From the NCBI RefSeq assembly GCF_027594425.1, contig NZ_CP115159.1, positions 1,539,001 to 1,603,000 on the forward strand: 64,000 nt of DNA, written 5' to 3'. Position numbers and translations under genes: made by a program. The notes beneath the pieces are model-generated. The model was not told the DNA's origin. It searched no databases and saw only the letters and a program-made list of their open reading frames with translations. This DNA is from Zunongwangia sp. HGR-M22 (lineage in GTDB: Bacteria; Bacteroidota; Bacteroidia; Flavobacteriales; Flavobacteriaceae). Shown here piece after piece: positions 1-64,000 of this stretch. Within the stretch, counting starts at the first letter, position 1; the number at the start of each line of letters is the position of its first letter.

Positions 1-1113
1 GAAATCCTGATTATCAATCAAGCCTTGATTTACCTGAAAAAGGTTGGCGAAATATTCAGTAACTCCTTCGTACATCCATAAATGTTGACTCATTTTAGGG
101 TCGTTATAATCAAAATAATGAATCTCATTAGAATGAACACTTAATGGTGTTACGATATGGAAAAATTCGTGCGAAACCACATCCTTCATACTTTCATCAA
201 GCTGCTCGTTCGTCATTGTTTCAGGAAGTACAACTACCGTACTGGTATGATGTTCTAAAGCACCGAAACCACGAGCATCTGGAGCTTCTAGATTTGAAAG
301 ATAAAGTAATATCGCATATTTTTTAGTGTCGTTTATGTCTCCTAAAAATTGCTTTTGCGCACTAATCATTTTTTGAATGCCAGGCTTGATATCTTGTGCT
401 GAAAATTTCCCAGATGGTGAATACACATCCAAAAGAACTTTCATTCCCTGTACATCAAAACTAGTGGTATCTGGTTTTGCATACATGATAGGATGATCGG
501 TAACTTCAAAGTAACGACCTACATTATAAATATCTGTGCTAACGCTGTCAGTTTTATCTTCATTTTTTGTTTGAGAAATTAAGCTTGTACCTGCGATTAA
601 ACCGTCTGGACGTGTAACTTCTATGCGATAAGGTTCTTCCTGCAGCGAATTAAAATAACCTACAAATCCATGCAAATTCAGCATAAAATTATTTGAAGCA
701 TCGATATTTGTACCTGCTGGAGAAAATACATCTTTTTCGCCTTCGATATCAAAACTATCATTTACCTGGTAAGAAACTTTATCTAAATTTTTAGCGTCGC
801 TTATTGTCCAGGTGTTGTCGTCGTTGTGCGATACTTGTAATTCGTTACCGTCGTAATCATAGGCTTTAAAATTTTCTACAAATCTGCCGTAATTATCGGT
901 GGAGTAGGTCCCGGGAACGGTTTTCGGGATAAAAAAGCTAATTTCTTCGGTAGTGATTTTTGCAGGATCTATGGTAACTTTTACTTTGTCGTCTTCAACA
1001 TTTACCAGATCTAATTTAGCAATAACCGGCTGATCTTTAGAACTTAGGTTTTGAGTGGTCTTACATGAGTACAAACTGGCCAATAAAGCCGCTGTATACA
1101 GTATTTTCTTCAT
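1..1113 (-). CDS. M61-family metallopeptidase (glycyl aminopeptidase-like), lipoprotein, 3' end beyond window
   Basis: The reading frame is open from the ATG at 1113 to the left edge (371 codons) and is cut off by the window. The N-terminus has a short hydrophobic stretch ending SLYSC (Cys17 or near), a lipoprotein signal. A zinc-binding HEFFH sits at residues 315-319, followed about 25 residues later by a WMYEGVTEYF segment that would supply the third zinc ligand (Glu). An N-terminal beta-rich domain before a thermolysin-like HExxH domain is the usual M61 arrangement; the C-terminal PDZ-like domain would lie outside the window. It probably trims peptides at the cell surface or in the periplasm. 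It is separated from the proline operon by a strong terminator. Confident on the peptidase family, less on substrate. Confidence 0.85.
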   Translation of the reverse strand, partial: MKKILYTAALLASLYSCKTTQNLSSKDQPVIAKLDLVNVEDDKVKVTIDPAKITTEEISFFIPKTVPGTYSTDNYGRFVENFKAYDYDGNELQVSHNDDNTWTISDAKNLDKVSYQVNDSFDIEGEKDVFSPAGTNIDASNNFMLNLHGFVGYFNSLQEEPYRIEVTRPDGLIAGTSLISQTKNEDKTDSVSTDIYNVGRYFEVTDHPIMYAKPDTTSFDVQGMKVLLDVYSPSGKFSAQDIKPGIQKMISAQKQFLGDINDTKKYAILLYLSNLEAPDARGFGALEHHTSTVVVLPETMTNEQLDESMKDVVSHEFFHIVTPLSVHSNEIHYFDYNDPKMSQHLWMYEGVTEYFANLFQVNQGLIDNQDF

Positions 1114-1193
1114 TGTATTATTTTCTTTCCTATTTAGACTATTACTAACAGAAATTGTTACATTTTATTATAATTTATTTTGGGTACGGATAT

Positions 1194-1228
1194 AAAAAAA
1201 GAGTGACTTTTTAAGCCACTCTTTTTTT
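1194..1228. terminator. Rho-independent terminator after proA
   Basis: A perfect 12-bp stem (AAAAAAAGAGTG / CACTCTTTTTTT) with an 11-nt loop lies just downstream of the proA stop on the minus strand. A and T tracts on both sides make it potentially bidirectional, but the only transcript it is placed to end is the proCBA operon; it insulates the M61 gene from it. Confidence 0.85.
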
Positions 1229-1249
1229 AAGTCTCAATTTAAATTGAAA

Positions 1250-2449
1250 TTATTCTCTAATGTGTCCATCACCTAACACATAATATTTATTTGTTGTTAA
1301 TTGTTTTAATCCTAATGGCCCGCGGTGGTGTAATTTATCAGTACTAATTGCTAATTCTGCACCAACTCCCATTTGGCCACCATCTGTAAATCTGGTAGAA
1401 GCATTATGGTAAACAGCAGCACTATCTACTTGTTCCATAAATTTAGTTGCTTCCGCTTTATCTGTTGTAATAATGGAGGCAGAGTGCCCACCTGAATATT
1501 TATTAATTTTTTCGATAGCAGCGTCTAAACCATCAATACTACCAATTACAATCTTCATGGCAAGAAATTCTTCATACCACGTAGATTCTGATGGTACTTC
1601 TTCTTCGTCACTAAGTATTTTTTTAACGTCCTTATCAACCAAGATTTTGACTTCGTTAGATTTGAACATCTCCTGAAGTTCTTTCAACTTTTCTTCATAA
1701 TTAGGAACATTAACGTCTACTAAAACTTTATCTAAAGCATTACAACCAGAAATCTTATCGATTTTTGCATTTAGCATCACTTTTTTTGCAGTTTCAAAGT
1801 CGGCATTTTTAGAAACGTAAAGGAAATTATTTCCTCTACCACTTACTAAAACTGCTCCTGTAGCATGTTCTTTCACGAAACCTATTAGTCGTTCTCCACC
1901 ACGTGGTACTATTAAATCTAATTGTACTGGTGGGTTTTTTAGGAATTCCTGAGTTTCTGGTCGACTAAGGTGCAATAACTCAATCCAATTTGAATCTAAA
2001 TCATTTTCCTTTAGTGCATCATGCCAACATTGCACAAGAATTTTATTACTATTTATTGCTTCTTTACCACCTTTTAAATATATCTTATTATTGGCTTTAA
2101 AAGCAAGTACGGCAGCTTCTATAGTCACATCAGGACGAGATTCGTAAATAATCATGATGTTTCCAAAAGGTGCCGTTTTGTTAGTGATATCCAGACCAGT
2201 ATCCAAAGTTCTTTTTTCGATCGTCTGGCCAACAGGGTCTTCCTGTTCCATTACATCTTTTACAGATGTAATCATACCATCCACTTTTTTATCATCACAA
2301 ACCAGTCGATCGTACATCGCCTGATCTCCTTCTCCAAAAGCTTCAAGATCCTTTTTATTTTCTGTGATAATTTCTTGGCGTTTTTCATCTAGGATGCGCA
2401 TCATAGATTTTAAAACGTTATTCTTTTTATCTGAATTTAAAAGTATCAT
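1250..2449 (-). CDS. proA: Gamma-glutamyl phosphate reductase
   Basis: Second enzyme of proline synthesis: NADPH-dependent reduction of glutamyl-5-phosphate to glutamate semialdehyde in the cytoplasm. The 399-residue length fits the ALDH-superfamily ProA. The catalytic cysteine is Cys236 in SGCNALDKVLVD. Other family signatures are APFGNIMIIYESRPDVT near residue 93 and the C-terminal FTDGGQMGVGAELAIST segment. It is the last gene of a three-gene minus-strand run, 107 bp after proB, and ends at a terminator. The start at 2449 gives MILLNSDKKN; no better internal start is seen. The product of ProB is unstable, so co-transcription with proB makes sense. Confidence 0.96.
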   Translation of the reverse strand: MILLNSDKKNNVLKSMMRILDEKRQEIITENKKDLEAFGEGDQAMYDRLVCDDKKVDGMITSVKDVMEQEDPVGQTIEKRTLDTGLDITNKTAPFGNIMIIYESRPDVTIEAAVLAFKANNKIYLKGGKEAINSNKILVQCWHDALKENDLDSNWIELLHLSRPETQEFLKNPPVQLDLIVPRGGERLIGFVKEHATGAVLVSGRGNNFLYVSKNADFETAKKVMLNAKIDKISGCNALDKVLVDVNVPNYEEKLKELQEMFKSNEVKILVDKDVKKILSDEEEVPSESTWYEEFLAMKIVIGSIDGLDAAIEKINKYSGGHSASIITTDKAEATKFMEQVDSAAVYHNASTRFTDGGQMGVGAELAISTDKLHHRGPLGLKQLTTNKYYVLGDGHIRE

Positions 2450-2556
2450 TTAATCTAATTTTAGTGGTTTAATCCTATATATAGGATTTAATTTTATTTA
2501 GTTTCTGGAATCTTACAAATTGGTTGGTTAGTTATTTAGTGTATTCCAGAGTTATT

Positions 2557-3333
2557 TTAAGAGGTAAATTTGGTTCCAACCGGTTTACCTTTCACTATAT
2601 CGAGAATCACATTAGGTCTTTTACCATTTGCGATATATGTAGTGATATTTTTAGAGGCTGTTTCTTTTGCAATCTTAATTTTAGACTCCATTCCTCCACG
2701 ACCTTCACCTTCACCTTTACCAGATTCCTGAACGTATTTTTCAACATTTTGATCTACCTGGACTTTATTGAGTTTTTCAGAATCGTCATCATCTGGATGT
2801 CCAGTATAAAGCCCATCTGTATCACTTAAAATGATAAGAGAATCTGCACCAATAAGTTCAGCTACAAGACTAGCTAGTTCATCATTATCAGAAAACATCG
2901 ACATGGTGACTGATACGGCATCATCTTCGTTCGCAATCGGTATTATTCCTTCAGAAAGTAAAGATTCGTAACAGTTAATCATATTTTCTCTATGAATCCC
3001 TGGGCTAAAATCTCTTTTAGTGGCAAGTACTTGGGCGCAACGCATTCCGTAGTCATGAAAAATACTATAGTAATGTCTCATCATTCTTGGTTGCCCTACT
3101 GAAGAGTATACTTGTCTTCTTTTTGAAGGTTCTTTGATATTAATTTCTCCCAAGATTTCTTTACCTGCAATAGCTGAACCTGAAGATACTAAAACCGTCA
3201 TAATATCTTCTTCGTATAACTCTGAGATTTGTTCTACTAAATGTTTAAGTATTGGTCCCAGAATTCTATTGTCTTTATTGGTCATAACATTAGTACCAAC
3301 TTTTACGACAATTCTTTTCTTTTTAGTTTCCAT
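2557..3333 (-). CDS. proB: Glutamate 5-kinase without PUA domain
   Basis: First committed enzyme of proline synthesis, phosphorylating glutamate with ATP. The 258 residues cover only the amino-acid-kinase domain: VVKVGTNVM at the N-terminus, VSSGSAIAGKEIL around residue 50, NEDDAVS and the DNDELASLVAELIGADSLIILSD region in the middle, and the GGMESKIKIAK nucleotide-binding loop near residue 213. Enterobacterial ProB is about 367 residues because it carries a C-terminal PUA domain; that domain is absent here, as in many Bacteroidota and plants. Feedback inhibition by proline may therefore differ, which is inference. It lies 30 bp after the proC stop. Confidence 0.95.
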   Translation of the reverse strand: METKKKRIVVKVGTNVMTNKDNRILGPILKHLVEQISELYEEDIMTVLVSSGSAIAGKEILGEINIKEPSKRRQVYSSVGQPRMMRHYYSIFHDYGMRCAQVLATKRDFSPGIHRENMINCYESLLSEGIIPIANEDDAVSVTMSMFSDNDELASLVAELIGADSLIILSDTDGLYTGHPDDDDSEKLNKVQVDQNVEKYVQESGKGEGEGRGGMESKIKIAKETASKNITTYIANGKRPNVILDIVKGKPVGTKFTS

Positions 3334-3363
3334 TATAAAATTTTGATAGTATTAGTTAGTTAA

Positions 3364-4167
3364 TTACTCTTCGCCAAGTTCTACAGCACGATTGAAGGCT
3401 GCGTATGCCGCTTCTTTAATTAATTCTTTCACATTATTATCGTCCATCGAGTCTAAAGCTGCTCTTGTAGTTCCACCCTTAGAGGCTACTCTTTCCATCC
3501 AAGTATCTGGCGAAAGATCGTGCTGATTAAAAAGTTCTACTGCACCTTCAAAAGTCTGGCTAACCAAAACTTTACTATCATTTTCAGAGAATCCCATTTT
3601 TAAAGCTGCTTCAAGCATAGATCCCATAAAATAGAATACGTATGCTGGTCCACTACCACTAATACCTGTAGAGGCATCTATGAAATTTTCGTTTTTAACT
3701 TTTATAGATTCGCCAGTGGTATCCAACAAATTTCTAACCATTAAAAGTTCTACTCTAGAAACTTCCTTCGCAGCGGTGTAAGAAGTAACTCCTTTACCAA
3801 CTTGTGCTGGAAGATTAGGCATAGATCTAACAACTTTCTTGATGCCTAAGCCATTTTGTATGGTTTTAATGGTAACACCTGCCATTAAGGAAACAAAAAT
3901 TTGTTCGTCATTAACCATAGGGCTTATTTCTTTGAAAAGCTCTTCGGTATGATATGGTTTTACAGCTAAAAATACAATATCTGCTTGCGGTAAGCAATGG
4001 TCTATTTTATCGAAAACATCAAAATGGTCTACTTTACTTAAGTCGGTAATAACTTCGGCAGATTTATCGAAAATCATAAGATTTCTTCGATTTAGCAGAC
4101 TGCTTTTCGCCATTCCTTCGGCGTAAGTGAGTCCCATATTTCCTGCTCCAATAACTAATACTTTCAT
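3364..4167 (-). CDS. proC: Pyrroline-5-carboxylate reductase
   Basis: Last step of proline synthesis, reducing pyrroline-5-carboxylate with NAD(P)H. The N-terminal Rossmann motif VLVIGAGNMG begins three residues after the chosen ATG at 4167; a longer frame to 4206 adds 13 basic residues upstream of this motif that are not expected. The C-terminal dimerisation domain shows the family signature GISGSGPAYVFYFMGSM and then ASKGGTTRAALDSM. Length from this start is 267 residues, the usual size. First gene of the proC-proB-proA operon, so the whole glutamate-to-proline route is made from one transcript. Confidence 0.95.
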   Translation of the reverse strand: MKVLVIGAGNMGLTYAEGMAKSSLLNRRNLMIFDKSAEVITDLSKVDHFDVFDKIDHCLPQADIVFLAVKPYHTEELFKEISPMVNDEQIFVSLMAGVTIKTIQNGLGIKKVVRSMPNLPAQVGKGVTSYTAAKEVSRVELLMVRNLLDTTGESIKVKNENFIDASTGISGSGPAYVFYFMGSMLEAALKMGFSENDSKVLVSQTFEGAVELFNQHDLSPDTWMERVASKGGTTRAALDSMDDNNVKELIKEAAYAAFNRAVELGEE

Positions 4168-4711
4168 TTTTATGTTTTTCAATTTTGTTTGCGACCTCTG
4201 TCGCATTTATTTAGTTAAACTTTGTTTTATATCTCAAAGACCGTGCGAGCCAAAATGTATGTTTCTGCTCACAAAATTTAAGAGGGCTTAATATAGGATG
4301 AAATTGTTTTAACAAAATCTCAACTGGAGTTAAAGAAATGCAAAGATTTAAAGAATGTATTCTGAACTTTATATTATTTAAAGCAATATATAAAGGTCGC
4401 TAGAAGGTGTTTGGAGAGTATTTAGCCACAAATATTTAGATTTTATTATTGTTAAAATATCATAAAATTTATTAATTGAAATGAGCGCGCTATGTATGTA
4501 TTGAAATTTTCTATGATTAATAATTATTTTTTATAGCTGCCGAACTGACAAATGCAACTGATAAGCTGGCAGAAACTTTAGTCCCGCTTTTTAATTTTTG
4601 AACTAAAATCTTGTGAATACCGTGCATTTTAAACTCTTTTGTATTATTACAAATGCAATTAATCCGATATATTTGACATTTACACGTGTAAACTACTGCT
4701 CATAAATTTTA
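4168..4711. other. Intergenic region between divergent proC and the sensor-kinase operon
   Basis: About 540 bp without a credible gene; short frames have no recognisable composition. It must hold the promoters for both divergent operons. The only clear element is a TAnnTTTG box near the right end (see separate entry). No terminator, repeat or RNA structure was recognised. Confidence 0.5.
4668..4675 (+). promoter_or_regulatory. Candidate -7 promoter element of the CheB/CheR-kinase operon
   Basis: TATATTTG matches the Bacteroidota -7 consensus TAnnTTTG at all fixed positions and sits 36 bp before the start codon at 4712. A TTTG at 4638-4641 is the nearest upstream -33-like element, but the 26-bp spacing is longer than the usual 19-21, so only the -7 box is proposed. 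Confidence 0.45.
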
Positions 4712-7700
4712 ATGACTAGAAATAACAAACTAACGACGCAAAAAGTAAAGCAGATTAATAGTAAAGATGTAGAATCCAGGATTATTGCTGTTGGAGCAAG
4801 TGCTGGGGGACTAGAAGCTTTAAAAGCTTTTTTCGGTGGCTTACCGGAAGAGGACAATAACACCTATATTGTAATTCAGCATCTATCACCCGATCATAAG
4901 AGTATGATGGGAGAATTGCTTGAAAAATTTACAAATCTGCCTATAAAACAGATTCAGGACGGTATCACCATAGAAGATAAAACTATTTATCTTATTCCGC
5001 CAAAATCTAATCTTTTGATAGAAGACGGGAAACTTAAATTGGTGAAAAAACCAGAAAGAGCACATCTTAATCTACCCATAGATATGTTTATGGAATCGCT
5101 TTCACGCTATAAAAAGAACAGAGCGGTAGCAATTATTCTTAGCGGTACGGGGAGTGATGGAACCAGAGGCATTAGAGCGATTAAAGGCAATGATGGGATG
5201 GTAATGGTGCAAGATCCCAATCAATCCAAATTTGATGGAATGCCTAAAAGCGCCATCCAAACTGGATTAGTAGATTACATTCTACCTGCAGAAGAAATGG
5301 GGGAAGAGCTTAGAAAATTTATAAATGCCCCTTTAATTTTTGATATTGAAAATCATGATGTAGAATTTGATCAAAAAACGCTTTCTAAAATATTGAGTTT
5401 GATTGATGAAAAAACTGGGCTTGATTTTAGAGAATATAAGTATTCTACATTAGCAAGAAGGGTAGCTAGACGTGTAAATGTTTGCAGTTGCAGTAGTTTA
5501 GAAGAGTATTACGACATGCTATTAAATAACGATGAAGAGATACCTATGCTTTATCGTGAATTCTTAATTGGTGTCACCAACTTTTTTAGAGATGAACGGG
5601 TTTGGGAAATTGTTGCAGATGATATTATTCCAGAACTTGTTGAAAGTAAATCAAATAACGATGTCCTTAAAATATGGGATGTTGGATGTAGCACGGGAGA
5701 AGAAGCATATTCCTTAGCAATGCTTATTCATGAAGAAATGCAGCGCCAGGATAAAGTGTTGGAAGTTAAAATTTTTGCAACAGATATTTCTCAGGAACAT
5801 CTTGATATTGGTAGTGCTGGGATTTATTCTGAAAGTGTTGTTGCAAATGTTGAGGATAAATTTCTAAAAAAGTTTTTCGTAAAAAAACCGGAAGGCTACC
5901 AAATCGTAGAGAAAATTCGCCGTATGGTGATTTTTTCTAAACATAATATTATAAAGAATCCACCTTTTAGTAATATGGATGCGGTATTTTGCCGTAATCT
6001 ATTGATATATTTCCAGGCATCTATTCAAAAGAAAACAATGGATGTGTTACATTATTCGCTTAAAGAATATGGGTTTTTAGTTTTAGGCACCAGCGAAACA
6101 GTGACTTCTCACAGAGAGTCCTTTGAAGATATTAGCAGAAAGTGGAAAATTTTTAGGAATGTACATCCTAGATCCAGAATTAGAACTCGAAGTCTGAAAT
6201 CGACTACCGGAAGAAATCACTCAGAGCGAGAGGAGGAATATAAAAGAGCACCTAAAAGCAGAGATAATCGTAACTATAATAATAGTAAGCAGAAGTTTGT
6301 AAAAGAACTTAATGATGCTATTATGGAACAATTTGGAGCTGCGAGTGTATACGTAGATTCTGAATTTAATATAATGGAAGCTGTTGGTGAATTTAGAAAA
6401 TACGCCAACTTACCAATTTCAGGTTTTACTACAAACCTGATCGAAATGCTTAATAAAGACCTTAAGCATGTGGTGCAGTCCACTACAAAAAAAGCAGCGA
6501 AAGAAAATAAAAGAGTTGTATATCACGATGCAATCGTTAAAGAAGGAGAAGATAGGCTTATAAAAATGGATATCGTAGTTAAGCCATTTAAGCCTAAAAA
6601 TCTTGATAACGAAAATAATTTTGTGCTTACTTTTATTGAAAAAGAAGTAAAAGAGGAAGATACTATTGAGGTTGAACAAATTACTATTAGTGGTAGAACT
6701 CAAGAATATATTGTTGAACTTGAAGAGGAACTAAGAAGAACAAAAGAGGAACTCCAAACTTCTTTAGAAGAGATAGAAACCAGTAACGAAGAACTGCAAG
6801 CTGCCAATGAAGAGTTATTAGCCTCTAATGAAGAATTACAGAGTACCAATGAAGAGCTACAAAGCGTTAACGAAGAGATTAATACCGTTAATGCTGAAAA
6901 TATTCAGAAAATGGATGATTTAGCTCAGCTTAATGCTGATATGAATAACCTTCTGGAAAGTACGAATATTGGTACTATTTTCTTAGATAGCGATTTACGA
7001 ATTAGAAAGTTTACTCCGGCAATAAAAAAACATTTTAGTCTTATAAACGCTGATGTAGGACGGCCTATCGACAACTTTACAACCAACTTTGGTGTTAATA
7101 GGGGAAAAGGCCTTGTAGATCGTTGCCATAAGGTGATGGAAACCAATAAAACATTAGAGCGTAATATTCTTTCTAAAGAAGGAAGAAATTACCTACAGCG
7201 AATTTCTCCATTTAGAAATGGTGAAGATAATACAGAAGGGATTGTAATTACTTTTGTAGATATAGAATCACTTCAAAAAGCTAAAAATAAACTACTTGCT
7301 AGTGAGCGAAGATTCAAATCGTTTTACGAGGAAGATCCTGTATTACACTTTAGTGTAGATCCAAAAACTTCAGAAATTGTTCAATGTAATCAAGAAGCTG
7401 TTGAAAAGCTAGAATATGATTCTAAAGAGGATATTATCGGTAAGCCAATCTTCGAGCTTTATGAAGACGAATCTAAACTACGTGCATTACGCCTTAATAA
7501 ATTATTTCAGGAAAAAGGAGAACTTAAAAATGTAGAGCAGGAGATGGTCACTAAAAATGGTCGTGTTGTTCCTGTAATCATGAATTCTACTGTAGAACTG
7601 GATGAAAACGGTAATGGGATCACTAATCGCTTTACATGTGTAGATATTTCTGAATTGAAAACAGTGCAGGATGAACTAGAGCAACAAAAGAAAGATCTTC

Positions 7701-8377
7701 AAAGAGCCAATCATGATCTAGAGCAGTTTGTTTCTATTTGTTCCCACGATCTTCAGGAGCCTTTGAGTACAATTAAATTTGGAAGTGATATTCTTGGTAA
7801 AATCTATTCCGATAAGTTAGATCAAAAAGGTAAAGACTACATAAAGTATATAGACGAGGCTTCCGATCGATTATCAGCGCAGATAAAAGCCTTACTAGAA
7901 CATTCAAGAATTGGTAGAAATACCAAGAAAAAAATGGTTGATACCAGAGAACTTGCCGAGGTTGTGAAGTATGATTTAACCAAAAGAATAAAAGATACTA
8001 ATGCAAAAGTTCATATTGGTAGTTTACCAAAATTGAAGGTGTATGAGGTAGAAATGCGATTGCTTTTCCAAAATCTGTTAAGTAACGCTTTAAAGTATTG
8101 CGCTAAAGATAAAACTCCAGAAGTTCGAATTTCATCTTATCAAGAAAATGAATATTGGGTATTTTCTGTAATGGATAATGGTATTGGAATTTCAGAAGAA
8201 GATCAGAAAAATATATTTACCATATTTAACAGAGTTCCTACAGAAGAAAAATACGAAGGTACTGGTGTGGGACTTGCACATGTTCATAAAATAGTAATAC
8301 TTCACGGAGGAACAATCTGGGTGGATAGCCAACCAGGAGTGGGAAGTACTTTTTATTTTAAAATTAAAGCAAAATAA
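4712..8377 (+). CDS. CheB-CheR-PAS-histidine kinase fusion
   Basis: A 1221-residue cytoplasmic signalling protein. Residues about 20-205 are a CheB methylesterase domain with the Ser-His-Asp triad visible as Ser30 (GASAGG), His57 (IQHLSPDH) and Asp149 (GTGSDGTRG). Residues about 215-485 are a CheR methyltransferase with the SAM motif [13 protein letters not shown] (322-334) and [10 protein letters not shown] long Glu/Leu/Asn-rich coiled coil with repeated EELQ units follows (about 665-750), then two PAS domains, and a HisKA/HATPase kinase with His1012 in [11 protein letters not shown] and nucleotide-binding DNGIGI and [12 protein letters not shown] motifs. No receiver domain and no membrane segment. 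No chemoreceptors or other che genes are nearby, so the target of the CheB/CheR domains is unknown. The stop abuts the phytochrome start. Confidence 0.93.
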
Positions 8378-10603
8378 ATGGCGACAGGCGCATATAGCGA
8401 GCAGGAAATAACACTTACTAATTGCGATAGGGAACCTATACATATTATAGGAAAAGCACAAGAACATGGGGTTATCATGATTTGTGATCTTAATACCTTA
8501 AGTGTTTCTCAATGCAGTGCTAATGTAGAAAGTATTTTTGGGATTGATCTTGCAACGATTTTAGGAGCGCCTTTAATAGAGGTTTTACCCAAAAAAGTAG
8601 CTAAATCTTTTAAAAGAAAATTAAAAAATAATGAGAGCCTACTTCCAAAGAAGTTTAAAATAGGTAATCAAAAATTTTTAAGCATTCCTTCTATATCAAA
8701 AGATTTCTTGATCCTGGATATAGAGCCCTCGGGAAAATCGTTGGATCCAGTTGGTTTTCAAGAACAACTAACTAAAATTTTAGCAGAGCTAAATGATAGC
8801 GGTTCTGTAAACGATATGTGCCAACAAGCTGCCATGCTTGTTAAATATCTTTTCGATTATGATCGCGTTATGATTTATAAATTTGACGAAGATTGGAATG
8901 GAGAAGTCGTAGCTGAGGTTAAAGAGCCGCAATTAGAAAGTTGGCTGGGTCTACATTATCCTGCAACCGATATTCCTAAACCTGCTCGTGATATTTTCAT
9001 GAAGCAGGGTGTTCGTATAATAAGTGATGTAAATTATAAAGCCTCACCGATAATTCCTGAAATCTCTCCGATTACGGGACAAGCTTCAGATATATCTAGT
9101 TCAGAATTACGAGCGGTTTCTCCAATTCATATAGAATACCTTCAAAATATGGGAGTTGGTGCTTCTTTAACTGCTGCCATTATTCTGAATGGAGAATTAT
9201 GGGGATTGGTGGCATGTCACCATGCTACACCAAAATTTATAAATTACCATCAAAGACAATCTTGTTTATTTTTAACTCAGGTTTTTTCGAACAAACTTGC
9301 TTTAAAAACAACTAATTTATTCTTAGTCAAAACTTCAGCATCAGATGAGATCCGCAAAAAATTAGTTTTGCAGATGACGTCGATTAATAATATAGTACAT
9401 GCACTTTGCAATTTTGATCCAACTTTTGTTGATATATTAGATTGCGGTGGCGGTGCAATTGTTAAAGACGGAGAAGTATATACTTGTGGTGAAACCCCAG
9501 AGAAAAAAGAAATTGCAAAATTATGTGATCATTTTTTAGTTAATAAAGGAACTTACTTTTCTTCTAAGTCCTTGTCTAATTTATATCCTGAAGCGAGTAA
9601 ATTTAAATCGAAAGCCTCAGGAATTCTTAGTGCGCGATTTGGTAATGAGGAAGGTGATTATATAATTTGGTTTAGACCAGAGGCTAAAGAAACGGTAAGC
9701 TGGGGCGGAAACCCACAAAAAAAAGGATTCATAAAAAACGGAATCGAATATCTTACCCCGCGCAAGTCGTTTGAGCGTTGGGCAGAAAAAGTTTCTGGAA
9801 TAGCCAAGCCATGGGCAGATTATGATCTTGAGGCTGTAAGTAGTTTGTGCGAAAATATAATCCATATTTTAGTTAAAAAGCAAAAGGACGAAATTTATTC
9901 ACTTAATAGTAGGCTAGTAGAAGCAAATAAAGAACTGGAAACGTTTAGTTATAGTGTCTCTCACGATTTAAGAGCACCTCTAAGGGGGATAGACGGTTAT
10001 GCTAGGATATTACAAGATCATTATTGGGATCGCTTGGACGACTATAGCCAAAAGGCGGTAAAAACTATCGTAAAATCGGCTGGAGAAATGGATATAATGA
10101 TCGATGATATTTTGTCATATTCCAAAGTAGGGCAAACAAAATTATCTAAACAATTGTTATCGATAAAGCAAATTGTTACTAACGCGATTGAAGCACAAAA
10201 CGCTGAAAATAATTATCCTGGTACGATCATTAAAATTGATGAAAATTTACCCAAAGCTGTTGGTGATCGCCGCATGATTTCCCAACTGATCAATAATTTA
10301 ATAAGCAATGCTTTAAAATATAGTAGTAAAGAAGAGCTTCCTGAAATAGAGATAGGATTTTTTAAGAAGAAAGAGCAAAATGTTTATTTTATTAAAGATA
10401 ATGGTGTAGGTTTTGATCCTAAATATAAAGAGAAGATTTTCAAATTATTCTCCAGAGTTGCTTCCAAAGACTACCTGGGAACGGGAATTGGTCTTTCTAT
10501 TGCAAAAAAAGTAGTAGACAAGCATAATGGGCAATTATGGGTAGAAACCGAACCGGGCAAAGGATCTGTTTTTTATTTTATTTTGCCAGATTTTGATGAA
10601 TAG
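8378..10603 (+). CDS. bphP: Bacteriophytochrome histidine kinase
   Basis: Red/far-red light sensor kinase, 741 residues. The N-terminus has the biliverdin-attachment signature LTNCDREPIHI with Cys16 as the expected chromophore-linking residue. A PAS domain (about 10-110) precedes the GAF domain, in which DRVMIYKFDEDWNGEV, the LGLHYPATDIPKPARDIF variant of the PxSDIP motif and LWGLVACHH are clear. A PHY domain follows to about residue 505, then a HisKA/HATPase kinase with His529 in SVSHDLRAPL and DNGVGF and GTGIGLSIAKK motifs. The start codon directly follows the preceding stop, so the two kinases are made together. The receiver and heme oxygenase downstream complete the light-sensing unit. 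No output domain other than the kinase. Confidence 0.95.
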   Translation: MATGAYSEQEITLTNCDREPIHIIGKAQEHGVIMICDLNTLSVSQCSANVESIFGIDLATILGAPLIEVLPKKVAKSFKRKLKNNESLLPKKFKIGNQKFLSIPSISKDFLILDIEPSGKSLDPVGFQEQLTKILAELNDSGSVNDMCQQAAMLVKYLFDYDRVMIYKFDEDWNGEVVAEVKEPQLESWLGLHYPATDIPKPARDIFMKQGVRIISDVNYKASPIIPEISPITGQASDISSSELRAVSPIHIEYLQNMGVGASLTAAIILNGELWGLVACHHATPKFINYHQRQSCLFLTQVFSNKLALKTTNLFLVKTSASDEIRKKLVLQMTSINNIVHALCNFDPTFVDILDCGGGAIVKDGEVYTCGETPEKKEIAKLCDHFLVNKGTYFSSKSLSNLYPEASKFKSKASGILSARFGNEEGDYIIWFRPEAKETVSWGGNPQKKGFIKNGIEYLTPRKSFERWAEKVSGIAKPWADYDLEAVSSLCENIIHILVKKQKDEIYSLNSRLVEANKELETFSYSVSHDLRAPLRGIDGYARILQDHYWDRLDDYSQKAVKTIVKSAGEMDIMIDDILSYSKVGQTKLSKQLLSIKQIVTNAIEAQNAENNYPGTIIKIDENLPKAVGDRRMISQLINNLISNALKYSSKEELPEIEIGFFKKKEQNVYFIKDNGVGFDPKYKEKIFKLFSRVASKDYLGTGIGLSIAKKVVDKHNGQLWVETEPGKGSVFYFILPDFDE

Positions 10604-10658
10604 AATTTATTGAAATCTATTTTGTATTTTTCCCACGTAAATAAACCAAATTTATTAG

Positions 10659-11222
10659 ATGATTACGACGGCGCTAAAAATTTTATTAGTAGAGGATTAT
10701 GAGGTTGATGCAGAGTTAATTACGATGCAGATTAATAAAATTGTTGAAAATCCTGAAATTGAGGTAGTAGATAATGTAGAAGATTGTAAGAATAAGCTTC
10801 ATAATTTTGTTCCAGATGTAATACTATCAGATTATAATCTACCTACTTGTACCGGGCTAGATATCCTTAAGTTAACTAAGAATTTTGATGATAGTCTTCC
10901 TTTTATATTTGTGACAGGAACTATCGACGATGATGAGCTTGCCGCAAATACTATTCTCGCTGGAGCTTCAGGCTTCATATTAAAGAAAAATATGAAGAAC
11001 TTAAGTGAAAAATTGAAACCACTGCTTAAAAAAGTAGTCTTCAATATGCTGGAGCAGGAAGAGTTACGAGAGAAAATTAGAAGAAATAAAATAGCAGTAA
11101 ATCAAATCTATCAATACTTAGATGAGATTAATGCTGAAAATGACGAGCAACGTCTTAATATTAGTAAGATTAGAGAAAATATAGATAATATCACTTTAGA
11201 TAATGATGTTAGAAACGCTTAG
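10659..11222 (+). CDS. Stand-alone response regulator (receiver domain) with C-terminal helical tail
   Basis: 187 residues with a receiver domain at about 7-128: acidic pair VEDYE near residues 11-14, phospho-acceptor Asp58 in VILSDYNLP, the conserved Thr in FVTGT and Lys in GFILKKN. The rest is a charged helical tail with no DNA-binding motif, so output is probably by protein contact, as for the small receivers often encoded beside phytochromes. It begins 55 bp after the phytochrome stop and its last 20 bp overlap the heme oxygenase gene, pointing to translational coupling. Likely phospho-acceptor for one or both upstream kinases; which one cannot be told from sequence. Confidence 0.9.
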   Translation: MITTALKILLVEDYEVDAELITMQINKIVENPEIEVVDNVEDCKNKLHNFVPDVILSDYNLPTCTGLDILKLTKNFDDSLPFIFVTGTIDDDELAANTILAGASGFILKKNMKNLSEKLKPLLKKVVFNMLEQEELREKIRRNKIAVNQIYQYLDEINAENDEQRLNISKIRENIDNITLDNDVRNA

Positions 11223-11775
11223 AAAAGAAACATCAGATTTACATAAGGAGATTGAAAGCGATAACGCTGCGAGTCTAATTATGGATCATGCCATTACCCT
11301 AGAAGAATATAGGACGCTACTGCTTCAAAATTTCTTAGCATATCGTATTGTTGAAGATGAAATAAAACAGTTTTACCCTAATTTTTCTACTGATAAAAGT
11401 GAGCGATTGGCTATAGATTTAAAGATGCTTGGTGTAGAGTTTGAAACTGCTTTGAGCTATTTTAAAAACGATTTTTATTGTAGGGATAAGATTGAAGCTC
11501 TGGGAGCTTCTTATGTTCTAGAAGGTTCGGCAATGGGCGGTATGCTCATTGCAAAAGAACTTCAGCATTGCGAGCATTTAAAAGATATTTCTCAGCATCA
11601 TTTTTTTAATGGGGACAGAAAAAATGTGGAAGGCTGGAAACAATTTATGAAAGAAGTCAGCTCGAAAGAATTTACAGAAGAAGAAATTCAAATAGCTACG
11701 GCAAAGGCTCAGGAAACCTTCCGTTTTTTTGGAAAAGTTTTTAATTACAATCCGTTAAACCAGTACAATTTTTAG
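11203..11775 (+). CDS. bphO: Biliverdin-producing heme oxygenase
   Basis: 190-residue all-helical heme oxygenase. It cleaves heme to biliverdin, CO and iron, giving the chromophore that the phytochrome binds. His14 in SDLHKEIE is the expected proximal heme ligand and the glycine-rich YVLEGSAMGG (about residues 105-114) fits the distal helix. Two adjacent ATG codons (11203 and 11206) are possible starts, both within the end of the receiver gene; the 20-bp overlap argues for co-translation. No iron-uptake genes are adjacent, so a role in light sensing is more likely than iron scavenging. Confidence 0.92.
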   Translation: MMLETLRKETSDLHKEIESDNAASLIMDHAITLEEYRTLLLQNFLAYRIVEDEIKQFYPNFSTDKSERLAIDLKMLGVEFETALSYFKNDFYCRDKIEALGASYVLEGSAMGGMLIAKELQHCEHLKDISQHHFFNGDRKNVEGWKQFMKEVSSKEFTEEEIQIATAKAQETFRFFGKVFNYNPLNQYNF

Positions 11776-11787
11776 TTGATATTATTT

Positions 11788-12360
11788 TCAACAATTAAAT
11801 TTAGAAAGTTCAATAACTTCACCACTATCCATTTGGTTTAGTTTTTCGTTGCCTATGCGAACTCGAACTAAACGGAGCGTAGGAAAGCCAACCACTGCGG
11901 TCATCTTTTTTACCTGCCGGAATTTTCCTTCCGTTAGGGTTATCGAAACCCAACTTGTTGGACCGTGTCTTTCATCTCTAATTTTCTTCGCACGCTCAGG
12001 AAAAACAGGACGCTTTTCTAATTTGAAAGCTTTACAAGGGAGTGTCTCATACTTTGTACCATTTATACTTATTTCTACACCATGCTGTAATAATTCAACC
12101 GCTTTTTCAGTAATATCTCCATCAACCTGTACATAGTATTCTTTTTCTACACCACCACCGGTAATTCTAGCGCTTTCTTTACCATCGGTAGTAAGAAACA
12201 ACAAACCTTCAGAATCCTGATCTAATCTTCCTACTGCCATCGTTTCTTCCGGAAAATCGCCAAGTTCACCCAGCAACTTTTTCTTTTTTCTAGGTTTTTC
12301 GTTGGTGATAAACTGACTGAGATAGCCGTAAGGTTTGTAGATTTTAAAATACCGGTGCAT
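11788..12360 (-). CDS. rluE: 23S rRNA pseudouridine synthase, RluE/RsuA type
   Basis: 190-residue RsuA/RluB/E/F-family enzyme that isomerises a uridine in rRNA. The catalytic aspartate is Asp47 in VGRLDQDSEGLLFLT; the opening YFKIYKPYGYLSQF and the later KEYYVQV and EGKFRQVKKM motifs fit the RluE branch, which acts on 23S rRNA. The N-terminal S4 domain found in RsuA and RluB is absent, as expected for RluE. Convergent with the heme oxygenase gene, 12 bp away. Assignment to RluE rather than a sister family is from the short length and N-terminal sequence. Confidence 0.88.
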   Translation of the reverse strand: MHRYFKIYKPYGYLSQFITNEKPRKKKKLLGELGDFPEETMAVGRLDQDSEGLLFLTTDGKESARITGGGVEKEYYVQVDGDITEKAVELLQHGVEISINGTKYETLPCKAFKLEKRPVFPERAKKIRDERHGPTSWVSITLTEGKFRQVKKMTAVVGFPTLRLVRVRIGNEKLNQMDSGEVIELSKFNC

Positions 12361-12422
12361 AAAAAATATTTTCTGAGACGAAAATAGACAATCTTGCTTA
12401 GAAAATTTAAAAGAGTAAAAGC

Positions 12423-12911
12423 TTACTCAGTTTTGTTGAGGTACTTTTTTGAGCGCTCATTAAAATCAGCTTGCTCTATATTCTTTTCAAGAATGGCTAG
12501 GTGATCGAAAATCGCTTTGCTATGATTCATTATTTCTTTTACAGCTTTATCACCAGCATCCCAATGTCGCTGCATTTCGGGCAATTTAAGTCGCGCCTTT
12601 TTTGAAAGCCGAAGTAAGTGTTTCCTTTTATCTTTAGGATCTTTAACTGAATTGATATATCCTTTTTTCTTCATTTTATCAACCAGCTGCACTATTGCAG
12701 GGTGGGAGAGGTGTAGTTTTTCGGCAATTTCCATAACGGTTAATCGCTCATGTTTTTCTAACAGAAGAAAAATCATATGCCAATTTGGTTCAATTTCAAG
12801 ACCATTATCACGATAAAACTGGCGTGTTGAATATAAAAAGGAATCGCTAAGTCGTTTCAATCTGCCAGTTAAACCTGCATAACCCATTTCCACTAAAAAA
12901 TCGTCATCCAT
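12423..12911 (-). CDS. MarR-family transcriptional regulator
   Basis: 162-residue winged-helix regulator: MEIAEKLHLSHPAIVQLVDKMKKKG is the DNA-recognition helix and wing region, followed by a basic KDPKDKRKHLLRLS wing typical of MarR. A dyad GTAAGCACTTAC lies 29 bp upstream of the start at 12911, and two more copies of the same dyad precede the acetyltransferase-like gene, so it very likely represses both itself and that gene (inference). The ligand is unknown. Confidence 0.9.
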   Translation of the reverse strand: MDDDFLVEMGYAGLTGRLKRLSDSFLYSTRQFYRDNGLEIEPNWHMIFLLLEKHERLTVMEIAEKLHLSHPAIVQLVDKMKKKGYINSVKDPKDKRKHLLRLSKKARLKLPEMQRHWDAGDKAVKEIMNHSKAIFDHLAILEKNIEQADFNERSKKYLNKTE

Positions 12912-12939
12912 ATAGTTAAATTAAAAACTAGCAGTAAAA

Positions 12940-12951
12940 GTAAGCACTTAC
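12940..12951. promoter_or_regulatory. MarR-type operator 1 (GTAAGnnCTTAC)
   Basis: Perfect dyad GTAAG-CA-CTTAC immediately upstream of the marR-like gene on the minus strand. It is the reverse complement of the core of operator 2, so the two are the same site in opposite orientation. Confidence 0.7.
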
Positions 12952-12999
12952 ACAGGTTTATTAAAGAAAATAGATAGTCCCATTAAAATTTATTTAATT

Positions 13000-13551
13000 C
13001 TATAAAAAATAGAATGGTTTTGTTGAACTGTTTTTATCATCCTTAAGAATTACAAAATCTTTTTTAGATCCTTCAAGATGTAAAAGACCAATAGGATAAT
13101 ATTTGTAAAGACTCAGCAAATCTTTCTCAGGTTGATTTTCATTCTCAGTATCAATAGTTACAATTAAACGCTGTAAATTGAACTTCTCGAATACTCTTTC
13201 TACAGAAGATATTATACTATTTTCACTTTCCTCTTTACTCAGGTTAACATGTTCAAACAAAGTAAATTTAATCTTAGCTTCTCTACCTTGGGTAATATTT
13301 GTTACACTTACAAAGCCAATGGTTTCTTCTTTACGAGACCAAAGCAAATGATAATTTTGTGTTTTTTTCTGCTCCAGGTTAAGCTCTGCGCTTAAAAAGG
13401 TTAATAATTTACCTACGTATGGTTCTGCTTGTTCATTATTTTGAGCAATATGAGATGTTTTAGGTAGAAACATAGATGCAATGTTGTTTAAATCCATTGC
13501 ATTGAGTTCTTTAATATCTAGTGCTAAGTTGTTTTTTCTTTCTAAGATCAT
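13000..13551 (-). CDS. Putative GNAT-type acetyltransferase
   Basis: 183 residues with no strong motif. The order of predicted elements (IKELNAMDLNNIASMF, then YHLLWSRKEETIGFVSVTNI, then FNLQRLIVTIDTENE and a short C-terminal strand) resembles the strand-helix-strand pattern of GNAT acetyltransferases, but the acetyl-CoA P-loop (Q/RxxGxG/A) is not evident. Two copies of the dyad operator lie 65-110 bp upstream, so it is the probable regulatory target of the adjacent MarR protein. It could equally be a GNAT-fold protein that has lost activity. Function unassigned. Confidence 0.6.
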   Translation of the reverse strand: MILERKNNLALDIKELNAMDLNNIASMFLPKTSHIAQNNEQAEPYVGKLLTFLSAELNLEQKKTQNYHLLWSRKEETIGFVSVTNITQGREAKIKFTLFEHVNLSKEESENSIISSVERVFEKFNLQRLIVTIDTENENQPEKDLLSLYKYYPIGLLHLEGSKKDFVILKDDKNSSTKPFYFL

Positions 13552-13613
13552 AACTCATCTGTTTAAAAATTGTCTGTCAAATTTCTGGGTAAAATTTACT
13601 TTAATTAAATAAA

Positions 13614-13629
13614 GCGTAAGTGCTTACGC
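13614..13629. promoter_or_regulatory. MarR-type operator 2
   Basis: Extended dyad GCGTAAG-TG-CTTACGC upstream of the acetyltransferase-like gene. Its core (13616-13627) is the reverse complement of operator 1, and it lies 34 bp from operator 3, about three helical turns. Confidence 0.72.
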
Positions 13630-13649
13630 AAAATTAGTTAAAAATATAC

Positions 13650-13661
13650 GTAAGAGCTTAC
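13650..13661. promoter_or_regulatory. MarR-type operator 3
   Basis: Dyad GTAAG-AG-CTTAC, same arms as operators 1 and 2 with a different central dinucleotide. Paired with operator 2 upstream of the minus-strand acetyltransferase-like gene. Confidence 0.68.
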
Positions 13662-14070
13662 ATTGTTATTTCGATTTAACTATTATTTAATATTCGAGCT
13701 TATATTGACATTGTGATAATTAATAGGTGATGTTTCATCTTAATTTTGATGATACCTTAAAATATTGTTATTATCTAAATTTTGAGAATCTTGTGAATTA
13801 AGGGAAATGGGGCTGGTTTCTTGATTAATAATAGCTATCGAAATTTTTTGATCAAAATTCTTCAACTCAGATCCGAGATCTAAAAACAGCTCATTTGAAG
13901 TCTTCAGACTTTTAATTACTAGCAGGATGATAAGGAATCTAATTTTGACATCCTCGTGAGAAAATCTTTTAAATTTCAAGTAAGCCTAAGATCATTTGAT
14001 TTCAATTTCCACTCAAAAATTTTAATAATGTTTTAGCATGAGCGCTAAATTCATTTTTCAACTAAATGCG
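13662..14070. other. Intergenic region between the acetyltransferase-like gene and tetR
   Basis: About 400 bp. The only open frame of note is a 79-codon minus-strand frame (13740-13979) rich in Leu, Ile, Asn and Ser, with no motif, no start context and no partner; it is treated as chance. The right end leads into the tetR promoter. Nothing else was recognised. Confidence 0.45.
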
Positions 14071-14078
14071 TATTTTTG
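14071..14078 (+). promoter_or_regulatory. -7 promoter element of the tetR-efflux operon
   Basis: TATTTTTG matches TAnnTTTG exactly, 36 bp before the tetR ATG at 14114. The operator dyad begins on its last two bases, an arrangement suited to repression. Confidence 0.6.
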
Positions 14079-14092
14079 TCTAAAATTAGACA
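14077..14092. promoter_or_regulatory. TetR-type operator overlapping the promoter
   Basis: Perfect 16-bp dyad TGTCTAA-AA-TTAGACA covering the end of the -7 box and the expected transcription start. Binding of the TetR protein here would block its own gene and the efflux genes that follow. Confidence 0.65.
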
Positions 14093-14113
14093 TATTTTAA
14101 TTTTTTGTCGAAA

Positions 14114-14707
14114 ATGGAATCCAAAGAAGACTTTGTAAAAAAACAGATTATAGACGCTTCTAAAACGGTATTTAAAAAATACGGTTTTAAAAAAGCCACG
14201 ATGGATCATATTGCCAAAGCTTCCGGTAAAGGCAGAAGTACTTTATATTATTATTTTAAAAATAAAAATGAGGTTTTTGAGGCTTTTGTGAAAAATGAAT
14301 ATGAAAGCAGAATTCTAGAAACTTCAACTGAGATTTCTCATGAATTTACCATCAAAGAAAATCTTTCTAAATACAGAAAGATTAAGCTTGAACATCTTAT
14401 CAAACTTTCAGAGACTTACCAATATCTATTAAGCGATTTAAAAGAAAACACCAGTTTTTTGTTTCAGTTATTATATGAAATTCGGGCAGAAGAAGTTTCA
14501 ATTATCGAGAACTGCCTCACGTGGGCTATCGAAAAAGAAGAAATTACTTCGGTACCTAAGGCCGATTTAAATTTTTTAGCCCTAGCTATTGTGACGGCAA
14601 CCGATAGTCTTGAAAAAGAAATTTTCTTATATCAACGCTATTCAAACGATATGTTCGATCGTTTAGATTGGATTAATCAACTTATTATAAAAGGACTTCA
14701 ACACTAA
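14114..14707 (+). CDS. TetR/AcrR-family repressor of the efflux operon
   Basis: 197 residues from the ATG at 14114; a TTG nine bases earlier is in frame but adds nothing conserved. The N-terminal helix-turn-helix ATMDHIAKASGKGRSTLYYY is characteristic of TetR regulators (residues about 27-50), followed by a divergent helical ligand domain. It is the first gene of a run with the adaptor, pump and channel, 21 bp before the adaptor. The dyad overlapping its promoter is the likely binding site, giving autoregulated, inducible efflux. The inducer is unknown. Confidence 0.92.
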   Translation: MESKEDFVKKQIIDASKTVFKKYGFKKATMDHIAKASGKGRSTLYYYFKNKNEVFEAFVKNEYESRILETSTEISHEFTIKENLSKYRKIKLEHLIKLSETYQYLLSDLKENTSFLFQLLYEIRAEEVSIIENCLTWAIEKEEITSVPKADLNFLALAIVTATDSLEKEIFLYQRYSNDMFDRLDWINQLIIKGLQH

Positions 14708-14728
14708 TACTTTTTAAACCTTAAAACT

Positions 14729-15775
14729 ATGCGCACTATTCGTTTCACTTTGCTAGTCTTTAGCATTTTTCTGGCCATAAGCTGTGGTGAAGAAAAAAAA
14801 TCGACTCCTATTCAACCTATCGAGGTAAAAACGATGACGATTGGTAACCCAAGTTCAGCTCAACAAAATCAGGACATTGGTTTTACCGGTAAAATTATAG
14901 CCAATAAAAAAATAAATGTAAGCTTTCAAATAGGTGGAACTATTGAATATTTAAAAGCCGATATGGGCGATTTTGTTCAGAAAGGTGAATTATTAGCCGA
15001 AGTTGATGCCACCGCTTATAAAGAAAAATACCAGGCAAAAAAAGCTCAGGCAGAATTAGCTAAAGAGAACTACGAGCGTATTAACGAAGTGTATTTAAAA
15101 GGAAGTATTGCTGAAATTAAAATGATTGAAGCGCGCTCTAAATACCAACAGGCAAAAGCTGCAGCAAATGCCGTATACCAAAACGTAAAGCATAGTAAAT
15201 TATACGCACCTACCAGCGGATATATTGGTGCTAAAATTATGGAAGCCGGAGATTTAGCAAGCCCCGGGCGTCCGGTTTTTCAGTTATTAGATATCAACAA
15301 GGTTAAAGCTGCCATTCCTATTCCGGATGAAGAAGTGAATCAGCTAAAAAATGGCGATAGCGCTAAAGTAAAAATCAATGCTTTAGATAATGAAATAGTT
15401 CATGGACAGGTTTCTGAAATTTCTATTCAGTCTAACCAACAAAATCCGGTTTACATAGCACAAATCACAATCAATAACCCCGATCGAAAAATAAAACCCG
15501 GTATGTCTTGCGCTGCTATGCTCGATTTCGATAAAAATGAAACCTCAAAAAACACGTCAATTGTGTTACCGGTTGAAGTAGTTTCGGTAACCGAAAATGG
15601 CGAAAATTTTGTGTATATCGTACAAAATGGCAAAGCAAAACGACAAATGGTTACTACCGGAAAATTGTACAATAACGGTATTGCAATTACCTCAGGATTA
15701 CAAAATAACGATCAAGTAATTACTTCCGGCTATCATAAATTAACCGACAATACTCCCATAAAAATAGCTAAATAA
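14729..15775 (+). CDS. RND efflux periplasmic adaptor (membrane fusion protein), lipoprotein
   Basis: 348 residues. A lipoprotein signal ends at Cys19 (LAISCGEE), anchoring the protein in the inner membrane. The lipoyl half-motifs (VSFQIGGTIEYLKADMGDFVQKGELLAEVD and, after the helical hairpin at about 95-150, SKLYAPTSGYIGAKIMEAGDLASPG) and the following beta-barrel are typical of HlyD/AcrA-type adaptors. It links the pump to the outer-membrane channel encoded two genes on. The pump gene starts 21 bp after its stop. Confidence 0.93.
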   Translation: MRTIRFTLLVFSIFLAISCGEEKKSTPIQPIEVKTMTIGNPSSAQQNQDIGFTGKIIANKKINVSFQIGGTIEYLKADMGDFVQKGELLAEVDATAYKEKYQAKKAQAELAKENYERINEVYLKGSIAEIKMIEARSKYQQAKAAANAVYQNVKHSKLYAPTSGYIGAKIMEAGDLASPGRPVFQLLDINKVKAAIPIPDEEVNQLKNGDSAKVKINALDNEIVHGQVSEISIQSNQQNPVYIAQITINNPDRKIKPGMSCAAMLDFDKNETSKNTSIVLPVEVVSVTENGENFVYIVQNGKAKRQMVTTGKLYNNGIAITSGLQNNDQVITSGYHKLTDNTPIKIAK

Positions 15776-15796
15776 GCTAAAAAGTTCGTGTAGATT

Positions 15797-18700
15797 ATGA
15801 AAAAAGATAACAGCTCTATTATAGAATGGGCTATGAAAAACAAATCGTTTCCGCTTGCGGTTGCCGCACTTTTGGTAATTATCGGGCTTATTGGTTTGTT
15901 TAATATGCCACGTAACGAATTTCCGGATTTTACCATTCGCCAAGGATTATTAATTGGGTATTATCCGGGAGCCAATTCTGAAGAAGTAGAACAACAATTG
16001 ACAACTAAAGTTGAAGAATACCTGTTTAGTTTTAACGAAGTTGATAAAACCAAAACCTACTCCTATTCCCAAGACGGGAAAATGTATATGTACGTTGAAG
16101 TTGCTAACCGAGTAGATGAAGATGCTACCGAGCAGTTTTGGAATAAACTTAAAAATGGTTTACTCGTTTTTCAGCAACAAAAATTACCCAAAGGCGTTCG
16201 CGGAATTATAGTGAATAGCGAGTTTGGAAATACCGCGGCTATGATTTTAGCGGTGCAATCTCAAAACCGACCCTATAAAGATTTACAACGCCACGTAGAA
16301 GATATTGAAGACAATCTTCGCCAGCTAGAAAAGGTAGCAAAAATAAGTCACGATGGTGGATTAACCGAACAAATCGCTGTGTATGCCGATCAGAATAAAT
16401 TAGCAACCTACGGCATTAGTCCGGGAATGCTAATGCAAAGTTTACAAGATCAAGGTTCCATAAATCCGGGAGGAACTTTAGAGCAGCAAAAATTTGATCG
16501 ACCTATTCATATTGATACTTTTATTAAAGATGAAACCGATGTGGCCAACCAAATTGTACGTACCGGAGAAGACGGCAGTGTAATTCGGGTAAAAGATGTA
16601 GCTGAAGTAAAGCGAGAATATGAAGATCCGGACGCTTTTACCACTTCTAACGGAACCAAAGCGATGATTATTACCTTAGAAATGGCCAAAGGAAATAACA
16701 TCGTACAATTCGGAAAACAAATTGAAGAACGCTTAACCAGCATCGAGCAACAACTCCCACAAGATATCGAAATTCATAAAATAGCCGATCAGCCGGATGT
16801 GGTGCATAGCGCTATTGGCCATTTTATGAAAGAATTTGGTTACGCCTTGGTAGGAGTAATTTTAGTAGCGCTGTTTTTATTGCCGTTTCGTGTAGCTTCG
16901 GTTGCCGCTGCCACTATCCCGATTACCATTTCAGCAACATTAGCCGTTATGTATATGTTGGGTATGGAATTAAATACCGTAACGCTGGCGGCACTTATTA
17001 TTGTGCTGGGAATTGTGGTAGACGATCCTATTGTGATTATCGATAATCACGTAGAAAAATTAGACGAAGGCGAATCGATTTGGAAGGCAGCCTACCACAG
17101 TGCGTTACAATTATTCCCGTCTGTATTTACGGCTACCTTAGCTATTACCGCTACCTTTTTACCGCTTATCTTTTTCTTAAGCGGTACGGCGAAAGACTTT
17201 TTAAGCACGTTCCCCTTCACTATTATGATTGCGCTGTTTTTATCCTTAGCCATATCTGTGTTAATTGTGCCTTTTTTCAATACTATTTTTATTAAAAGAG
17301 GGCTTCACGACGTTAAAAAAGAGAAGAAAAAAGATAAAAAATCCATGTTAGATCGGTTACAAAACTTTTTCAATTCTTCTATACAAAAAGCAATGAAACA
17401 CGCTAAAATCACCTTAGCCGTAGGAATTGCTTCTGTAGTTTTAGGAATCATTTTATTTTCAAGCTTAACTCAAGAATTATTCCCGGTTATTGAACGAAAC
17501 CAGTTTGCAGTTGAAGTGTATTTAGCCAAAGGCAGCAATTTAGAGGAAACGGCCAAAGTGGTTAAAAAGTTTGAAAAAGAAGTTTTAAAAGATGACGAAC
17601 GCGTACTGAATTACACCAGTTTTATTGGAGAAAGTTCGCCACGTTTCCATATGGTTTACGCACCTAATTTACCGGCTAAAAATTATGCTCAAATTTTAAT
17701 CACCACAGCTTCTGAAGATGCAACCGAAGAAGTATTAAAAGATTATGATAAGCATTATGCCGATATATTTCCGAACGCCTATTTACGAATGAAACAGCTA
17801 AATATGGTAAATAAACCGGCACCTATAGAAGTTCGCCTTTTTGGAAACGATATTGAGCAATTGCGTACCTATGGCGATAGCATTATTAATTTAGCACGGC
17901 AAACCCCAGAAACCATTTGGTCGAGAACCAATTTTGGCGAAAAACAGTCTACCATTAACATCGATATTAAAAAAGATGAAGCGGCACAAGTTGGCTTAAG
18001 TAAAGAAAATATTGCCAATACGGTGGCGATGTATATGGAAGGTTTAAATGCTACCAAAGTGTACGATGAAGATTATGCCATTCAGGTAAAAATTAAAGCC
18101 GAAAATAACAAAGCACAAACCGTAGCCGATTTAAGAGAACTTTCGATACTTTCTGCAAAAACCCAAAGTATGATTCCGCTTCGGCAAGTAGCCAATGTAA
18201 AACCCGGTTGGGAAGAAGAACAAATTACCCACCGTAACGGAATGCGTTGTTTAACCGTTCGGGTAGATATTACCAAAGGTGCCGTTGCCAATGTGGTATT
18301 AGAAAAACTTAGGCCAAAAATCAAGAAACTAAATATTCCCGATACCATTCGAGTAGATTATGGTGGTGAATACGAGATGCAACAAGAAAATTTGGTTCCG
18401 ATGGGCATTTCACTTTCCATTAGTGTATTAGTCATTTTCTTGATTTTAATCTGGCATTTTAAATCGATAAAACATGCAACGTTGAGTTTTATTACGATGC
18501 CGTTAAGTATTTTAGGAGCCGCATTAGGCTTAATGCTGATGCAATACCCGTTTGGTTTTACCTCGTTCCTTGGGATTTTAGCCTTGTGCGGAATTGTAGT
18601 AAGAAACGGTATTATTTTAATAGATTTTGCTGATGAACTTCGGTACGAAGAGAATTATAGCGTTAAAGAAGCTTCAATAATGGCAGCGCAACGTAGAATG

Positions 18701-18910
18701 CGCCCCATCTTTTTAACCTCTTCAGCAGCAGCGGTAGGTGTGATTCCTATGATTATTAGTAGGTCTACTCTTTGGGGACCTTTAGGAACTGTTATCGCCT
18801 TCGGGTTAATGATTTCTATGGTACTAACGCTGTATGTTTTACCTGTTTTATATTGGATGTTCTTTAGAAACGAAGAAAAAGAAGATGAAAATAAAACCGA
18901 AGAAGCTTAA
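15797..18910 (+). CDS. RND-family efflux pump, inner-membrane subunit
   Basis: 1037 residues, the standard size of an AcrB/HAE1-type pump. The protein begins with a first membrane helix, then a periplasmic loop with FPDFTIRQGLLIGYYPGANSEEVE, the membrane segment carrying the proton-relay pair Asp-Asp in LGIVVDDPIVIIDNHVEKL, a second large periplasmic loop and a second set of membrane helices (IVVRNGIILIDFADELR). It is more divergent than the multidrug HAE1 group, so substrate cannot be named; metal-type pumps (CusA) have a different TM4 motif. Codons ending in C (ACC, GCC) look commoner here than in flanking genes, a mild hint of separate origin. Confidence 0.94.
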   Translation: MKKDNSSIIEWAMKNKSFPLAVAALLVIIGLIGLFNMPRNEFPDFTIRQGLLIGYYPGANSEEVEQQLTTKVEEYLFSFNEVDKTKTYSYSQDGKMYMYVEVANRVDEDATEQFWNKLKNGLLVFQQQKLPKGVRGIIVNSEFGNTAAMILAVQSQNRPYKDLQRHVEDIEDNLRQLEKVAKISHDGGLTEQIAVYADQNKLATYGISPGMLMQSLQDQGSINPGGTLEQQKFDRPIHIDTFIKDETDVANQIVRTGEDGSVIRVKDVAEVKREYEDPDAFTTSNGTKAMIITLEMAKGNNIVQFGKQIEERLTSIEQQLPQDIEIHKIADQPDVVHSAIGHFMKEFGYALVGVILVALFLLPFRVASVAAATIPITISATLAVMYMLGMELNTVTLAALIIVLGIVVDDPIVIIDNHVEKLDEGESIWKAAYHSALQLFPSVFTATLAITATFLPLIFFLSGTAKDFLSTFPFTIMIALFLSLAISVLIVPFFNTIFIKRGLHDVKKEKKKDKKSMLDRLQNFFNSSIQKAMKHAKITLAVGIASVVLGIILFSSLTQELFPVIERNQFAVEVYLAKGSNLEETAKVVKKFEKEVLKDDERVLNYTSFIGESSPRFHMVYAPNLPAKNYAQILITTASEDATEEVLKDYDKHYADIFPNAYLRMKQLNMVNKPAPIEVRLFGNDIEQLRTYGDSIINLARQTPETIWSRTNFGEKQSTINIDIKKDEAAQVGLSKENIANTVAMYMEGLNATKVYDEDYAIQVKIKAENNKAQTVADLRELSILSAKTQSMIPLRQVANVKPGWEEEQITHRNGMRCLTVRVDITKGAVANVVLEKLRPKIKKLNIPDTIRVDYGGEYEMQQENLVPMGISLSISVLVIFLILIWHFKSIKHATLSFITMPLSILGAALGLMLMQYPFGFTSFLGILALCGIVVRNGIILIDFADELRYEENYSVKEASIMAAQRRMRPIFLTSSAAAVGVIPMIISRSTLWGPLGTVIAFGLMISMVLTLYVLPVLYWMFFRNEEKEDENKTEEA

Positions 18911-18928
18911 TATTCAAATTGAAAAGAA

Positions 18929-20269
18929 ATGAACACTAATTTTTCAGCATATTTAAAAAAGCTTGGCATTTTTGCACTATTCACGGTAGCTATTACAGCA
19001 AATGCACAAGAAAATTATATCACGCTAGAAAAAGCTAAGAAAGCAGCTTTACAATATAGCCACGATATTAAAAATGGAAATTTACGTATAGAAAAAGCTA
19101 ACGCACAAAAACAAGAAGCCTTGGCCAATTACTTTCCTACGGTGGAAGCTTTAGGCGGAACGGTGTATGCCTTCGACAATTTTATAGATCCTATTGCTTT
19201 ATTAGGAATACCGGAAATCGATAATGTATATTTAGCTTCGGCCACCGCATCTGAAGTGGTTTTTGCCGGCGGAAAAGTAAGAAACGCCAACAAATTAGCA
19301 GAAATACAAGTAAACGCCAATCAAATTCGGGCAGAACAGTCTGTTGACTCTGTTATTCTAACCACCGAAAAAAAATACTGGCAATTGGTACAATTACAAG
19401 AACAGCAAAAAGTAGTGGATGCCGCCAAATTGTATCTTTCTGAATTATTAGCACAACAACAAGATTTATTAGAAGCCGGATTAATTGCTAAAAATCAATT
19501 ACTACAAGTAAAAGTAAATAGAAGTAAGGTTTTACTTAAGGAAAGCAAATTAGCCAATATGCGGAAATTATCTTTGCTAGATTTGGCCGTGTACACTGGT
19601 TTAGATTACGATACTACCCAAGTTGCTGTAGACACCTTACACCAAGTAATACCACCAGAACTGAAATATGAGCATACGGTAAATGTTTCAGAAAATAAAA
19701 ATTATCAATTATTAGACGAGCAAATTCAAGCCTCTAAACTACAAACTAAAATGGCACAAGCCAGCCAGTTGCCGCAAATATCTGTAGGAGTAAATGCCAG
19801 TAAATATGGTACTTTTAATACCGGTTTAGATTCCGATATTCAACCATTAGCCTTTGGACTCGTGCGAATTCCTATTTCAGCTTGGTGGGGTAAAGAAAAA
19901 CAACAAGTAAAGCAGCGAAAAATTGAAGAGAAAATAGCCATCAATCAATTAAAGAAAGGGCAGGATCAAATTAGGGTAGGTATCACAAAAAGCTGGTACG
20001 ATTTAATAGACGCATACAAGCAAATTGAATATGCCAAAGATAACTTAGAATATGCGGAAGAAAATCTAGAAGTGCAACGTGACAATTACAATAGCGGTTT
20101 AAATAATTTAACCGATTTGTTGGATGCCCAACGATTACAACAAGAAGCTAAAACGGAACTAGTGAATGCTTTTGCTGAATACGAAGTAAAAGAAACCGTG
20201 TATTTATATAGAAATAATAAGTTAGATGCTCCCGAAATGGAAGAATTATCTGAGGAAAACGAATATTAA
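18929..20269 (+). CDS. TolC-family outer-membrane efflux channel
   Basis: 446 residues with a signal peptide (LGIFALFTVAITANAQ, cleaved near residue 27) and two repeats of the long helical hairpins expected of TolC/OprM channels: YITLEKAKKAALQYSHDIKNG opens the first repeat and the second ends near NLTDLLDAQRLQQEAKTELV, a typical family C-terminal signature. It completes the tripartite efflux system and is the last gene of the operon, 18 bp after the pump, ending before a strong terminator. Confidence 0.93.
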   Translation: MNTNFSAYLKKLGIFALFTVAITANAQENYITLEKAKKAALQYSHDIKNGNLRIEKANAQKQEALANYFPTVEALGGTVYAFDNFIDPIALLGIPEIDNVYLASATASEVVFAGGKVRNANKLAEIQVNANQIRAEQSVDSVILTTEKKYWQLVQLQEQQKVVDAAKLYLSELLAQQQDLLEAGLIAKNQLLQVKVNRSKVLLKESKLANMRKLSLLDLAVYTGLDYDTTQVAVDTLHQVIPPELKYEHTVNVSENKNYQLLDEQIQASKLQTKMAQASQLPQISVGVNASKYGTFNTGLDSDIQPLAFGLVRIPISAWWGKEKQQVKQRKIEEKIAINQLKKGQDQIRVGITKSWYDLIDAYKQIEYAKDNLEYAEENLEVQRDNYNSGLNNLTDLLDAQRLQQEAKTELVNAFAEYEVKETVYLYRNNKLDAPEMEELSEENEY

Positions 20270-20314
20270 TTTCAGTTTAAAAATATAATCAGAAGCCATT
20301 TTGGGCTAAAAAAC

Positions 20315-20348
20315 AAACCGGCTACATTTACCAAAATGTAGCCGGTTT
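20315..20348. terminator. Bidirectional terminator between efflux operon and M3 peptidase
   Basis: A perfect 15-bp stem (20315-20329 with 20334-20348) around a 4-nt ACCA loop, A-rich on the left and T-rich on the right, between two convergent genes. It serves both. Confidence 0.92.
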
Positions 20349-20374
20349 TTCATTATTTGTTATAATTAAATAAC

Positions 20375-22522
20375 TTATTTGTTAGGAACAGGGAAACCAC
20401 GATCGCGCATTAATGCATCAATATTGGCATCTCTTCCTCTAAACTTTTTGTAAGCTTCAGCAGGATCCATGGCATTTCTAGGCGCAAATAGAAACTTCAC
20501 CAACTTGTGTGCAGTTTCTTTATCATAAAAACCGTTTGGCGCTTCAGCAAAAGCTTCAGCAGCATCGGCCGTTAAAACATCTGCCCATAAATATCCATAA
20601 TATCCGGCTGCATATCCTTCCCCAGAAAAAATATGACCAAACTGCGTAGAACGATGGCGCATAGGTATTTCTTCAGGTAAACCAAGATCGTCCAGTTGCT
20701 CTTTTTCAAACTCTTGCACATCTGTAATTTCAGAAGGATCTGTGGTATGATATTTCATATCCATTAAAGCAGAAGCCAAAAATTCGGTAGTACCAAAGCC
20801 TTGATTGAAAGTAGCCGCTTTTTTGATCTTTTTCACCAATTCTTCTGGCATTGGCTCATTGGTTTTATAATGTCTCAGAAACTGATTAATTACTTCATCT
20901 GTAGATAACCAACGTTCTAATAATTGAGATTGAAATTCAGTATAATCTCTTACACCGCTATTCAATTTAGGATATTTAATATCTGCGGAAAGAAAGTGAA
21001 GTGCATGCCCAAATTCATGGAAGAAAGTTTCAGCATCATCCCAACTAACTAGCGTAGGTTCTCCTTTTGCAGGTTTAACGAAATTTGAATTATTAGAAGC
21101 CAACACCGGTTTATTTCCACTTAATTCATCCTTACTGCGATAGGTCGTTGCCCAAGCACCAGAGCGTTTCCCCGGGCGAGCGTAAGGATCTAAATACCAT
21201 AATCCAATGACTTCTCCATTTGTTTTATCGTTAACCTCGTAAACTGTTACATCTGGATGAAAAACAGATACATAACTGGTATCAACAGGCGTAAAATCGA
21301 AATTAAACAGTTCTCCTGCTACATAAAAAATGGCTTTTTTAAGATTGTCGAGTTGCAGGTATTGTTTTACCTCTTCGCTATCAAGATCGTATTTTTCTTT
21401 TCTAACTTTTTCCATGTAATAGCGATAATCCCATGGCTCTATAGTAATGTCTTTGCCTTCTTTTTTGGCAAATTCCTGCATATCTTTTACTTCTTCTTCA
21501 ACACGACCCAAAGCAGCAGGCCAAACGGCTTCCATTAATTCCATTGCCTGTTTTGGTTCTTTAGCCATACGATCTTGCAAACGCCATTGCGCATAATTAT
21601 CGTATCCTAATAATGAAACACGCTCATCACGAAGTTTAAGAATTTCTTTGATCACCTGATTATTATCAAATTCGTCTCCGTTATTTCCACGAGAATAATA
21701 AGTTCGCCAAACTTTTTCTCTTAATTCACGTTCATCTGAATAGGTTAAAAATGGATCCATAGAAGATCGCGTGTTGGTAATCGCAAATTCACCTTTATGA
21801 TCTCTATCTTCTGCAGCGCTGGCAGCAGATTTTACAAAACTTTCTGGCAATCCGCTAAGCTGCGTGCTATCGATATATGTTACGTAACCTTCTTCATCTG
21901 CCAATACGTTATTAGAAAATTTCGTATATAATTCAGAGAGTTCTTTATTTATTTTGGCGTAACGTTTTTTATCTTCTTCGGAAAGATTAGCGCCATCCAT
22001 TTCAAAATCTTTGTAGATAAGATCGATGGTTCGTTGTTCAGCTGAATCTAGCGGAGTTTCTTGAGATTGGTCGTAAACAGATTTGATTCTTTGGAAAAGC
22101 TTCTCATTTTGTGAAATCTTAGAACTGTATTCCGATATTTTTGGTGATAATTCCTTCTGAATTTCTCTAAATTCTGGAGAAGACAGATTACTGCTAAAAA
22201 TTCCGTAGTATGTAAAAGCGCGATCTAGCGCCTCACCAGATTTTTCGAAAGGGATAATCGTGTTTTCGAAAGTTGCTTCTTCAGGATTGTTAGCGATACT
22301 GTCTATTTCTTCAAGATGTTGCTGCATCCCTTCAAGAATTGCGGGTTTCAGCATTTCAACTTTCATTTTATCAAAAGCCGGTACTCCCTGGTAAGGGCCG
22401 GTCCATTCAGCAAGAATAACATTGTCTTCCATAGCATCATCTTTATTTTGGGAGTCGTTTTTGCAAGCAGCGAATAGTACAATTGCTGCCATACCTAAAT
22501 TTTTTGTAAACTTTCTTTTCAT
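20375..22522 (-). CDS. dcp: M3-family peptidyl-dipeptidase (Dcp-like), lipoprotein
   Basis: 715 residues. The N-terminal signal ends IVLFAACKN, a lipoprotein site, so the enzyme is attached to the envelope rather than cytoplasmic as in E. coli Dcp. The zinc site HEFGH is at residues 502-506 (AETFFHEFGHALHFLS), with the downstream Glu helix in the normal place. Removal of C-terminal dipeptides from short peptides is the known family role. Size and the C-terminal FRGRDANIDALMRDRGF segment match peptidyl-dipeptidase Dcp. Monocistronic, sharing a terminator with the efflux operon. Confidence 0.93.
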   Translation of the reverse strand: MKRKFTKNLGMAAIVLFAACKNDSQNKDDAMEDNVILAEWTGPYQGVPAFDKMKVEMLKPAILEGMQQHLEEIDSIANNPEEATFENTIIPFEKSGEALDRAFTYYGIFSSNLSSPEFREIQKELSPKISEYSSKISQNEKLFQRIKSVYDQSQETPLDSAEQRTIDLIYKDFEMDGANLSEEDKKRYAKINKELSELYTKFSNNVLADEEGYVTYIDSTQLSGLPESFVKSAASAAEDRDHKGEFAITNTRSSMDPFLTYSDERELREKVWRTYYSRGNNGDEFDNNQVIKEILKLRDERVSLLGYDNYAQWRLQDRMAKEPKQAMELMEAVWPAALGRVEEEVKDMQEFAKKEGKDITIEPWDYRYYMEKVRKEKYDLDSEEVKQYLQLDNLKKAIFYVAGELFNFDFTPVDTSYVSVFHPDVTVYEVNDKTNGEVIGLWYLDPYARPGKRSGAWATTYRSKDELSGNKPVLASNNSNFVKPAKGEPTLVSWDDAETFFHEFGHALHFLSADIKYPKLNSGVRDYTEFQSQLLERWLSTDEVINQFLRHYKTNEPMPEELVKKIKKAATFNQGFGTTEFLASALMDMKYHTTDPSEITDVQEFEKEQLDDLGLPEEIPMRHRSTQFGHIFSGEGYAAGYYGYLWADVLTADAAEAFAEAPNGFYDKETAHKLVKFLFAPRNAMDPAEAYKKFRGRDANIDALMRDRGFPVPNK

Positions 22523-22702
22523 GCGTTTTTAAGAGCGTTGAGGTTTTAAGGCCTGAATATACAAAGACTGTAAATTCTGAAGAATGAACTGGTAAAAAAG
22601 CTTGAAAAATTTATCGATTCTGAATACAAAATAATTCTATATTTATCCGCAATTTCAGTGAATTACAATAATTCGAAAAATCAATCAAAAAAATCAATCA
22701 GA

Positions 22703-23359
22703 ATGAATATCAGGAATCTATTTTTTATCGTTTTATTATTTTCAGTATTCAAAATTACCGCTCAGGAGCATCAATTTGGACTAAAAGCGGGCGGGAATTT
22801 AGCAAAATTCACCGATGCATCTGGTAACGATTATCGTTTTAGAAATCGAGGGGATTTTAAATTTAAGCCAGGATTTTATGCTGGAGCGTTCTATGCATTT
22901 AGGTCTGGAAATTACCAGTTTCAGCCAGAAGTTTTATTTGGATTACAGGGAAGTAAAATGGTGAAAGATGATCTAACTGTTCCTGCTTTCGATTATTATG
23001 GCAATCCTATTTCATCTTCAACATACGAGTATAAATATGATGTTCACGAATTAAGTATTTTAATACCTTTAATGTCCCAGTTTTACTTGACCAAAGGATT
23101 TTTTTTGGAAGCGGGACCACAGTTTGCTTTTATTGTAGATCGCAATTTACAATCAGATTATCAGGTGATCGATGGGGAGAGCGATACTTTTATTATGCGC
23201 GATGGAGATCGTTTTGACGCCGGCTTGAATATTGGAATTGGCCACCATATAAACAAGTCGATATTAGTGAATTTTCGCAGTTATTTTGGAGCAATAAAAA
23301 GAGAGAATGAGATTAGAGGTATTGTTTTAAATTTAGGCTTAGAATATCGAATTTGGTAA
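22703..23359 (+). CDS. Outer-membrane beta-barrel protein (PorT/OmpA-like fold)
   Basis: 218 residues from the ATG at 22703, which gives a clean signal peptide (NLFFIVLLFSVFKITAQ); a GTG at 22658 in frame would bury it behind 15 polar residues. After the signal come alternating short beta strands (FGLKAGGNLAKF, PGFYAGAFYAFRSG, YQFQPEVLFGLQG, FFLEAGPQFAFI, FDAGLNIGIGHHI, LNLGLEYRIW) ending in an aromatic residue, as expected for an eight-strand outer-membrane barrel of the Bacteroidota PorT-like type. No specific function can be assigned. Confidence 0.85.
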   Translation: MNIRNLFFIVLLFSVFKITAQEHQFGLKAGGNLAKFTDASGNDYRFRNRGDFKFKPGFYAGAFYAFRSGNYQFQPEVLFGLQGSKMVKDDLTVPAFDYYGNPISSSTYEYKYDVHELSILIPLMSQFYLTKGFFLEAGPQFAFIVDRNLQSDYQVIDGESDTFIMRDGDRFDAGLNIGIGHHINKSILVNFRSYFGAIKRENEIRGIVLNLGLEYRIW

Positions 23360-23362
23360 ATT

Positions 23363-24304
23363 CTAATGAGAATGTTTATGATGATCGTGCCTATGTTCAT
23401 CATCGTGATCATGTTTTTCGCTGGAGATAAGTTCACAGGTTTCGTTATCTAATTCGGTTTCGATAGTGTAATGATCAAAATGGTATTCTTTAAGTAGGTT
23501 TTTTATCTGTTTTTTTACCTCGAGTAATTCCTGCAAATAGGTAATATTCTTTAGTTTTATGTGAGATGTAAATACGTGATGTTCTCCTTCTAAACTCCAA
23601 ACATGCATATGATGTAACGATTCGATATTGTTGATTTTAAGAATGTCTTCTTTAATTTTTTCAGGATTGATCTCTTTGGGAACTCCCTGTAGAAAAATGT
23701 ATAATGTTTCTTTGAGTCGGATTATTACATTGTAAAGAATATACAAAGTAATTAAAAGCGATAGCGCAGGATCTAAATATTGATTATCTGTAAATTTAAG
23801 TACGATTGCAACAATTAAAACCGCCACCCAACCTAGAACATCTTCTAGTAAGTGCCAAGAAACTGTTTTTTCGTTAAGACTACTACCGCCGCTTAATTTC
23901 CAGGCTGCGTATCCATTTACTAAAACGCCGATAATTGCAAAAATTATCATTCCCTGTGCATCTGAAGGCTGTGGATCGAAAAGCCTACCAACCGCTTCAG
24001 AAATCACATAAACAGAACCTGCGATTAATACGAGACTATTAATTAAAGCACCTAATAACGAAAATCGCTTGTAGCCAAAACTATATTTATTATCTGCTGC
24101 TTTATGAGATTTCTTATCGAGATACCACGCAGTTCCAAGAGAAAGGCTGTCCCCAAGATCGTGAACAGCATCAGACATGATAGCAACACTATTTACATAA
24201 ATGCCTCCAAAAAACTCTAATATCGTAAATCCTAAATTTAAGAAAAACGCAATTTTTAGGTTTTTGCCCGATTGATTATGATGGTGATGGTGGTGGTGTG
24301 ACAT
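23363..24304 (-). CDS. Cation diffusion facilitator (zinc/cobalt/cadmium exporter type)
   Basis: 313 residues from the ATG at 24304, beginning MSHHHHHHH; a longer frame to 24319 adds five residues. Six membrane helices are visible; the metal site uses the HD and D pairs in SVAIMSDAVHDLGDSLSLG and the matching HLLEDVLGWVAVL segment. His-rich tails at both ends (C-terminal EKHDHDDEHRHDHHKHSH) fit metal sensing or buffering. The cytoplasmic domain follows at about 210-290. It exports divalent cations, most likely zinc, in exchange for protons. Ends 3 bp from the convergent barrel gene. Confidence 0.92.
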   Translation of the reverse strand: MSHHHHHHHNQSGKNLKIAFFLNLGFTILEFFGGIYVNSVAIMSDAVHDLGDSLSLGTAWYLDKKSHKAADNKYSFGYKRFSLLGALINSLVLIAGSVYVISEAVGRLFDPQPSDAQGMIIFAIIGVLVNGYAAWKLSGGSSLNEKTVSWHLLEDVLGWVAVLIVAIVLKFTDNQYLDPALSLLITLYILYNVIIRLKETLYIFLQGVPKEINPEKIKEDILKINNIESLHHMHVWSLEGEHHVFTSHIKLKNITYLQELLEVKKQIKNLLKEYHFDHYTIETELDNETCELISSEKHDHDDEHRHDHHKHSH

Positions 24305-24348
24305 GCTGTAAAAGTACACTAGGATTTTTGCAATCCTATTGCAATTCT

Positions 24349-25203
24349 TTAAAGCTTTTTAATAATTGAGATAACATCTTCTTCACCAAGTGCTACTTCA
24401 GCATCACTAAATGTTTTATAAGTCGTATTGCCCAGAGGTTTATCAAAACCACTTTCTTTTGCAAGTCTTAAATCTTTGGTTAAATGCGCTAAAGTAAATG
24501 CCGCTTCATAATTTTCTTTTATTGCCGCTTCTCCTTTTATTTTAACAAAAGTACTTCCTAAAGCACTGTTATTAATAATTTCCAGCAAATCTTTAGTGTT
24601 TACATTTTTAGTTTTTGCAAACTGAATAATTTCAGCTAAGCCTTGGGTTACTATTCCCAAATAAGTGTTTACTGCTAATTTTGCTGAATTTCCTACTCCG
24701 TTTTCACCAACATAAACAGCTTTTTTAGAATACGTTTTTAATAGTGCTTCTGTTTTTTCGAAAATTTCTTGTGATCCCCCAACAATACTTACCAGGGTCA
24801 TTTCTTCTGCCTGCTTTACACTTCCAGATACGGGTGCATCCAAATAAAAGCCTCCCATGTTTTCGATCTTTTCAGAAATTTCTACGCTTAGTTCAGGAGC
24901 AATTGTACTTGAATTTATAAAGATCTTGTTGGCGATTTCCGTAGAAAAAATTCCATTTTCATGCTCAAAAACTTCTCTAACTGCTTTGTTGTCTGAAACC
25001 ATTATAAAGATAACTTCGGTTTCTTTTATTAGTTCTCTAATATTCTCGGCAGTTGTAGCACCTTCAGTCTCTAATTTTTTGTTTTTTTCTGAAGATCGGT
25101 TATAAACACGAAGGGGATATCCGGCTTTTAAGATCTGTTTTGACATGGGAATGCCCATTTTGCCTAAGCCAATCCAACCTACTTTAAATTTTGTTGTATT
25201 CAT
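24349..25203 (-). CDS. NAD(P)-dependent beta-hydroxyacid dehydrogenase (3-hydroxyisobutyrate dehydrogenase family)
   Basis: 284 residues. N-terminal dinucleotide site VGWIGLGKMGIPMSKQI, the substrate-binding signature LDAPVSGSVKQAEEMTLVSIVGG (about 120-142), and the catalytic lysine in GNSAKLAVNTYLG define the 6-phosphogluconate/3-hydroxyisobutyrate dehydrogenase superfamily. Arg in YNRS after the second strand suggests NADP preference. The true substrate is unclear; succinic-semialdehyde or glyoxylate reductases share these motifs. It starts 2 bp after the channel gene stop and is probably co-transcribed with it. Confidence 0.88.
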   Translation of the reverse strand: MNTTKFKVGWIGLGKMGIPMSKQILKAGYPLRVYNRSSEKNKKLETEGATTAENIRELIKETEVIFIMVSDNKAVREVFEHENGIFSTEIANKIFINSSTIAPELSVEISEKIENMGGFYLDAPVSGSVKQAEEMTLVSIVGGSQEIFEKTEALLKTYSKKAVYVGENGVGNSAKLAVNTYLGIVTQGLAEIIQFAKTKNVNTKDLLEIINNSALGSTFVKIKGEAAIKENYEAAFTLAHLTKDLRLAKESGFDKPLGNTTYKTFSDAEVALGEEDVISIIKKL

Positions 25204-25205
25204 AA

Positions 25206-26111
25206 TTAATAATTTCTACGTTCCATATCAATATTATATACAAAAGCACGATATTTTAAAAGAGCTACGAAAACCCCGCCACCTATAGAATTTCCGATCA
25301 GAGCGAAAGACTGAAACTTTAAATAGTCCAGAAAAACAATGTTTGGTGATACCAACATACCTGCAAAAACTTCTACGCTACCTATTATACTGTGATGCAA
25401 ACCTGTAAACGCCATAGTTGCTGTAACGATAAAAATCAGGATAATACGGCTCATACTATCTCTAGCCGATGTTATTAACCATGATAACAATCCCATTAAC
25501 CAACCCGCCAAAATAGCGCTTACAAATATTACAATTCCGTTATAATCGGTAACGTGCTCTGCTATTTTTTCGATCGCAAAATGCTCAAAAATATGTAGTT
25601 TAGGACCAATCCATACTAACAAAATTGCCATAATATAACCTCCTAAAAGATTACCTGCGATTACGATTCCCCAAATTTTAAATAAACTTCTTATGCCTCT
25701 TTTATTATTAAGTACTGGGAGGGTTAAAAGCGAAGTTTGTTCAGTAAATAAAATAGATTGGCCAAGTATTACCAAAATGAATCCTACAGGATAAACCAAC
25801 GCCATTATTTTAAAAAGTGCACTTTCAGATACGCTATCGCTAAAGAACGAAAATACCGTGCATAACAGCAAATAACTAAAACCAATTTCCAAACCCGCGG
25901 TGATGGAACTTAGTAAAATACTTCTAGGATTACGATCGTAAGTTTCCTGCCCCTCTATAATTTGTTGCTTTAATATCTCTCCATGAGATTTTGTACCATC
26001 ATTTGAAACCGAAGTAGAATCTTTGAGTTCTTTGTCTATATTTTCCTGTTTTTTTTCTTGCTCTTTCTTTTCTTTTTCTTTTTCAATGTTTTCAGCGTTT
26101 TCTTTTTGCAT
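25206..26111 (-). CDS. Formate/nitrite transporter (FNT) family channel
   Basis: From the ATG at 26111 the protein has 301 residues: a charged Lys/Glu-rich cytoplasmic tail (about 60 residues), then GEILKQQIIEGQETYDRNPRSILLSSITAGLEIGFSYLL leading into six membrane helices with the family's re-entrant regions (LVYPVGFILVILGQSILFTEQTSLLTLPVL and NLLGGYIMA). The FNT fold moves small anions such as formate, nitrite or hydrosulfide. A longer frame to 26237 exists; the shorter start is chosen because an AAAGGA lies a few bases before it and the family begins with such a charged tail. Substrate not assignable; FNT pores need a central His that is not obvious here. Confidence 0.85.
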   Translation of the reverse strand: MQKENAENIEKEKEKKEQEKKQENIDKELKDSTSVSNDGTKSHGEILKQQIIEGQETYDRNPRSILLSSITAGLEIGFSYLLLCTVFSFFSDSVSESALFKIMALVYPVGFILVILGQSILFTEQTSLLTLPVLNNKRGIRSLFKIWGIVIAGNLLGGYIMAILLVWIGPKLHIFEHFAIEKIAEHVTDYNGIVIFVSAILAGWLMGLLSWLITSARDSMSRIILIFIVTATMAFTGLHHSIIGSVEVFAGMLVSPNIVFLDYLKFQSFALIGNSIGGGVFVALLKYRAFVYNIDMERRNY

Positions 26112-26549
26112 CTGTCCTTTTGTTATTATATCTCGCTGCCAACGGTTTAAGCTAATAGCTGCGATATTTTTTACTAAATTAGGTAATTGGACGATTAAAG
26201 GTGTAGTTATCTTAATTCTTAAAGAATTTTTTAACACAGTAAGTCATTTTTGCTTATACCTATAGTTGATCTAAGCGATGCTTTAAAAATAATATTCCTT
26301 ATAGCTTTAAATTTAATGGGGTAAAAAATCTTCTTACGCCATAGAAATTAATAAAAAAACACAGCGTGTTTGTTTTAAATTTGAACTTCTTAAGAGAATA
26401 GAAGCTTATTCTTTCTAGAATATGTTGTGTTTTTAGGCGATTACAAATCTTTTTAGCATTAAAAAAAAATAATATTGTAAATTACAACTGGATGAAACAC
26501 TCAGTTTATCGGATAAAAAGATTTACTCGCTATCATATCTTAACTTTTT
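26112..26549. other. Intergenic region between the FNT gene and the hybrid kinase
   Basis: About 440 bp between divergent genes, holding both promoters. The left 126 bp could belong to a longer FNT reading frame. A small dyad AAACAC-AGC-GTGTTT sits at 26357-26371. No perfect TAnnTTTG box or other clear element was found. Confidence 0.4.
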
Positions 26550-29500
26550 ATGTCATTATATTTTAAAGATTTAGAGCATACTTTAGAAAAATTGATCGCT
26601 AAAAACCCCACTATTCTAGGCTTTTTTGGCGAGCATATTTTTGAATGTATTTGGTTTATAGATGTTGCGGATCAAGCAATTTGGGGCAATTTTCAAAAAG
26701 TTCTAGATAAAAATAAGGTACTTGATTACGGTAGTCTAAGTTTATTGAAGAATAGCAACCTTAATTTTGTTCAATTTACAGAGGCTTTTATTTCATCGGC
26801 TGAGAAAGTAAGCCATATCGATTTTCACGATCAGCATAACGAAAAGAAAAAATGGCGATTTCATTTTAAAAAATTACAATGTACTCTCGATGATGTTGCG
26901 TATGAATTTGTCTTTATCCTACAGCAATTTGTACCTATCGAAGAAAAATTTTTACATCTGAGTGACGAGAATAGTTATTTGAAAAAATTAAACGAAATTT
27001 TTGAGAAAACCAACGAAATTGCTCGGGTAGGGGGATGGATGGTTGATCTTAAAAGTAACCAAGTTTATTGGACCAAAGTCACAAAAGATATTCACGAAGT
27101 TGAAGAAGACTATGAACCAGATTTTAATACCGGAATAAATTTTTATCTGGAAGGCGAAAATCGAGACCGTATAATCAGAGTTTTTACTGAAATTGCTGAA
27201 AATGGAGGTTCTTATACAGAAAACCTCCAGATCCTCACTGCAAAAGGACGGGTAAAATGGGTTAAAGTTTTTGGGAATGCTGAACAAGAAGCAGGAAAAA
27301 CGGTAAGAGTATATGGTGTATTTCAGGACATTACTGAAAGGAAAAAACGAGAAGCTGAATTACACTTAACGCAATTACGATTTAAGAATATTTTTGAATC
27401 GTCACCATTAGGTATTATTTTAGTTAATCCTGAAAGTGGTAAGGTATTTCACTTAAATCAATCTGCTCTAAAAATTTTTGGTTTCCAAAACAAACCTTTA
27501 GAAGAAGTTTACAGTCTTTCTATAGCAGACGTGCTTTGTGATGATGAACTAGATTCGGTTTTAAATCAACGTAAAAAATTGATGAATGGCGAATTTGATA
27601 GTTTCAAAAATGAATGCAAATTTCGTAAAGATGACGGTAGCCTATTTTGGGGACAAGTTCATACCTCGCTTTTAAGAACAGAAGAAGGCACTCCAAATCT
27701 CATTATTACCCAGATAGAAGATATCACTACTCGTAAAAATCTTGAAGCAGAAGCCTATAAAAATGCATCTCAGTTTCAAAGTGCTTTTGATTATTCTCCA
27801 AATGGTATGGCATTGGTAGATCTAGATGGGAATTGGATCAAAGTAAACCGAAATCTTAGCAAGATGATAGGTTATAGTAAGGAAGAGTTATTGGAAATGT
27901 CTTTTATGGACGTCACCTATTCTGAAGATTTAAATAAGGATCAGAAATTACTACAAAAATTAAAGGCAAAACAAATCGAAACCTATTCTATGGAAAAACG
28001 ATATATCCATAAAGATGGTAGTGTGATTTGGGGGCTGCTAACGGTGTCGCTACAAACCAATGAGAAGGGAGACGCTTTATATTTTATTTCGCAAATTAAC
28101 GATATCACAGCTAAAAAAGAAGCACAGGATAGGATCAATAAAGCCTTTAGAGAGCTCCAAAATATGATGGATGCTACAACCCAGGTTTCGATAATAGAAA
28201 CTGATACCAATGGGATAATAAAAAAATTTAATAAAGGTGCCGAAAACTTTTTTGGCTATAAGGCGGAAGATTTAATTAATAAAAAAAACGTCCTTATATT
28301 TCATGATGAACAAGAGATTATTAATCGTTCTCTAGAGCTAAATGATCAGTACAAGAAAAAGGTGATAGGTTTTGATGTTCTTACCATTGGAGCAAAGCTT
28401 GCAGAATTTGAATCTTTAGAATGGACTTATATCAGAAAAAACGGAGAGCGTTTTCCCGTACAACTTGTAGTAACAGCTATTAAAAATGCTGAAGGTGAAA
28501 TTACCGGTTATGTAGGGGTAGGAACAGATATCTCTAAATTAAAGCATTTTCAGGAGGAATTAAAAGAAAGTGAACAGCGTTGGCAATTTGCTTTAGAAGG
28601 TGCCGGCGATGGGATTTGGGATTGGAAGATCGATAGCAATACGCAATTTTTATCTTTAAGAGCCAAAGAAATGCTTGGTTTTGATAAAAGCGACGATCTT
28701 ACCGATTCAGAAAAATGGGATAAAAGAATTCATCCTGAAGATCGTGAAAAATCAGAGAAAGCATTAAAAGACTATTTTGATGGAATAACAGAAGTCTATA
28801 GTGTAGAAAAAAGAGTAAAGAGCAAAAACGGCAAATATATATGGATATTAGATCGCGGTAAAACTATCGAGTGGAGTAAAGACCATAAACCATTAAGAAT
28901 GATGGGTACCCAAAGTGATATTAGTAATCGTAAAATAGCAGAACGTAAAATTAAAAGAAACGAAGCTAGATTTCGATCATTATACGAGCTATCACCAATA
29001 GGTATAAGTTTGATAGATTTAAAAACCGGATATTTCTTAGATGCCAATCAATCTTTAATAAATTCTTCTGGGTACACCAAGAAAGAGTTTACAAGTTTGT
29101 CTTATAAGGAAATTGTACCAAAGGAATATGTAGAATCGATACAAAATAGATTTGAAAAATTGGTTTTTAACGGTAGAACTGAACCTTTTGAAAAAAGTTT
29201 TATCAAAAAAGACGGAAGCGTTTATCCTGCGCTAATTAATGGAGTAAGAATTAAAGATGCCGATGGTCGTGATATTATTTTAGCTACAATTCAGGATATT
29301 ACTTCTAGAAAAGAAATGGAGAATAGTCTACTGGATGCAAAGCTAAGGGCCGAAGCCGCTAGTAAATCAAAATCTGAATTTCTTGCGAATATGAGCCATG
29401 AAATTAGAACGCCTTTAAATGGGGTAATTGGTTTTACTGATTTATTGATGAAGACGGAGCTTAGCAGTAGCCAAAAGCAATATATGGAGACTGTTTATAA

Positions 29501-31250
29501 TTCGGCAAATACATTATTAGATTTGATTAATGATATTCTTGATTTTTCTAAGATTGAAGCCGGCAAATTGGAGCTTAATATCGAAAAAGTAGATCTACTT
29601 GAGTTGTGTGGTCAAACTGTTGATGTCGTGAAGCACAAAGCTCATCAAAAAGGTTTGGAAGTACTACTTAATATTAGTCCAAATGTAGATCGATTTATTT
29701 ACGGCGACTCTGTAAGAATTAGGCAAATTTTGATTAATCTGCTTGGAAATGCTGTAAAATTTACTTCATCTGGAGAAATAGAATTAAGGATTGATGCTGA
29801 AGAAGTTAACAGTGAGAATAAAAGAACATACAAATTTCTTGTGAGAGATACAGGTATTGGTATAGCTCCAGAAAATCTTCAGCGTATTTTTAAAGCATTC
29901 GATCAGGAGGACGGCAGCACCACTCGTAAATATGGAGGTACAGGACTAGGTTTAACGATTTCTAACAAGTTGTTAGGACTAATGGGGAGTAGCTTGCATT
30001 TAGAAAGTAAGCTGGGAATAGGTAGTACTTTTTCTTTTAAATTAGATTTTGAGTCGGAAGCCGGAGAATCACTCTTAAATACAGAATTGTCTAAGATTGA
30101 AAAGGTATTAGTGGTTGATGATAATGCGAATAACCAGATGATACTTCAGGAGATGTTGGCCATTGAAGCAATTGATTGTGAAGTTGTTTCTAATGCAATA
30201 GAAGCATTAACACTTTTAGAGAAAGAAAATCACTTTCAATTAGCCATAATAGATTACAACATGCCTTACATGACAGGTATAGACCTCATATCTCACTTAA
30301 GAAATGAGCTGAAAATAAATTCAGAAGAATTGCCAATTATATTATTGCATAGCTCTGCAGAAAAAGAGAAACTTAGCATACGTTGTAAAGAATTAGGTGT
30401 TCAATTTAATTTCACAAAACCAATTAAGATTGGTCAATTATACAATATGTTAAACCAGATTGAAGCACCGGTAAAAGATATTAAAGAGAATCCAGCAGAT
30501 GTTAGTGAAGAAATAAATTTTGAGGATAAGTTTAGAATTTTAATTGCAGAGGATAATCCTGTGAATACTTTTCTGGCAAAAACTATTTTGAAAAAAGCGA
30601 TTCCTAATGCCGAGATATTTGAAGTTGAAAATGGTCTCGACGCTGTTTCTTTTTATAAGGTAAACGATATAGATATCATTTTTATGGATATCCAAATGCC
30701 TATGATGAGCGGTTTTGAAGCTTCTCAGGAAATTAGAAAAATAGAAGAGGACAAAGAATATCATATACCTATTATCGCACTTACCGCACGCACGGTAAAA
30801 GGAGAAAGAGAAAGATGCTTGGATGCCGGTATGGACGATTATATAACTAAACCAGTAGTTTTTGAGACTATTAAAACGGTGTTAGGTAAATACTTATTAG
30901 GCAAAAAAGAGAAAATTAATAAAGAAGAAAATCTTCAGTCTTTTGATAAAGAAGAACTTCTAAGAAAATTTGATAACGATCAAAATACGTACAATGAATT
31001 AATTACTATAGTAAAACAAGGATTAGAGGAATTTTCAGCACAATTGAGACAGGAAATAGAAGACCGCAATTTAGTGGGTATCAAAAAACTTGGCCATAAA
31101 CTAAAAGGTTCCTGCCAAAATTGTTGTTTTTATAAACTGGAATATCTTTCTTCTAATTTAGAAGAGATTTCTCAATTTAAAGAATCTACTATTTTAGAAT
31201 TAGAAGAAAAAATAGAAGCAGAGATTAACCATTTGAAGCGTCTAATATAA
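26550..31250 (+). CDS. Hybrid histidine kinase with about six PAS domains, two receivers and an Hpt domain
   Basis: 1566 residues, no membrane segments. A weak PAS-like N-terminus (1-150) is followed by about six PAS/PAC units from 153 to 925 (openings such as ARVGGWMVDL, SPLGIILVN, SPNGMALVD, QVSIIETD, GDGIWDWK, SPIGISLID). The kinase core has His950 in ANMSHEIRTPLNG, then DTGIGI and GGTGLGLTISNKL. Receiver 1 has Asp1235 (AIIDYNMP), receiver 2 Asp1380 (IFMDIQMPMMSG), and a C-terminal Hpt domain has His1516 (LGHKLKGSCQNC). All phosphorelay sites for His-Asp-His transfer are therefore in one chain. It is followed by a pseudo-receiver/Hpt protein, a receiver, a HEAT protein and a glycosyltransferase, so it probably controls that output. 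Confidence 0.93.
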   Translation: MSLYFKDLEHTLEKLIAKNPTILGFFGEHIFECIWFIDVADQAIWGNFQKVLDKNKVLDYGSLSLLKNSNLNFVQFTEAFISSAEKVSHIDFHDQHNEKKKWRFHFKKLQCTLDDVAYEFVFILQQFVPIEEKFLHLSDENSYLKKLNEIFEKTNEIARVGGWMVDLKSNQVYWTKVTKDIHEVEEDYEPDFNTGINFYLEGENRDRIIRVFTEIAENGGSYTENLQILTAKGRVKWVKVFGNAEQEAGKTVRVYGVFQDITERKKREAELHLTQLRFKNIFESSPLGIILVNPESGKVFHLNQSALKIFGFQNKPLEEVYSLSIADVLCDDELDSVLNQRKKLMNGEFDSFKNECKFRKDDGSLFWGQVHTSLLRTEEGTPNLIITQIEDITTRKNLEAEAYKNASQFQSAFDYSPNGMALVDLDGNWIKVNRNLSKMIGYSKEELLEMSFMDVTYSEDLNKDQKLLQKLKAKQIETYSMEKRYIHKDGSVIWGLLTVSLQTNEKGDALYFISQINDITAKKEAQDRINKAFRELQNMMDATTQVSIIETDTNGIIKKFNKGAENFFGYKAEDLINKKNVLIFHDEQEIINRSLELNDQYKKKVIGFDVLTIGAKLAEFESLEWTYIRKNGERFPVQLVVTAIKNAEGEITGYVGVGTDISKLKHFQEELKESEQRWQFALEGAGDGIWDWKIDSNTQFLSLRAKEMLGFDKSDDLTDSEKWDKRIHPEDREKSEKALKDYFDGITEVYSVEKRVKSKNGKYIWILDRGKTIEWSKDHKPLRMMGTQSDISNRKIAERKIKRNEARFRSLYELSPIGISLIDLKTGYFLDANQSLINSSGYTKKEFTSLSYKEIVPKEYVESIQNRFEKLVFNGRTEPFEKSFIKKDGSVYPALINGVRIKDADGRDIILATIQDITSRKEMENSLLDAKLRAEAASKSKSEFLANMSHEIRTPLNGVIGFTDLLMKTELSSSQKQYMETVYNSANTLLDLINDILDFSKIEAGKLELNIEKVDLLELCGQTVDVVKHKAHQKGLEVLLNISPNVDRFIYGDSVRIRQILINLLGNAVKFTSSGEIELRIDAEEVNSENKRTYKFLVRDTGIGIAPENLQRIFKAFDQEDGSTTRKYGGTGLGLTISNKLLGLMGSSLHLESKLGIGSTFSFKLDFESEAGESLLNTELSKIEKVLVVDDNANNQMILQEMLAIEAIDCEVVSNAIEALTLLEKENHFQLAIIDYNMPYMTGIDLISHLRNELKINSEELPIILLHSSAEKEKLSIRCKELGVQFNFTKPIKIGQLYNMLNQIEAPVKDIKENPADVSEEINFEDKFRILIAEDNPVNTFLAKTILKKAIPNAEIFEVENGLDAVSFYKVNDIDIIFMDIQMPMMSGFEASQEIRKIEEDKEYHIPIIALTARTVKGERERCLDAGMDDYITKPVVFETIKTVLGKYLLGKKEKINKEENLQSFDKEELLRKFDNDQNTYNELITIVKQGLEEFSAQLRQEIEDRNLVGIKKLGHKLKGSCQNCCFYKLEYLSSNLEEISQFKESTILELEEKIEAEINHLKRLI

Positions 31251-31307
31251 AACCCTAATTGAAATAGAAAATTTATTAGACAATAAAATAGTGTAGGATA
31301 TTAAAAA

Positions 31308-32036
31308 ATGAATACTGATATACAGATTTCAAAATTGATTTTAATTATACATAAAAATTTTACCAGTATCGAGCCAATTTACCTTCGTTTTACCAAAGAA
31401 GGCTACCAATGCTTATATGCATCAAATGGTTTAGAGGCTATAAAAAAATTAGGAAATAAAGATATTTTTGCCTTATTGGTAGAAGAAAACACTAGTCCGT
31501 TAAATGCTTATCAAACCATAAACTATATTTTTACCGAATTAAAAATGAGCCCCTTTAATGTAGTTTTGCAGGATCCCGAAAATCCTGGGAGTATAGATTC
31601 GCAGGTAAATATTCATATAGATGGTTTTTTTGACCTGGGAGGAGACGTAGAGGTTTTGCTGAAAGAAATTGATAACGGAAAACAAAGTAAAATAGATAGC
31701 TCTTCTTATTCCATTGGTTACTTAAAAGAAGTTTCTGGGGATAATGCGCAGTTTATAGAAGAATCTTTACAACTTTTTTTAAATTCTGTTGTTAATGATA
31801 TTGAAGCATTGTATCTTCATTTTAAATCAAGTTCTTTTGAAGAAATTCGGCAAATTGCACATAAAATAAAACCATCTTTTTCAATGGTTGAAAATAATAA
31901 AGGTGTAGAGCTTTGTGATAGAATCACTTATAAGGTCAAAGACGAAGATTTGGAAAAGCTAATTGAAGAGTTACATGCTGAATTTTTAAAGATTCAAAAT
32001 TCAATTAAAAAGGATTACCCCAATTTAAACCTATAA
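31308..32036 (+). CDS. Pseudo-receiver fused to an Hpt phosphotransfer domain
   Basis: 242 residues. Residues 8-120 follow the receiver pattern (LILIIHKNF, YQCLYASNGLEAIKKL, FALLVEENTSPLNAYQTINYI) but the phospho-acceptor position holds Glu59/Glu60 instead of Asp and the acidic pair at the first strand is missing, so the domain should not be phosphorylated. Residues 140-235 are an Hpt helical bundle with His185 in IRQIAHKIKPSF, the likely phosphate carrier. It may pass phosphate from the large hybrid kinase to the receiver encoded 2 bp downstream (inference from gene order). Confidence 0.82.
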   Translation: MNTDIQISKLILIIHKNFTSIEPIYLRFTKEGYQCLYASNGLEAIKKLGNKDIFALLVEENTSPLNAYQTINYIFTELKMSPFNVVLQDPENPGSIDSQVNIHIDGFFDLGGDVEVLLKEIDNGKQSKIDSSSYSIGYLKEVSGDNAQFIEESLQLFLNSVVNDIEALYLHFKSSSFEEIRQIAHKIKPSFSMVENNKGVELCDRITYKVKDEDLEKLIEELHAEFLKIQNSIKKDYPNLNL

Positions 32037-32038
32037 AA

Positions 32039-32395
32039 ATGAAGAAGATTTTAGTTATCGAAGACAACCTAATGGTTATAAAATCTCTTCAGTTTAAGCT
32101 CTCCAAAGACGGGTATGAAGTTATTATTGCCCCCGATGGAAGAGAAGCTATGAAGCTTTTAAAAACAGATACTTATGATCTTATCTTAACAGATCTTAAT
32201 CTTCCTTTTGTTACAGGAAACGAGCTTATTGCGTATGTGAAAGAAAATTTGCCAACAGTGCCCATAATTGTTTTGTCTACATCAACTCAAGAAAATATTA
32301 TAATGGATGCGTTTAATATGGGAGTTGAAGATTTTATAACAAAACCTTTTAGCCCTAACGAATTATCCTTACGAGTAAAACGTCTTCTTTCCTAA
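32039..32395 (+). CDS. Single-domain response regulator
   Basis: 118 residues, a receiver domain only: acidic pair IEDN (8-9), phospho-acceptor Asp52 in LILTDLNLPFVTG, Ser/Thr in VLSTST and the conserved Lys in FITKPFSP. No output domain, so it signals by protein contact. Begins 2 bp after the Hpt protein and lies 44 bp before the HEAT gene, making the HEAT protein or the glycosyltransferase plausible targets. Confidence 0.92.
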   Translation: MKKILVIEDNLMVIKSLQFKLSKDGYEVIIAPDGREAMKLLKTDTYDLILTDLNLPFVTGNELIAYVKENLPTVPIIVLSTSTQENIIMDAFNMGVEDFITKPFSPNELSLRVKRLLS

Positions 32396-32439
32396 TTTTG
32401 TAGGTAGTTGCAAGGTAATTGCTTTGTGATTTTTCATTT

Positions 32440-33525
32440 ATGGCAGTTATTCAATTTATAGATCTAGAATGGATTTTTCGGTATTTTCCCGAGGGTATTC
32501 CTTTTGTAATAAAGGTCAATATTTTGATGACTTTTGTTTTTTTGTTTTTTTCACTTCTTTTTGTCGCTTTCATTTTATTCTTGCGGCTGTATAAAAATGT
32601 TAGAACTAAAAAAAAGCAAACACAGCAATTATTACTTCAGGATATTCTAAACTCTTATTTATTTGATGAAGAATTTGAAGAAAGAATAGAGTTAAACCAT
32701 TTTGAGCAAAAGTATCTAAGATCGTCATTAGAAATAAAAATGGCTATCAAAGAAATTCTTCTTTTTCATAGCAATATAAAAGGAGAATCGGCAGAGCAAC
32801 TTCGCAAACTCTTTTTAAGATGGAAACTGGACAAATTTTGCATCAAACAGTTATCCCGTGGTGCATGGTACACAAAATCCAGAGCTATTTTTAGTCTTTC
32901 AGAAATGCTTATAGCTGTAGACCTTCAAACTATAAAACCATTATTAAATCACAAAAGAGACGAGGTAAGACAGCAATCGCAGTTATATTTTGTGAAGCTT
33001 GCAAAAAAACAACCATTATTATTTTTAGATCATCTTACTAAACCTTTAACGATTTGGGAGGAAATTTATATTGAAGATGCTCTACGAAATGAGTATCAAG
33101 GAGCTATTCCTGATTTTTCTAAGTGGTTAAAATCAGACCTTGATAGTGTTGTAGAATTTTCAGTTAGGATGATTGCTAAATTTAACCAATTTGAAAATAT
33201 TCCAGCCCTTTCACCATTATTAGATCACAGTGCAGAAAGTGTTAGAAAAGAAACAATAAAATGTTATTATGTTTTGGAATATGTAGAAGTGGTTAAGCTC
33301 TTGGTCGCAAAATTTGAAAATGAATCCCATTCTGTAAAAAAGACTATCTTAGAGGCCATAAAGCGATTAGGAGATTATGATAATCTTCTTCAGGTTGCAG
33401 CTAAGATTAAAGATTCTGAATGGGAACTTAAAATAATATATTACAAGCTGTCTGAATATTTTGTACCTGAAGAAAAACACAAAATCTACAATCAATACGA
33501 AGAAGAAAAAGCTAGATTGCTATAA
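32440..33525 (+). CDS. Membrane-anchored HEAT-repeat protein
   Basis: 361 residues from the ATG at 32440 (a TTG at 32419 is in frame but unlikely). One strong N-terminal membrane helix (VNILMTFVFLFFSLLFVAFILFL) is followed by a cytoplasmic Lys-rich stretch and a helical-repeat region with HEAT-like pairs (for example AIFSLSEMLIAVDLQTIKPLLNHKRDEVRQQ and NIPALSPLLDHSAESVRKE). No enzyme motif. Its last base overlaps the glycosyltransferase start (TAATG), so the two are translationally coupled; it is likely a scaffold or regulator of that enzyme, perhaps contacted by the small receiver. Confidence 0.82.
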   Translation: MAVIQFIDLEWIFRYFPEGIPFVIKVNILMTFVFLFFSLLFVAFILFLRLYKNVRTKKKQTQQLLLQDILNSYLFDEEFEERIELNHFEQKYLRSSLEIKMAIKEILLFHSNIKGESAEQLRKLFLRWKLDKFCIKQLSRGAWYTKSRAIFSLSEMLIAVDLQTIKPLLNHKRDEVRQQSQLYFVKLAKKQPLLFLDHLTKPLTIWEEIYIEDALRNEYQGAIPDFSKWLKSDLDSVVEFSVRMIAKFNQFENIPALSPLLDHSAESVRKETIKCYYVLEYVEVVKLLVAKFENESHSVKKTILEAIKRLGDYDNLLQVAAKIKDSEWELKIIYYKLSEYFVPEEKHKIYNQYEEEKARLL

Positions 33526-34958
33526 TGATTATTACCTTCGATGACATTGCAGACATCGCCAGCTGGCTTTTTTTGGTCTATGGTATTCTTATAAGTCTGG
33601 GTTATCTATTTTCCGCTGTATTTTCTATTATCGAAATTAGGGACTATAAAAGGTCTAATAACTACGACGATGAAATTTCTTTGCTTCAGGCTTCAGAATT
33701 GCCTTCGGTATCCATTTTAGCACCTGCTTATAACGAAGGACTTAATATCGTAGAAAACGTAAGGTCTCTTTTAACGATTAATTATCCGAGTTTCGAAATT
33801 GTAATTATTAACGACGGAAGCAAAGACGATACGCTACAGCGTTTAAAAGATGAATACGATCTTGAAAAACAAGACTATTTTTTTCACTATTTCATCAAAA
33901 GTAAGACGATAAAAGGGGTATACAAATCTAAAAATACAGCTTTTAAAAATTTATTGGTCATCGATAAAGAGAACGGGGGCAAAGCAGATGCCTTAAATAC
34001 GGGTATCAATGTTTGTTCTTACGATATGATCTGCTGTATCGATGTAGACTGTATTTTAGAACATGATGCAATGCTTAAACTGGTAAAGCCGTTTCTAAAC
34101 AATAGTAAAAAAGTTATAGCATCGGGAGGAGTAATTAGAGTGGCTAACGATTGCGTGATTGAGGATGGTAGAATTATCGATGTACGCTTGCCAAGTAAGT
34201 TTGTAGCCAGAGTTCAGGTTATAGAATATTTTAGAGCATTTTTAATGGGGCGTATGGCCTGGTCTCGTGTTGATGGTTTGTTGTTAATTTCTGGTGCTTT
34301 TGGCATGTTCGATAAACAATTAGCGATAGAAGCTGGTGGTTACAATCATAATACGGTAGGTGAAGATATGGAGCTTCTGGTTAGGATGCGGCGAATGATG
34401 CGAGAAAAGAAAATACCGTATAAAGTTGGTTTTGTTCCAGATCCTTTATGTTGGACTGAGGTTCCACAAAGTTGGGAAATATTAAAACGACAGCGTAATC
34501 GTTGGACGCGTGGCACTGCTGAAACACTGATGATTCACAAAAAGATGATTTTTAATCCTAAATATGGTGTTCTAGGATTATTATCAACACCTTTTTGGTT
34601 ATTTTTTGAATGGATGGCACCGTTAATCGAATTTACGGGAACTATTTTCTTTATACTGCTACTGTGGTTTGGATTAATTAGCTGGAACTTTTTCTTGACT
34701 TTTCTTGGTGTCGTTTACGCTTTTGCAGTATTATTCTCGGTAACTGCTTTGTTTTTTGAAGAATATAGCTTTCAGCAATACAAAAAGCCGAAATATATAT
34801 TTAAACTAATTGGCACTGCTTTTTTAGAACCATTAATCTATCATCCTTTTGTAATGTGGGCCGCCGTTCGCGGAAATTGGGATTTGATTATTGGCAAAAA
34901 AAGTTGGGGCGAAATGACTAGAGCCGGACTTTCCAATTCCAGCAAAAAGCAGGATTAA
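33525..34958 (+). CDS. Processive family-2 glycosyltransferase, membrane-bound
   Basis: 477 residues. One N-terminal membrane helix, a GT2 catalytic domain with the D, D, D, QxxRW signature (IINDGSKDD, CIDVDC, GEDMELLVR, KRQRNRWTRG), then three or four membrane helices. This is the layout of polysaccharide synthases such as PgaC/IcaA, hyaluronan and cellulose synthases. The sugar cannot be told. No export, deacetylase or PilZ protein is adjacent. The position after a phosphorelay and HEAT protein suggests a regulated exopolysaccharide for attachment or biofilm. Its stop overlaps that of the convergent Crp/Fnr gene. Confidence 0.9.
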   Translation: MIITFDDIADIASWLFLVYGILISLGYLFSAVFSIIEIRDYKRSNNYDDEISLLQASELPSVSILAPAYNEGLNIVENVRSLLTINYPSFEIVIINDGSKDDTLQRLKDEYDLEKQDYFFHYFIKSKTIKGVYKSKNTAFKNLLVIDKENGGKADALNTGINVCSYDMICCIDVDCILEHDAMLKLVKPFLNNSKKVIASGGVIRVANDCVIEDGRIIDVRLPSKFVARVQVIEYFRAFLMGRMAWSRVDGLLLISGAFGMFDKQLAIEAGGYNHNTVGEDMELLVRMRRMMREKKIPYKVGFVPDPLCWTEVPQSWEILKRQRNRWTRGTAETLMIHKKMIFNPKYGVLGLLSTPFWLFFEWMAPLIEFTGTIFFILLLWFGLISWNFFLTFLGVVYAFAVLFSVTALFFEEYSFQQYKKPKYIFKLIGTAFLEPLIYHPFVMWAAVRGNWDLIIGKKSWGEMTRAGLSNSSKKQD

Positions 34959-35656
34959 AATCCGCTAATCATATCTTCAAATCCTTTTTTATCTTCAATT
35001 TTGGTTTTTTTCCCTTTGGTAGAAATGTAATTATCTTTTTTCAGTTCAGCCACTTGACGAATGCAACTCTCGGTCGCTGTACCTACTACATTTGCAAGAT
35101 CCTCTCTGGTAAGGTTTACCGCTAAAAAGCCTTCATCATCAGTTCCAAAATTAGCTTCAAGATATAGTAAAGCTTCAGCTATTCGCTGCTTTACATTGTG
35201 CTGAGACATATTAACGATAAAATTATCTGATTCCCGAAGGTCTGAAGCCATAACCTTTAATAGGTTTCTGGTGAACTCGGGATTTTCATTTATTTTGTCG
35301 ATAATAAGCTGTTTTGGGATGTAGCACATAGACGTATCATTCAATGCGGTAGCGCTTAGATTGGTTTGCTCGTCTGAAACTACAGAGCGCTGTCCCAAAA
35401 TTTCGCCTTTTTTGGCGATTTTGACGATTTGGTGTTTACCATTTTCACTAAGCTTAGATAATTTAGACGCACCATCTCTAACACAAAAAACACCACTTAA
35501 CTTTTCACCTTCTTTAAAAATTTGATCTCCTTTTTTAAATTCTCGAGAAACTTTATTGTCAGAGATCGTTTTTAATTCTTCTTTACTGAATGCTTTTAAA
35601 GAGTTAAACTGTCTAATAATACAATTTTCACATCTAGTTTTTTCCGGGGTTTTCAT
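34955..35656 (-). CDS. Crp/Fnr-family transcriptional regulator
   Basis: 233 residues from the ATG at 35656; a longer frame to 35725 adds 23 unlikely residues. An N-terminal CxxC (RCENCIIR, near residue 9) is followed by a cyclic-nucleotide-type barrel (FKKGDQIFKEGEKLSGVFCVRDG, KKGEILGQRSVVSDEQTNLSA) and a C-terminal HTH (LTREDLANVVGTATESCIRQVAELKKD). Cysteines are fewer and placed differently from E. coli Fnr, so an iron-sulfur sensor is possible but unproven. It is divergent from the cbb3 oxidase genes, and Fnr-type dyads precede ccoI, ccoS and the hemN pair, so it is the obvious candidate activator. Confidence 0.88.
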   Translation of the reverse strand: MKTPEKTRCENCIIRQFNSLKAFSKEELKTISDNKVSREFKKGDQIFKEGEKLSGVFCVRDGASKLSKLSENGKHQIVKIAKKGEILGQRSVVSDEQTNLSATALNDTSMCYIPKQLIIDKINENPEFTRNLLKVMASDLRESDNFIVNMSQHNVKQRIAEALLYLEANFGTDDEGFLAVNLTREDLANVVGTATESCIRQVAELKKDNYISTKGKKTKIEDKKGFEDMISGF

Positions 35657-35719
35657 AAGAAAGCTATCAGTTTTGGTTGAAAAAATTTTAATACAACAAA
35701 GATAATGATTTATACCAAC

Positions 35720-35731
35720 TGACATTTATCA
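35720..35731. promoter_or_regulatory. Fnr/Crp-type site 1, upstream of ccoI
   Basis: TGACATTTATCA, a TGA-N6-TCA dyad whose reverse complement is identical over 12 bases to the site before ccoS. Its centre is 33 bp from the centre of the -7 box for ccoI, which puts it near -41, the place used by class II activators of this family. Confidence 0.75.
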
Positions 35732-35754
35732 TATTTTAATTTCTATTAGTAAGC

Positions 35755-35762
35755 AATCTTTG
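35755..35762 (+). promoter_or_regulatory. Candidate -7 box of ccoI
   Basis: AATCTTTG matches TAnnTTTG at all but the first position. Its spacing to Fnr-type site 1 equals that seen at the two other promoters of the set. Confidence 0.55.
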
Positions 35763-35787
35763 CATTACGATTAAGTTTTGCAAAATT

Positions 35788-38190
35788 ATGAAATCATGTT
35801 ACCACTGTGGTGAAGCTTGTAAAAGTGACGCTCTTGTTTTTGATAATAAGGATTTTTGCTGCAACGGTTGTAAAACCGTCTACGAGATATTAAGTAGTAA
35901 CGATCTGGATTATTATTACCAATTGGATGATCGCCCGGGAATTTCTCCTAAAACGCAATCTGGTAAATTCGATTTTCTTAAAAATGAAGAAATTACCGAA
36001 AAACTGCTGGAGTTTAAAAGCGAGCAAGTTTGCATTATCAATCTTTTAATTCCAGAAATTCACTGTAGCTCCTGTATTTGGGTATTAGAAAATCTTTCAA
36101 AATTACATTCAGGAGTTAAAAATGCACAGGTTAATTTTCCTGAAAAAACGGTACGAATTCATTTTTCTTCAGAAACAATTAACCTATATCAACTTGTAGA
36201 ACTTTTATGCAAACTTGGTTACGAACCTTATATTTCGCTTTCAGATGGAGATAAGAGTGAGCGCAAGATCGATAGAAGTTTAATTTACAAACTTGGTATT
36301 GCAGGTTTTGCTTTTGGAAATGTGATGTTTTTATCTTTCCCAGAGTATTTTGAGGTAAAAGAATTTTGGCTCGATCAATTTAAATATGTGTTTCGCTGGT
36401 TGATGTTTGGTTTTAGTCTGCCGGTAGTTTTTTATTCGGCTAGCGGATATTTCGTAACTGCTTTTAAGGGCTTAAAGTCTGGCATTTTAAATATAGATGT
36501 ACCAATAGCATTAGGAATAACGGTATTGTTTATAAGAAGTGCGTTTGAAGTTTTCTTCGATCTGGGTACTGGTTTTTTTGATAGTCTTACTGGGTTAGTT
36601 TTCTTTCTTTTGTTGGGAAGGTTTTTTCAGCAAAAAACCTATTCCTATCTTTCTTTCGAGCGAGATTATAAATCCTATTTTCCTATAGGAGTCACAAGAA
36701 TTAATCATCCTAATACCGAAAATCAAAATGAAGAGCAGGTAGAAGTTTATAAACTTCGGAAAGGGGATGAGATTCTAATTCGGAATAATGAATTAATTCC
36801 TGTTGATGCTCGTTTGGTAGAAGGCGAAGCGCTTATCGACTATAGCTTTGTAACAGGTGAAGCTATTCCTGTAACTATCAAAAAAGGAGAGAAAATTTAT
36901 GCCGGCGGAAAACAAACTGCAGGTTTGGTACAGGTAGAAGTCATTAAAGCGGTAGAGCAATCTTACCTTACGCAATTATGGAATAACGAAATTTTTGATA
37001 AAGATTTTAAATCTTCTTTTCAGGATTTAACCAATAGAATTAGTGGTTATTTTACCAAAGCAATCTTAAGCATTTCTATAATAGCTGCGCTAGTGTGGTA
37101 TTTTATTAATCCTTCGATGGTGGCGCAGGTATTCACTGCCGTTTTAATAATAGCCTGTCCTTGTGCGTTAGCGCTTGCAGCGCCTTTTACTTTGGGAAAT
37201 TTACTTCGCATATTTGGGCAGCAAAAATTCTATTTAAAAGAATCCAATATTATTGAAAAAATGGTGCATATCGATGCCGTTGTTTTCGATAAAACCGGTA
37301 CGCTTACTTCAACAAAAAAGAATTTAGTGACGTACGAAGGTATTTCGCTTTCTGAAGAAGAAAAATCTTTACTGAATAGTACACTTCGAGCTTCCAACCA
37401 TCCGCTTAGTCGTTCACTTTACGATATTTTGGAGCAGCATGATATAAAAACTTTAGATCATTTTACTGAAGAAGTTGGGAAGGGAATGGAAGCGACCTCC
37501 AACCAAAATTCAATAAAAGTTGGTGCCTTTAAATATGTTGCTGAAAGCACTGAAGCATCATCAGAACAGCTTAATCAGACTACCGTACATATTAGCGCCA
37601 ATAATTTGTACAAAGGGCGATATATTTTGAAAAATGAATATCGTAAAGAAATTAAAGAGCTATTTCTAGAACTGGGTAAAGATAAAGACCTATTTGTTTT
37701 GTCTGGGGATAATGATGGCGAGCGTAAAACGCTTGAAAAATTATTACCGCTAAGCACCAAAATGAGTTTTAATCAAAAGCCCCAGGATAAATTACAGTTT
37801 ATAAAAAAACTTCAGCAAGAAGGAAAATCTGTAATGATGATCGGAGATGGTTTAAATGACGCCGGAGCTTTAAAACAAAGTGATGTTGGTATTGTAATTT
37901 CAGAAAATATCAACGTCTTTTCTCCAGCCTGTGATGCAATTTTAGATGCTTCGGTATTTGGGAAAATTAGTCAGTTTTTTGGTCTTTCAAAAAGTGGCCA
38001 TAGAATTATAAAAATGAGTTTTCTATTTTCTCTTTTTTATAATCTTATAGGTCTTGGTTTTGCTATTACCGGTCATCTTTCACCGATTGTGGCTGCGATC
38101 TTAATGCCGCTAAGTTCTATTAGCATTGTGGCTTTTACGACGATCGCAACGCAGATTTCAGCAAAGAATATTCTAAAAAAACAGGAATAA
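35788..38190 (+). CDS. ccoI: Copper-transporting P-type ATPase for cbb3 oxidase assembly
   Basis: 800 residues. An N-terminal Cys-rich domain (CYHCGEAC, then FCCNGCKTVYEIL) precedes an HMA metal-binding domain with CSSC (IHCSSCIWVLE). Eight membrane segments follow with the CPC metal site at Cys457-Pro-Cys459 (IIACPCALALAAP), phosphorylated Asp501 in VFDKTGTLT, and the hinge MIGDGLNDAGAL. The Cys-rich N-terminal domain marks the FixI/CcoI group, which supplies copper to the CuB site of cbb3 oxidase. First gene of the oxidase locus, with its own Fnr-type promoter. Confidence 0.94.
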   Translation: MKSCYHCGEACKSDALVFDNKDFCCNGCKTVYEILSSNDLDYYYQLDDRPGISPKTQSGKFDFLKNEEITEKLLEFKSEQVCIINLLIPEIHCSSCIWVLENLSKLHSGVKNAQVNFPEKTVRIHFSSETINLYQLVELLCKLGYEPYISLSDGDKSERKIDRSLIYKLGIAGFAFGNVMFLSFPEYFEVKEFWLDQFKYVFRWLMFGFSLPVVFYSASGYFVTAFKGLKSGILNIDVPIALGITVLFIRSAFEVFFDLGTGFFDSLTGLVFFLLLGRFFQQKTYSYLSFERDYKSYFPIGVTRINHPNTENQNEEQVEVYKLRKGDEILIRNNELIPVDARLVEGEALIDYSFVTGEAIPVTIKKGEKIYAGGKQTAGLVQVEVIKAVEQSYLTQLWNNEIFDKDFKSSFQDLTNRISGYFTKAILSISIIAALVWYFINPSMVAQVFTAVLIIACPCALALAAPFTLGNLLRIFGQQKFYLKESNIIEKMVHIDAVVFDKTGTLTSTKKNLVTYEGISLSEEEKSLLNSTLRASNHPLSRSLYDILEQHDIKTLDHFTEEVGKGMEATSNQNSIKVGAFKYVAESTEASSEQLNQTTVHISANNLYKGRYILKNEYRKEIKELFLELGKDKDLFVLSGDNDGERKTLEKLLPLSTKMSFNQKPQDKLQFIKKLQQEGKSVMMIGDGLNDAGALKQSDVGIVISENINVFSPACDAILDASVFGKISQFFGLSKSGHRIIKMSFLFSLFYNLIGLGFAITGHLSPIVAAILMPLSSISIVAFTTIATQISAKNILKKQE

Positions 38191-38221
38191 ATATATCCAA
38201 AATCCAATTTCAACTAAAACC

Positions 38222-38233
38222 TGATAAATGTCA
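38222..38233. promoter_or_regulatory. Fnr/Crp-type site 2, upstream of ccoS
   Basis: TGATAAATGTCA, identical to the reverse complement of site 1. Its centre lies 33 bp before the centre of the -7 box at 38257-38264. Confidence 0.77.
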
Positions 38234-38256
38234 TTTTATCCAAGCTATACTAGCGA

Positions 38257-38264
38257 TAATTTTA
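38257..38264 (+). promoter_or_regulatory. Candidate -7 box of the ccoS-ccoNOQP operon
   Basis: TAATTTTA matches TAnnTTTG except the last base, 17 bp before the ccoS start codon, and has the same spacing to its Fnr-type site as the other two promoters. Confidence 0.55.
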
Positions 38265-38280
38265 CAAAAAATTAAGATTC

Positions 38281-38460
38281 ATGAACATCATCTATGTTTT
38301 GCTAAGTATTAGCGTAGTGGTAGCCATCGTATTTTTTATTGCCTTTATTATTTCAGTTAAAAACGGGCAATACGATGATACGTATACACCATCTGTAAGA
38401 ATGCTTTTTGAAGATGAGGTTGTAGAAAAAAAGGAAACTTCTAAAATCACCGATAAATAA
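38281..38460 (+). CDS. ccoS: cbb3 oxidase maturation protein CcoS
   Basis: A 59-residue gene reading [18 protein letters not shown] onward: one membrane helix followed by the short conserved tail [17 protein letters not shown], close to the Asp-rich GQFDDLDGPAHRILFDD end usual for CcoS. In proteobacteria it is needed for incorporation of heme and copper into the oxidase. It starts the operon directly behind Fnr-type site 2, 14 bp before the ccoNO gene. Confidence 0.9.
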
Positions 38461-38474
38461 TCTTTTATAATCTT

Positions 38475-40715
38475 ATGGAAAAAGAGCAGTTTTATTACGA
38501 TAACAAGGTCGTAAGGAAATTTATTAATGCGACCATTTTTTGGGGTATAATTGGAATGACTGTGGGGCTCTTACTGGCCTTTATGTTTTTATTTCCTAAT
38601 CTTACCGATGGTATTTCTTGGCTAAGCTTTGGGCGTTTAAGGCCTTTACATACTAATGCGGTGATATTTGCCTTTGTGGGTAATGCTATATTTGCCGGAG
38701 TATATTACTCTACTCAGCGCTTGCTTAAAGCTAGAATGTGGAGCGACGCACTTAGTAATTTTAATTTTTGGGGCTGGCAGGCTATTATCGTAGCAGCAGC
38801 CATTACTTTACCTTTAGGATATACTACTTCTAAAGAATATGCCGAGCTCGAATGGCCTATCGATATTGCAATTGCACTTGTATGGGTTGCTTTTGGAGCT
38901 AATTTAATTGGTACGATTCTTAAACGTAGACAACGTCATCTTTATGTAGCCATTTGGTTTTACCTGGCCACTTTTGTAACGGTAGCAGTATTGCATATCG
39001 TAAATAGTGTAGAGATTCCGGTAAGTGCTTTAAAAAGTTATTCAGTATACGCAGGTGTTCAGGATGCCTTAGTGCAATGGTGGTACGGGCATAATGCGGT
39101 GGCATTTTTCTTAACCACACCGTTTTTAGGCTTAATGTACTATTTTGTTCCTAAAGCAGCGAATAGACCGGTATACTCTTATCGATTGTCTATCGTACAC
39201 TTTTGGTCTTTGATCTTTATTTATATCTGGGCAGGGCCACACCATTTGTTATATTCAGCTTTGCCAGATTGGGCACAAAATCTTGGTGTAGCGTTTTCAA
39301 TTATGTTACTAGCTCCATCTTGGGGAGGGATGATTAATGGATTATTAACCCTTCGTGGTGCCTGGGATAAGGTAAGAACAGATCCTGTTTTAAAATTTAT
39401 GGTAGTGGCTATTACCGGTTATGGTATGGCAACTTTTGAAGGTCCTATGCTGTCTCTAAAAAATGTTAATGCTATTGCACATTTTAGTGATTGGGTTATT
39501 GCGCACGTTCACGTTGGAGCTTTGGCATGGAATGGCTTTCTAACTTTTGGAATGATTTACTGGTTGGTGCCTCGATTGTTTAAAACAAAACTTTGGTCTA
39601 CCAAACTAGCCAATGTTCACTTTTGGGTAGGCACATTAGGTATCATCATGTACGCATTACCTATGTATGTTGCAGGTTTTGTTCAGGCTTCTATGTGGAA
39701 ACAGTTTAATCCTGATGGAACTTTAACTTACGGTAACTTCTTAGAAACCCTTACAGAGATTATCCCGATGTATTGGATGCGTGCGATTGGAGGTAGCTTA
39801 TATATTGCCGGTGCATTTATTGCTTTGTACAATATTGCTAAAACCGCAAAACAGGGTAGTAAAGTAACAGACGAGCTTGTAGAGGCTGCACCTTTAACAA
39901 AAATCACAAATAAAAGAACTTCTAAAGAAGGATATCATACCTGGTTAGAAAGAAGGCCGGTTAGACTTACCATTTTTGCTACGATCGCAATTTTAATTGG
40001 TGGAATGGTACAGATTATTCCATCTCTAATGGTAGATGAATATGTACCGGTAATCTCTAGTGTAAAACCATACACACCTTTAGAATTAGAAGGTAGGGAT
40101 ATTTATATACGAGAAGGTTGTGTGGGTTGCCATTCTCAAATGATTCGTCCTTTCCGTAGTGAGGTAGAACGTTACGGTGAATATTCTAAATCTGGAGAAT
40201 ATGTTTACGATCATCCTTTCCTATGGGGTAGTAAAAGAACTGGTCCCGATCTATTTAGAGTAGGAGGAAAATATTCTGACAACTGGCATTTAAATCACCT
40301 TTATGATCCGCAGAGTACCTCTTCAGGCTCAATTATGCCGTCTTACAAGTGGTTACTCGATAGAGAATTGGATAAATCTTCTACTGAAGATAAAATGGAG
40401 GCAATGGTAAGTTTAGGAGTTCCTTATACACCAGAGGAAATTGAAAGAGCGCAACAATGGATGAGCGAACAGGGTAAAACGATAGAAGAAAATCTATATA
40501 GTGATCCCGATTTTGCGAAAACCTACGAAGCAGATAAAGCCTATGCAAAAGAAAATAATGAAGATTTCGTGGAAATGCGTAACAGAGAAATTGTGGCTTT
40601 AATTGCATATCTACAGCGTCTGGGAACAGACATTAAAGTAAAGAATGTAGATAAAGAACAGGAAGCAGCAATTATAGGTCAGTCTGAAGGTGGATTAGAA
40701 GCCGGTATGCACTAG
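38475..40715 (+). CDS. ccoNO: cbb3-type cytochrome c oxidase, fused subunits I and II
   Basis: 746 residues. The first 500 or so are CcoN, the catalytic subunit with 12 membrane helices and the heme/CuB histidines (for example [52 protein letters not shown]). A linker with one helix (about 500-520) joins it to CcoO, a membrane-anchored cytochrome c with Cys549, Cys552 and His553 in [17 protein letters not shown] and a later Met ligand region. CcoN and CcoO are separate genes in proteobacteria; the fusion is known in Bacteroidota. This is the terminal oxidase used at low oxygen, pumping protons. Confidence 0.96.
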
Positions 40716-40770
40716 TCCAATTTAAAAAAGAATAATAACGTATAGCAGGTACACTAATAAAATTTAAATC

Positions 40771-40956
40771 ATGCTAAAATTTGTAAAAGGAAATCTTGAA
40801 AGTATCGATGGGGTAGCACTTTACCCCATGATATCGCTACTGATCTTCTTCATCTTTTTTGTAGGTCTTTTTGCCTGGGTAATTACTGCAAAGAAAGAAC
40901 ATATTAACCAGGTTAGTAACATTCCTTTAGAGGAAGATAATAATGAGCTATTATGA
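40771..40956 (+). CDS. ccoQ: cbb3 oxidase subunit CcoQ
   Basis: 61 residues with one membrane helix (MISLLIFFIFFVGLFAWVITAKKEH), the size and layout of CcoQ/FixQ, which stabilises the oxidase complex. Its stop overlaps the ccoP start (ATGA), so the two are translationally coupled. Confidence 0.85.
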   Translation: MLKFVKGNLESIDGVALYPMISLLIFFIFFVGLFAWVITAKKEHINQVSNIPLEEDNNELL

Positions 40957-41927
40957 GAAATACCGCATCATATTTAAGAGTTATAGCAATTACCATTCTC
41001 GCTTTTATATTTCTGCAGCTTACTGTAGAATCTTCAGAGGAATGGGCATTTATAGAATATCCAGTAATCTGGGCAGTACTCGGGATTTTACTGGTATTTG
41101 GTATTGCTATGGAAGTTATTCTTGCCAGTATTACATCTGTATTATTTAGAAGTTTAACTCCTGAGGCCCAAGAGCGCTACTTGCACCAGCAATCGTTAAG
41201 AAGAAAAAACAGATTTGCTAGTCTTAAGACGTTCTGGAAGAAAATGAATGATAGTAAACCGGTAGAAGAGGAAGAAGAAATTATTCTGGATCACAATTAT
41301 GATGGTATACAGGAATTGGATAACAATCTTCCGCCATGGTGGTTATATGGATTTTATGCATCCATTGTATTTGCAGCAGTTTACCTAGTAAGATATCATG
41401 TTTTAGATGCGCCCAATCAACGAGAGGAATATATTGCTGAAGTAGCTTCAGCTAAAAAAGCCATCGAAGAATATAAAAAAACAGCTAAAGATCTTATCGA
41501 TGTAAATACAGTTGAGCTGCTAACCGGTGAAGAAGACATTAAAGCCGGAGCATCCATTTTTGCAGGAAACTGTGTAGCCTGTCACAAAGAAGATGCCGGT
41601 GGAGGTATAGGTCCTAATCTAACCGATGATTATTGGATTTTAGGCGGTGGTATCAAAAACGTATTTAATACAATTTCTGAAGGGGGGCGTCCCGGTAAAG
41701 GAATGGTTGCCTGGAAAACCGATTTAAAACCGAGCGAAATTGCTCAGGTAGCCAGCTACGTGCTTAGCCTTCATGGTAGTACACCAGCCGATCCCAAAGA
41801 ACCTCAGGGAGATTTATGGGTAGATGAAAATGCACCTGTAGACGAAGTTGAAGTGACCAAACCCGATTCCACTTCAGTAGAAATTATTATGGAAGATGGA
41901 GTGACAGGTATGGATGAAGAAGAATAA
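40953..41927 (+). CDS. ccoP: cbb3 oxidase subunit CcoP, single-heme form
   Basis: 324 residues. Two N-terminal membrane helices, a basic cytoplasmic loop, a third helix (WWLYGFYASIVFAAVYLVRYHVL), and one periplasmic cytochrome c domain with Cys207, Cys210 and His211 (GNCVACHKEDAGGGIGPNL); Met in GKGMVAW is the likely axial ligand. Proteobacterial CcoP carries two c-type hemes; only one CxxCH is present here. It passes electrons from soluble cytochrome c to CcoO. The acidic C-terminal tail (EVEVTKPDSTSVEIIMED) is not part of the heme domain. Confidence 0.94.
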   Translation: MRNTASYLRVIAITILAFIFLQLTVESSEEWAFIEYPVIWAVLGILLVFGIAMEVILASITSVLFRSLTPEAQERYLHQQSLRRKNRFASLKTFWKKMNDSKPVEEEEEIILDHNYDGIQELDNNLPPWWLYGFYASIVFAAVYLVRYHVLDAPNQREEYIAEVASAKKAIEEYKKTAKDLIDVNTVELLTGEEDIKAGASIFAGNCVACHKEDAGGGIGPNLTDDYWILGGGIKNVFNTISEGGRPGKGMVAWKTDLKPSEIAQVASYVLSLHGSTPADPKEPQGDLWVDENAPVDEVEVTKPDSTSVEIIMEDGVTGMDEEE

Positions 41928-41934
41928 TTAATTA

Positions 41935-41962
41935 TAGCGCCAGTGTCTAATCGCTGGCGCTA
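41935..41962. other. GC-rich stem-loop between ccoP and ccoG
   Basis: Perfect 9-bp stem TAGCGCCAG / CTGGCGCTA around a 10-nt loop, in the 64-bp gap between ccoP and ccoG. No T tract follows on the plus strand, so it is not a typical terminator; an RNA processing or 3'-end stabilising element that lowers expression of the assembly genes compared with oxidase subunits is possible. Confidence 0.6.
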
Positions 41963-41991
41963 ATAAAATCTTACTTAAGTAAGTAACCGTT

Positions 41992-43413
41992 ATGAGTAAT
42001 TCCCCCGAAAACAATTTTAGAGATTCATTAGGTACCGTAAATCAAGAAGGCAAGCGGGAGTGGATTTTTCCCAAAAAGCCATCTGGTAAATTATATAAAT
42101 ATAGAAAGCTGGTAAGTTATGTCTTATTGATATTTCTTTTTTCAGCTCCGTTTATCAAAATTAACGGTAATCAATTCTTACTCTTCAATGTGTTGGAACG
42201 TCGTTTCAACTTCTTTGGGTATCCTTTTTGGCCACAGGACTTCTACTTAGTGGTGATCATGATGATTATAGGGGTGGTCTTTGTGATTCTATTTACTGTG
42301 GCCTTCGGAAGGATATTTTGCGGCTGGATTTGTCCCCAAACCATTTTTATGGAAATGGTGTTTAGACGTATCGAATACTGGATAGAAGGCGATCGTGGTA
42401 AGCAAATGCGGCTTGCCAAACAACCATGGAATGCTGAAAAAATTAGAAAAAAAGGATTAAAATGGATTATATTTTTTATTATTTCATTTTTAATAGCTAA
42501 CATTTTTCTTGCCTATTTTATTGGTAGTGATGTCTTATTAGAATATATAACAGAGGGACCTGTAGAAAACTTAAATACGTTTATATCCCTTCTTATTTTT
42601 ACAGGAGTTTTCTACTTTATTTTCGCCTGGTTTAGAGAGCAAGTATGTGTGATTGTTTGTCCTTATGGTCGGCTTCAGGGAACGTTGCTTGATAATAAAT
42701 CGATTATTGTAGCATACGATCATAAACGTGGTGAAAAAGAAAAAGGAAGAGCAAAATTTAAAAAGAAAGAAGACCGCGCCGCATCTGGTAAAGGAGATTG
42801 TATTGATTGTATGCAATGTGTACATGTTTGTCCTACCGGGATAGATATTCGTAATGGTACACAATTAGAATGTGTAAACTGTACTGCTTGTATCGATGCC
42901 TGTAACGCGATGATGGAGGCGGTAAACTTACCTAAAGACTTAATTCGTTATGCCAGCGAAGAAAATATAGAGAAAAAAGCCAAATTTCAATTCACTGCTC
43001 GATTAAAAGGCTATACCGCAGTATTGGTGATTTTAATTGGGGTGTTAACCGGCATGCTTTTTTTAAGAAATGATGTAGAGGCCAGAGTGCTTAGATTGCC
43101 CGGGCAGCTTTACGAGCATCAGGAAAATAATAGAATTAGTAATGTATTTACATTTAAGCTGGTCAATAAAACTTCAGAAGATATTAATGCCGTTCAGCTA
43201 AAACTAATTTCGCATAAGGGTGAAGTGCGTTTGGTTAAAAGTGAAAGTCTAACCGTCCCAAAAAGAGGCTATGCCGAAGGAACACTTTTTATTGAAATTC
43301 CCGCGGCTTCCTTAGAAGGAGAAAAGGAAAAACTTAAGATTGGCGTTTATAGTAATAATGAATTAATAGAAACTACAACAACCAATTTTCTTGGGCCACG
43401 TAGTTACAGATAA
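41992..43413 (+). CDS. ccoG: cbb3 oxidase accessory protein, polyferredoxin CcoG
   Basis: 473 residues. Five or so membrane helices, the FCGWICPQT and VCPYGRLQG motifs of the NapH/CcoG family, and two ferredoxin-type clusters (CIDCMQCVHVCPTGI and CVNCTACIDACN). A periplasmic Ig-like C-terminal domain (about 365-473) is present as in the family. CcoG has been shown in proteobacteria to be a copper reductase used in oxidase assembly (established knowledge). It follows the ccoP stem-loop. Confidence 0.94.
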   Translation: MSNSPENNFRDSLGTVNQEGKREWIFPKKPSGKLYKYRKLVSYVLLIFLFSAPFIKINGNQFLLFNVLERRFNFFGYPFWPQDFYLVVIMMIIGVVFVILFTVAFGRIFCGWICPQTIFMEMVFRRIEYWIEGDRGKQMRLAKQPWNAEKIRKKGLKWIIFFIISFLIANIFLAYFIGSDVLLEYITEGPVENLNTFISLLIFTGVFYFIFAWFREQVCVIVCPYGRLQGTLLDNKSIIVAYDHKRGEKEKGRAKFKKKEDRAASGKGDCIDCMQCVHVCPTGIDIRNGTQLECVNCTACIDACNAMMEAVNLPKDLIRYASEENIEKKAKFQFTARLKGYTAVLVILIGVLTGMLFLRNDVEARVLRLPGQLYEHQENNRISNVFTFKLVNKTSEDINAVQLKLISHKGEVRLVKSESLTVPKRGYAEGTLFIEIPAASLEGEKEKLKIGVYSNNELIETTTTNFLGPRSYR

Positions 43414-43424
43414 AAAATAATATT

Positions 43425-43865
43425 ATGAAATTTAATTGGGGAACAGGACTTGTAATAGGAATGTGCTGCTTTGTAAGCTTTATTCTATTCTTTGTGATTA
43501 AAATGAGTACCGATACAAAATATGACTATGATCTCGTGGTAGAAGATTACTACGGGAAAGAATTACATTTTCAGCAAGAAATTGATGCTGAAAAGAATCT
43601 AAATTTATTTTCTGAAGAGATTACAGGAAAGAAAACAACTGAGGGATATACGCTTTATTTTCCTGAAACTACAGAAGAAATCGAAGGAAAAATATCTCTA
43701 TATCGTCCTTCTAATAAAAAACTTGATTTAACCATTCCATTAAAATTAGAAGAGGGTAAAATTCTAATTCCCGATAGTCAATTAGTGGATGGTCGTTGGG
43801 ATATTTCCGTAGAAATGAAATATCAAGGAAAAGAGATTTTATTTAAAAAATCAATTATATATTAG
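43425..43865 (+). CDS. ccoH: cbb3 oxidase assembly protein CcoH
   Basis: 146 residues: one N-terminal membrane helix (GTGLVIGMCCFVSFILFFVIKM) and a beta-rich extracytoplasmic domain (DLVVEDYYGKELHFQQEIDAEKN, then DGRWDISVEMKYQGKEILFKKSI), the FixH/CcoH pattern. The family interacts with CcoN and CcoI during assembly. It starts 11 bp after ccoG and ends directly before the next gene. Confidence 0.88.
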   Translation: MKFNWGTGLVIGMCCFVSFILFFVIKMSTDTKYDYDLVVEDYYGKELHFQQEIDAEKNLNLFSEEITGKKTTEGYTLYFPETTEEIEGKISLYRPSNKKLDLTIPLKLEEGKILIPDSQLVDGRWDISVEMKYQGKEILFKKSIIY

Positions 43866-44603
43866 ATGTTTTTTAGCGCTTTTTTATTCGGACTTTTAGG
43901 TAGTTTCCATTGCATTGGGATGTGCGGTCCCATAGCATTTCTATTACCATTAAGTCGGGATAAAAAAACGCTAATGTTCCTTCAGTTATTCCTTTATCAT
44001 TTTGGAAGATTATTATCTTATGGAGTTATAGGCCTTCTATTTGGGCTTCTAGGAAAAGGCTTAAATCTTTTCGCTGCACAACAAAAATTGTCTATAGGAA
44101 TTGGAGTTTTGATGATTTTGACAGCGATTATTTCCTTCGGAAAATTTAAATTCGGTAAAATAGGAACTCCTTTTTTTAGCATTATAAGTCGGTTAAAATC
44201 AAAAATTGGCGCTGGTTTAAAGAAGAAATCACCAGATACTTTTCTTTCTATAGGTATGCTGAACGGATTTTTACCATGCGGACTCGTTTACATGGCCATG
44301 CTGGGTGCAATTGCTGAAGCTAATGCCGGGTTTGGAGCTTTATACATGGTTTTTTTCGGTCTTGGCACTATTCCATTAATGACCGCGGCTGTGGTATTAT
44401 CTAGTAAGCTTTCTAGCGGAGTAAAAACCCGCGAAAAAATAAGAAAGCTCATACCCATATTCGTTGTTTTAACGGGCTTTTTATTTATTCTTCGTGGTTC
44501 TGGTTTAAACATTCCTTACCTCTCTCCAGCAATGGCTGAAGATAAAGTAGACGCTAAAATTGAATGTCACGAGCCAGTGCAAATCTCTTTTGAAAAACAA
44601 TAA
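43866..44603 (+). CDS. SafE/TauE-like membrane protein linked to copper delivery
   Basis: 245 residues with six membrane helices in two repeats, each with a conserved Cys motif: FHCIGMCGPIAF (His15, Cys16, Cys20) and GFLPCGLVYMA. This is the 'sulfite exporter TauE/SafE' or DsbD-like type found at the end of cco loci, where it is thought to move copper or reducing equivalents (family knowledge, not proven here). A C-terminal IECHEPVQISF may bind metal. The ATG directly follows the ccoH stop. Confidence 0.87.
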   Translation: MFFSAFLFGLLGSFHCIGMCGPIAFLLPLSRDKKTLMFLQLFLYHFGRLLSYGVIGLLFGLLGKGLNLFAAQQKLSIGIGVLMILTAIISFGKFKFGKIGTPFFSIISRLKSKIGAGLKKKSPDTFLSIGMLNGFLPCGLVYMAMLGAIAEANAGFGALYMVFFGLGTIPLMTAAVVLSSKLSSGVKTREKIRKLIPIFVVLTGFLFILRGSGLNIPYLSPAMAEDKVDAKIECHEPVQISFEKQ

Positions 44604-45353
44604 ATTAGAATTTAAAGCGCTTCGTCTTTTAGAGATTAAATGAGCGAAAAGTGAAACCATTTGAAGTGATGTTTCATTTCGAGTAATTTAGAGGTAGTGA
44701 AAATGAAATTAGATTTGGTTCTAGAACTACTGAATTTACGTACTGCTAACTAAAAACGACTTCCCGATACAATAACTTTTTACCTTTTACTTCAAAAGAG
44801 ATAACTACCAATTGCTTCCTGAGGTTTATTGTTTTATTGAATAAATGAGGAAGATAAAGATTAACTCAAAAAGACCAAAACGGGAATTATACTAAGCCTA
44901 CATTTGCTTCTTAAAAAGCTTCAGGAGTTATTTTTATATTGATATAGTGTATTGTTGCTTCAGCAAGAGCAAAACAAGAGCAATTAGAAGCAAGATGAGA
45001 GTTCGCTAAATAAAAAATAGCCTAAAATAAAGTTGAGAGATCGTATGGCACTACAAATCTAGTTCAGGTGATTGAAACTTTAGATTTACTTGCTTTCTAA
45101 GCTATAGACGCTAAACATTATTTAAGTAAAATAGATTAATGTATTTTACCCATTCTCTTGCAGGTATAAGTTATTCAACTTTGATATTTCAGTCAATGAT
45201 TTGAGGAAAGGTGAAAAGACTTCGTAACATCTGCCTGTAATAAAAGAAAAGGCTTTCCATACAACTTATCTACCTGCTTCTCAGAAAATCCCCGAAATCT
45301 TATGGAGCAGTATGTAGTTGTAATAGAAAGCCTTATTAAAAAGAAGACAGAAT
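44604..45353. other. 750-bp stretch without a gene
   Basis: Between the end of the cco operon and hemN, which converge here. All frames are broken by stops; the longest fragment I can read is a minus-strand piece of about 36 codons near 45195-45305 (containing GFSEKQVDKLYGKPF), which might be the relic of a lost gene. No terminator hairpin, repeat pair, tRNA or IS end was recognised, although both flanking transcripts should end in it. Confidence 0.45.
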
Positions 45354-46712
45354 TTAAATCGTCATAGAAAAGAGTTTTATATCTGGTTTTTTACGTTGCA
45401 ACCTTAAATCGAATGCCATACAAACATTACGAACAAACGCTCTTCCTTTTTCAGTAATTTCAATTTTTTTATCGAGGATTTTTAATAGCCCGTCGTCTTG
45501 CATTTCTGCTAATTTTACAATCACATCGGGGAGTTCAGAAAAATACATATGATTATCTGCCCAACTTGTCTCGAATTTGCACATTAGGTTAAGAATATGT
45601 CGTCTAATAATCAGGTCTTCGGGGCTTAAAATATGTCCGCGATAGATTGGGAAAATACCGCCTTCCACCAGGCTTTTATATTCTTCGATATTTTTGGTGT
45701 TTTGCCCAAATGCATACCACGAATCTCCAATAGCAGATACTCCTAAACCAATCATTAATTGTGTAGTCTCGGTAGTATATCCCATAAAATTTCGGTGAAT
45801 TTGCTTTTGCTCTAAACTACGAGCCAATTGGTCGTCTGGTAAAGCAAAATGATCCATTCCTATTTCTATATACCCCGTTTCTAGTAGCATTTCTTTCCCC
45901 AGCTCAAACTGTTTCTTTTTCTCATCTGGAGAGGGCAAATCTTCATCTTTAAAACCACGTTGCCCATTTCCTTTAATCCATGGCACATGGGCATAGCTAT
46001 AAAATGCAATGCGCTCTGGCATTAATTTTTTAGTAAGATTTATAGTGTTTTCTATATCTTTTGTGGTTTGAAAAGGTAGACCGAAGATAATATCGTGCCC
46101 TACTGAGGTAAAACCATTTTCTCTAGCCAAAGTTGTTACCTTTTGAACATTCTCGAATGGCTGCACACGATTAATTGCTTTTTGAACGCTTAAATTATAA
46201 TCCTGAACGCCATAACTAACCCTTGTAAAACCAAGATTAGCTAAAACCTGAAGATGATTTTTTGTGGTATTATTTGGATGTCCTTCAAAACTCAGTTCAG
46301 CATTGGCTCTTTCAGCAGGATCTTTAAATAGACCCTCTAAAAGCAACTTAAGATTTTCCGAAGAAAAAAAGGTAGGTGTACCGCCTCCTAAATGTAATTC
46401 AGAAATTCTAGGGGTCTCTTCAAAAAGCGAAACATATAAGTCCCACTCTATAAGAAGTGTTTTGATATAAGGAATTTCAACCAGATGATTTTTGGTGATC
46501 CTTTTATTGCAGCCACAAAAGGTACACATGCTTTCGCAGTATGGAAGATGTATGTAGAGGCTAATTCCATTTTCTTTACTTTCTACATAACTCCTTTTTA
46601 AACATTCTTTCCATTCTTTTAAGGAGAAAGAAACATCATCCCAATACGGTACTGTTGGATAGCTTGTATACCTTGGACCGGCTACGTTATATTTACTTAC
46701 CAGAGACTGCAT
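45354..46712 (-). CDS. hemN: Oxygen-independent coproporphyrinogen III oxidase
   Basis: 452-residue radical-SAM enzyme that converts coproporphyrinogen III to protoporphyrinogen IX without oxygen. The cluster cysteines are Cys59, Cys63 and Cys66, with Cys68 following as in true HemN (PYCESMCTFCGCNKR). Other HemN marks are the N-terminal AGPRYTSYPTVPYWDD and LHLGGGTPTF and the C-terminal domain. The presence of the YTSYPT N-terminus and CGC supports HemN over HemW. It lies 2 bp after a small membrane-protein gene that follows an Fnr-type promoter, so heme synthesis is induced with the oxidase. Confidence 0.95.
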   Translation of the reverse strand: MQSLVSKYNVAGPRYTSYPTVPYWDDVSFSLKEWKECLKRSYVESKENGISLYIHLPYCESMCTFCGCNKRITKNHLVEIPYIKTLLIEWDLYVSLFEETPRISELHLGGGTPTFFSSENLKLLLEGLFKDPAERANAELSFEGHPNNTTKNHLQVLANLGFTRVSYGVQDYNLSVQKAINRVQPFENVQKVTTLARENGFTSVGHDIIFGLPFQTTKDIENTINLTKKLMPERIAFYSYAHVPWIKGNGQRGFKDEDLPSPDEKKKQFELGKEMLLETGYIEIGMDHFALPDDQLARSLEQKQIHRNFMGYTTETTQLMIGLGVSAIGDSWYAFGQNTKNIEEYKSLVEGGIFPIYRGHILSPEDLIIRRHILNLMCKFETSWADNHMYFSELPDVIVKLAEMQDDGLLKILDKKIEITEKGRAFVRNVCMAFDLRLQRKKPDIKLFSMTI

Positions 46713-46714
46713 GA

Positions 46715-46996
46715 TTATATGCTATTTCCTATAATTAATAGTATGTTTATTAAAACACTTGCAGTGAATAAATGAAAAACTGTAGATGGTTTTTGCACTG
46801 TTAATATCGATGCGTTGTGAGCACTACATATAGCAACACTAATAAAAACCAGAAACATTTGGAAAAGCTCGTGACCATGTTGTAAAGTGGTCATAATCGC
46901 AATTCCTCCCAAACAAGTTGAAACAATCATTCCTATGGCTGAATAACCCATGAAATTCTGACTAAATTCTTCGTTTAATTTTGCGTAAAGTGTCAT
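46715..46996 (-). CDS. Small membrane protein co-transcribed with hemN
   Basis: 93 residues with three predicted membrane helices (YSAIGMIVSTCLGGIAIMTTL, LFQMFLVFISVAICSAHNASIL, VFHLFTASVLINILLIIGN). I do not recognise the family. Its stop is 2 bp before the hemN start, and an Fnr-type site with a perfect -7 box precedes it, so it is expressed at low oxygen. Conserved polar residues inside the helices (His40, His42, Asn62) are noted but no function follows. Confidence 0.75.
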   Translation of the reverse strand: MTLYAKLNEEFSQNFMGYSAIGMIVSTCLGGIAIMTTLQHGHELFQMFLVFISVAICSAHNASILTVQKPSTVFHLFTASVLINILLIIGNSI

Positions 46997-47021
46997 AACT
47001 AAGAGGATTTAAATTATACAC

Positions 47022-47029
47022 CAAAATTA
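47022..47029 (-). promoter_or_regulatory. -7 box of the small membrane protein-hemN operon
   Basis: On the minus strand this reads TAATTTTG, a full match to TAnnTTTG, 25 bp before the start codon at 46996 and exactly 33 bp (centre to centre) from Fnr-type site 3. Confidence 0.7.
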
Positions 47030-47052
47030 CCGCAGAAGCAGGGCATAAAATA

Positions 47053-47064
47053 TGATATTTGTCA
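47053..47064. promoter_or_regulatory. Fnr/Crp-type site 3, upstream of the hemN operon
   Basis: TGATATTTGTCA, the same TGA-N6-TCA dyad as sites 1 and 2 with two changed spacer bases. Same spacing to its -7 box as the other two. Confidence 0.72.
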
Positions 47065-47201
47065 GGTTGAAATTTTTTATTCAAATTTTTAAAAGAAAAT
47101 AATAAGATTTTACATTTAAATGATTCTTTTTTAAGCAATAAGAGTGCGTTATGGGGATAAATTAATTTCAATTTTAGATATTTGCTTTTTTTAATTGAAG
47201 A

Positions 47202-48350
47202 ATGGAAGTAAAGCACAAACAGCGCATCGCATTAAGTATTTGTTTTTTTATAAGCGGACTCGCATTTTCTACCTGGGCATCCCGGATTCCTACTGTTAAA
47301 GAATTTTTTGATTTAAGTGAAGCCGAGCTTGGTAGCTTGTTGTTGGTACTCCCTGTTGGAAATATTGTAGGGCTTCCCATTTCTGGTTGGTTAGTTTCTA
47401 AATTTGATAGTAGAAAACCACTGTTTGCCGGGATTTTTTCCATCGCATTAAGTCTGGTGGCGATTGGTTGGTCTACTAGCATATATGCTTTAATTGCTTC
47501 GATATTTTTCTTCGCTTTTTCCCTGCGGATTATGAATATCTCGATGAACACCCAGTCCATCACCTTGCAAAAACATTTTTTGCGTAAAATCATAGGGTCA
47601 TTCCATGCGGCATGGAGTTGCGGAGGTATTACCGGGGTGGCACTTTCTACTCTCATGGTACGTTTTGGTCTAGGAATGGGACTGCATTTAACTATCGTCG
47701 GAATTTTAATTATAATATTAATTGTAACTGGTTTTCCCTTTCTTCTTAGAAATGATAGAACAACCTCTGGCGGTAAACTGAAATTAGGCAAGCCAAATTC
47801 TTATATTTTTATCCTAGGGATTTTGGCCTTTTTCGCCTCTATTTGTGAAGGTGGGATGTTCGATTGGAGTGGTGTTTATTTTAGAGATGTAGTGGGCGAG
47901 GAAATTTTTACTTTAGGATATCTTATTTTTATGGTGTTTATGGCGCTCTCCAGGTTTTTTTCAGATATAGTGATCGAAAAAATAGGGATGCCTAAAACCT
48001 ATCTTATAAGTTCGTGCATGGTGGTAATAGGAGTGAGCACAGTAGTGATATTTCCACATTTTTGGCCGGCACTAGCTGGTTTTAGTATTGTAGGAATAGG
48101 AGTAGCCGCAGTAATGCCTATGACGATGGGCTTAGCTGGGAAATCCCCAAAATATAGTCCGGGTATGGCGATATCTATAGTTACCACTTATAACGTAACA
48201 GGCATGTTATTAGGACCGGCCGTAATTGGATATTTAGCCGAACTTATAGGATTAAAATTTGCATTTTTGTTTTTCTTAATTGCTGGCTTAATGCTTACTC
48301 CTATATCCAGGCAGTTTTTTAAAAGACAGAATACTAATATTATAGATTGA
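47202..48350 (+). CDS. Major facilitator superfamily transporter
   Basis: 382 residues with about 12 membrane helices. The opening (RIALSICFFISGLAFSTWASRIPTVKEFFDLSEAELGSLLLVLPVG) and GSFHAAWSCGGITGV fit the YbjJ/fucose-permease-like branch of the family. The loop 2-3 motif is reduced to GWLVSKFDSRKP. No enzyme or binding protein is adjacent, so the substrate is unknown. Divergent from the hemN operon. Confidence 0.88.
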   Translation: MEVKHKQRIALSICFFISGLAFSTWASRIPTVKEFFDLSEAELGSLLLVLPVGNIVGLPISGWLVSKFDSRKPLFAGIFSIALSLVAIGWSTSIYALIASIFFFAFSLRIMNISMNTQSITLQKHFLRKIIGSFHAAWSCGGITGVALSTLMVRFGLGMGLHLTIVGILIIILIVTGFPFLLRNDRTTSGGKLKLGKPNSYIFILGILAFFASICEGGMFDWSGVYFRDVVGEEIFTLGYLIFMVFMALSRFFSDIVIEKIGMPKTYLISSCMVVIGVSTVVIFPHFWPALAGFSIVGIGVAAVMPMTMGLAGKSPKYSPGMAISIVTTYNVTGMLLGPAVIGYLAELIGLKFAFLFFLIAGLMLTPISRQFFKRQNTNIID

Positions 48351-48411
48351 TAACTTTAATTTAAGTTAAAATAGCTGATATGGTTAAAGGTTTTTCTATC
48401 GAAAATTTATT

Positions 48412-49317
48412 TTAAATCCACTCTGCTTCAATACCTAATTTTTCAAAATCTTCAACAATGTGGTCTTTGGCGTAACATAAGGTTACTTTTTTTAAGTTGG
48501 GAAAGTGTTTGGCATCGGTTATACTTTCAATGTCCCAATAGTCTATATCACCGCCAGAAAACGGAATTAAATTCATATAAATATCGTTACCGCCATCTTG
48601 GTAAATCTCAGTAAGCTTTGGCGCTAAACGTTTAGGAACCGGAAAATCTTTAAAATATTGAGTAACTTCTTTAATAGGAAAGTGGCCCTCTTCATCTAAA
48701 TCAATTTCTCTTTTTGTATACCATTTCCCAAATTCGTGTACATCAAATTTAGGAGTCAATAAACCTTGAGTATACATTAACTCTTCAATCACCGAGAGTT
48801 TAAACCCAAAATCGGTAAATGTGATGAGTTCTTCATCAGGTTTGTTAATTGCATATTTATCTTTTGGTATACCTTCAGCTCGATCGTAAGGCTTGTAAGT
48901 ACTAAGTTCTATAGCCTTTACCTTATCTTCTCGTACATCAAACCAAGCACTAATGGTATTTAGAACTAAAGCGCCAGAGGTATCGTCTTTAAAAAGTTTT
49001 ACGTGTTTTTCTTCGTACTTATGATAATAACCTATAATGTCTTCTTGGTTAAAAAGAAAGGTGCCCGAGAATGTTTGGGACGGACTAAATTTATACACTT
49101 CTTGCTCTAATTCAAGACTTAGTGTTTCTATGTTTTTACCATCTTTACTAAAGGCGATAATACCTAAATCATTCCACGTAAAAAGCGTATTGTTTTTGGT
49201 TTTAAGTGTACTGTAATTGTTACCAATAATGGCTTGTAAATTTTCTATGGAAATAGGAAATTCAACAGAAATAGTGTTAATTTTAAACGAATCTGGATTT
49301 AATTCTAAATGAAGCAT
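48412..49317 (-). CDS. Protein of unknown function (DUF6892/DUF7738-like)
   Basis: 301 residues, soluble. The first half is a beta-rich module (LNPDSFKINTISVEFPISIENLQAIIGNNY, then YNDLGI-like FTWNDLGIIAFSK), resembling a domain I remember as DUF7738; the C-terminal half ends FPNLKKVTLCYAKDHIVEDFEKLGIEAEWI, resembling DUF6892. These names are from memory and not checked. Such proteins often occur beside SUKH and polymorphic-toxin immunity genes. It follows the SUKH gene by 21 bp on the minus strand and faces the vWA/PurA-like cluster. Confidence 0.7.
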   Translation of the reverse strand: MLHLELNPDSFKINTISVEFPISIENLQAIIGNNYSTLKTKNNTLFTWNDLGIIAFSKDGKNIETLSLELEQEVYKFSPSQTFSGTFLFNQEDIIGYYHKYEEKHVKLFKDDTSGALVLNTISAWFDVREDKVKAIELSTYKPYDRAEGIPKDKYAINKPDEELITFTDFGFKLSVIEELMYTQGLLTPKFDVHEFGKWYTKREIDLDEEGHFPIKEVTQYFKDFPVPKRLAPKLTEIYQDGGNDIYMNLIPFSGGDIDYWDIESITDAKHFPNLKKVTLCYAKDHIVEDFEKLGIEAEWI

Positions 49318-49338
49318 AATACAAATGGGTATAGGAAT

Positions 49339-49779
49339 TTATAAAATATTTATCGTTTTCAGAAACAGATCAAAAGATTCTGAAATTTTAGTAATATCAC
49401 CACCATCGTGATAATAGATCCATATCGAAAAATTACTTTCTGGATCTAAGTACAGGTAATCTCCATTTTCGTGACCAATCACAAAACCTTTGGCTACACG
49501 CTTTAATTCAACACAACCAAAAGCTGAATCTATATAAAGTTCGTCTAAATTCTCTCCTTCGATATGGGTATAAAGCTTTAAGCATTCGTAATTCGCGGCT
49601 TCACCAACACCGTTCATCGTCCACCGTTTTAATAAATCTTCTTCGCCCATCATATTCCAAGTACGTTTATCATAACGACCGCTAATTTTTATTTTAGTAC
49701 CCTTAGGGTTTTCTTTAAGAAATTTGAGATACCTGCTTGGTAATTCTTGCTGAAAGGTTTCGCTAAATTCTAATTTCAT
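49339..49779 (-). CDS. SMI1/KNR4 (SUKH)-type protein
   Basis: 146 residues in a SUKH pattern: an N-terminal LPSRYLKFLKENPKG helix, FGCVELKRVAKGFVIGHENGDYLYLDPESNFSIWIYYHDGGDITKISESFDLFLKTI at the C-terminus. SUKH proteins are commonly immunity proteins against contact-delivered toxins, or regulators. No toxin gene is adjacent. It heads a two-gene minus-strand unit divergent from the island. Confidence 0.78.
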   Translation of the reverse strand: MKLEFSETFQQELPSRYLKFLKENPKGTKIKISGRYDKRTWNMMGEEDLLKRWTMNGVGEAANYECLKLYTHIEGENLDELYIDSAFGCVELKRVAKGFVIGHENGDYLYLDPESNFSIWIYYHDGGDITKISESFDLFLKTINIL

Positions 49780-49938
49780 ACGATGTGAATTTTATTAAAA
49801 AATTGGTGAATAATTTGATTACAAAATTGAAAACATTTCAATCGAATAGAGTAACCGTTTTCAGTGATTTTAAATTTTAGTACTAATGTTTTCTTTAATA
49901 CATATTGAAAATCTACAATTAGATTAAAATTCCCCGAA

Positions 49939-49949
49939 TTCAGGGATAA
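49939..49949 (+). promoter_or_regulatory. Shared upstream element TTCAGGGATAA, copy 1
   Basis: The same 11 bases occur upstream of the second SUKH gene (52412-52422). The copies end 43 and 45 bp before their start codons and each is followed by a TTTGTAA 24-28 bp later, so they may mark a common regulator or sigma factor. Confidence 0.4.
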
Positions 49950-49969
49950 TAATAAGGAGACTGAAGAGT

Positions 49970-49977
49970 TAACTTTG
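49970..49977 (+). promoter_or_regulatory. Candidate -7 box of the coiled-coil/vWA/PurA-like genes
   Basis: TAACTTTG is a full match to TAnnTTTG, 15 bp before the ATG at 49993. The short leader is within the range seen at the other promoters in this window. Confidence 0.5.
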
Positions 49978-49992
49978 TAAGAAATTAATATT

Positions 49993-50346
49993 ATGGCAGA
50001 TACTAATAATCCACAAGCAGCTTTTTTAGATTCATTAAAGCGCAATAACGATAAAATAAGAGACGACCGTGCAAATGCTATTGCAGAAGATGCGCAGTTA
50101 ATGTACAAACGAGAAACCGAAGATCTAGCCTTGTCTTTAAAGCGCTTAAAACGCGAACAAGAAAATATGCTAGATATGAGTCCTACAGATGCGAATAGTT
50201 TGGTGTTGGCTTCAGATTTTGATGCTAAAGATTATGTAGCCAAAGACTTAGAAATGGCGGTTAAAATAAGAAACTTAGAAATTAAATTAGAATTGGCCAA
50301 AAAACGCTATGCGTATTTATTTGGAGCTAAAATAGAAGAATTATAA
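49993..50346 (+). CDS. Coiled-coil protein of unknown function
   Basis: 117 residues, almost all helical and highly charged: SLKRNNDKIRDDRANAIAEDAQLMYKRETEDL and a second heptad-like stretch NLEIKLELAKKRYAYLFGA. No known domain. It is the first gene of the plus-strand island, only 2 bp before the vWA gene, so it probably forms a partner or scaffold for it. Confidence 0.75.
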   Translation: MADTNNPQAAFLDSLKRNNDKIRDDRANAIAEDAQLMYKRETEDLALSLKRLKREQENMLDMSPTDANSLVLASDFDAKDYVAKDLEMAVKIRNLEIKLELAKKRYAYLFGAKIEEL

Positions 50347-50348
50347 TT

Positions 50349-51215
50349 ATGGGAGGAGGAAGATTTAGTAACGAAGCTTACGAACAGTTAAGAAATTCTA
50401 AAGGATATCAAAATAAATCTCGCGAAGAGATATTTACTGCCAGAAATATAGATCCAGAAATGGATCCGTCAAAAGCCTTAGTGCGTGAATCTAGAGATTC
50501 TGAAGAGCACCCAGAATCGGTTTCGATTATTGTAGGTCTAGATGTTACCGGAAGTATGGGATTTGTTCCCGAATTGATTGTTAAAGAGGCGCTGCCAGAT
50601 CTTATAGGTTCGCTTATGGAAGCCGGGATCGAGCATCCACAAGTCTTATTTATGGGACTGGGAGATTTTGTTTACGATAGTGCTCCTTTGCAAGTAGGTC
50701 AATTTGAGTCTTCTGCCGAATTGTTAGACCGCTGGTTAACCCGTGTGTATTTAGAAGGCGGCGGTGGCGGTAACAATCAAGAAGGGTATAATTTGGCGCA
50801 TTTATTTGCGGCACGCCATACCGCTATAGATTGTTGGGAAAAAAGAAAACAAAAAGGATTTTTATTTACCATTGGTGATGAGCCTGTTTTTAAAGAGCTT
50901 CCAGCAGAAATTATTCGTAAATATACGTGTACCAATGAAGCTTCAACCATAAGTACTGAAGCTATTATTAAAGAAGCGCAAGAAAAATATAACGTATATC
51001 ACATTCATTTAGAACATAATGATTGGTCTAAAAAAGAAACCCGAAAAGGAAATTGGAAAGAATTGCTAGGTGAAAATTTTATAGAATTATCCAATTATAA
51101 AAAAGTAGCCAAGCGTATTGCTGAAGTAGTGATTCAAAATCATCAACCTGCTGCATCTTCTGTAGGAAACAACACTTCTTCTAATTCGAATATTGATGTA
51201 GAAAATATGCTATAA
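50349..51215 (+). CDS. von Willebrand A-type protein
   Basis: 288 residues. The metal-ion-dependent adhesion site is Asp65-x-Thr67-x-Ser69 in IIVGLDVTGSMG, with Thr in place of the usual first Ser, plus GGGGGNNQEGYNLAHLFAARHT and FTIGDEP as the other two MIDAS loops. An N-terminal GGGRFSNEAYEQL segment and a Ser/Asn-rich C-terminus flank the domain. No membrane segment or signal, so it acts in the cytoplasm. The PurA-like gene begins at the next base, which suggests the two proteins act together. No MoxR ATPase is present, unlike most bacterial vWA operons. Confidence 0.82.
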   Translation: MGGGRFSNEAYEQLRNSKGYQNKSREEIFTARNIDPEMDPSKALVRESRDSEEHPESVSIIVGLDVTGSMGFVPELIVKEALPDLIGSLMEAGIEHPQVLFMGLGDFVYDSAPLQVGQFESSAELLDRWLTRVYLEGGGGGNNQEGYNLAHLFAARHTAIDCWEKRKQKGFLFTIGDEPVFKELPAEIIRKYTCTNEASTISTEAIIKEAQEKYNVYHIHLEHNDWSKKETRKGNWKELLGENFIELSNYKKVAKRIAEVVIQNHQPAASSVGNNTSSNSNIDVENML

Positions 51216-52352
51216 ATGCCGAAGTGTAGTATTGTAATAGATTTAGGTTTTGGCGATGCCGGAAAAGGAATAACGACCGATTTTCTGGCATCGCAACAAC
51301 CTGAAGAAAGTCTGGTGGTTCGGTTTTCTGGTGGGCATCAGGTAGGGCATACGGTGGCAACAGAAAATCTAGAACATACTTTTAGTAATTTTGGTTCAGG
51401 TACGTTTCAGGGTGTTCCTACCTATTATAGCGAGCATACCACACTTTTTCCGCCTGCCATTTTACAGGAAGGAAACTATTTAAAAGCCTACCATCCTAAG
51501 TTGTATTTACATCCGTTGGCCATGGTAACCACTGTGTATGATATTGCATATAACCGGGCTTTAGAAAAACAACAAGGCCATGGTTCTTGTGGTTTAGGTT
51601 TTGGTGCTACCATAGCTCGCCATCGAGAAGAGGTGTTTTTTTATGCGAACGATTTACAATTTAAATGGGTTATAGAACAGCGATTACAAAGTATTCAAAA
51701 ATATTATCAAAACAAAATAGCGCAGCAATCTAAAGCCGTTCAAGAATATTATACAAATGAATTAAAGCAATACGAGGAAGCTTTTTTTGTAGAGACTTGT
51801 CTTACAATGCATTCTTTTTATACAATTGCAAAATTGGCAGACTTAGCTTCTTCATTTCAGCATTTTATTTTTGAAGGCAGTCAGGGTATTTTGCTAGATA
51901 CCCAACACGGTTTTTATCCGCATACCACGTGGAGTTACACTTCTTCTAAAAATGCCATTCAGCTTATTGCAAATGAATTGAATGATGCCCAAATCAATAT
52001 ATATTATGTAACGCGCTGTTACCAAACTCGCCACGGCAACGGCCCGATGAGCAATACTCCAGAAGTTACCTTAATTAATAATGAAAATGAAGCTAATGTA
52101 ACCAACGAGTTTCAAGGGGAATTTCGAACAAAAACGCTTGATCCCAATTTACTTAATTATGCCTTAAGCTGCGATCAAATTCATCATCAAAATTTAGCTA
52201 TTACCAAAAATTTAATGATTACCTGTTTAGATCAGTTACCTGATTTTTCGGTAGAAAATTTACTTCAAAAAATTCCGATTTCATTTTCAAAAATATATGC
52301 TAGTTATGGTCCTAGTAGACAAACCATTAAACTCATAAAATCTACCAATTAA
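51216..52352 (+). CDS. Diverged adenylosuccinate synthetase paralogue (PurA-like)
   Basis: 378 residues, shorter than housekeeping PurA (about 430). Family features: P-loop-like IDLGFGDAGKG with the catalytic Asp14, GGHQVGHTV with catalytic His45, FEGSQGILLDTQHGFYPHTT, and the C-terminal YGPSRQTIKLI. Differences: the IMP-contacting Asn of GGHNAGH is Gln42; the TTGRGIGP loop is SCGLGFGA; the GRxRRTGW aspartate-binding loop is reduced to GEFRTKTLD; the guanine-recognising TKxD motif reads TKNLM. It thus probably acts on another nucleotide or uses another NTP. Its place directly after the vWA gene and away from purine genes argues against a housekeeping role. Confidence 0.82.
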   Translation: MPKCSIVIDLGFGDAGKGITTDFLASQQPEESLVVRFSGGHQVGHTVATENLEHTFSNFGSGTFQGVPTYYSEHTTLFPPAILQEGNYLKAYHPKLYLHPLAMVTTVYDIAYNRALEKQQGHGSCGLGFGATIARHREEVFFYANDLQFKWVIEQRLQSIQKYYQNKIAQQSKAVQEYYTNELKQYEEAFFVETCLTMHSFYTIAKLADLASSFQHFIFEGSQGILLDTQHGFYPHTTWSYTSSKNAIQLIANELNDAQINIYYVTRCYQTRHGNGPMSNTPEVTLINNENEANVTNEFQGEFRTKTLDPNLLNYALSCDQIHHQNLAITKNLMITCLDQLPDFSVENLLQKIPISFSKIYASYGPSRQTIKLIKSTN

Positions 52353-52411
52353 ACTGTTTTCCAAGCTAAAACATTTTTTAATTAGAATGTTTATTTTCCA
52401 AAATCACCTTT

Positions 52412-52422
52412 TTCAGGGATAA
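52412..52422 (+). promoter_or_regulatory. Shared upstream element TTCAGGGATAA, copy 2
   Basis: Identical to the element at 49939-49949; ends 45 bp before the start of the second SUKH gene. Confidence 0.38.
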
Positions 52423-52467
52423 ATTGTAAGCTATTCTACCATAATTTCGTTTTGTAAAAATGAAGTT

Positions 52468-53505
52468 ATGATGAAAAGTATAATTGCGTATAAAGAAGAT
52501 GTCAATCAGAAGAAGTGGAACGATTTTCAGTTTGAACCTATTCAGATAGAAACACTTCCAACTTTAGAAGATCCTGAAGATTTTAGAAATAGTTTCACCT
52601 TTAGAGATTCGCTACTAGAAGCTTTCGAAGAAATTTCAGGTAAAAATGTTTTAAAACTGTTATTTATAACTCCAGATTTTAATTTAAATTCAGCATTTTA
52701 CGGCATTGCCTACCTAGAAACGAAAGAGATATTTACCGCTGAAATTCAGCAAACTGAAATTTTCACTCAGTGGTACGATGCTGTTCTTGATGAAGATGAT
52801 GATAAAACAGATGCCAAGTTATTTCATTTTTCCAAAAGCAGTTATAGTTACAGCCCAATAAATGCTAAAAAACACGAACAGCTTTTTGAGCATACAGGAG
52901 AATTTATTGTACAAAACATTCCCAATCATTTTATTGCAGAACAATTAGCCAAAGAGAAAGCAGATTTTATAAATCCGTTTATTCATTTAGAAGTCGATTA
53001 TAACTTTGAAACTATAAAAGCAAATTTTGAAACACTGGTAGCTAAAAATTCATGGAAGATTATTCCTCCAACCGATAATCAACAAATTTATAATGAATTT
53101 GAAGCGGAAGCCGGTTTTGTATTTCCACAGCTGCTCAAAGATTTTTTAAGCCTTCATAATGGAGTAGAAAAAACCCGTTTTTTAAATGCTGAATCTATTC
53201 TACAAGAATGGAGAGAATGGAAAAACATATATCAAGATTGGACGCAAGAAGAATTGCTAGATACCTATAGTACTAATGAAGGGAAAACTTTGTTGATGTA
53301 CACCACGCCGTATTGGATTCCCTTTTTCGATTTATACAACGGTAATTTTATAGCCTTAGATTTTGCGCCTACAGAAAAGGGAACGCCCGGACAAGTGATA
53401 CGTTTTGGTGCCGATCAAGAAATTGGTTATCAGGAAGCAGAAAGTTTAAACGCCTTTTTAGAAGAACTATTAACTTCTGAAGAGTTTGATGAAGACGAGT
53501 ATTAA
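52468..53505 (+). CDS. SMI1/KNR4 (SUKH)-domain protein with N-terminal extension
   Basis: 345 residues. The C-terminal half (about 190-340) has the SUKH pattern: EFEAEAGFVFPQLLKDFLSLHNGVEKTRFLNAESILQEW, then YWIPFFDLYNGNFIALDFAPTEKGTPGQVIRFG and a final helix. The N-terminal 180 residues are soluble, Phe- and acid-rich, and not recognised. It follows the PurA-like gene by 115 bp and carries its own candidate promoter element. The SUKH family is known for immunity and regulatory roles; a partner toxin is not visible in the window. Confidence 0.8.
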   Translation: MMKSIIAYKEDVNQKKWNDFQFEPIQIETLPTLEDPEDFRNSFTFRDSLLEAFEEISGKNVLKLLFITPDFNLNSAFYGIAYLETKEIFTAEIQQTEIFTQWYDAVLDEDDDKTDAKLFHFSKSSYSYSPINAKKHEQLFEHTGEFIVQNIPNHFIAEQLAKEKADFINPFIHLEVDYNFETIKANFETLVAKNSWKIIPPTDNQQIYNEFEAEAGFVFPQLLKDFLSLHNGVEKTRFLNAESILQEWREWKNIYQDWTQEELLDTYSTNEGKTLLMYTTPYWIPFFDLYNGNFIALDFAPTEKGTPGQVIRFGADQEIGYQEAESLNAFLEELLTSEEFDEDEY

Positions 53506-53542
53506 ACTGTTTAAAGATAAGGCATCATAAAAACAAAATTTT

Positions 53543-53554
53543 AGTTGCGCAACT
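53543..53554. promoter_or_regulatory. 12-bp palindrome upstream of the 845-residue protein gene
   Basis: AGTTGCGCAACT is a perfect palindrome 34 bp before the GTG start. A regulator site is possible; no second copy was noticed. Confidence 0.35.
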
Positions 53555-53588
53555 TTACCAATGCGGACTTCAATAAAAAACTGCAACC

Positions 53589-56126
53589 GTGGAAAATAAT
53601 TTGAATAGCGAAATTCCAAGAGAGACATTTAAAAATGTAATAATCCCCAAAATAAACACTTTTGAGTTAGATACTGCCGCTCTTCAAGCTTTAGTAGAGG
53701 TGTTAGAATTATTGCAAGCCCAAGATTCTCGTGTTTATATTGAAACAAAAAATACAGTAGAGTTACAGCCTATCGCTCCTGTATTTTCAAAAGTTTTAGC
53801 CCAACAAATATATTATCATCCTGAGGTTTACGCAGATGAAGATCGAGGATTTGAATGGATAGCGACTTGGATCCCTTTGCTAAAAAAAGGTTTTTTTCCA
53901 GATGAAGAGAGTGCAGAAAAACTGCTAGAATTTCTTTATTTCGGGTTAGTTTTTTTACAGTCAGAAAAAATTTCAACAGAAAGAAGGAAAAATGTATTTG
54001 AAGTCTTATACCTTTTAGTGCATGGTAAATCTGAAGCGTCGTTACCGGTAGCTCGTTTTTTAATGGAACGTGCTTTTGATATTCGAGATTATCAGAGTTC
54101 TTCGTTTATTGTTCAGCAGTGTTTAAATTATAAATTACTGGCCAAAAGCTATTTTGCAAAAGATAATAATGAAATTTTACAGGAATATCCATTTCTGATT
54201 ACCGATGATTTTGTAAATCATTTTTATCAAAATAGTTTTTACTTGTTGGCAAAAAGCTTTCACGAAGTTTTACCGGTAAGTGAAGAAAATACACCTGGCG
54301 CTTATGAGTTGCTGAAACCTTGGCTAACAGAAGATTTAGCTGATTTTTATGCCGCGAATGAAGATTTTGCAAAAAGCGCACATCAAGTCTTGCTAGAGCG
54401 TTTGTTTTTTGTAGAAGATGAAAGTTTTGATTACCTCAATCTTCGCACTGCAGAAGGATATTACCCAATAATTGCAGCTTTCAACACTAAAGAATGGAAT
54501 GAAAGAGATGTACTTTTATTTAGCTTGAAGGATAAAAATATTCCTTTAAAACAAACTGAACCCGGTTTTTACAAACTACAAAATTGGCTGTTGGCAAATA
54601 ACGGTACTAATTTTAACCGCCCTGTTGTAGACAATTATGCAAAAGCAGTTTTTGCTGTAAAAAGTGCTCGAGAATTACCGGTAAAATTAATTTTACTTTG
54701 GTTCGAGATGAGCAAATGCTATCACAAAAACTTAGCTAGAAAAGTCTATTTTAATCAGGTATTTGCATGTTTACTTTCAGATTGGAAAGCTAAAAAATTG
54801 CCGATCATGAGTCATGAAGGTGAAGCTTTTCAAGTCACCGGAATGTATGTGCTCGACGGTTTATTAGAAAATATTTACTTATTAAAAGATTGGCTTCCGA
54901 ATTACCAACGTTTAGGTTTTGCAGATCCGTTAAATCAGTTTTTACTCCTTTGTTTTTACGATGTTCGTACAGAATTAAAAGAAAAGATTAACGAAGAAAG
55001 TAATGCGGTTTTGTATAACTACTTGCTGACATTAGCTAAAGATGCCAGAGAAACAGAACCTTATTTACGAGAAACCGGTGTAGAGATTTGTGTAGAAATT
55101 TTAGCGGAAGTTTACAAAGACACTGAAAATTTTAAGCAAGTAAATGAAATTGCATCCTTAAAAAATATAAATCCTAGCCTAACAGAATACTGCGAAGAGT
55201 TTTCAAAATCTCATTATGTAAATACAGAAATTCCGTTAACCGCTAACCTCATACAAAGTTGGTATTTATTTTTAAACGATTATTACTACAGCTTAGGCAA
55301 AGAAGCCTTATGGGTAGAAGAAGTATTAAAAACTCAGGGAGCTCGTTTAGCTAAGTATTTTAATGAGAATGAAGAAGGAAGTTTTCCTAGTGAGATACTC
55401 TTTAGGTTGAATATGTTTTTAAAAATGTGTAGCAAACATTCAGAATCGTATCCTAAATTAAATGAAATAGGTTTCGCTATTGCTCAGCATATCTACCATT
55501 TGTTAAAAGATTTAAAACCAGAAAAATTGTCTAAACAAGTAGTAGAGGTTTTATACAACTACATTATGGGGCACGAGATTAATGCCTACCATAACATGCA
55601 ATTAGAAAGTGTGATTCTTCCTTTTTACAAATATTATTTTCAAGAAGAAGAAAAAAAAGAAGATGCCGCAGAATTACCAATAGAAACTGCAATAGAAGAA
55701 CAAACCACTTCACCAACTGCAGAGTCTATAGTACTTTTATCAGAAACGCAATTCAGTAAAGAGGTTTTAGAACATGTAATTTCAGGATTAGAAAACTATA
55801 AAACCAACGGAATAGATAGTAGTGTTTATAAAACATTTATAGAACAACACGAGACTGAAATTAAAGCTTTGCTAGAAGAAAATATGGAGCTTAAAATGAA
55901 AATGTATCAGGTTTTATATTTATTGATTATCGATTTAGAAGCCGCACCCGACACCAAATATGAAGCTTACGGAGACTTGAGTAGAAACCTTTTTGTGACG
56001 CTGGTAAAAGGAAGCACTATGGCTTTAAGCTACGCACAAGGATTAGAAATGATGGCTTCATCTGGTGCCTATCCCGAAAAATTAACCAAAGCTTTATTAC
56101 AAGTAGTGACCAATTTAAAAGCCTAA
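53589..56126 (+). CDS. Large helical protein of unknown function in the vWA/PurA-like island
   Basis: 845 residues, starting with GTG (MENNLNSEIP); no ATG is in frame for over 150 codons, so the GTG is accepted. Almost wholly helical, rich in Leu, Phe, Tyr and Glu, with repeat-like segments but no motif I recognise. A low-complexity acidic linker at about 685-712 (EEEKKEDAAELPIETAIEEQTT) separates a C-terminal helical domain of about 130 residues. No signal peptide or membrane helix. It is separated by 3 bp from the DUF1266-like gene, so they form one unit. Confidence 0.8.
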   Translation: MENNLNSEIPRETFKNVIIPKINTFELDTAALQALVEVLELLQAQDSRVYIETKNTVELQPIAPVFSKVLAQQIYYHPEVYADEDRGFEWIATWIPLLKKGFFPDEESAEKLLEFLYFGLVFLQSEKISTERRKNVFEVLYLLVHGKSEASLPVARFLMERAFDIRDYQSSSFIVQQCLNYKLLAKSYFAKDNNEILQEYPFLITDDFVNHFYQNSFYLLAKSFHEVLPVSEENTPGAYELLKPWLTEDLADFYAANEDFAKSAHQVLLERLFFVEDESFDYLNLRTAEGYYPIIAAFNTKEWNERDVLLFSLKDKNIPLKQTEPGFYKLQNWLLANNGTNFNRPVVDNYAKAVFAVKSARELPVKLILLWFEMSKCYHKNLARKVYFNQVFACLLSDWKAKKLPIMSHEGEAFQVTGMYVLDGLLENIYLLKDWLPNYQRLGFADPLNQFLLLCFYDVRTELKEKINEESNAVLYNYLLTLAKDARETEPYLRETGVEICVEILAEVYKDTENFKQVNEIASLKNINPSLTEYCEEFSKSHYVNTEIPLTANLIQSWYLFLNDYYYSLGKEALWVEEVLKTQGARLAKYFNENEEGSFPSEILFRLNMFLKMCSKHSESYPKLNEIGFAIAQHIYHLLKDLKPEKLSKQVVEVLYNYIMGHEINAYHNMQLESVILPFYKYYFQEEEKKEDAAELPIETAIEEQTTSPTAESIVLLSETQFSKEVLEHVISGLENYKTNGIDSSVYKTFIEQHETEIKALLEENMELKMKMYQVLYLLIIDLEAAPDTKYEAYGDLSRNLFVTLVKGSTMALSYAQGLEMMASSGAYPEKLTKALLQVVTNLKA

Positions 56127-56129
56127 TTA

Positions 56130-56786
56130 ATGACTACAGAAGAAATTACACCTCAAATACAAAAGCAATTAAACTTTTCGGCTTTGCTTTTAAAAAAACA
56201 CGCTCACGAAGTAGATCTTGAAAGTTGGTTTGGATTTGATGTACATAACGAGTGGCATGTTAAAGCAGCAAAACGCTTATTGAAGTACTACGGAATACAT
56301 TCAGGCTTAGATTTACGCGGTAAGTTGTTTGAATATGAAAACGGAATTATAGCTTCCACTACTTTTGAAAAATTAGCAGCCAGTTTACGCCTAGATACCA
56401 CCAGCAGTTTCGAAGCCAAATATAAATCTTTAGATAATGTTATTCAAGAGCACCAATATACGCTTGCCTGGAAATATAGATTTAGCCTTAAAGATCAGAA
56501 GCTTAAAGGCTATGAAATGGCAAAATATGTATTTCTGATGCGTTTGGGCGGCATCTTAAATTACATGGAGTTAGAAGAAATTACCTTACGCTTAACGGAA
56601 GCAGAAGCCTTACTTAAAAATACATTTACTAGCTGGGGAGAGTTTCATCGAAACGTATGTATAGGAGATGAGTTTATTAACGGAAGCGGAGAACAAGATA
56701 GAAGTTCATTCCCGGGAATACTAACCCTTTGGGAATGTTACCAGCGGATGCACATCACTTATTCAACTTGGTTTAAAGAATGGTAA
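56130..56786 (+). CDS. DUF1266-like protein
   Basis: 218 residues. The C-terminal half reads LKGYEMAKYVFLMRLGGILNYMELEEITLRLTEAEALLKNTFTSWGEFHRNVCIGDEF, which fits the DUF1266 pattern (W-x-x-R near a helix, then a conserved FxSWxE and G-x-x-F). The family is of unknown function but occurs among predicted immunity or conflict-related proteins. It sits between the 845-residue protein and the TPR protein with 3-bp and about 2-bp junctions. Confidence 0.75.
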   Translation: MTTEEITPQIQKQLNFSALLLKKHAHEVDLESWFGFDVHNEWHVKAAKRLLKYYGIHSGLDLRGKLFEYENGIIASTTFEKLAASLRLDTTSSFEAKYKSLDNVIQEHQYTLAWKYRFSLKDQKLKGYEMAKYVFLMRLGGILNYMELEEITLRLTEAEALLKNTFTSWGEFHRNVCIGDEFINGSGEQDRSSFPGILTLWECYQRMHITYSTWFKEW

Positions 56787-56788
56787 TT

Positions 56789-59020
56789 ATGGAATTGACA
56801 AGAGAACAAGTAATCACACATATAGAGCAGGCTGAAGCAGCTTACGCTAACCAACTTAACAGACAATTAGAATCGCATATTGTTGTTATTCAAGAAAATT
56901 TTGATGCTTTAGAAGCTCAAGACCAAGCCATATGTATTCGATATTATCGATTATATATGCGTTTTTTAACGCTTTTTGATGAGGTGAAGATAACAACAAT
57001 GCAAACCTATTTTGAAGCTTTAGAAAATGAAGGTGTATTAGAAGCATCAGATTACGAACTCATCTGTAGTTTTTACAAAATATGTCCGCAAGCAATTTAT
57101 GAAAAAGCGTTAATGGCTTATTCTTATAACGAAACCTTGCATCTGCATTATGCTTTAAAACTGAAAGAAGAACGACGTTTTACTGAAGCTATTGAAGTAC
57201 TAGAGTATATACTAGAATGTTATCCGGGAAGTACAGATTGTCGCTTTTTATTATGGGAAATTAAACAAGAATATTTAGATGAATTATGTAATTCTGAAAA
57301 AGAAATTGAAGCAACACAGCTTCTTGATTTAGCTTCTGCAACCCACAATAAATCGGTTTTAAAAGGCTTAGAACTAGATCCTCGATTAACACCAGCCGAA
57401 AAATACCACGTTCAAATTCAATTAGCTGTTTGGCAAAATAGATCGGTAGAAAATCGTAACCAATGGAGAGCCGAATGGAAACATGTAGAATTAGCAGACC
57501 AAACTCGTGATTTATTGGCAGATTATGCCAAAGCATTTATGATGTATGATATGGTAGATGAGGTGCTAAAATTTCCTGAGGCACCTAATTTTCCTGCAGA
57601 AAACTATAGCGATTTTGCAGCTTATAGAACTTACATGCTAGCGCTTACTAATGCAGGTTGGCAACGAGCTCAACATCAATATTTATTAATAGGAAAGTCG
57701 TTTTATCATTATTCAAAAGACTTGAAGAAAATGGCATATTGCCTACAGCAAGGCTTAGCGCTTCATCCTAAAAATCCGTTATTATTAGAATTGAAAGGGA
57801 AGTTTTTCTTCTTTCAAGCAGATTATCAGCAGGCATCAGAAGCGTTTAACGAAGCATTTCAACAAGGCCTTTCTGCTACCGATTATTTACAAACTTCAAT
57901 GGATGTATATGATCGGGTAAACAATTATAAGGGAATTTTACAAACGGTGAATCAGTTTCATCAACGGCATTTCCCTAATGCAAAAAGTACATGTTTTAGA
58001 GGAATAGCTTTAGTTAAATTAGGCTTTTTAGATCATGCTTTTGAAGTTTTTACAGAAGGAATAGAAAATTATCCACAATCGGCATTTCACGCTTGGATGT
58101 ATTATTGGCGAGCTGTAATTCATAAGCATTATAAAAATTATGATTTGATGCTGAGAGATATTCAGAATGAAGTAAAATTTTACCCGGAAGGGAGTAGCGA
58201 CTATTGCAACTCGATGAACTTGTGTATGGTTTCGTTTTTTGAAACGGGAGATTACAAAAAATCGCATCAATACGGTGTATATTGTTTTGAACAAGGACAG
58301 CTGGATGCAGATCTTCACAATGTATTAAAATGGATTTGCTTTTATAGTTATCTACCAAAACCTGAAGGATTAGAAAAAGCTTCAGAAGCAGATTTAATTG
58401 CTAATCCGAAAACCTTTATTCATTATCGTAATAACGGATTAACCTATTGGATGATAGGAAATTATACAGAAGCTATAGATTCTTTATTAATTGCTGTTGA
58501 AAAAGATGTAGAAAAAGACTTGTATTATCAATTAGCTTACCTTTGTGCGAGAGAAAGTCCGGATAAAGAATCGGCGGTACGCATATATAGAGATTTAGTA
58601 AAAGAAGTTCCGGAAGCTAGAAACTGGGAGATCGATATTTCTTACACCGGTTTATTAGAGCGAACCCAAAATTTTAAAGAAGCAAAAGAGGCATTTCTCA
58701 ATTTTACAGCCTCGTATCCGTATGAAGTATTTTATAATTTTGCGCAACATAAAAGTATGATTATTCAAACCCTTAGAGAATCGGCAAAAGGGGAAATGAA
58801 TATAAAAGATTATACCAGATACAGTGCGGTACTTTTAAGTAAAGAAAATCCACTTGAAATATATTTAGAAGAGCATCAACAAATTGCTGAAGATTTTCAT
58901 AAAGAAGATTTATTTTTATACCATAATTTATTAGCTGGTAGTAAAACAGAAGTAACAGAAGAAAAAACAAAGAAACTAAGAAAAATAAAAGCTGAAATTA
59001 TACAAAACTACTTTGCTTAA
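56789..59020 (+). CDS. TPR-repeat protein
   Basis: 743 residues from the ATG at 56789, which lies 2 bp after the previous stop; an ATG at 56780 overlaps the previous gene by 7 bp and adds only MVI. Tetratricopeptide-like helix pairs occur throughout (for example ALKLKEERRFTEAIEVLEYILECYPGS, LLELKGKFFFFQADYQQASEAFNEAF, GIALVKLGFLDHAFEVFTEGIENYPQS, GNYTEAIDSLLIAVEKD). No signal or enzyme domain. Likely a large interaction scaffold for the island proteins. Confidence 0.82.
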   Translation: MELTREQVITHIEQAEAAYANQLNRQLESHIVVIQENFDALEAQDQAICIRYYRLYMRFLTLFDEVKITTMQTYFEALENEGVLEASDYELICSFYKICPQAIYEKALMAYSYNETLHLHYALKLKEERRFTEAIEVLEYILECYPGSTDCRFLLWEIKQEYLDELCNSEKEIEATQLLDLASATHNKSVLKGLELDPRLTPAEKYHVQIQLAVWQNRSVENRNQWRAEWKHVELADQTRDLLADYAKAFMMYDMVDEVLKFPEAPNFPAENYSDFAAYRTYMLALTNAGWQRAQHQYLLIGKSFYHYSKDLKKMAYCLQQGLALHPKNPLLLELKGKFFFFQADYQQASEAFNEAFQQGLSATDYLQTSMDVYDRVNNYKGILQTVNQFHQRHFPNAKSTCFRGIALVKLGFLDHAFEVFTEGIENYPQSAFHAWMYYWRAVIHKHYKNYDLMLRDIQNEVKFYPEGSSDYCNSMNLCMVSFFETGDYKKSHQYGVYCFEQGQLDADLHNVLKWICFYSYLPKPEGLEKASEADLIANPKTFIHYRNNGLTYWMIGNYTEAIDSLLIAVEKDVEKDLYYQLAYLCARESPDKESAVRIYRDLVKEVPEARNWEIDISYTGLLERTQNFKEAKEAFLNFTASYPYEVFYNFAQHKSMIIQTLRESAKGEMNIKDYTRYSAVLLSKENPLEIYLEEHQQIAEDFHKEDLFLYHNLLAGSKTEVTEEKTKKLRKIKAEIIQNYFA

Positions 59021-59022
59021 CA

Positions 59023-59034
59023 CTTTCGCGAAAG
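59023..59034. repeat. CTTTCGCGAAAG palindrome
   Basis: Perfect 12-bp palindrome in the 25-bp gap between the TPR gene and the sensor kinase. I recall this CTTTCGCGAAAG(CG) motif as recurrent in flavobacterial genomes; within this window only this copy was noticed. Confidence 0.4.
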
Positions 59035-59045
59035 CGAATGAATTC

Positions 59046-61010
59046 ATGAAAATATTAAAAATTTACATTTTAGGTATGCTCTGGCTATTGGCAGGTTATA
59101 CGCCTGTTTATAGCCAGCAGAAGCTTGAAATTACTTCAATAGATTCACTTTCGGCAGTATATCGAAGCAACTTGAACAGCCAGCCTAAAATTGCAAAGCA
59201 AGCAGCTTTAGCTTGGTTAGAGGCGGCAAAAAATTCAAATGATCAATTACAGCAAGCGCAGGCGCATTATGCATTGGCTAATTTAGGGAATAGCGCCGGC
59301 GATTATCAAAGTACGGTTGCCAATATCCAAGAAACTATTAAAATTTTAAAAGCGCTAAATCAAAAAGACGGCTTATCGGCGAGCTATAACTTATTGGCGC
59401 TGGGCTATAAAAATATGGCGGAATATCCAAAAGCAATGGATAATTTTCTGAACTGTTTAAAGTTTGCCGAAAAAGAAAACAACAAAGAGCAACAAGCCAA
59501 TGCTTACCAAAATATTGCCACCTTATATATTCTACAGGAAGATTATAAAAAGGCAGCTGAAAATTTAGACAGAGCAGCAGATCTTTTTCGAGAATTAAAA
59601 GATGATGATGGCGTGCTTACTACTTTATTCAATTTTGCAAATATTCTAAAAGAACAAGGTAAATTTAATGAAGCAAGGAAACACTACCAAACGGTACTAA
59701 AATACAGAAAACGCGAAGGAAATAAATCGGTGATAGCTTATGTGAATATGAATCTTTCACAAATGTTGCTGGAAGAAAAAAAGTATCCTGAGGCACTTAT
59801 CGCTTTAAAGAAAACATTAGGTCTTTTGCAGGCGCTTCAATTTAAATCAGATATCGCGGTTGTTTATAATGATTTAGGACTTTGCGAAAGTAAATTAGGA
59901 AATAGTCAAAAAGCCATATTTTATTTTGAAAAAGCTTTAAAAATAGGAGAGGAGCAAGCACTTTTAAAGTATAATTCAGAAATTTATAGTAACATTTCGC
60001 AGCTATATAACAACCAAAAAAATTATAAAAAAGCGTTAGCATTTTATCAAAAAGCGGTAAAAACAGAAGAACAGCATAATAGCCTGAACAAAGAAAAATA
60101 TGTCGCTAAACTTCAGGAGCGTTACGAAACTCAATTGAAGGAAACCCGCATTAAATTGCTGGAAAAAGATCAAAAATTAAGCGATGCCGAATTGCAAAAG
60201 GCAGCCTTAACTTTAAAACGGCAGCGTGTGGTAAGAAATGCTTTTATAGCCGGTTTTGTATTGGTTTTAATTACATTAATTGTACTGCGCCTATTTTATA
60301 TCCAGCGGCTACGTGTTCAAAAACAATTGAGTTCTCAGAAAGAAGAAAATGCCAGACAGCGCATTAATCAAATGATGCAAGAGCACAAGCTTTCTGTAAT
60401 AAAACGCTATCAGGAAGGGCAAGAAGAAGAGCGTTCTAGATTGGCGCGAGATATTCATGACGGTATTGGTAGCGATCTGGCAGGAATTAAAATTGCCTTT
60501 GAGCATTACTTGGAGGGAGCTGGCTTACAACCTAACGCAAAACGTTTATTAGGAGCGATTAACAATGTGTGTATTGATGTACGTACACTATCTCACCAGT
60601 TACATCCATTACCTTTTTCTAAAATTGGTTTTAGTAGTTTTTTAAATGAATTTATTAATCAGGTAACACAAAAAAATGAATTAAAAATTCAAACTTTTTT
60701 GTTTCCGGAGGAAGAGATAGATGAACTACCGGACGAACTTTTAGCAGATACGTATCGTATTGTGCAAGAGTTAATCAACAATATTTTAAAACACGCCAAA
60801 GCAACACAAGCAGAATTACAGCTTACTAAACACGAAGATCACCTAAATATTGTTATTAACGATAATGGCAAAGGTTTTCAGAAAGCCAAAAAACAAGGAA
60901 TAGGACTTCGCAATATTAAAGAGCGACTGCAAAAAATGCAAGGAACTTTAGATATCGACAGCGGCTCAAAAAACGGTACTTCAATAACAATCGACATCCC
61001 TCTAAACTAA
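59046..61010 (+). CDS. TPR sensor histidine kinase (NarX/DesK-type core)
   Basis: 654 residues from the ATG at 59046, which opens a signal-like helix (MKILKIYILGMLWLLAGYTPVYSQ); an in-frame TTG at 59013 would place extra residues before it. Periplasmic TPR repeats (about 60-365) are followed by a coiled coil, one membrane helix (NAFIAGFVLVLITLIVLRLFYI) and a HisKA_3 kinase with His471 in RLARDIHDGIGSDLAG and a HATPase domain with NDNGKGF and GIGLRNIKERL. This is a common Bacteroidota form of sensor kinase. The next gene is its response regulator. Co-directed with the island and probably part of the same operon. Confidence 0.9.
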   Translation: MKILKIYILGMLWLLAGYTPVYSQQKLEITSIDSLSAVYRSNLNSQPKIAKQAALAWLEAAKNSNDQLQQAQAHYALANLGNSAGDYQSTVANIQETIKILKALNQKDGLSASYNLLALGYKNMAEYPKAMDNFLNCLKFAEKENNKEQQANAYQNIATLYILQEDYKKAAENLDRAADLFRELKDDDGVLTTLFNFANILKEQGKFNEARKHYQTVLKYRKREGNKSVIAYVNMNLSQMLLEEKKYPEALIALKKTLGLLQALQFKSDIAVVYNDLGLCESKLGNSQKAIFYFEKALKIGEEQALLKYNSEIYSNISQLYNNQKNYKKALAFYQKAVKTEEQHNSLNKEKYVAKLQERYETQLKETRIKLLEKDQKLSDAELQKAALTLKRQRVVRNAFIAGFVLVLITLIVLRLFYIQRLRVQKQLSSQKEENARQRINQMMQEHKLSVIKRYQEGQEEERSRLARDIHDGIGSDLAGIKIAFEHYLEGAGLQPNAKRLLGAINNVCIDVRTLSHQLHPLPFSKIGFSSFLNEFINQVTQKNELKIQTFLFPEEEIDELPDELLADTYRIVQELINNILKHAKATQAELQLTKHEDHLNIVINDNGKGFQKAKKQGIGLRNIKERLQKMQGTLDIDSGSKNGTSITIDIPLN

Positions 61011-61015
61011 ATATT

Positions 61016-61654
61016 TTGAAAAGAATAAACATCATAATAGCAGACGATCATTTAATGTTTTTAGAAGGCATCAATACCATTTTACAGGATATGCCCGAAA
61101 TTGATGAAATACATTTAGCTACTGAAGGAAAGCAGGTATTACGCTTGCTAAATCAATTTGAAATCGATTTGATTATTAGCGATATTAGTATGCCAAAGAT
61201 GGATGGGATCGAGTTGCTAAAAGAAATTAAAAAGAAGCACGCAGAGGTGAAAATTATTATGCTGAGTATGCTCGACAATCACCGTACCGTACACAAAGTA
61301 ATTCAAAAAGGTGCCAATGGTTTTGTGCCCAAATTTACCAGCAAAGAAGAGTTGCAAAAAGCGGTGAGAACCGTTTTAGAAGGCGAACAATACTTTTCAG
61401 AAGTGATTAAACAACGTTATATTGAAAGTGTTTTTGAACGTAAGAAGTACAAAAACATCGAGCTTTCTCCCAGAGAAAAAGAGGTGTTGAAGCTTTTAGG
61501 AGAAGAATTTACTTCTAAAGAAATTTCTGAAAAACTGTTTATTTCGGTGAATACCGTAGAAACACATCGTAAAAATATTTTGCTAAAAACAGGTTCTAAA
61601 ACTACTACTGGAGCCGTGAAATTTGCGATTGAATCGGGATTATTTGATGACTAA
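61016..61654 (+). CDS. NarL/LuxR-family response regulator
   Basis: 212 residues, starting with TTG at 61016 (MKRINIIIADDH); no ATG occurs before residue 14, which would cut the first strand of the receiver, so TTG is accepted. Receiver with Asp56 in LIISDISMPKMDG and Lys in FVPKFTS, then a LuxR-type HTH at about 147-205 (LSPREKEVLKLLGEEFTSKEISEKLFISVNTVETHRKNIL). Cognate partner of the kinase encoded 5 bp upstream. Targets cannot be told from sequence. Confidence 0.93.
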   Translation: MKRINIIIADDHLMFLEGINTILQDMPEIDEIHLATEGKQVLRLLNQFEIDLIISDISMPKMDGIELLKEIKKKHAEVKIIMLSMLDNHRTVHKVIQKGANGFVPKFTSKEELQKAVRTVLEGEQYFSEVIKQRYIESVFERKKYKNIELSPREKEVLKLLGEEFTSKEISEKLFISVNTVETHRKNILLKTGSKTTTGAVKFAIESGLFDD

Positions 61655-61663
61655 ATAAGCTAG

Positions 61664-61704
61664 AAAACAAAAAAACCTGATATTGAATCAAGTTTTTTTG
61701 TTTT
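61664..61704. terminator. Bidirectional terminator after the response regulator
   Basis: A 17-bp stem with one mismatch (61664-61680 with 61688-61704), A-rich left arm and T-rich right arm, between convergent genes. Confidence 0.85.
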
Positions 61705-61714
61705 GAATAGAATC

Positions 61715-62704
61715 TTAAAAGCCGGTAGAAAACGGAAGTTTTTCTTTTGTATTCTCCCAATATTCTTCAAAAAAGTCTACATTAGCAATGGGTTCAACTT
61801 CGGTACGGATAATCTTTTGGGTTTCAAGATTAAAATATTGAAAAATAACCGCGGTTATTGGCGCCATTGAACGTTTAATAATAGTATCGTCAGTTTCAGA
61901 TTTATCACTTAAAAATTGAATCCAGACGGCATCTTCAAAAGTATCTGCATTTACAAAAACCTTACTTGCCGTATGCATTTGGTATTGATGATCGAGAGGT
62001 TTTAAATAGTTGTTTGTTTCATCTTCAATAAATTTTTCAATTAATTTATAATCTTCTGCTTTAGTGTTGAGTGTGAAATAATTCAGTTTCCAATTTTCTT
62101 TTTCTTCTGAAGTGGTTTTGGCTTGCAAAATAGCCGATGAATACTGAGGTGTTTGTATATTGAAGTTAAAATAGTTAGCACATAATAAATTACTTTTATT
62201 AGTGTTCATGGTAGTTATTAGTGTAGAAAGTGTTTCTTTAAGCTGATCAGGTTTTGGAATGCTTTCAAATTGAATTTGCGCATCATAATAGTCAAAATCT
62301 ATAATTATACCGTTATTTTTTAAAGGAACAATCATGCTTTGTTTAATACGGTAATCTTTTTCAAATTCTTCATATTGTTCTTGAATAGAAAGTTCCTGAA
62401 AACTTCCCTGTGATAAAGAATCTTGCTCTTTCATCACTTTAGCGTCAAAATGTAAACCGAACCGAATCTCTGGAATTTGTTCATCAAAAATTTCAACAGT
62501 AAACATATTGGGATTCATATTGCCTTCATTCCAAAACCGGTTAAGGTTGCTAAAACCCAATTTTTGATCGGTATGTTTTTCAAGATATTGAGTTAATGTT
62601 TTTGCGGCTTTTTCTTTACTCATTCCCCCAAATAATCTGGCACACGAGCTAAAACAAGCTATAACAATAGGTATTAGAATTACGATATATACTATATTTT
62701 TCAT
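61715..62704 (-). CDS. Lipoprotein of unknown function
   Basis: 329 residues with a lipoprotein-type signal (IVYIVILIPIVIACFSSCARLFGG; Cys21 is the likely lipidated residue). The rest is a mostly hydrophilic alpha/beta protein with strands such as MFTVEIFDEQIPEIRFGLHFDAK and AVIFQYFNLETQKIIRTEVEPIANVDF. No domain was recognised. It converges on the LuxR-type regulator and shares its terminator. A strong palindrome lies just upstream of its start. Confidence 0.72.
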   Translation of the reverse strand: MKNIVYIVILIPIVIACFSSCARLFGGMSKEKAAKTLTQYLEKHTDQKLGFSNLNRFWNEGNMNPNMFTVEIFDEQIPEIRFGLHFDAKVMKEQDSLSQGSFQELSIQEQYEEFEKDYRIKQSMIVPLKNNGIIIDFDYYDAQIQFESIPKPDQLKETLSTLITTMNTNKSNLLCANYFNFNIQTPQYSSAILQAKTTSEEKENWKLNYFTLNTKAEDYKLIEKFIEDETNNYLKPLDHQYQMHTASKVFVNADTFEDAVWIQFLSDKSETDDTIIKRSMAPITAVIFQYFNLETQKIIRTEVEPIANVDFFEEYWENTKEKLPFSTGF

Positions 62705-62742
62705 GAGCTATTTATATGAATAAACTAATTTAAATAATAAGC

Positions 62743-62780
62743 AAAATAAAAACTCACGGAATTCCGTGAGTTTTTATTTT
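62743..62780. terminator. Perfect 38-bp palindrome, terminator-like, between divergent genes
   Basis: A gapless palindrome: CTCACGG/CCGTGAG core flanked by AAAATAAAAA on the left and TTTTTATTTT on the right, so both strands could form a terminator. It lies between two divergently transcribed genes, 39 and 72 bp from their starts, where a terminator is not expected. Confidence 0.75.
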
Positions 62781-62851
62781 CATTAAAACAGGGCAGTTTT
62801 TTTTCAGTAATAGCCAATACTTTTGAAGTATAAATTTCAATAAAAAACACC

Positions 62852-63247
62852 ATGGGATTACAAGAAAAAAAAACAGCAAAAGCAATTGAAGATCAGTATT
62901 TAGCAGATTATCAAAAAGAAATCAACGAGATTGTAGGGAAAGAATTGCCTATAAACATTAACTGGGATACGTTTGAACTAGATTTCATGAAGTTTGTACC
63001 TAGCGTTTGTTTACAACGTCTTACCGATGCTTTTAAAGAAGTTTGTGCAGATGATATGGGCAAAGAAGCTGTACAAGAAAGCATTAATACGGTAGAGGTT
63101 TATTGCATCGCTAATGAAGGCGCAGAAGATAAAAAAGAATTAAAAATAACAGATGGTGTATTTTCGCTTACCGCTTGTTGGGGTGGCCACCACAGTGGTT
63201 ATTTCTCTGATTTGGTGATTCGTGAATTTTTAGAAAATAATTTATAA
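62852..63247 (+). CDS. Hypothetical protein
   Basis: 131 residues, soluble, acidic. Segments INEIVGKELPININWDTFELDF and VSVYC-like VEVYCIANEGAEDKKELKITDGVFSLTACWGGHHSGYFSDL suggest an alpha/beta fold; the GGHHSG stretch is striking. No family recognised. Ends before a terminator hairpin. Confidence 0.65.
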   Translation: MGLQEKKTAKAIEDQYLADYQKEINEIVGKELPININWDTFELDFMKFVPSVCLQRLTDAFKEVCADDMGKEAVQESINTVEVYCIANEGAEDKKELKITDGVFSLTACWGGHHSGYFSDLVIREFLENNL

Positions 63248-63268
63248 TCACTACTTTTAGTACCTTAT

Positions 63269-63306
63269 AAAAAAACGGAAAGCTGATTAAGCTTTCTGTT
63301 TTTTTT
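63269..63306 (+). terminator. Rho-independent terminator
   Basis: A 16-bp stem with one G-U pair (63269-63284 with 63290-63305) around GATTA, followed by a T tract, just after the 131-residue gene. Confidence 0.85.
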
Positions 63307-63358
63307 GCATTTTATTTGATAGTTCAATAATTGAAAAAGGAACTAAATTGTGAAACAA

Positions 63359-63392
63359 AAAAAACGCCTTTATGAAAATCATAAGACGTTTT
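63359..63392 (-). terminator. Terminator of the Hcp-like gene
   Basis: Imperfect stem (63359-63374 with 63378-63392, one bulge) with a T tract on the minus strand, 18 bp after the stop of the gene at 63410-63811. Confidence 0.65.
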
Positions 63393-63409
63393 TATGCTTC
63401 AATAAGCCA

Positions 63410-63811
63410 TTAATTCACTGTTACTTTATTAATGACAACTCCTTTTAAATTTGCAGAAAAATAGCCGTTTTGTTGATAACCATTATTCTCGGTAAACGAT
63501 TGATTATAGCTTTGTGCAATAGATTTTTCAAAATTGAGGGTTATATTAGGTGTATCTTCATTTTTAAAGAAAATTTTTATAACTCCAGACCAATCGCTAG
63601 GGTGGTTGGCAATCCATTCTAAAAATACTTGGTCTGGCTCGTTATTATTACAACCAGAAGCGTAGACATCTATTCTTTTTTCAGATTCATTATTTAAATC
63701 GTAAGCAGTAGAAATACTATAATCAAATTGCTGTAAGGTATATTTCTTTTGTGTGGTTTCATCTTTGTTTAAAATGAATTCTATGCGATCTATAACAGTA
63801 TTAGGTACCAT
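63410..63811 (-). CDS. Type VI secretion tube (Hcp/TssD)-like protein
   Basis: 133 residues, no signal. The order of strands (QQFDYSISTAYD, KRIDVYASGC, FLEWIANHPSDWSGVIKIFFKNEDTPNITLNFEKSIAQSYNQSFTENN, YFSANLKGVVINKVTVN) follows that of Bacteroidota TssD proteins, which read DYSFSQ...TIES...LFEWM...GKIVFYRRD...LKTLEFKDAYCVSFHETF...LTISAREI. The match is by pattern only. It may be a tube protein, a cargo carrier variant, or a phage-derived relative. Preceded by 12 bp on the minus strand by another gene running off the window. Confidence 0.6.
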   Translation of the reverse strand: MVPNTVIDRIEFILNKDETTQKKYTLQQFDYSISTAYDLNNESEKRIDVYASGCNNNEPDQVFLEWIANHPSDWSGVIKIFFKNEDTPNITLNFEKSIAQSYNQSFTENNGYQQNGYFSANLKGVVINKVTVN

Positions 63812-63823
63812 AATATTTAAATT

Positions 63824-64000
63824 TTATAAGTTTTTTTCGATTTCGTTTTGAAGTTGAATTTTATTGAAAACACTTTTCCAGCCTTTTTCAAGATTGAAGC
63901 TAATAGTTATTGTACGTTCGTTAAGTGATACGGTGTTTTCTTCAGAAAAATTAAAATTAATCACATCAATACTTTCTGAAAAAGCTTCTTTTGCCAGGTT
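63824..64000 (-). CDS. Partial gene, C-terminus only, unknown
   Basis: The minus-strand frame is open from the right edge to the stop at 63824 (about 58 residues). The end reads INFNFSEENTVSLNERT...SFNLEKGWKSVFNKIQLQNEIEKNL, a beta-rich stretch and a short helix. No family recognised. It lies 12 bp before the Hcp-like gene and probably shares its transcript. Confidence 0.6.
   Translation of the reverse strand, partial: NLAKEAFSESIDVINFNFSEENTVSLNERTITISFNLEKGWKSVFNKIQLQNEIEKNL

Follow-up and report, generated by a model that had tools for sequence, protein, structure and literature searches.

PurA and phage PurZ are the closest described enzymes to the PurA-like protein considered here. With PurA, the PurA-like enzyme has its superfamily in common and keeps residues D13, K16, H41, Q224 and T239, but its IMP-site residues are replaced, an internal C-terminal stretch is missing, and it is linked to a vWA protein. 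Phage PurZ is alike in superfamily, phage occurrence and length; however, in the one sequence compared, phiVC8 PurZ, the catalytic Asp is replaced by Ser and N38, T129 and V273 are retained, and the PurA-like enzyme shows the reverse pattern. At the level of gene systems, the ARG-centred anti-viral-ADPr systems, as set out in the available part of PMC9503650, are matched by gene types in many Chryseobacterium and Flavobacterium loci, which hold a Nudix regulator, an ADP-ribosylglycohydrolase, a phosphatase, macro and NADAR proteins and a vWA protein. MoxR-vWA/VMAP (PMC7159879) and Ter systems also combine a vWA protein with partner genes and have TPR scaffolds, but the cluster proteins scanned gave no match to MoxR, VMAP or TerB/TerC/TerD (ten proteins by Pfam and PADLOC, nine of them by NCBIfam), as a preliminary description of the locus had said. 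The terms 'PurA' and 'adenylosuccin' are absent from the text of PMC7159879 and from the available part of PMC9503650. No description of the module or of the cluster was found in the open-access literature, in keeping with the initial impression of an undescribed-looking cluster. The module is common to bacteria, plasmids and phages and apparently undescribed.

The cluster itself is confirmed, and all seven plus-strand ORFs lie where they had been placed. The first three encode CC, a 117-aa coiled-coil protein (49993..50346; an ORF, with the coiled coil read from its translation), a 288-aa vWA-fold protein (50349..51215; phrog_2971, E 2.3e-45, AlphaFold model and Foldseek) and the 378-aa PurA-like enzyme (51216..52352; PF00709, 8.9e-37, residue tables and tree), with junctions of 2 nt (CC/vWA) and 0 nt (vWA/PurA-like). 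A SUKH protein with an extra N-terminal region (52468..53505; SMI1_KNR4, 5.8e-15) follows after 115 nt and an 845-aa alpha-solenoid protein (53589..56126) after a further 83 nt. The gene for the latter is separated by 3 nt from that of a DUF1266 protein (56130..56786; PF06889, 4.7e-10), which overlaps by 7 nt the gene of a 746-aa TPR protein (56780..59020; TPR_14, 1.6e-10). This third block runs on past position 59020 on the same strand: the TPR gene overlaps by 8 nt that of a TPR sensor histidine kinase with HisKA_3 and HATPase_c domains (59013..61010; PF02518, 2.6e-13; PF07730, 8.4e-7), and after 5 nt comes a response regulator (61016..61654), identified from its translation only by a receiver start and a C-terminal HTH. 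On the minus strand, the divergent left pair, described initially as SUKH/unknown, consists by Pfam of a SUKH protein (49339..49779; SMI1_KNR4, 9.5e-8) and a DUF7738+DUF6892 protein (48412..49317; PF21832, 6.6e-48; PF24880, 1.1e-23). In a PADLOC scan, the only matches were of the SUKH protein to the candidate PDC-M40A (1.4e-16) and of the kinase to a TPR model (2.3e-7).

To describe the distribution of the vWA and PurA-like genes, we used sets that each hold the best 80 loci by vWA score from longer lists (at least 557, 420 and 238), and distant members are therefore under-sampled. A PurA-like gene accompanied the vWA gene in 80/80 bacterial and 75/80 viral loci of these best-scoring sets. In the second viral set, from which 4 of 80 loci without a called vWA ORF were dropped before counting, the PurA-like gene adjoined the vWA gene in 73/76. 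All eight exceptions lie no more than 1.4 kb from a contig end. On plasmids, the pair was linked in six of the seven loci read, out of 21 plasmid matches (tblastn and record annotation); the simple ORF caller of the neighbour scan found the vWA gene in 3/7 of the plasmid loci, in 79 loci of the first viral set and in 76 of the second. Pairwise identities of the vWA and PurA-like proteins are correlated across 50 loci (r = 0.80, whereas 1000 permutations never exceeded 0.27), a value that includes shared ancestry. CC, vWA and PurA-like genes are also found without the other cluster genes in both bacteria and viruses. Linkage of the vWA/PurA-like pair is shown for the loci examined from bacteria, plasmids and phages. 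A core module of CC, vWA and PurA-like proteins is well supported. The pair spans Bacteroidota, Proteobacteria, Actinobacteria, plasmids and hundreds of viral sequences, with its function undescribed in the literature searched.

The genome encodes a true PurA elsewhere, apart from the cluster, which scored 576.2 bits compared to 126.6 for the PurA-like protein. The latter is below the cut-offs of the NCBIfam PurA equivalogs (83.6 versus 395.55 for TIGR00184, 102.4 versus 402 for NF002223), and a PDB profile search returned bacterial PurA as its best match (2.8e-44), with PurZ at best at 2.3e-12. We compared 50 PurA-like sequences with 16 true PurA sequences of relatives. D13, K16 and H41, which we take to be the catalytic residues of PurA, are kept in 50/50 PurA-like sequences, as are Q224 and T239. 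Among N38, T129 and R143, presumably the IMP-site residues of PurA, N38 is replaced by Q in 48 sequences (retained in 2/50), T129 by C or V in 49 (retained in 1/50), and R143 is Arg in 0/50. V273 is H and T301 is Q in all 50, and R305 is F or L in 44. True PurA is canonical at all compared sites (16/16). Four positions upstream of the R143 column, 47/50 PurA-like sequences have a conserved Arg where PurA has Asp; this shifted Arg could assume phosphate binding in place of R143, and hence the ligand may still carry an IMP-like 5'-phosphate. We considered a non-aspartate nucleophile, based on the lost T301/R303/R305 loop, and dropped it, as phiVC8 PurZ is also without these residues; because that enzyme uses aspartate, changes at T301, R303 and R305 are no argument against aspartate here. 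In a phylogenetic tree, all 50 PurA-like sequences fall on one side of a branch with support 99/98, where PurZ is one sequence (phiVC8) on a long branch and PurZ0 and archaeal PurA were left out. By the tests applied to these sequences, the PurA-like enzyme fits neither PurA nor PurZ.

Some phage homologues are labelled '2-aminooxy adenylosuccinate synthetase', a label that implies modified-DNA synthesis, in this case production of 2-aminoadenine, and the PurA-like protein does match phrog_1211 (5.7e-53). However, it scores only 39.2 bits against the PurZ model NF038379 (cut-off 300), the catalytic Asp is present in 50/50 PurA-like sequences in contrast to the Ser of phiVC8 PurZ, and many bacterial chromosomes carry the module. 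In the available part of PMC12884076, phage PurZ has Ser for this Asp in 147/147 sequences. On the kept Asp and the low NF038379 score we rejected a PurZ/Z-DNA identity of the enzyme, and we regard 2-aminoadenine synthesis as highly improbable.

The vWA protein gave no vWA family match in a Pfam scan and, in a PDB sequence search, a single match at E 0.21. Its AlphaFold model (mean pLDDT 88.8) was matched by Foldseek to vWA/I-domain proteins, with a pilus adhesin best (E 2.1e-6) and with integrins and vWF A domains also found, at moderate TM-scores. Alignments show a MIDAS-like D-x-T-G-S motif and a conserved Met-Gly start. The structural matches and the PF00709 match bear out the earlier assignment of a vWA protein and a PurA paralogue to the cluster.

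The slot upstream of the vWA gene varies among relatives, which have CC, a J-domain/kinase-like protein or a Met-rich phage protein in this position. By tblastn, a CC homologue is present in 68/80 of the best bacterial and 52/80 of the best viral loci. When seven J-domain/kinase-like slot proteins were scanned with Pfam, a kinase match was above the cut-off in one (6.6e-9) and below it in another (0.0027), DnaJ was below the cut-off in two (0.0014 and 1.7e-4), and four had no match. Kinase and DnaJ matches of this sort are consistent with protein modification or chaperone activity in virus–host conflict, with the vWA and J-domain/kinase-like proteins picking clients, perhaps ADP-ribosylated ones, and the PurA-like enzyme modifying the attached nucleotide. 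Along the same lines, vWA chaperones have been proposed for the ARG-centred systems (PMC9503650, section 3.8 of the available text), and in six viral loci the gene immediately 3' of that for the PurA-like enzyme encodes R2K, a peptide ligase family according to the available part of PMC7824862. We nevertheless find this explanation unlikely, given that CC and Met-rich proteins without kinase or DnaJ domains take the same slot and that more than half of the J-kinase-type proteins scanned had no Pfam match.

Within 10 kb of the module, the 80 best bacterial loci contain genes for NrtR (39), Tpt1 (34), DraG-type proteins (32), metallophosphatase (32), Sir2 (29), NADAR (28), macro (27), PARG (18) and NAMPT (12), with family identities from Pfam on representatives; many of these loci are from Chryseobacterium, and hence the counts are not independent. 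NrtR-like genes also lie beside the module in Alphaproteobacteria and a Gammaproteobacterium, and weakly in Actinobacteria. These neighbours make plausible the nucleotide product theme of the preliminary description. An ADP-ribosylglycohydrolase and a Nudix regulator near the vWA gene were taken as the mark of an ARG-centred system; many of the bacterial loci have such genes (DraG-type and NrtR in the counts above), but neither occurs in the window (the whole 64-kb stretch of DNA analyzed) or in 13 window-type loci. A search for 13 NAD/ADP-ribose gene families found no member in the window or those 13 loci, most of which have SUKH, alpha-solenoid, DUF1266 and TPR genes instead, and so the NAD/ADP-ribose link comes from relatives only. 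Viral loci have few of these genes, with at most 4/155 for any family (NAMPT; two scans).

Other neighbours suggest RNA repair, in which the enzyme would act on hypoxanthine in RNA or at RNA ends and the vWA and J-domain proteins would be RNP or chaperone parts. Tpt1, counted above, fits this idea, as do genes that lie close to the module in loci of the first viral set, namely TROVE (8/79), HAD_SAK_2 (8) and R2K ATP-grasp (9), and, in LRRHood, a polynucleotide kinase gene four genes 5' of the vWA gene. However, TROVE is seen in just 1/76 loci of the second viral set, Tpt1 is absent from the window and the 13 window-type loci, and RNA repair genes are widespread in large phages (available part of PMC7824862), making this a doubtful explanation.

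The best explanation, with a probability of about one in three, is that the PurA-like enzyme is a ligase for an NAD/ADP-ribose-like nucleotide; we infer this substrate from the neighbour genes, which make an NAD/ADP-ribose-type nucleotide the likeliest ligand. The core would be a mobile two-protein machine, vWA plus PurA-like, with an exchangeable third protein. With GTP, the enzyme would activate a purine-type ligand other than free IMP at its 6-oxo group, or at an equivalent oxygen, and would then join the activated ligand to aspartate or another amine. Candidate ligands are a deaminated (hypoxanthine) form of NAD or ADP-ribose, or a conjugate. The vWA protein and its CC, J-domain/kinase-like or Met-rich partner may, in a metal-dependent manner, bind, present or sense this ligand or whatever carries it. 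In many relatives the module would be turned on through an NrtR-like Nudix repressor, for which ADP-ribose is the expected signal; in the window-type locus this control may pass to the histidine kinase with TPRs and the response regulator. The fast-evolving SUKH, alpha-solenoid, DUF1266 and TPR block could be an added output or target-recognition layer. More tentative still is the full picture of an undescribed nucleotide-ligase system that would have been swapped among phages and bacteria from several phyla and would use an adenylosuccinate-synthetase site to rewrite the purine ring of an NAD/ADP-ribose-type molecule, free or attached to a macromolecule, steered by the metal-binding vWA protein and the exchangeable CC, J-kinase or Met-rich adaptor; flavobacteria would have coupled it to a two-component sensor and to a recognition block that evolves fast. 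Physiologically, the module would most likely serve repair, reversal or signalling where phage and host are in conflict over NAD/ADP-ribose. If the NAD/ADP-ribose link holds, this would be a new type of chemistry in the NAD conflict between phage and host. As the active-site swap is fixed, the substrate could be tested directly on a single purified enzyme.

The 845-aa protein is predicted to be nearly all helical (model pLDDT 83.2). Assignment to a known family was rejected: there was no Pfam family match, and the 50 Foldseek matches listed were HEAT/karyopherin-like solenoids and similar proteins, at TM-scores below 0.3. The protein is fast-evolving, with 34–40% identity in 8 of 11 loci where CC is 82–90% identical. 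Among the best 80 bacterial loci, homologues of the SUKH, DUF1266 and TPR proteins are found in 12, 11 and 11, respectively, and the module together with the SUKH/845-aa/DUF1266/TPR block in 11, with gene order and gaps repeated across 11 related loci. The kinase is matched by tblastn in 12/80, a count that takes in weak matches and is limited by the many loci that stop short of the gene; a response regulator homologue adjoins the kinase gene in L023, L024 and L054. Across 397 sampled genomes of the family, the 845-aa gene occurs in 7, the vWA gene in 10 and both in 6 (Fisher p 2.8e-10, uncorrected for kinship and with one weak vWA match, G624, E 1.3e-4, excluded). These parts can nonetheless separate. 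In the 20 kb read from each of two genomes, G699 has the SUKH, 845-aa, DUF1266 and TPR block without the core module, and G002 has the module, SUKH and histidine kinase/response regulator genes without those for the 845-aa, DUF1266 and TPR proteins.

The preliminary interpretation is therefore partly supported. The refuting outcome that it named, rare co-occurrence in random order, did not arise, as gene order is not random in loci where the genes co-occur; but the genes also occur separately (G699, G002), and with the core found alone in bacteria and viruses we rejected the seven-gene cluster as one inseparable system. The window is a flavobacterial version of the module with extra scaffold and sensor genes. 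That interpretation had also proposed a signalling system built around a nucleotide product; in this reading, the module would make a signalling nucleotide which the proteins of the SUKH/845-aa/DUF1266/TPR block detect. Presence of the block with the module in 11/80 best bacterial loci, its fixed order in the 11 measured and the rapid divergence of the 845-aa gene would suit such a scheme; against it stand G699, which has the block but no module, and the 69/80 best bacterial loci that have the module but no 845-aa gene, and we judge it improbable. Homologues of the divergent left genes are found in the best 80 bacterial loci as well, SUKH in 3 and DUF7738+DUF6892 in 10, and in G699 a DUF7738+DUF6892 gene accompanies the accessory block.

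In the window (1,539,001–1,603,000 of a 4.04-Mb, single-contig genome), the ORFs bear out the seven clustered genes at the places assigned in the preliminary description, and Pfam upholds the identities proposed there for the PurA-like, SUKH, DUF1266, TPR and kinase proteins. The vWA protein, the 117-aa coiled-coil protein (CC) and the 845-aa protein have no Pfam family exceeding the cut-off. For the vWA protein (50349–51215), a structure predicted from an alignment of 42 sequences (mean pLDDT 88.8) gave Foldseek matches to a pilus adhesin, integrins and vWF A domains, and hence its assignment is right. Modelling gives the 845-aa protein a largely helical solenoid fold (pLDDT 83.2), whose structural matches are all weak and of low TM. 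The PurA-like enzyme is a paralogue, the true PurA being encoded elsewhere in the host genome (576.2 bits versus 126.6). In PHROGs, the vWA protein matches phrog_2971, of unknown function (2.3e-45), and the PurA-like enzyme matches phrog_1211 (5.7e-53). Met-Gly begins the vWA protein in 148/167 longest-ORF starts (window and relatives), and most remaining ORFs have Met-Gly within the next 60 residues; the N-terminal glycine may have a function.

The vWA family is rare and specific, occurring in 15/395 genomes of the phylum sample versus 0/14 control genomes, and its closest named relatives among the matches listed belong to the Flavobacteriaceae (e.g. Leeuwenhoekiella, Mesonia). In the best 80 of at least 557 bacterial relatives, a PurA-like gene is present at every locus and lies ≤1 kb downstream of vWA in 78. 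Among the 80 best viral relatives (of 420), 75 carry a PurA-like gene, placed ≤1 kb downstream in 64 and farther off or inverted in 11; of the five without it, four have <550 nt of right-hand sequence and one has 1,325 nt. A second viral set, again the best 80 (of 238), yielded vWA ORF calls at 76 loci; the PurA-like gene adjoins vWA at 73 of these, and the other three end within 1,042 nt. Phage records gave 207 vWA and 226–227 PurA-like matches. Of 60 PurA-like matches listed, 54 have E values of 4e-34 or better, from phages of Mycobacterium, Rhizobium and Vibrio plus one gut phage; the other six are at 5e-17 or worse. Among plasmids, six of seven read (from 21 matches) carry the PurA-like gene. 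It is absent from Rhodovulum plasmid pRSMBA, which has vWA, NrtR-like and J-kinase-type (J-domain-like N-terminus plus kinase-like domain) genes; an IS3 transposase gene lies close by, and the vWA protein is annotated there as a TonB-dependent receptor.

No description of the vWA/PurA-like pair was found among the open-access matches listed; a 2016 RNA-repair review and a 2012 paper on NAD-utilizing pathways, both outside that coverage, could mention it. The module (CC, vWA and PurA-like genes) is real and apparently undescribed. In several viral loci (L142, L143, L164, L167, L176, L178 and others), GIY-YIG homing endonuclease genes lie between vWA and the PurA-like gene, which gives the pair the look of a homing target in phages. 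An Allorhizobium plasmid (L207, 10408–16795) carries AAA ATPase, DUF5682 and DUF4132 genes 3′ of the module and a T6SS VgrG gene upstream.

The first gene of the module is exchangeable. CC, located in the slot preceding vWA in the maps shown, was detected by tblastn in 68/80 bacterial and 52/80 viral loci of the best-80 sets. A J-kinase-type protein fills this slot in 8 bacterial and 16 viral loci and, by tblastn, in 7/7 plasmids; in the second viral set, a Met-rich family (that of L030) precedes vWA in 71/76 loci. Seven J-kinase-type proteins were scanned against Pfam. One, LRRHood gp253, has a kinase match above the cut-off (6.6e-9); matches below it were to kinase in one protein (0.0027) and DnaJ in two (0.0014, 1.7e-4), and four had no match.

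There is a good case that the enzyme is a PurA-type ligase with shifted specificity. We aligned 50 PurA-like proteins with 16 true PurA sequences, all of which are canonical at every site considered. D13, K16, H41, Q224 and T239 are retained in all 50 PurA-like proteins, as in PurA, whereas N38 is replaced by Q (48/50), T129 by C or V (49/50), V273 by H (50/50), T301 by Q (50/50) and R305 by F or L (44/50). Neither the R143 nor the R303 column holds Arg in any of the 50; four positions before R143, the Asp of PurA gives way to Arg in 47, and this shifted residue might take over from R143. PurZ of phage phiVC8, a member of the PurA superfamily from the 2-aminoadenine pathway, has Ser at D13 and retains N38, T129 and V273, and the pattern of the module enzyme thus differs from those of both PurA and PurZ. 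Because this PurZ, like the module enzyme, lacks T301, R303 and R305 in this alignment, changes there give no sure indication about aspartate. From the residue pattern we infer a ligand that would be a nucleotide unlike IMP around the phosphate and ribose. The 50 PurA-like sequences form one side of a branch with support of 99/98. In another tree, which also included one adenylosuccinate lyase row, phage and bacterial members are intermixed, a Mycobacterium phage neighbouring Rhodococcus and Tsukamurella plasmids, and a Vibrio phage and a gut phage lying beside Acetobacter and Allorhizobium plasmids, which suggests repeated exchange between phages and bacteria. The label '2-aminooxy adenylosuccinate synthetase', given to some members from phages of Mycobacterium, Rhizobium and Vibrio, is probably wrong for them, as the family retains the catalytic Asp.

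For NAD/ADP-ribose chemistry there is a moderate case, drawn from relatives rather than from the window itself. For the 80 best bacterial loci we tallied raw counts of neighbours ≤10 kb from vWA, with families assigned by Pfam of representatives. The tally, whose counts are not independent because many loci are from Chryseobacterium, gave NrtR-like Nudix regulator (39), Tpt1 (34), ADP-ribosylglycohydrolase (32), metallophosphatase (32), Sir2 (29), NADAR (28), macro (27), DUF4291 (23), 2OG oxygenase (22), PARG (18), a second macro-like family (18; Pfam match of only 0.008), NAMPT (12) and PRPP synthetase (9). An NrtR-like gene adjoins the module in a Hahella MAG, Acetobacter, Allorhizobium, Rhodovulum and Rhizobium; those in Tsukamurella and Rhodococcus are weak matches, under the Pfam cut-off. 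NAD genes are few in either viral set (at most 4/155 loci, for NAMPT), and the first set has TROVE in 8/79, R2K in 9/79 and HAD_SAK_2 in 8/79 loci.

The module together with the SUKH, 845-aa, DUF1266 and TPR block occurs in 11 of the 80 best bacterial loci. Thirteen NAD/ADP-ribose gene families gave zero matches in these eleven loci, the regions of two further genomes (G019, G002) and the 64-kb window. Gaps inside the module and inside the block are near-constant across 11 loci (ten block-bearing loci of the best 80, plus G019). Five loci (L047, L048, L049, L051, L053) have a small gene of 138–139 aa, probably encoding a membrane protein, between the PurA-like and SUKH genes. Across 397 family genomes, the 845-aa gene occurs in 7, vWA in 10 (plus one weak match) and both in 6 (Fisher p 2.8e-10, uncorrected for kinship). 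One genome (G699) has the block and the divergent DUF6892 gene with no module in the 20 kb covered, and another (G002) has the module, SUKH and kinase/regulator genes with no 845-aa, DUF1266 or TPR gene in 20 kb of sequence; the locus is therefore modular, combining a widely shared enzyme module with a faster-evolving block. Identity in eight of the eleven loci is 34–40% for the 845-aa protein, 82–90% for CC and 78–81% for vWA; in the three closest loci, 845-aa identity is 54–85%. A putative lipoprotein gene (61715–62704, minus strand) adjoins the cluster and may belong to the locus. It has a relative at L220 (4166–5146), adjoining the block in G699, and others near the module in Fulvivirga (L054) and Joostella (L058).
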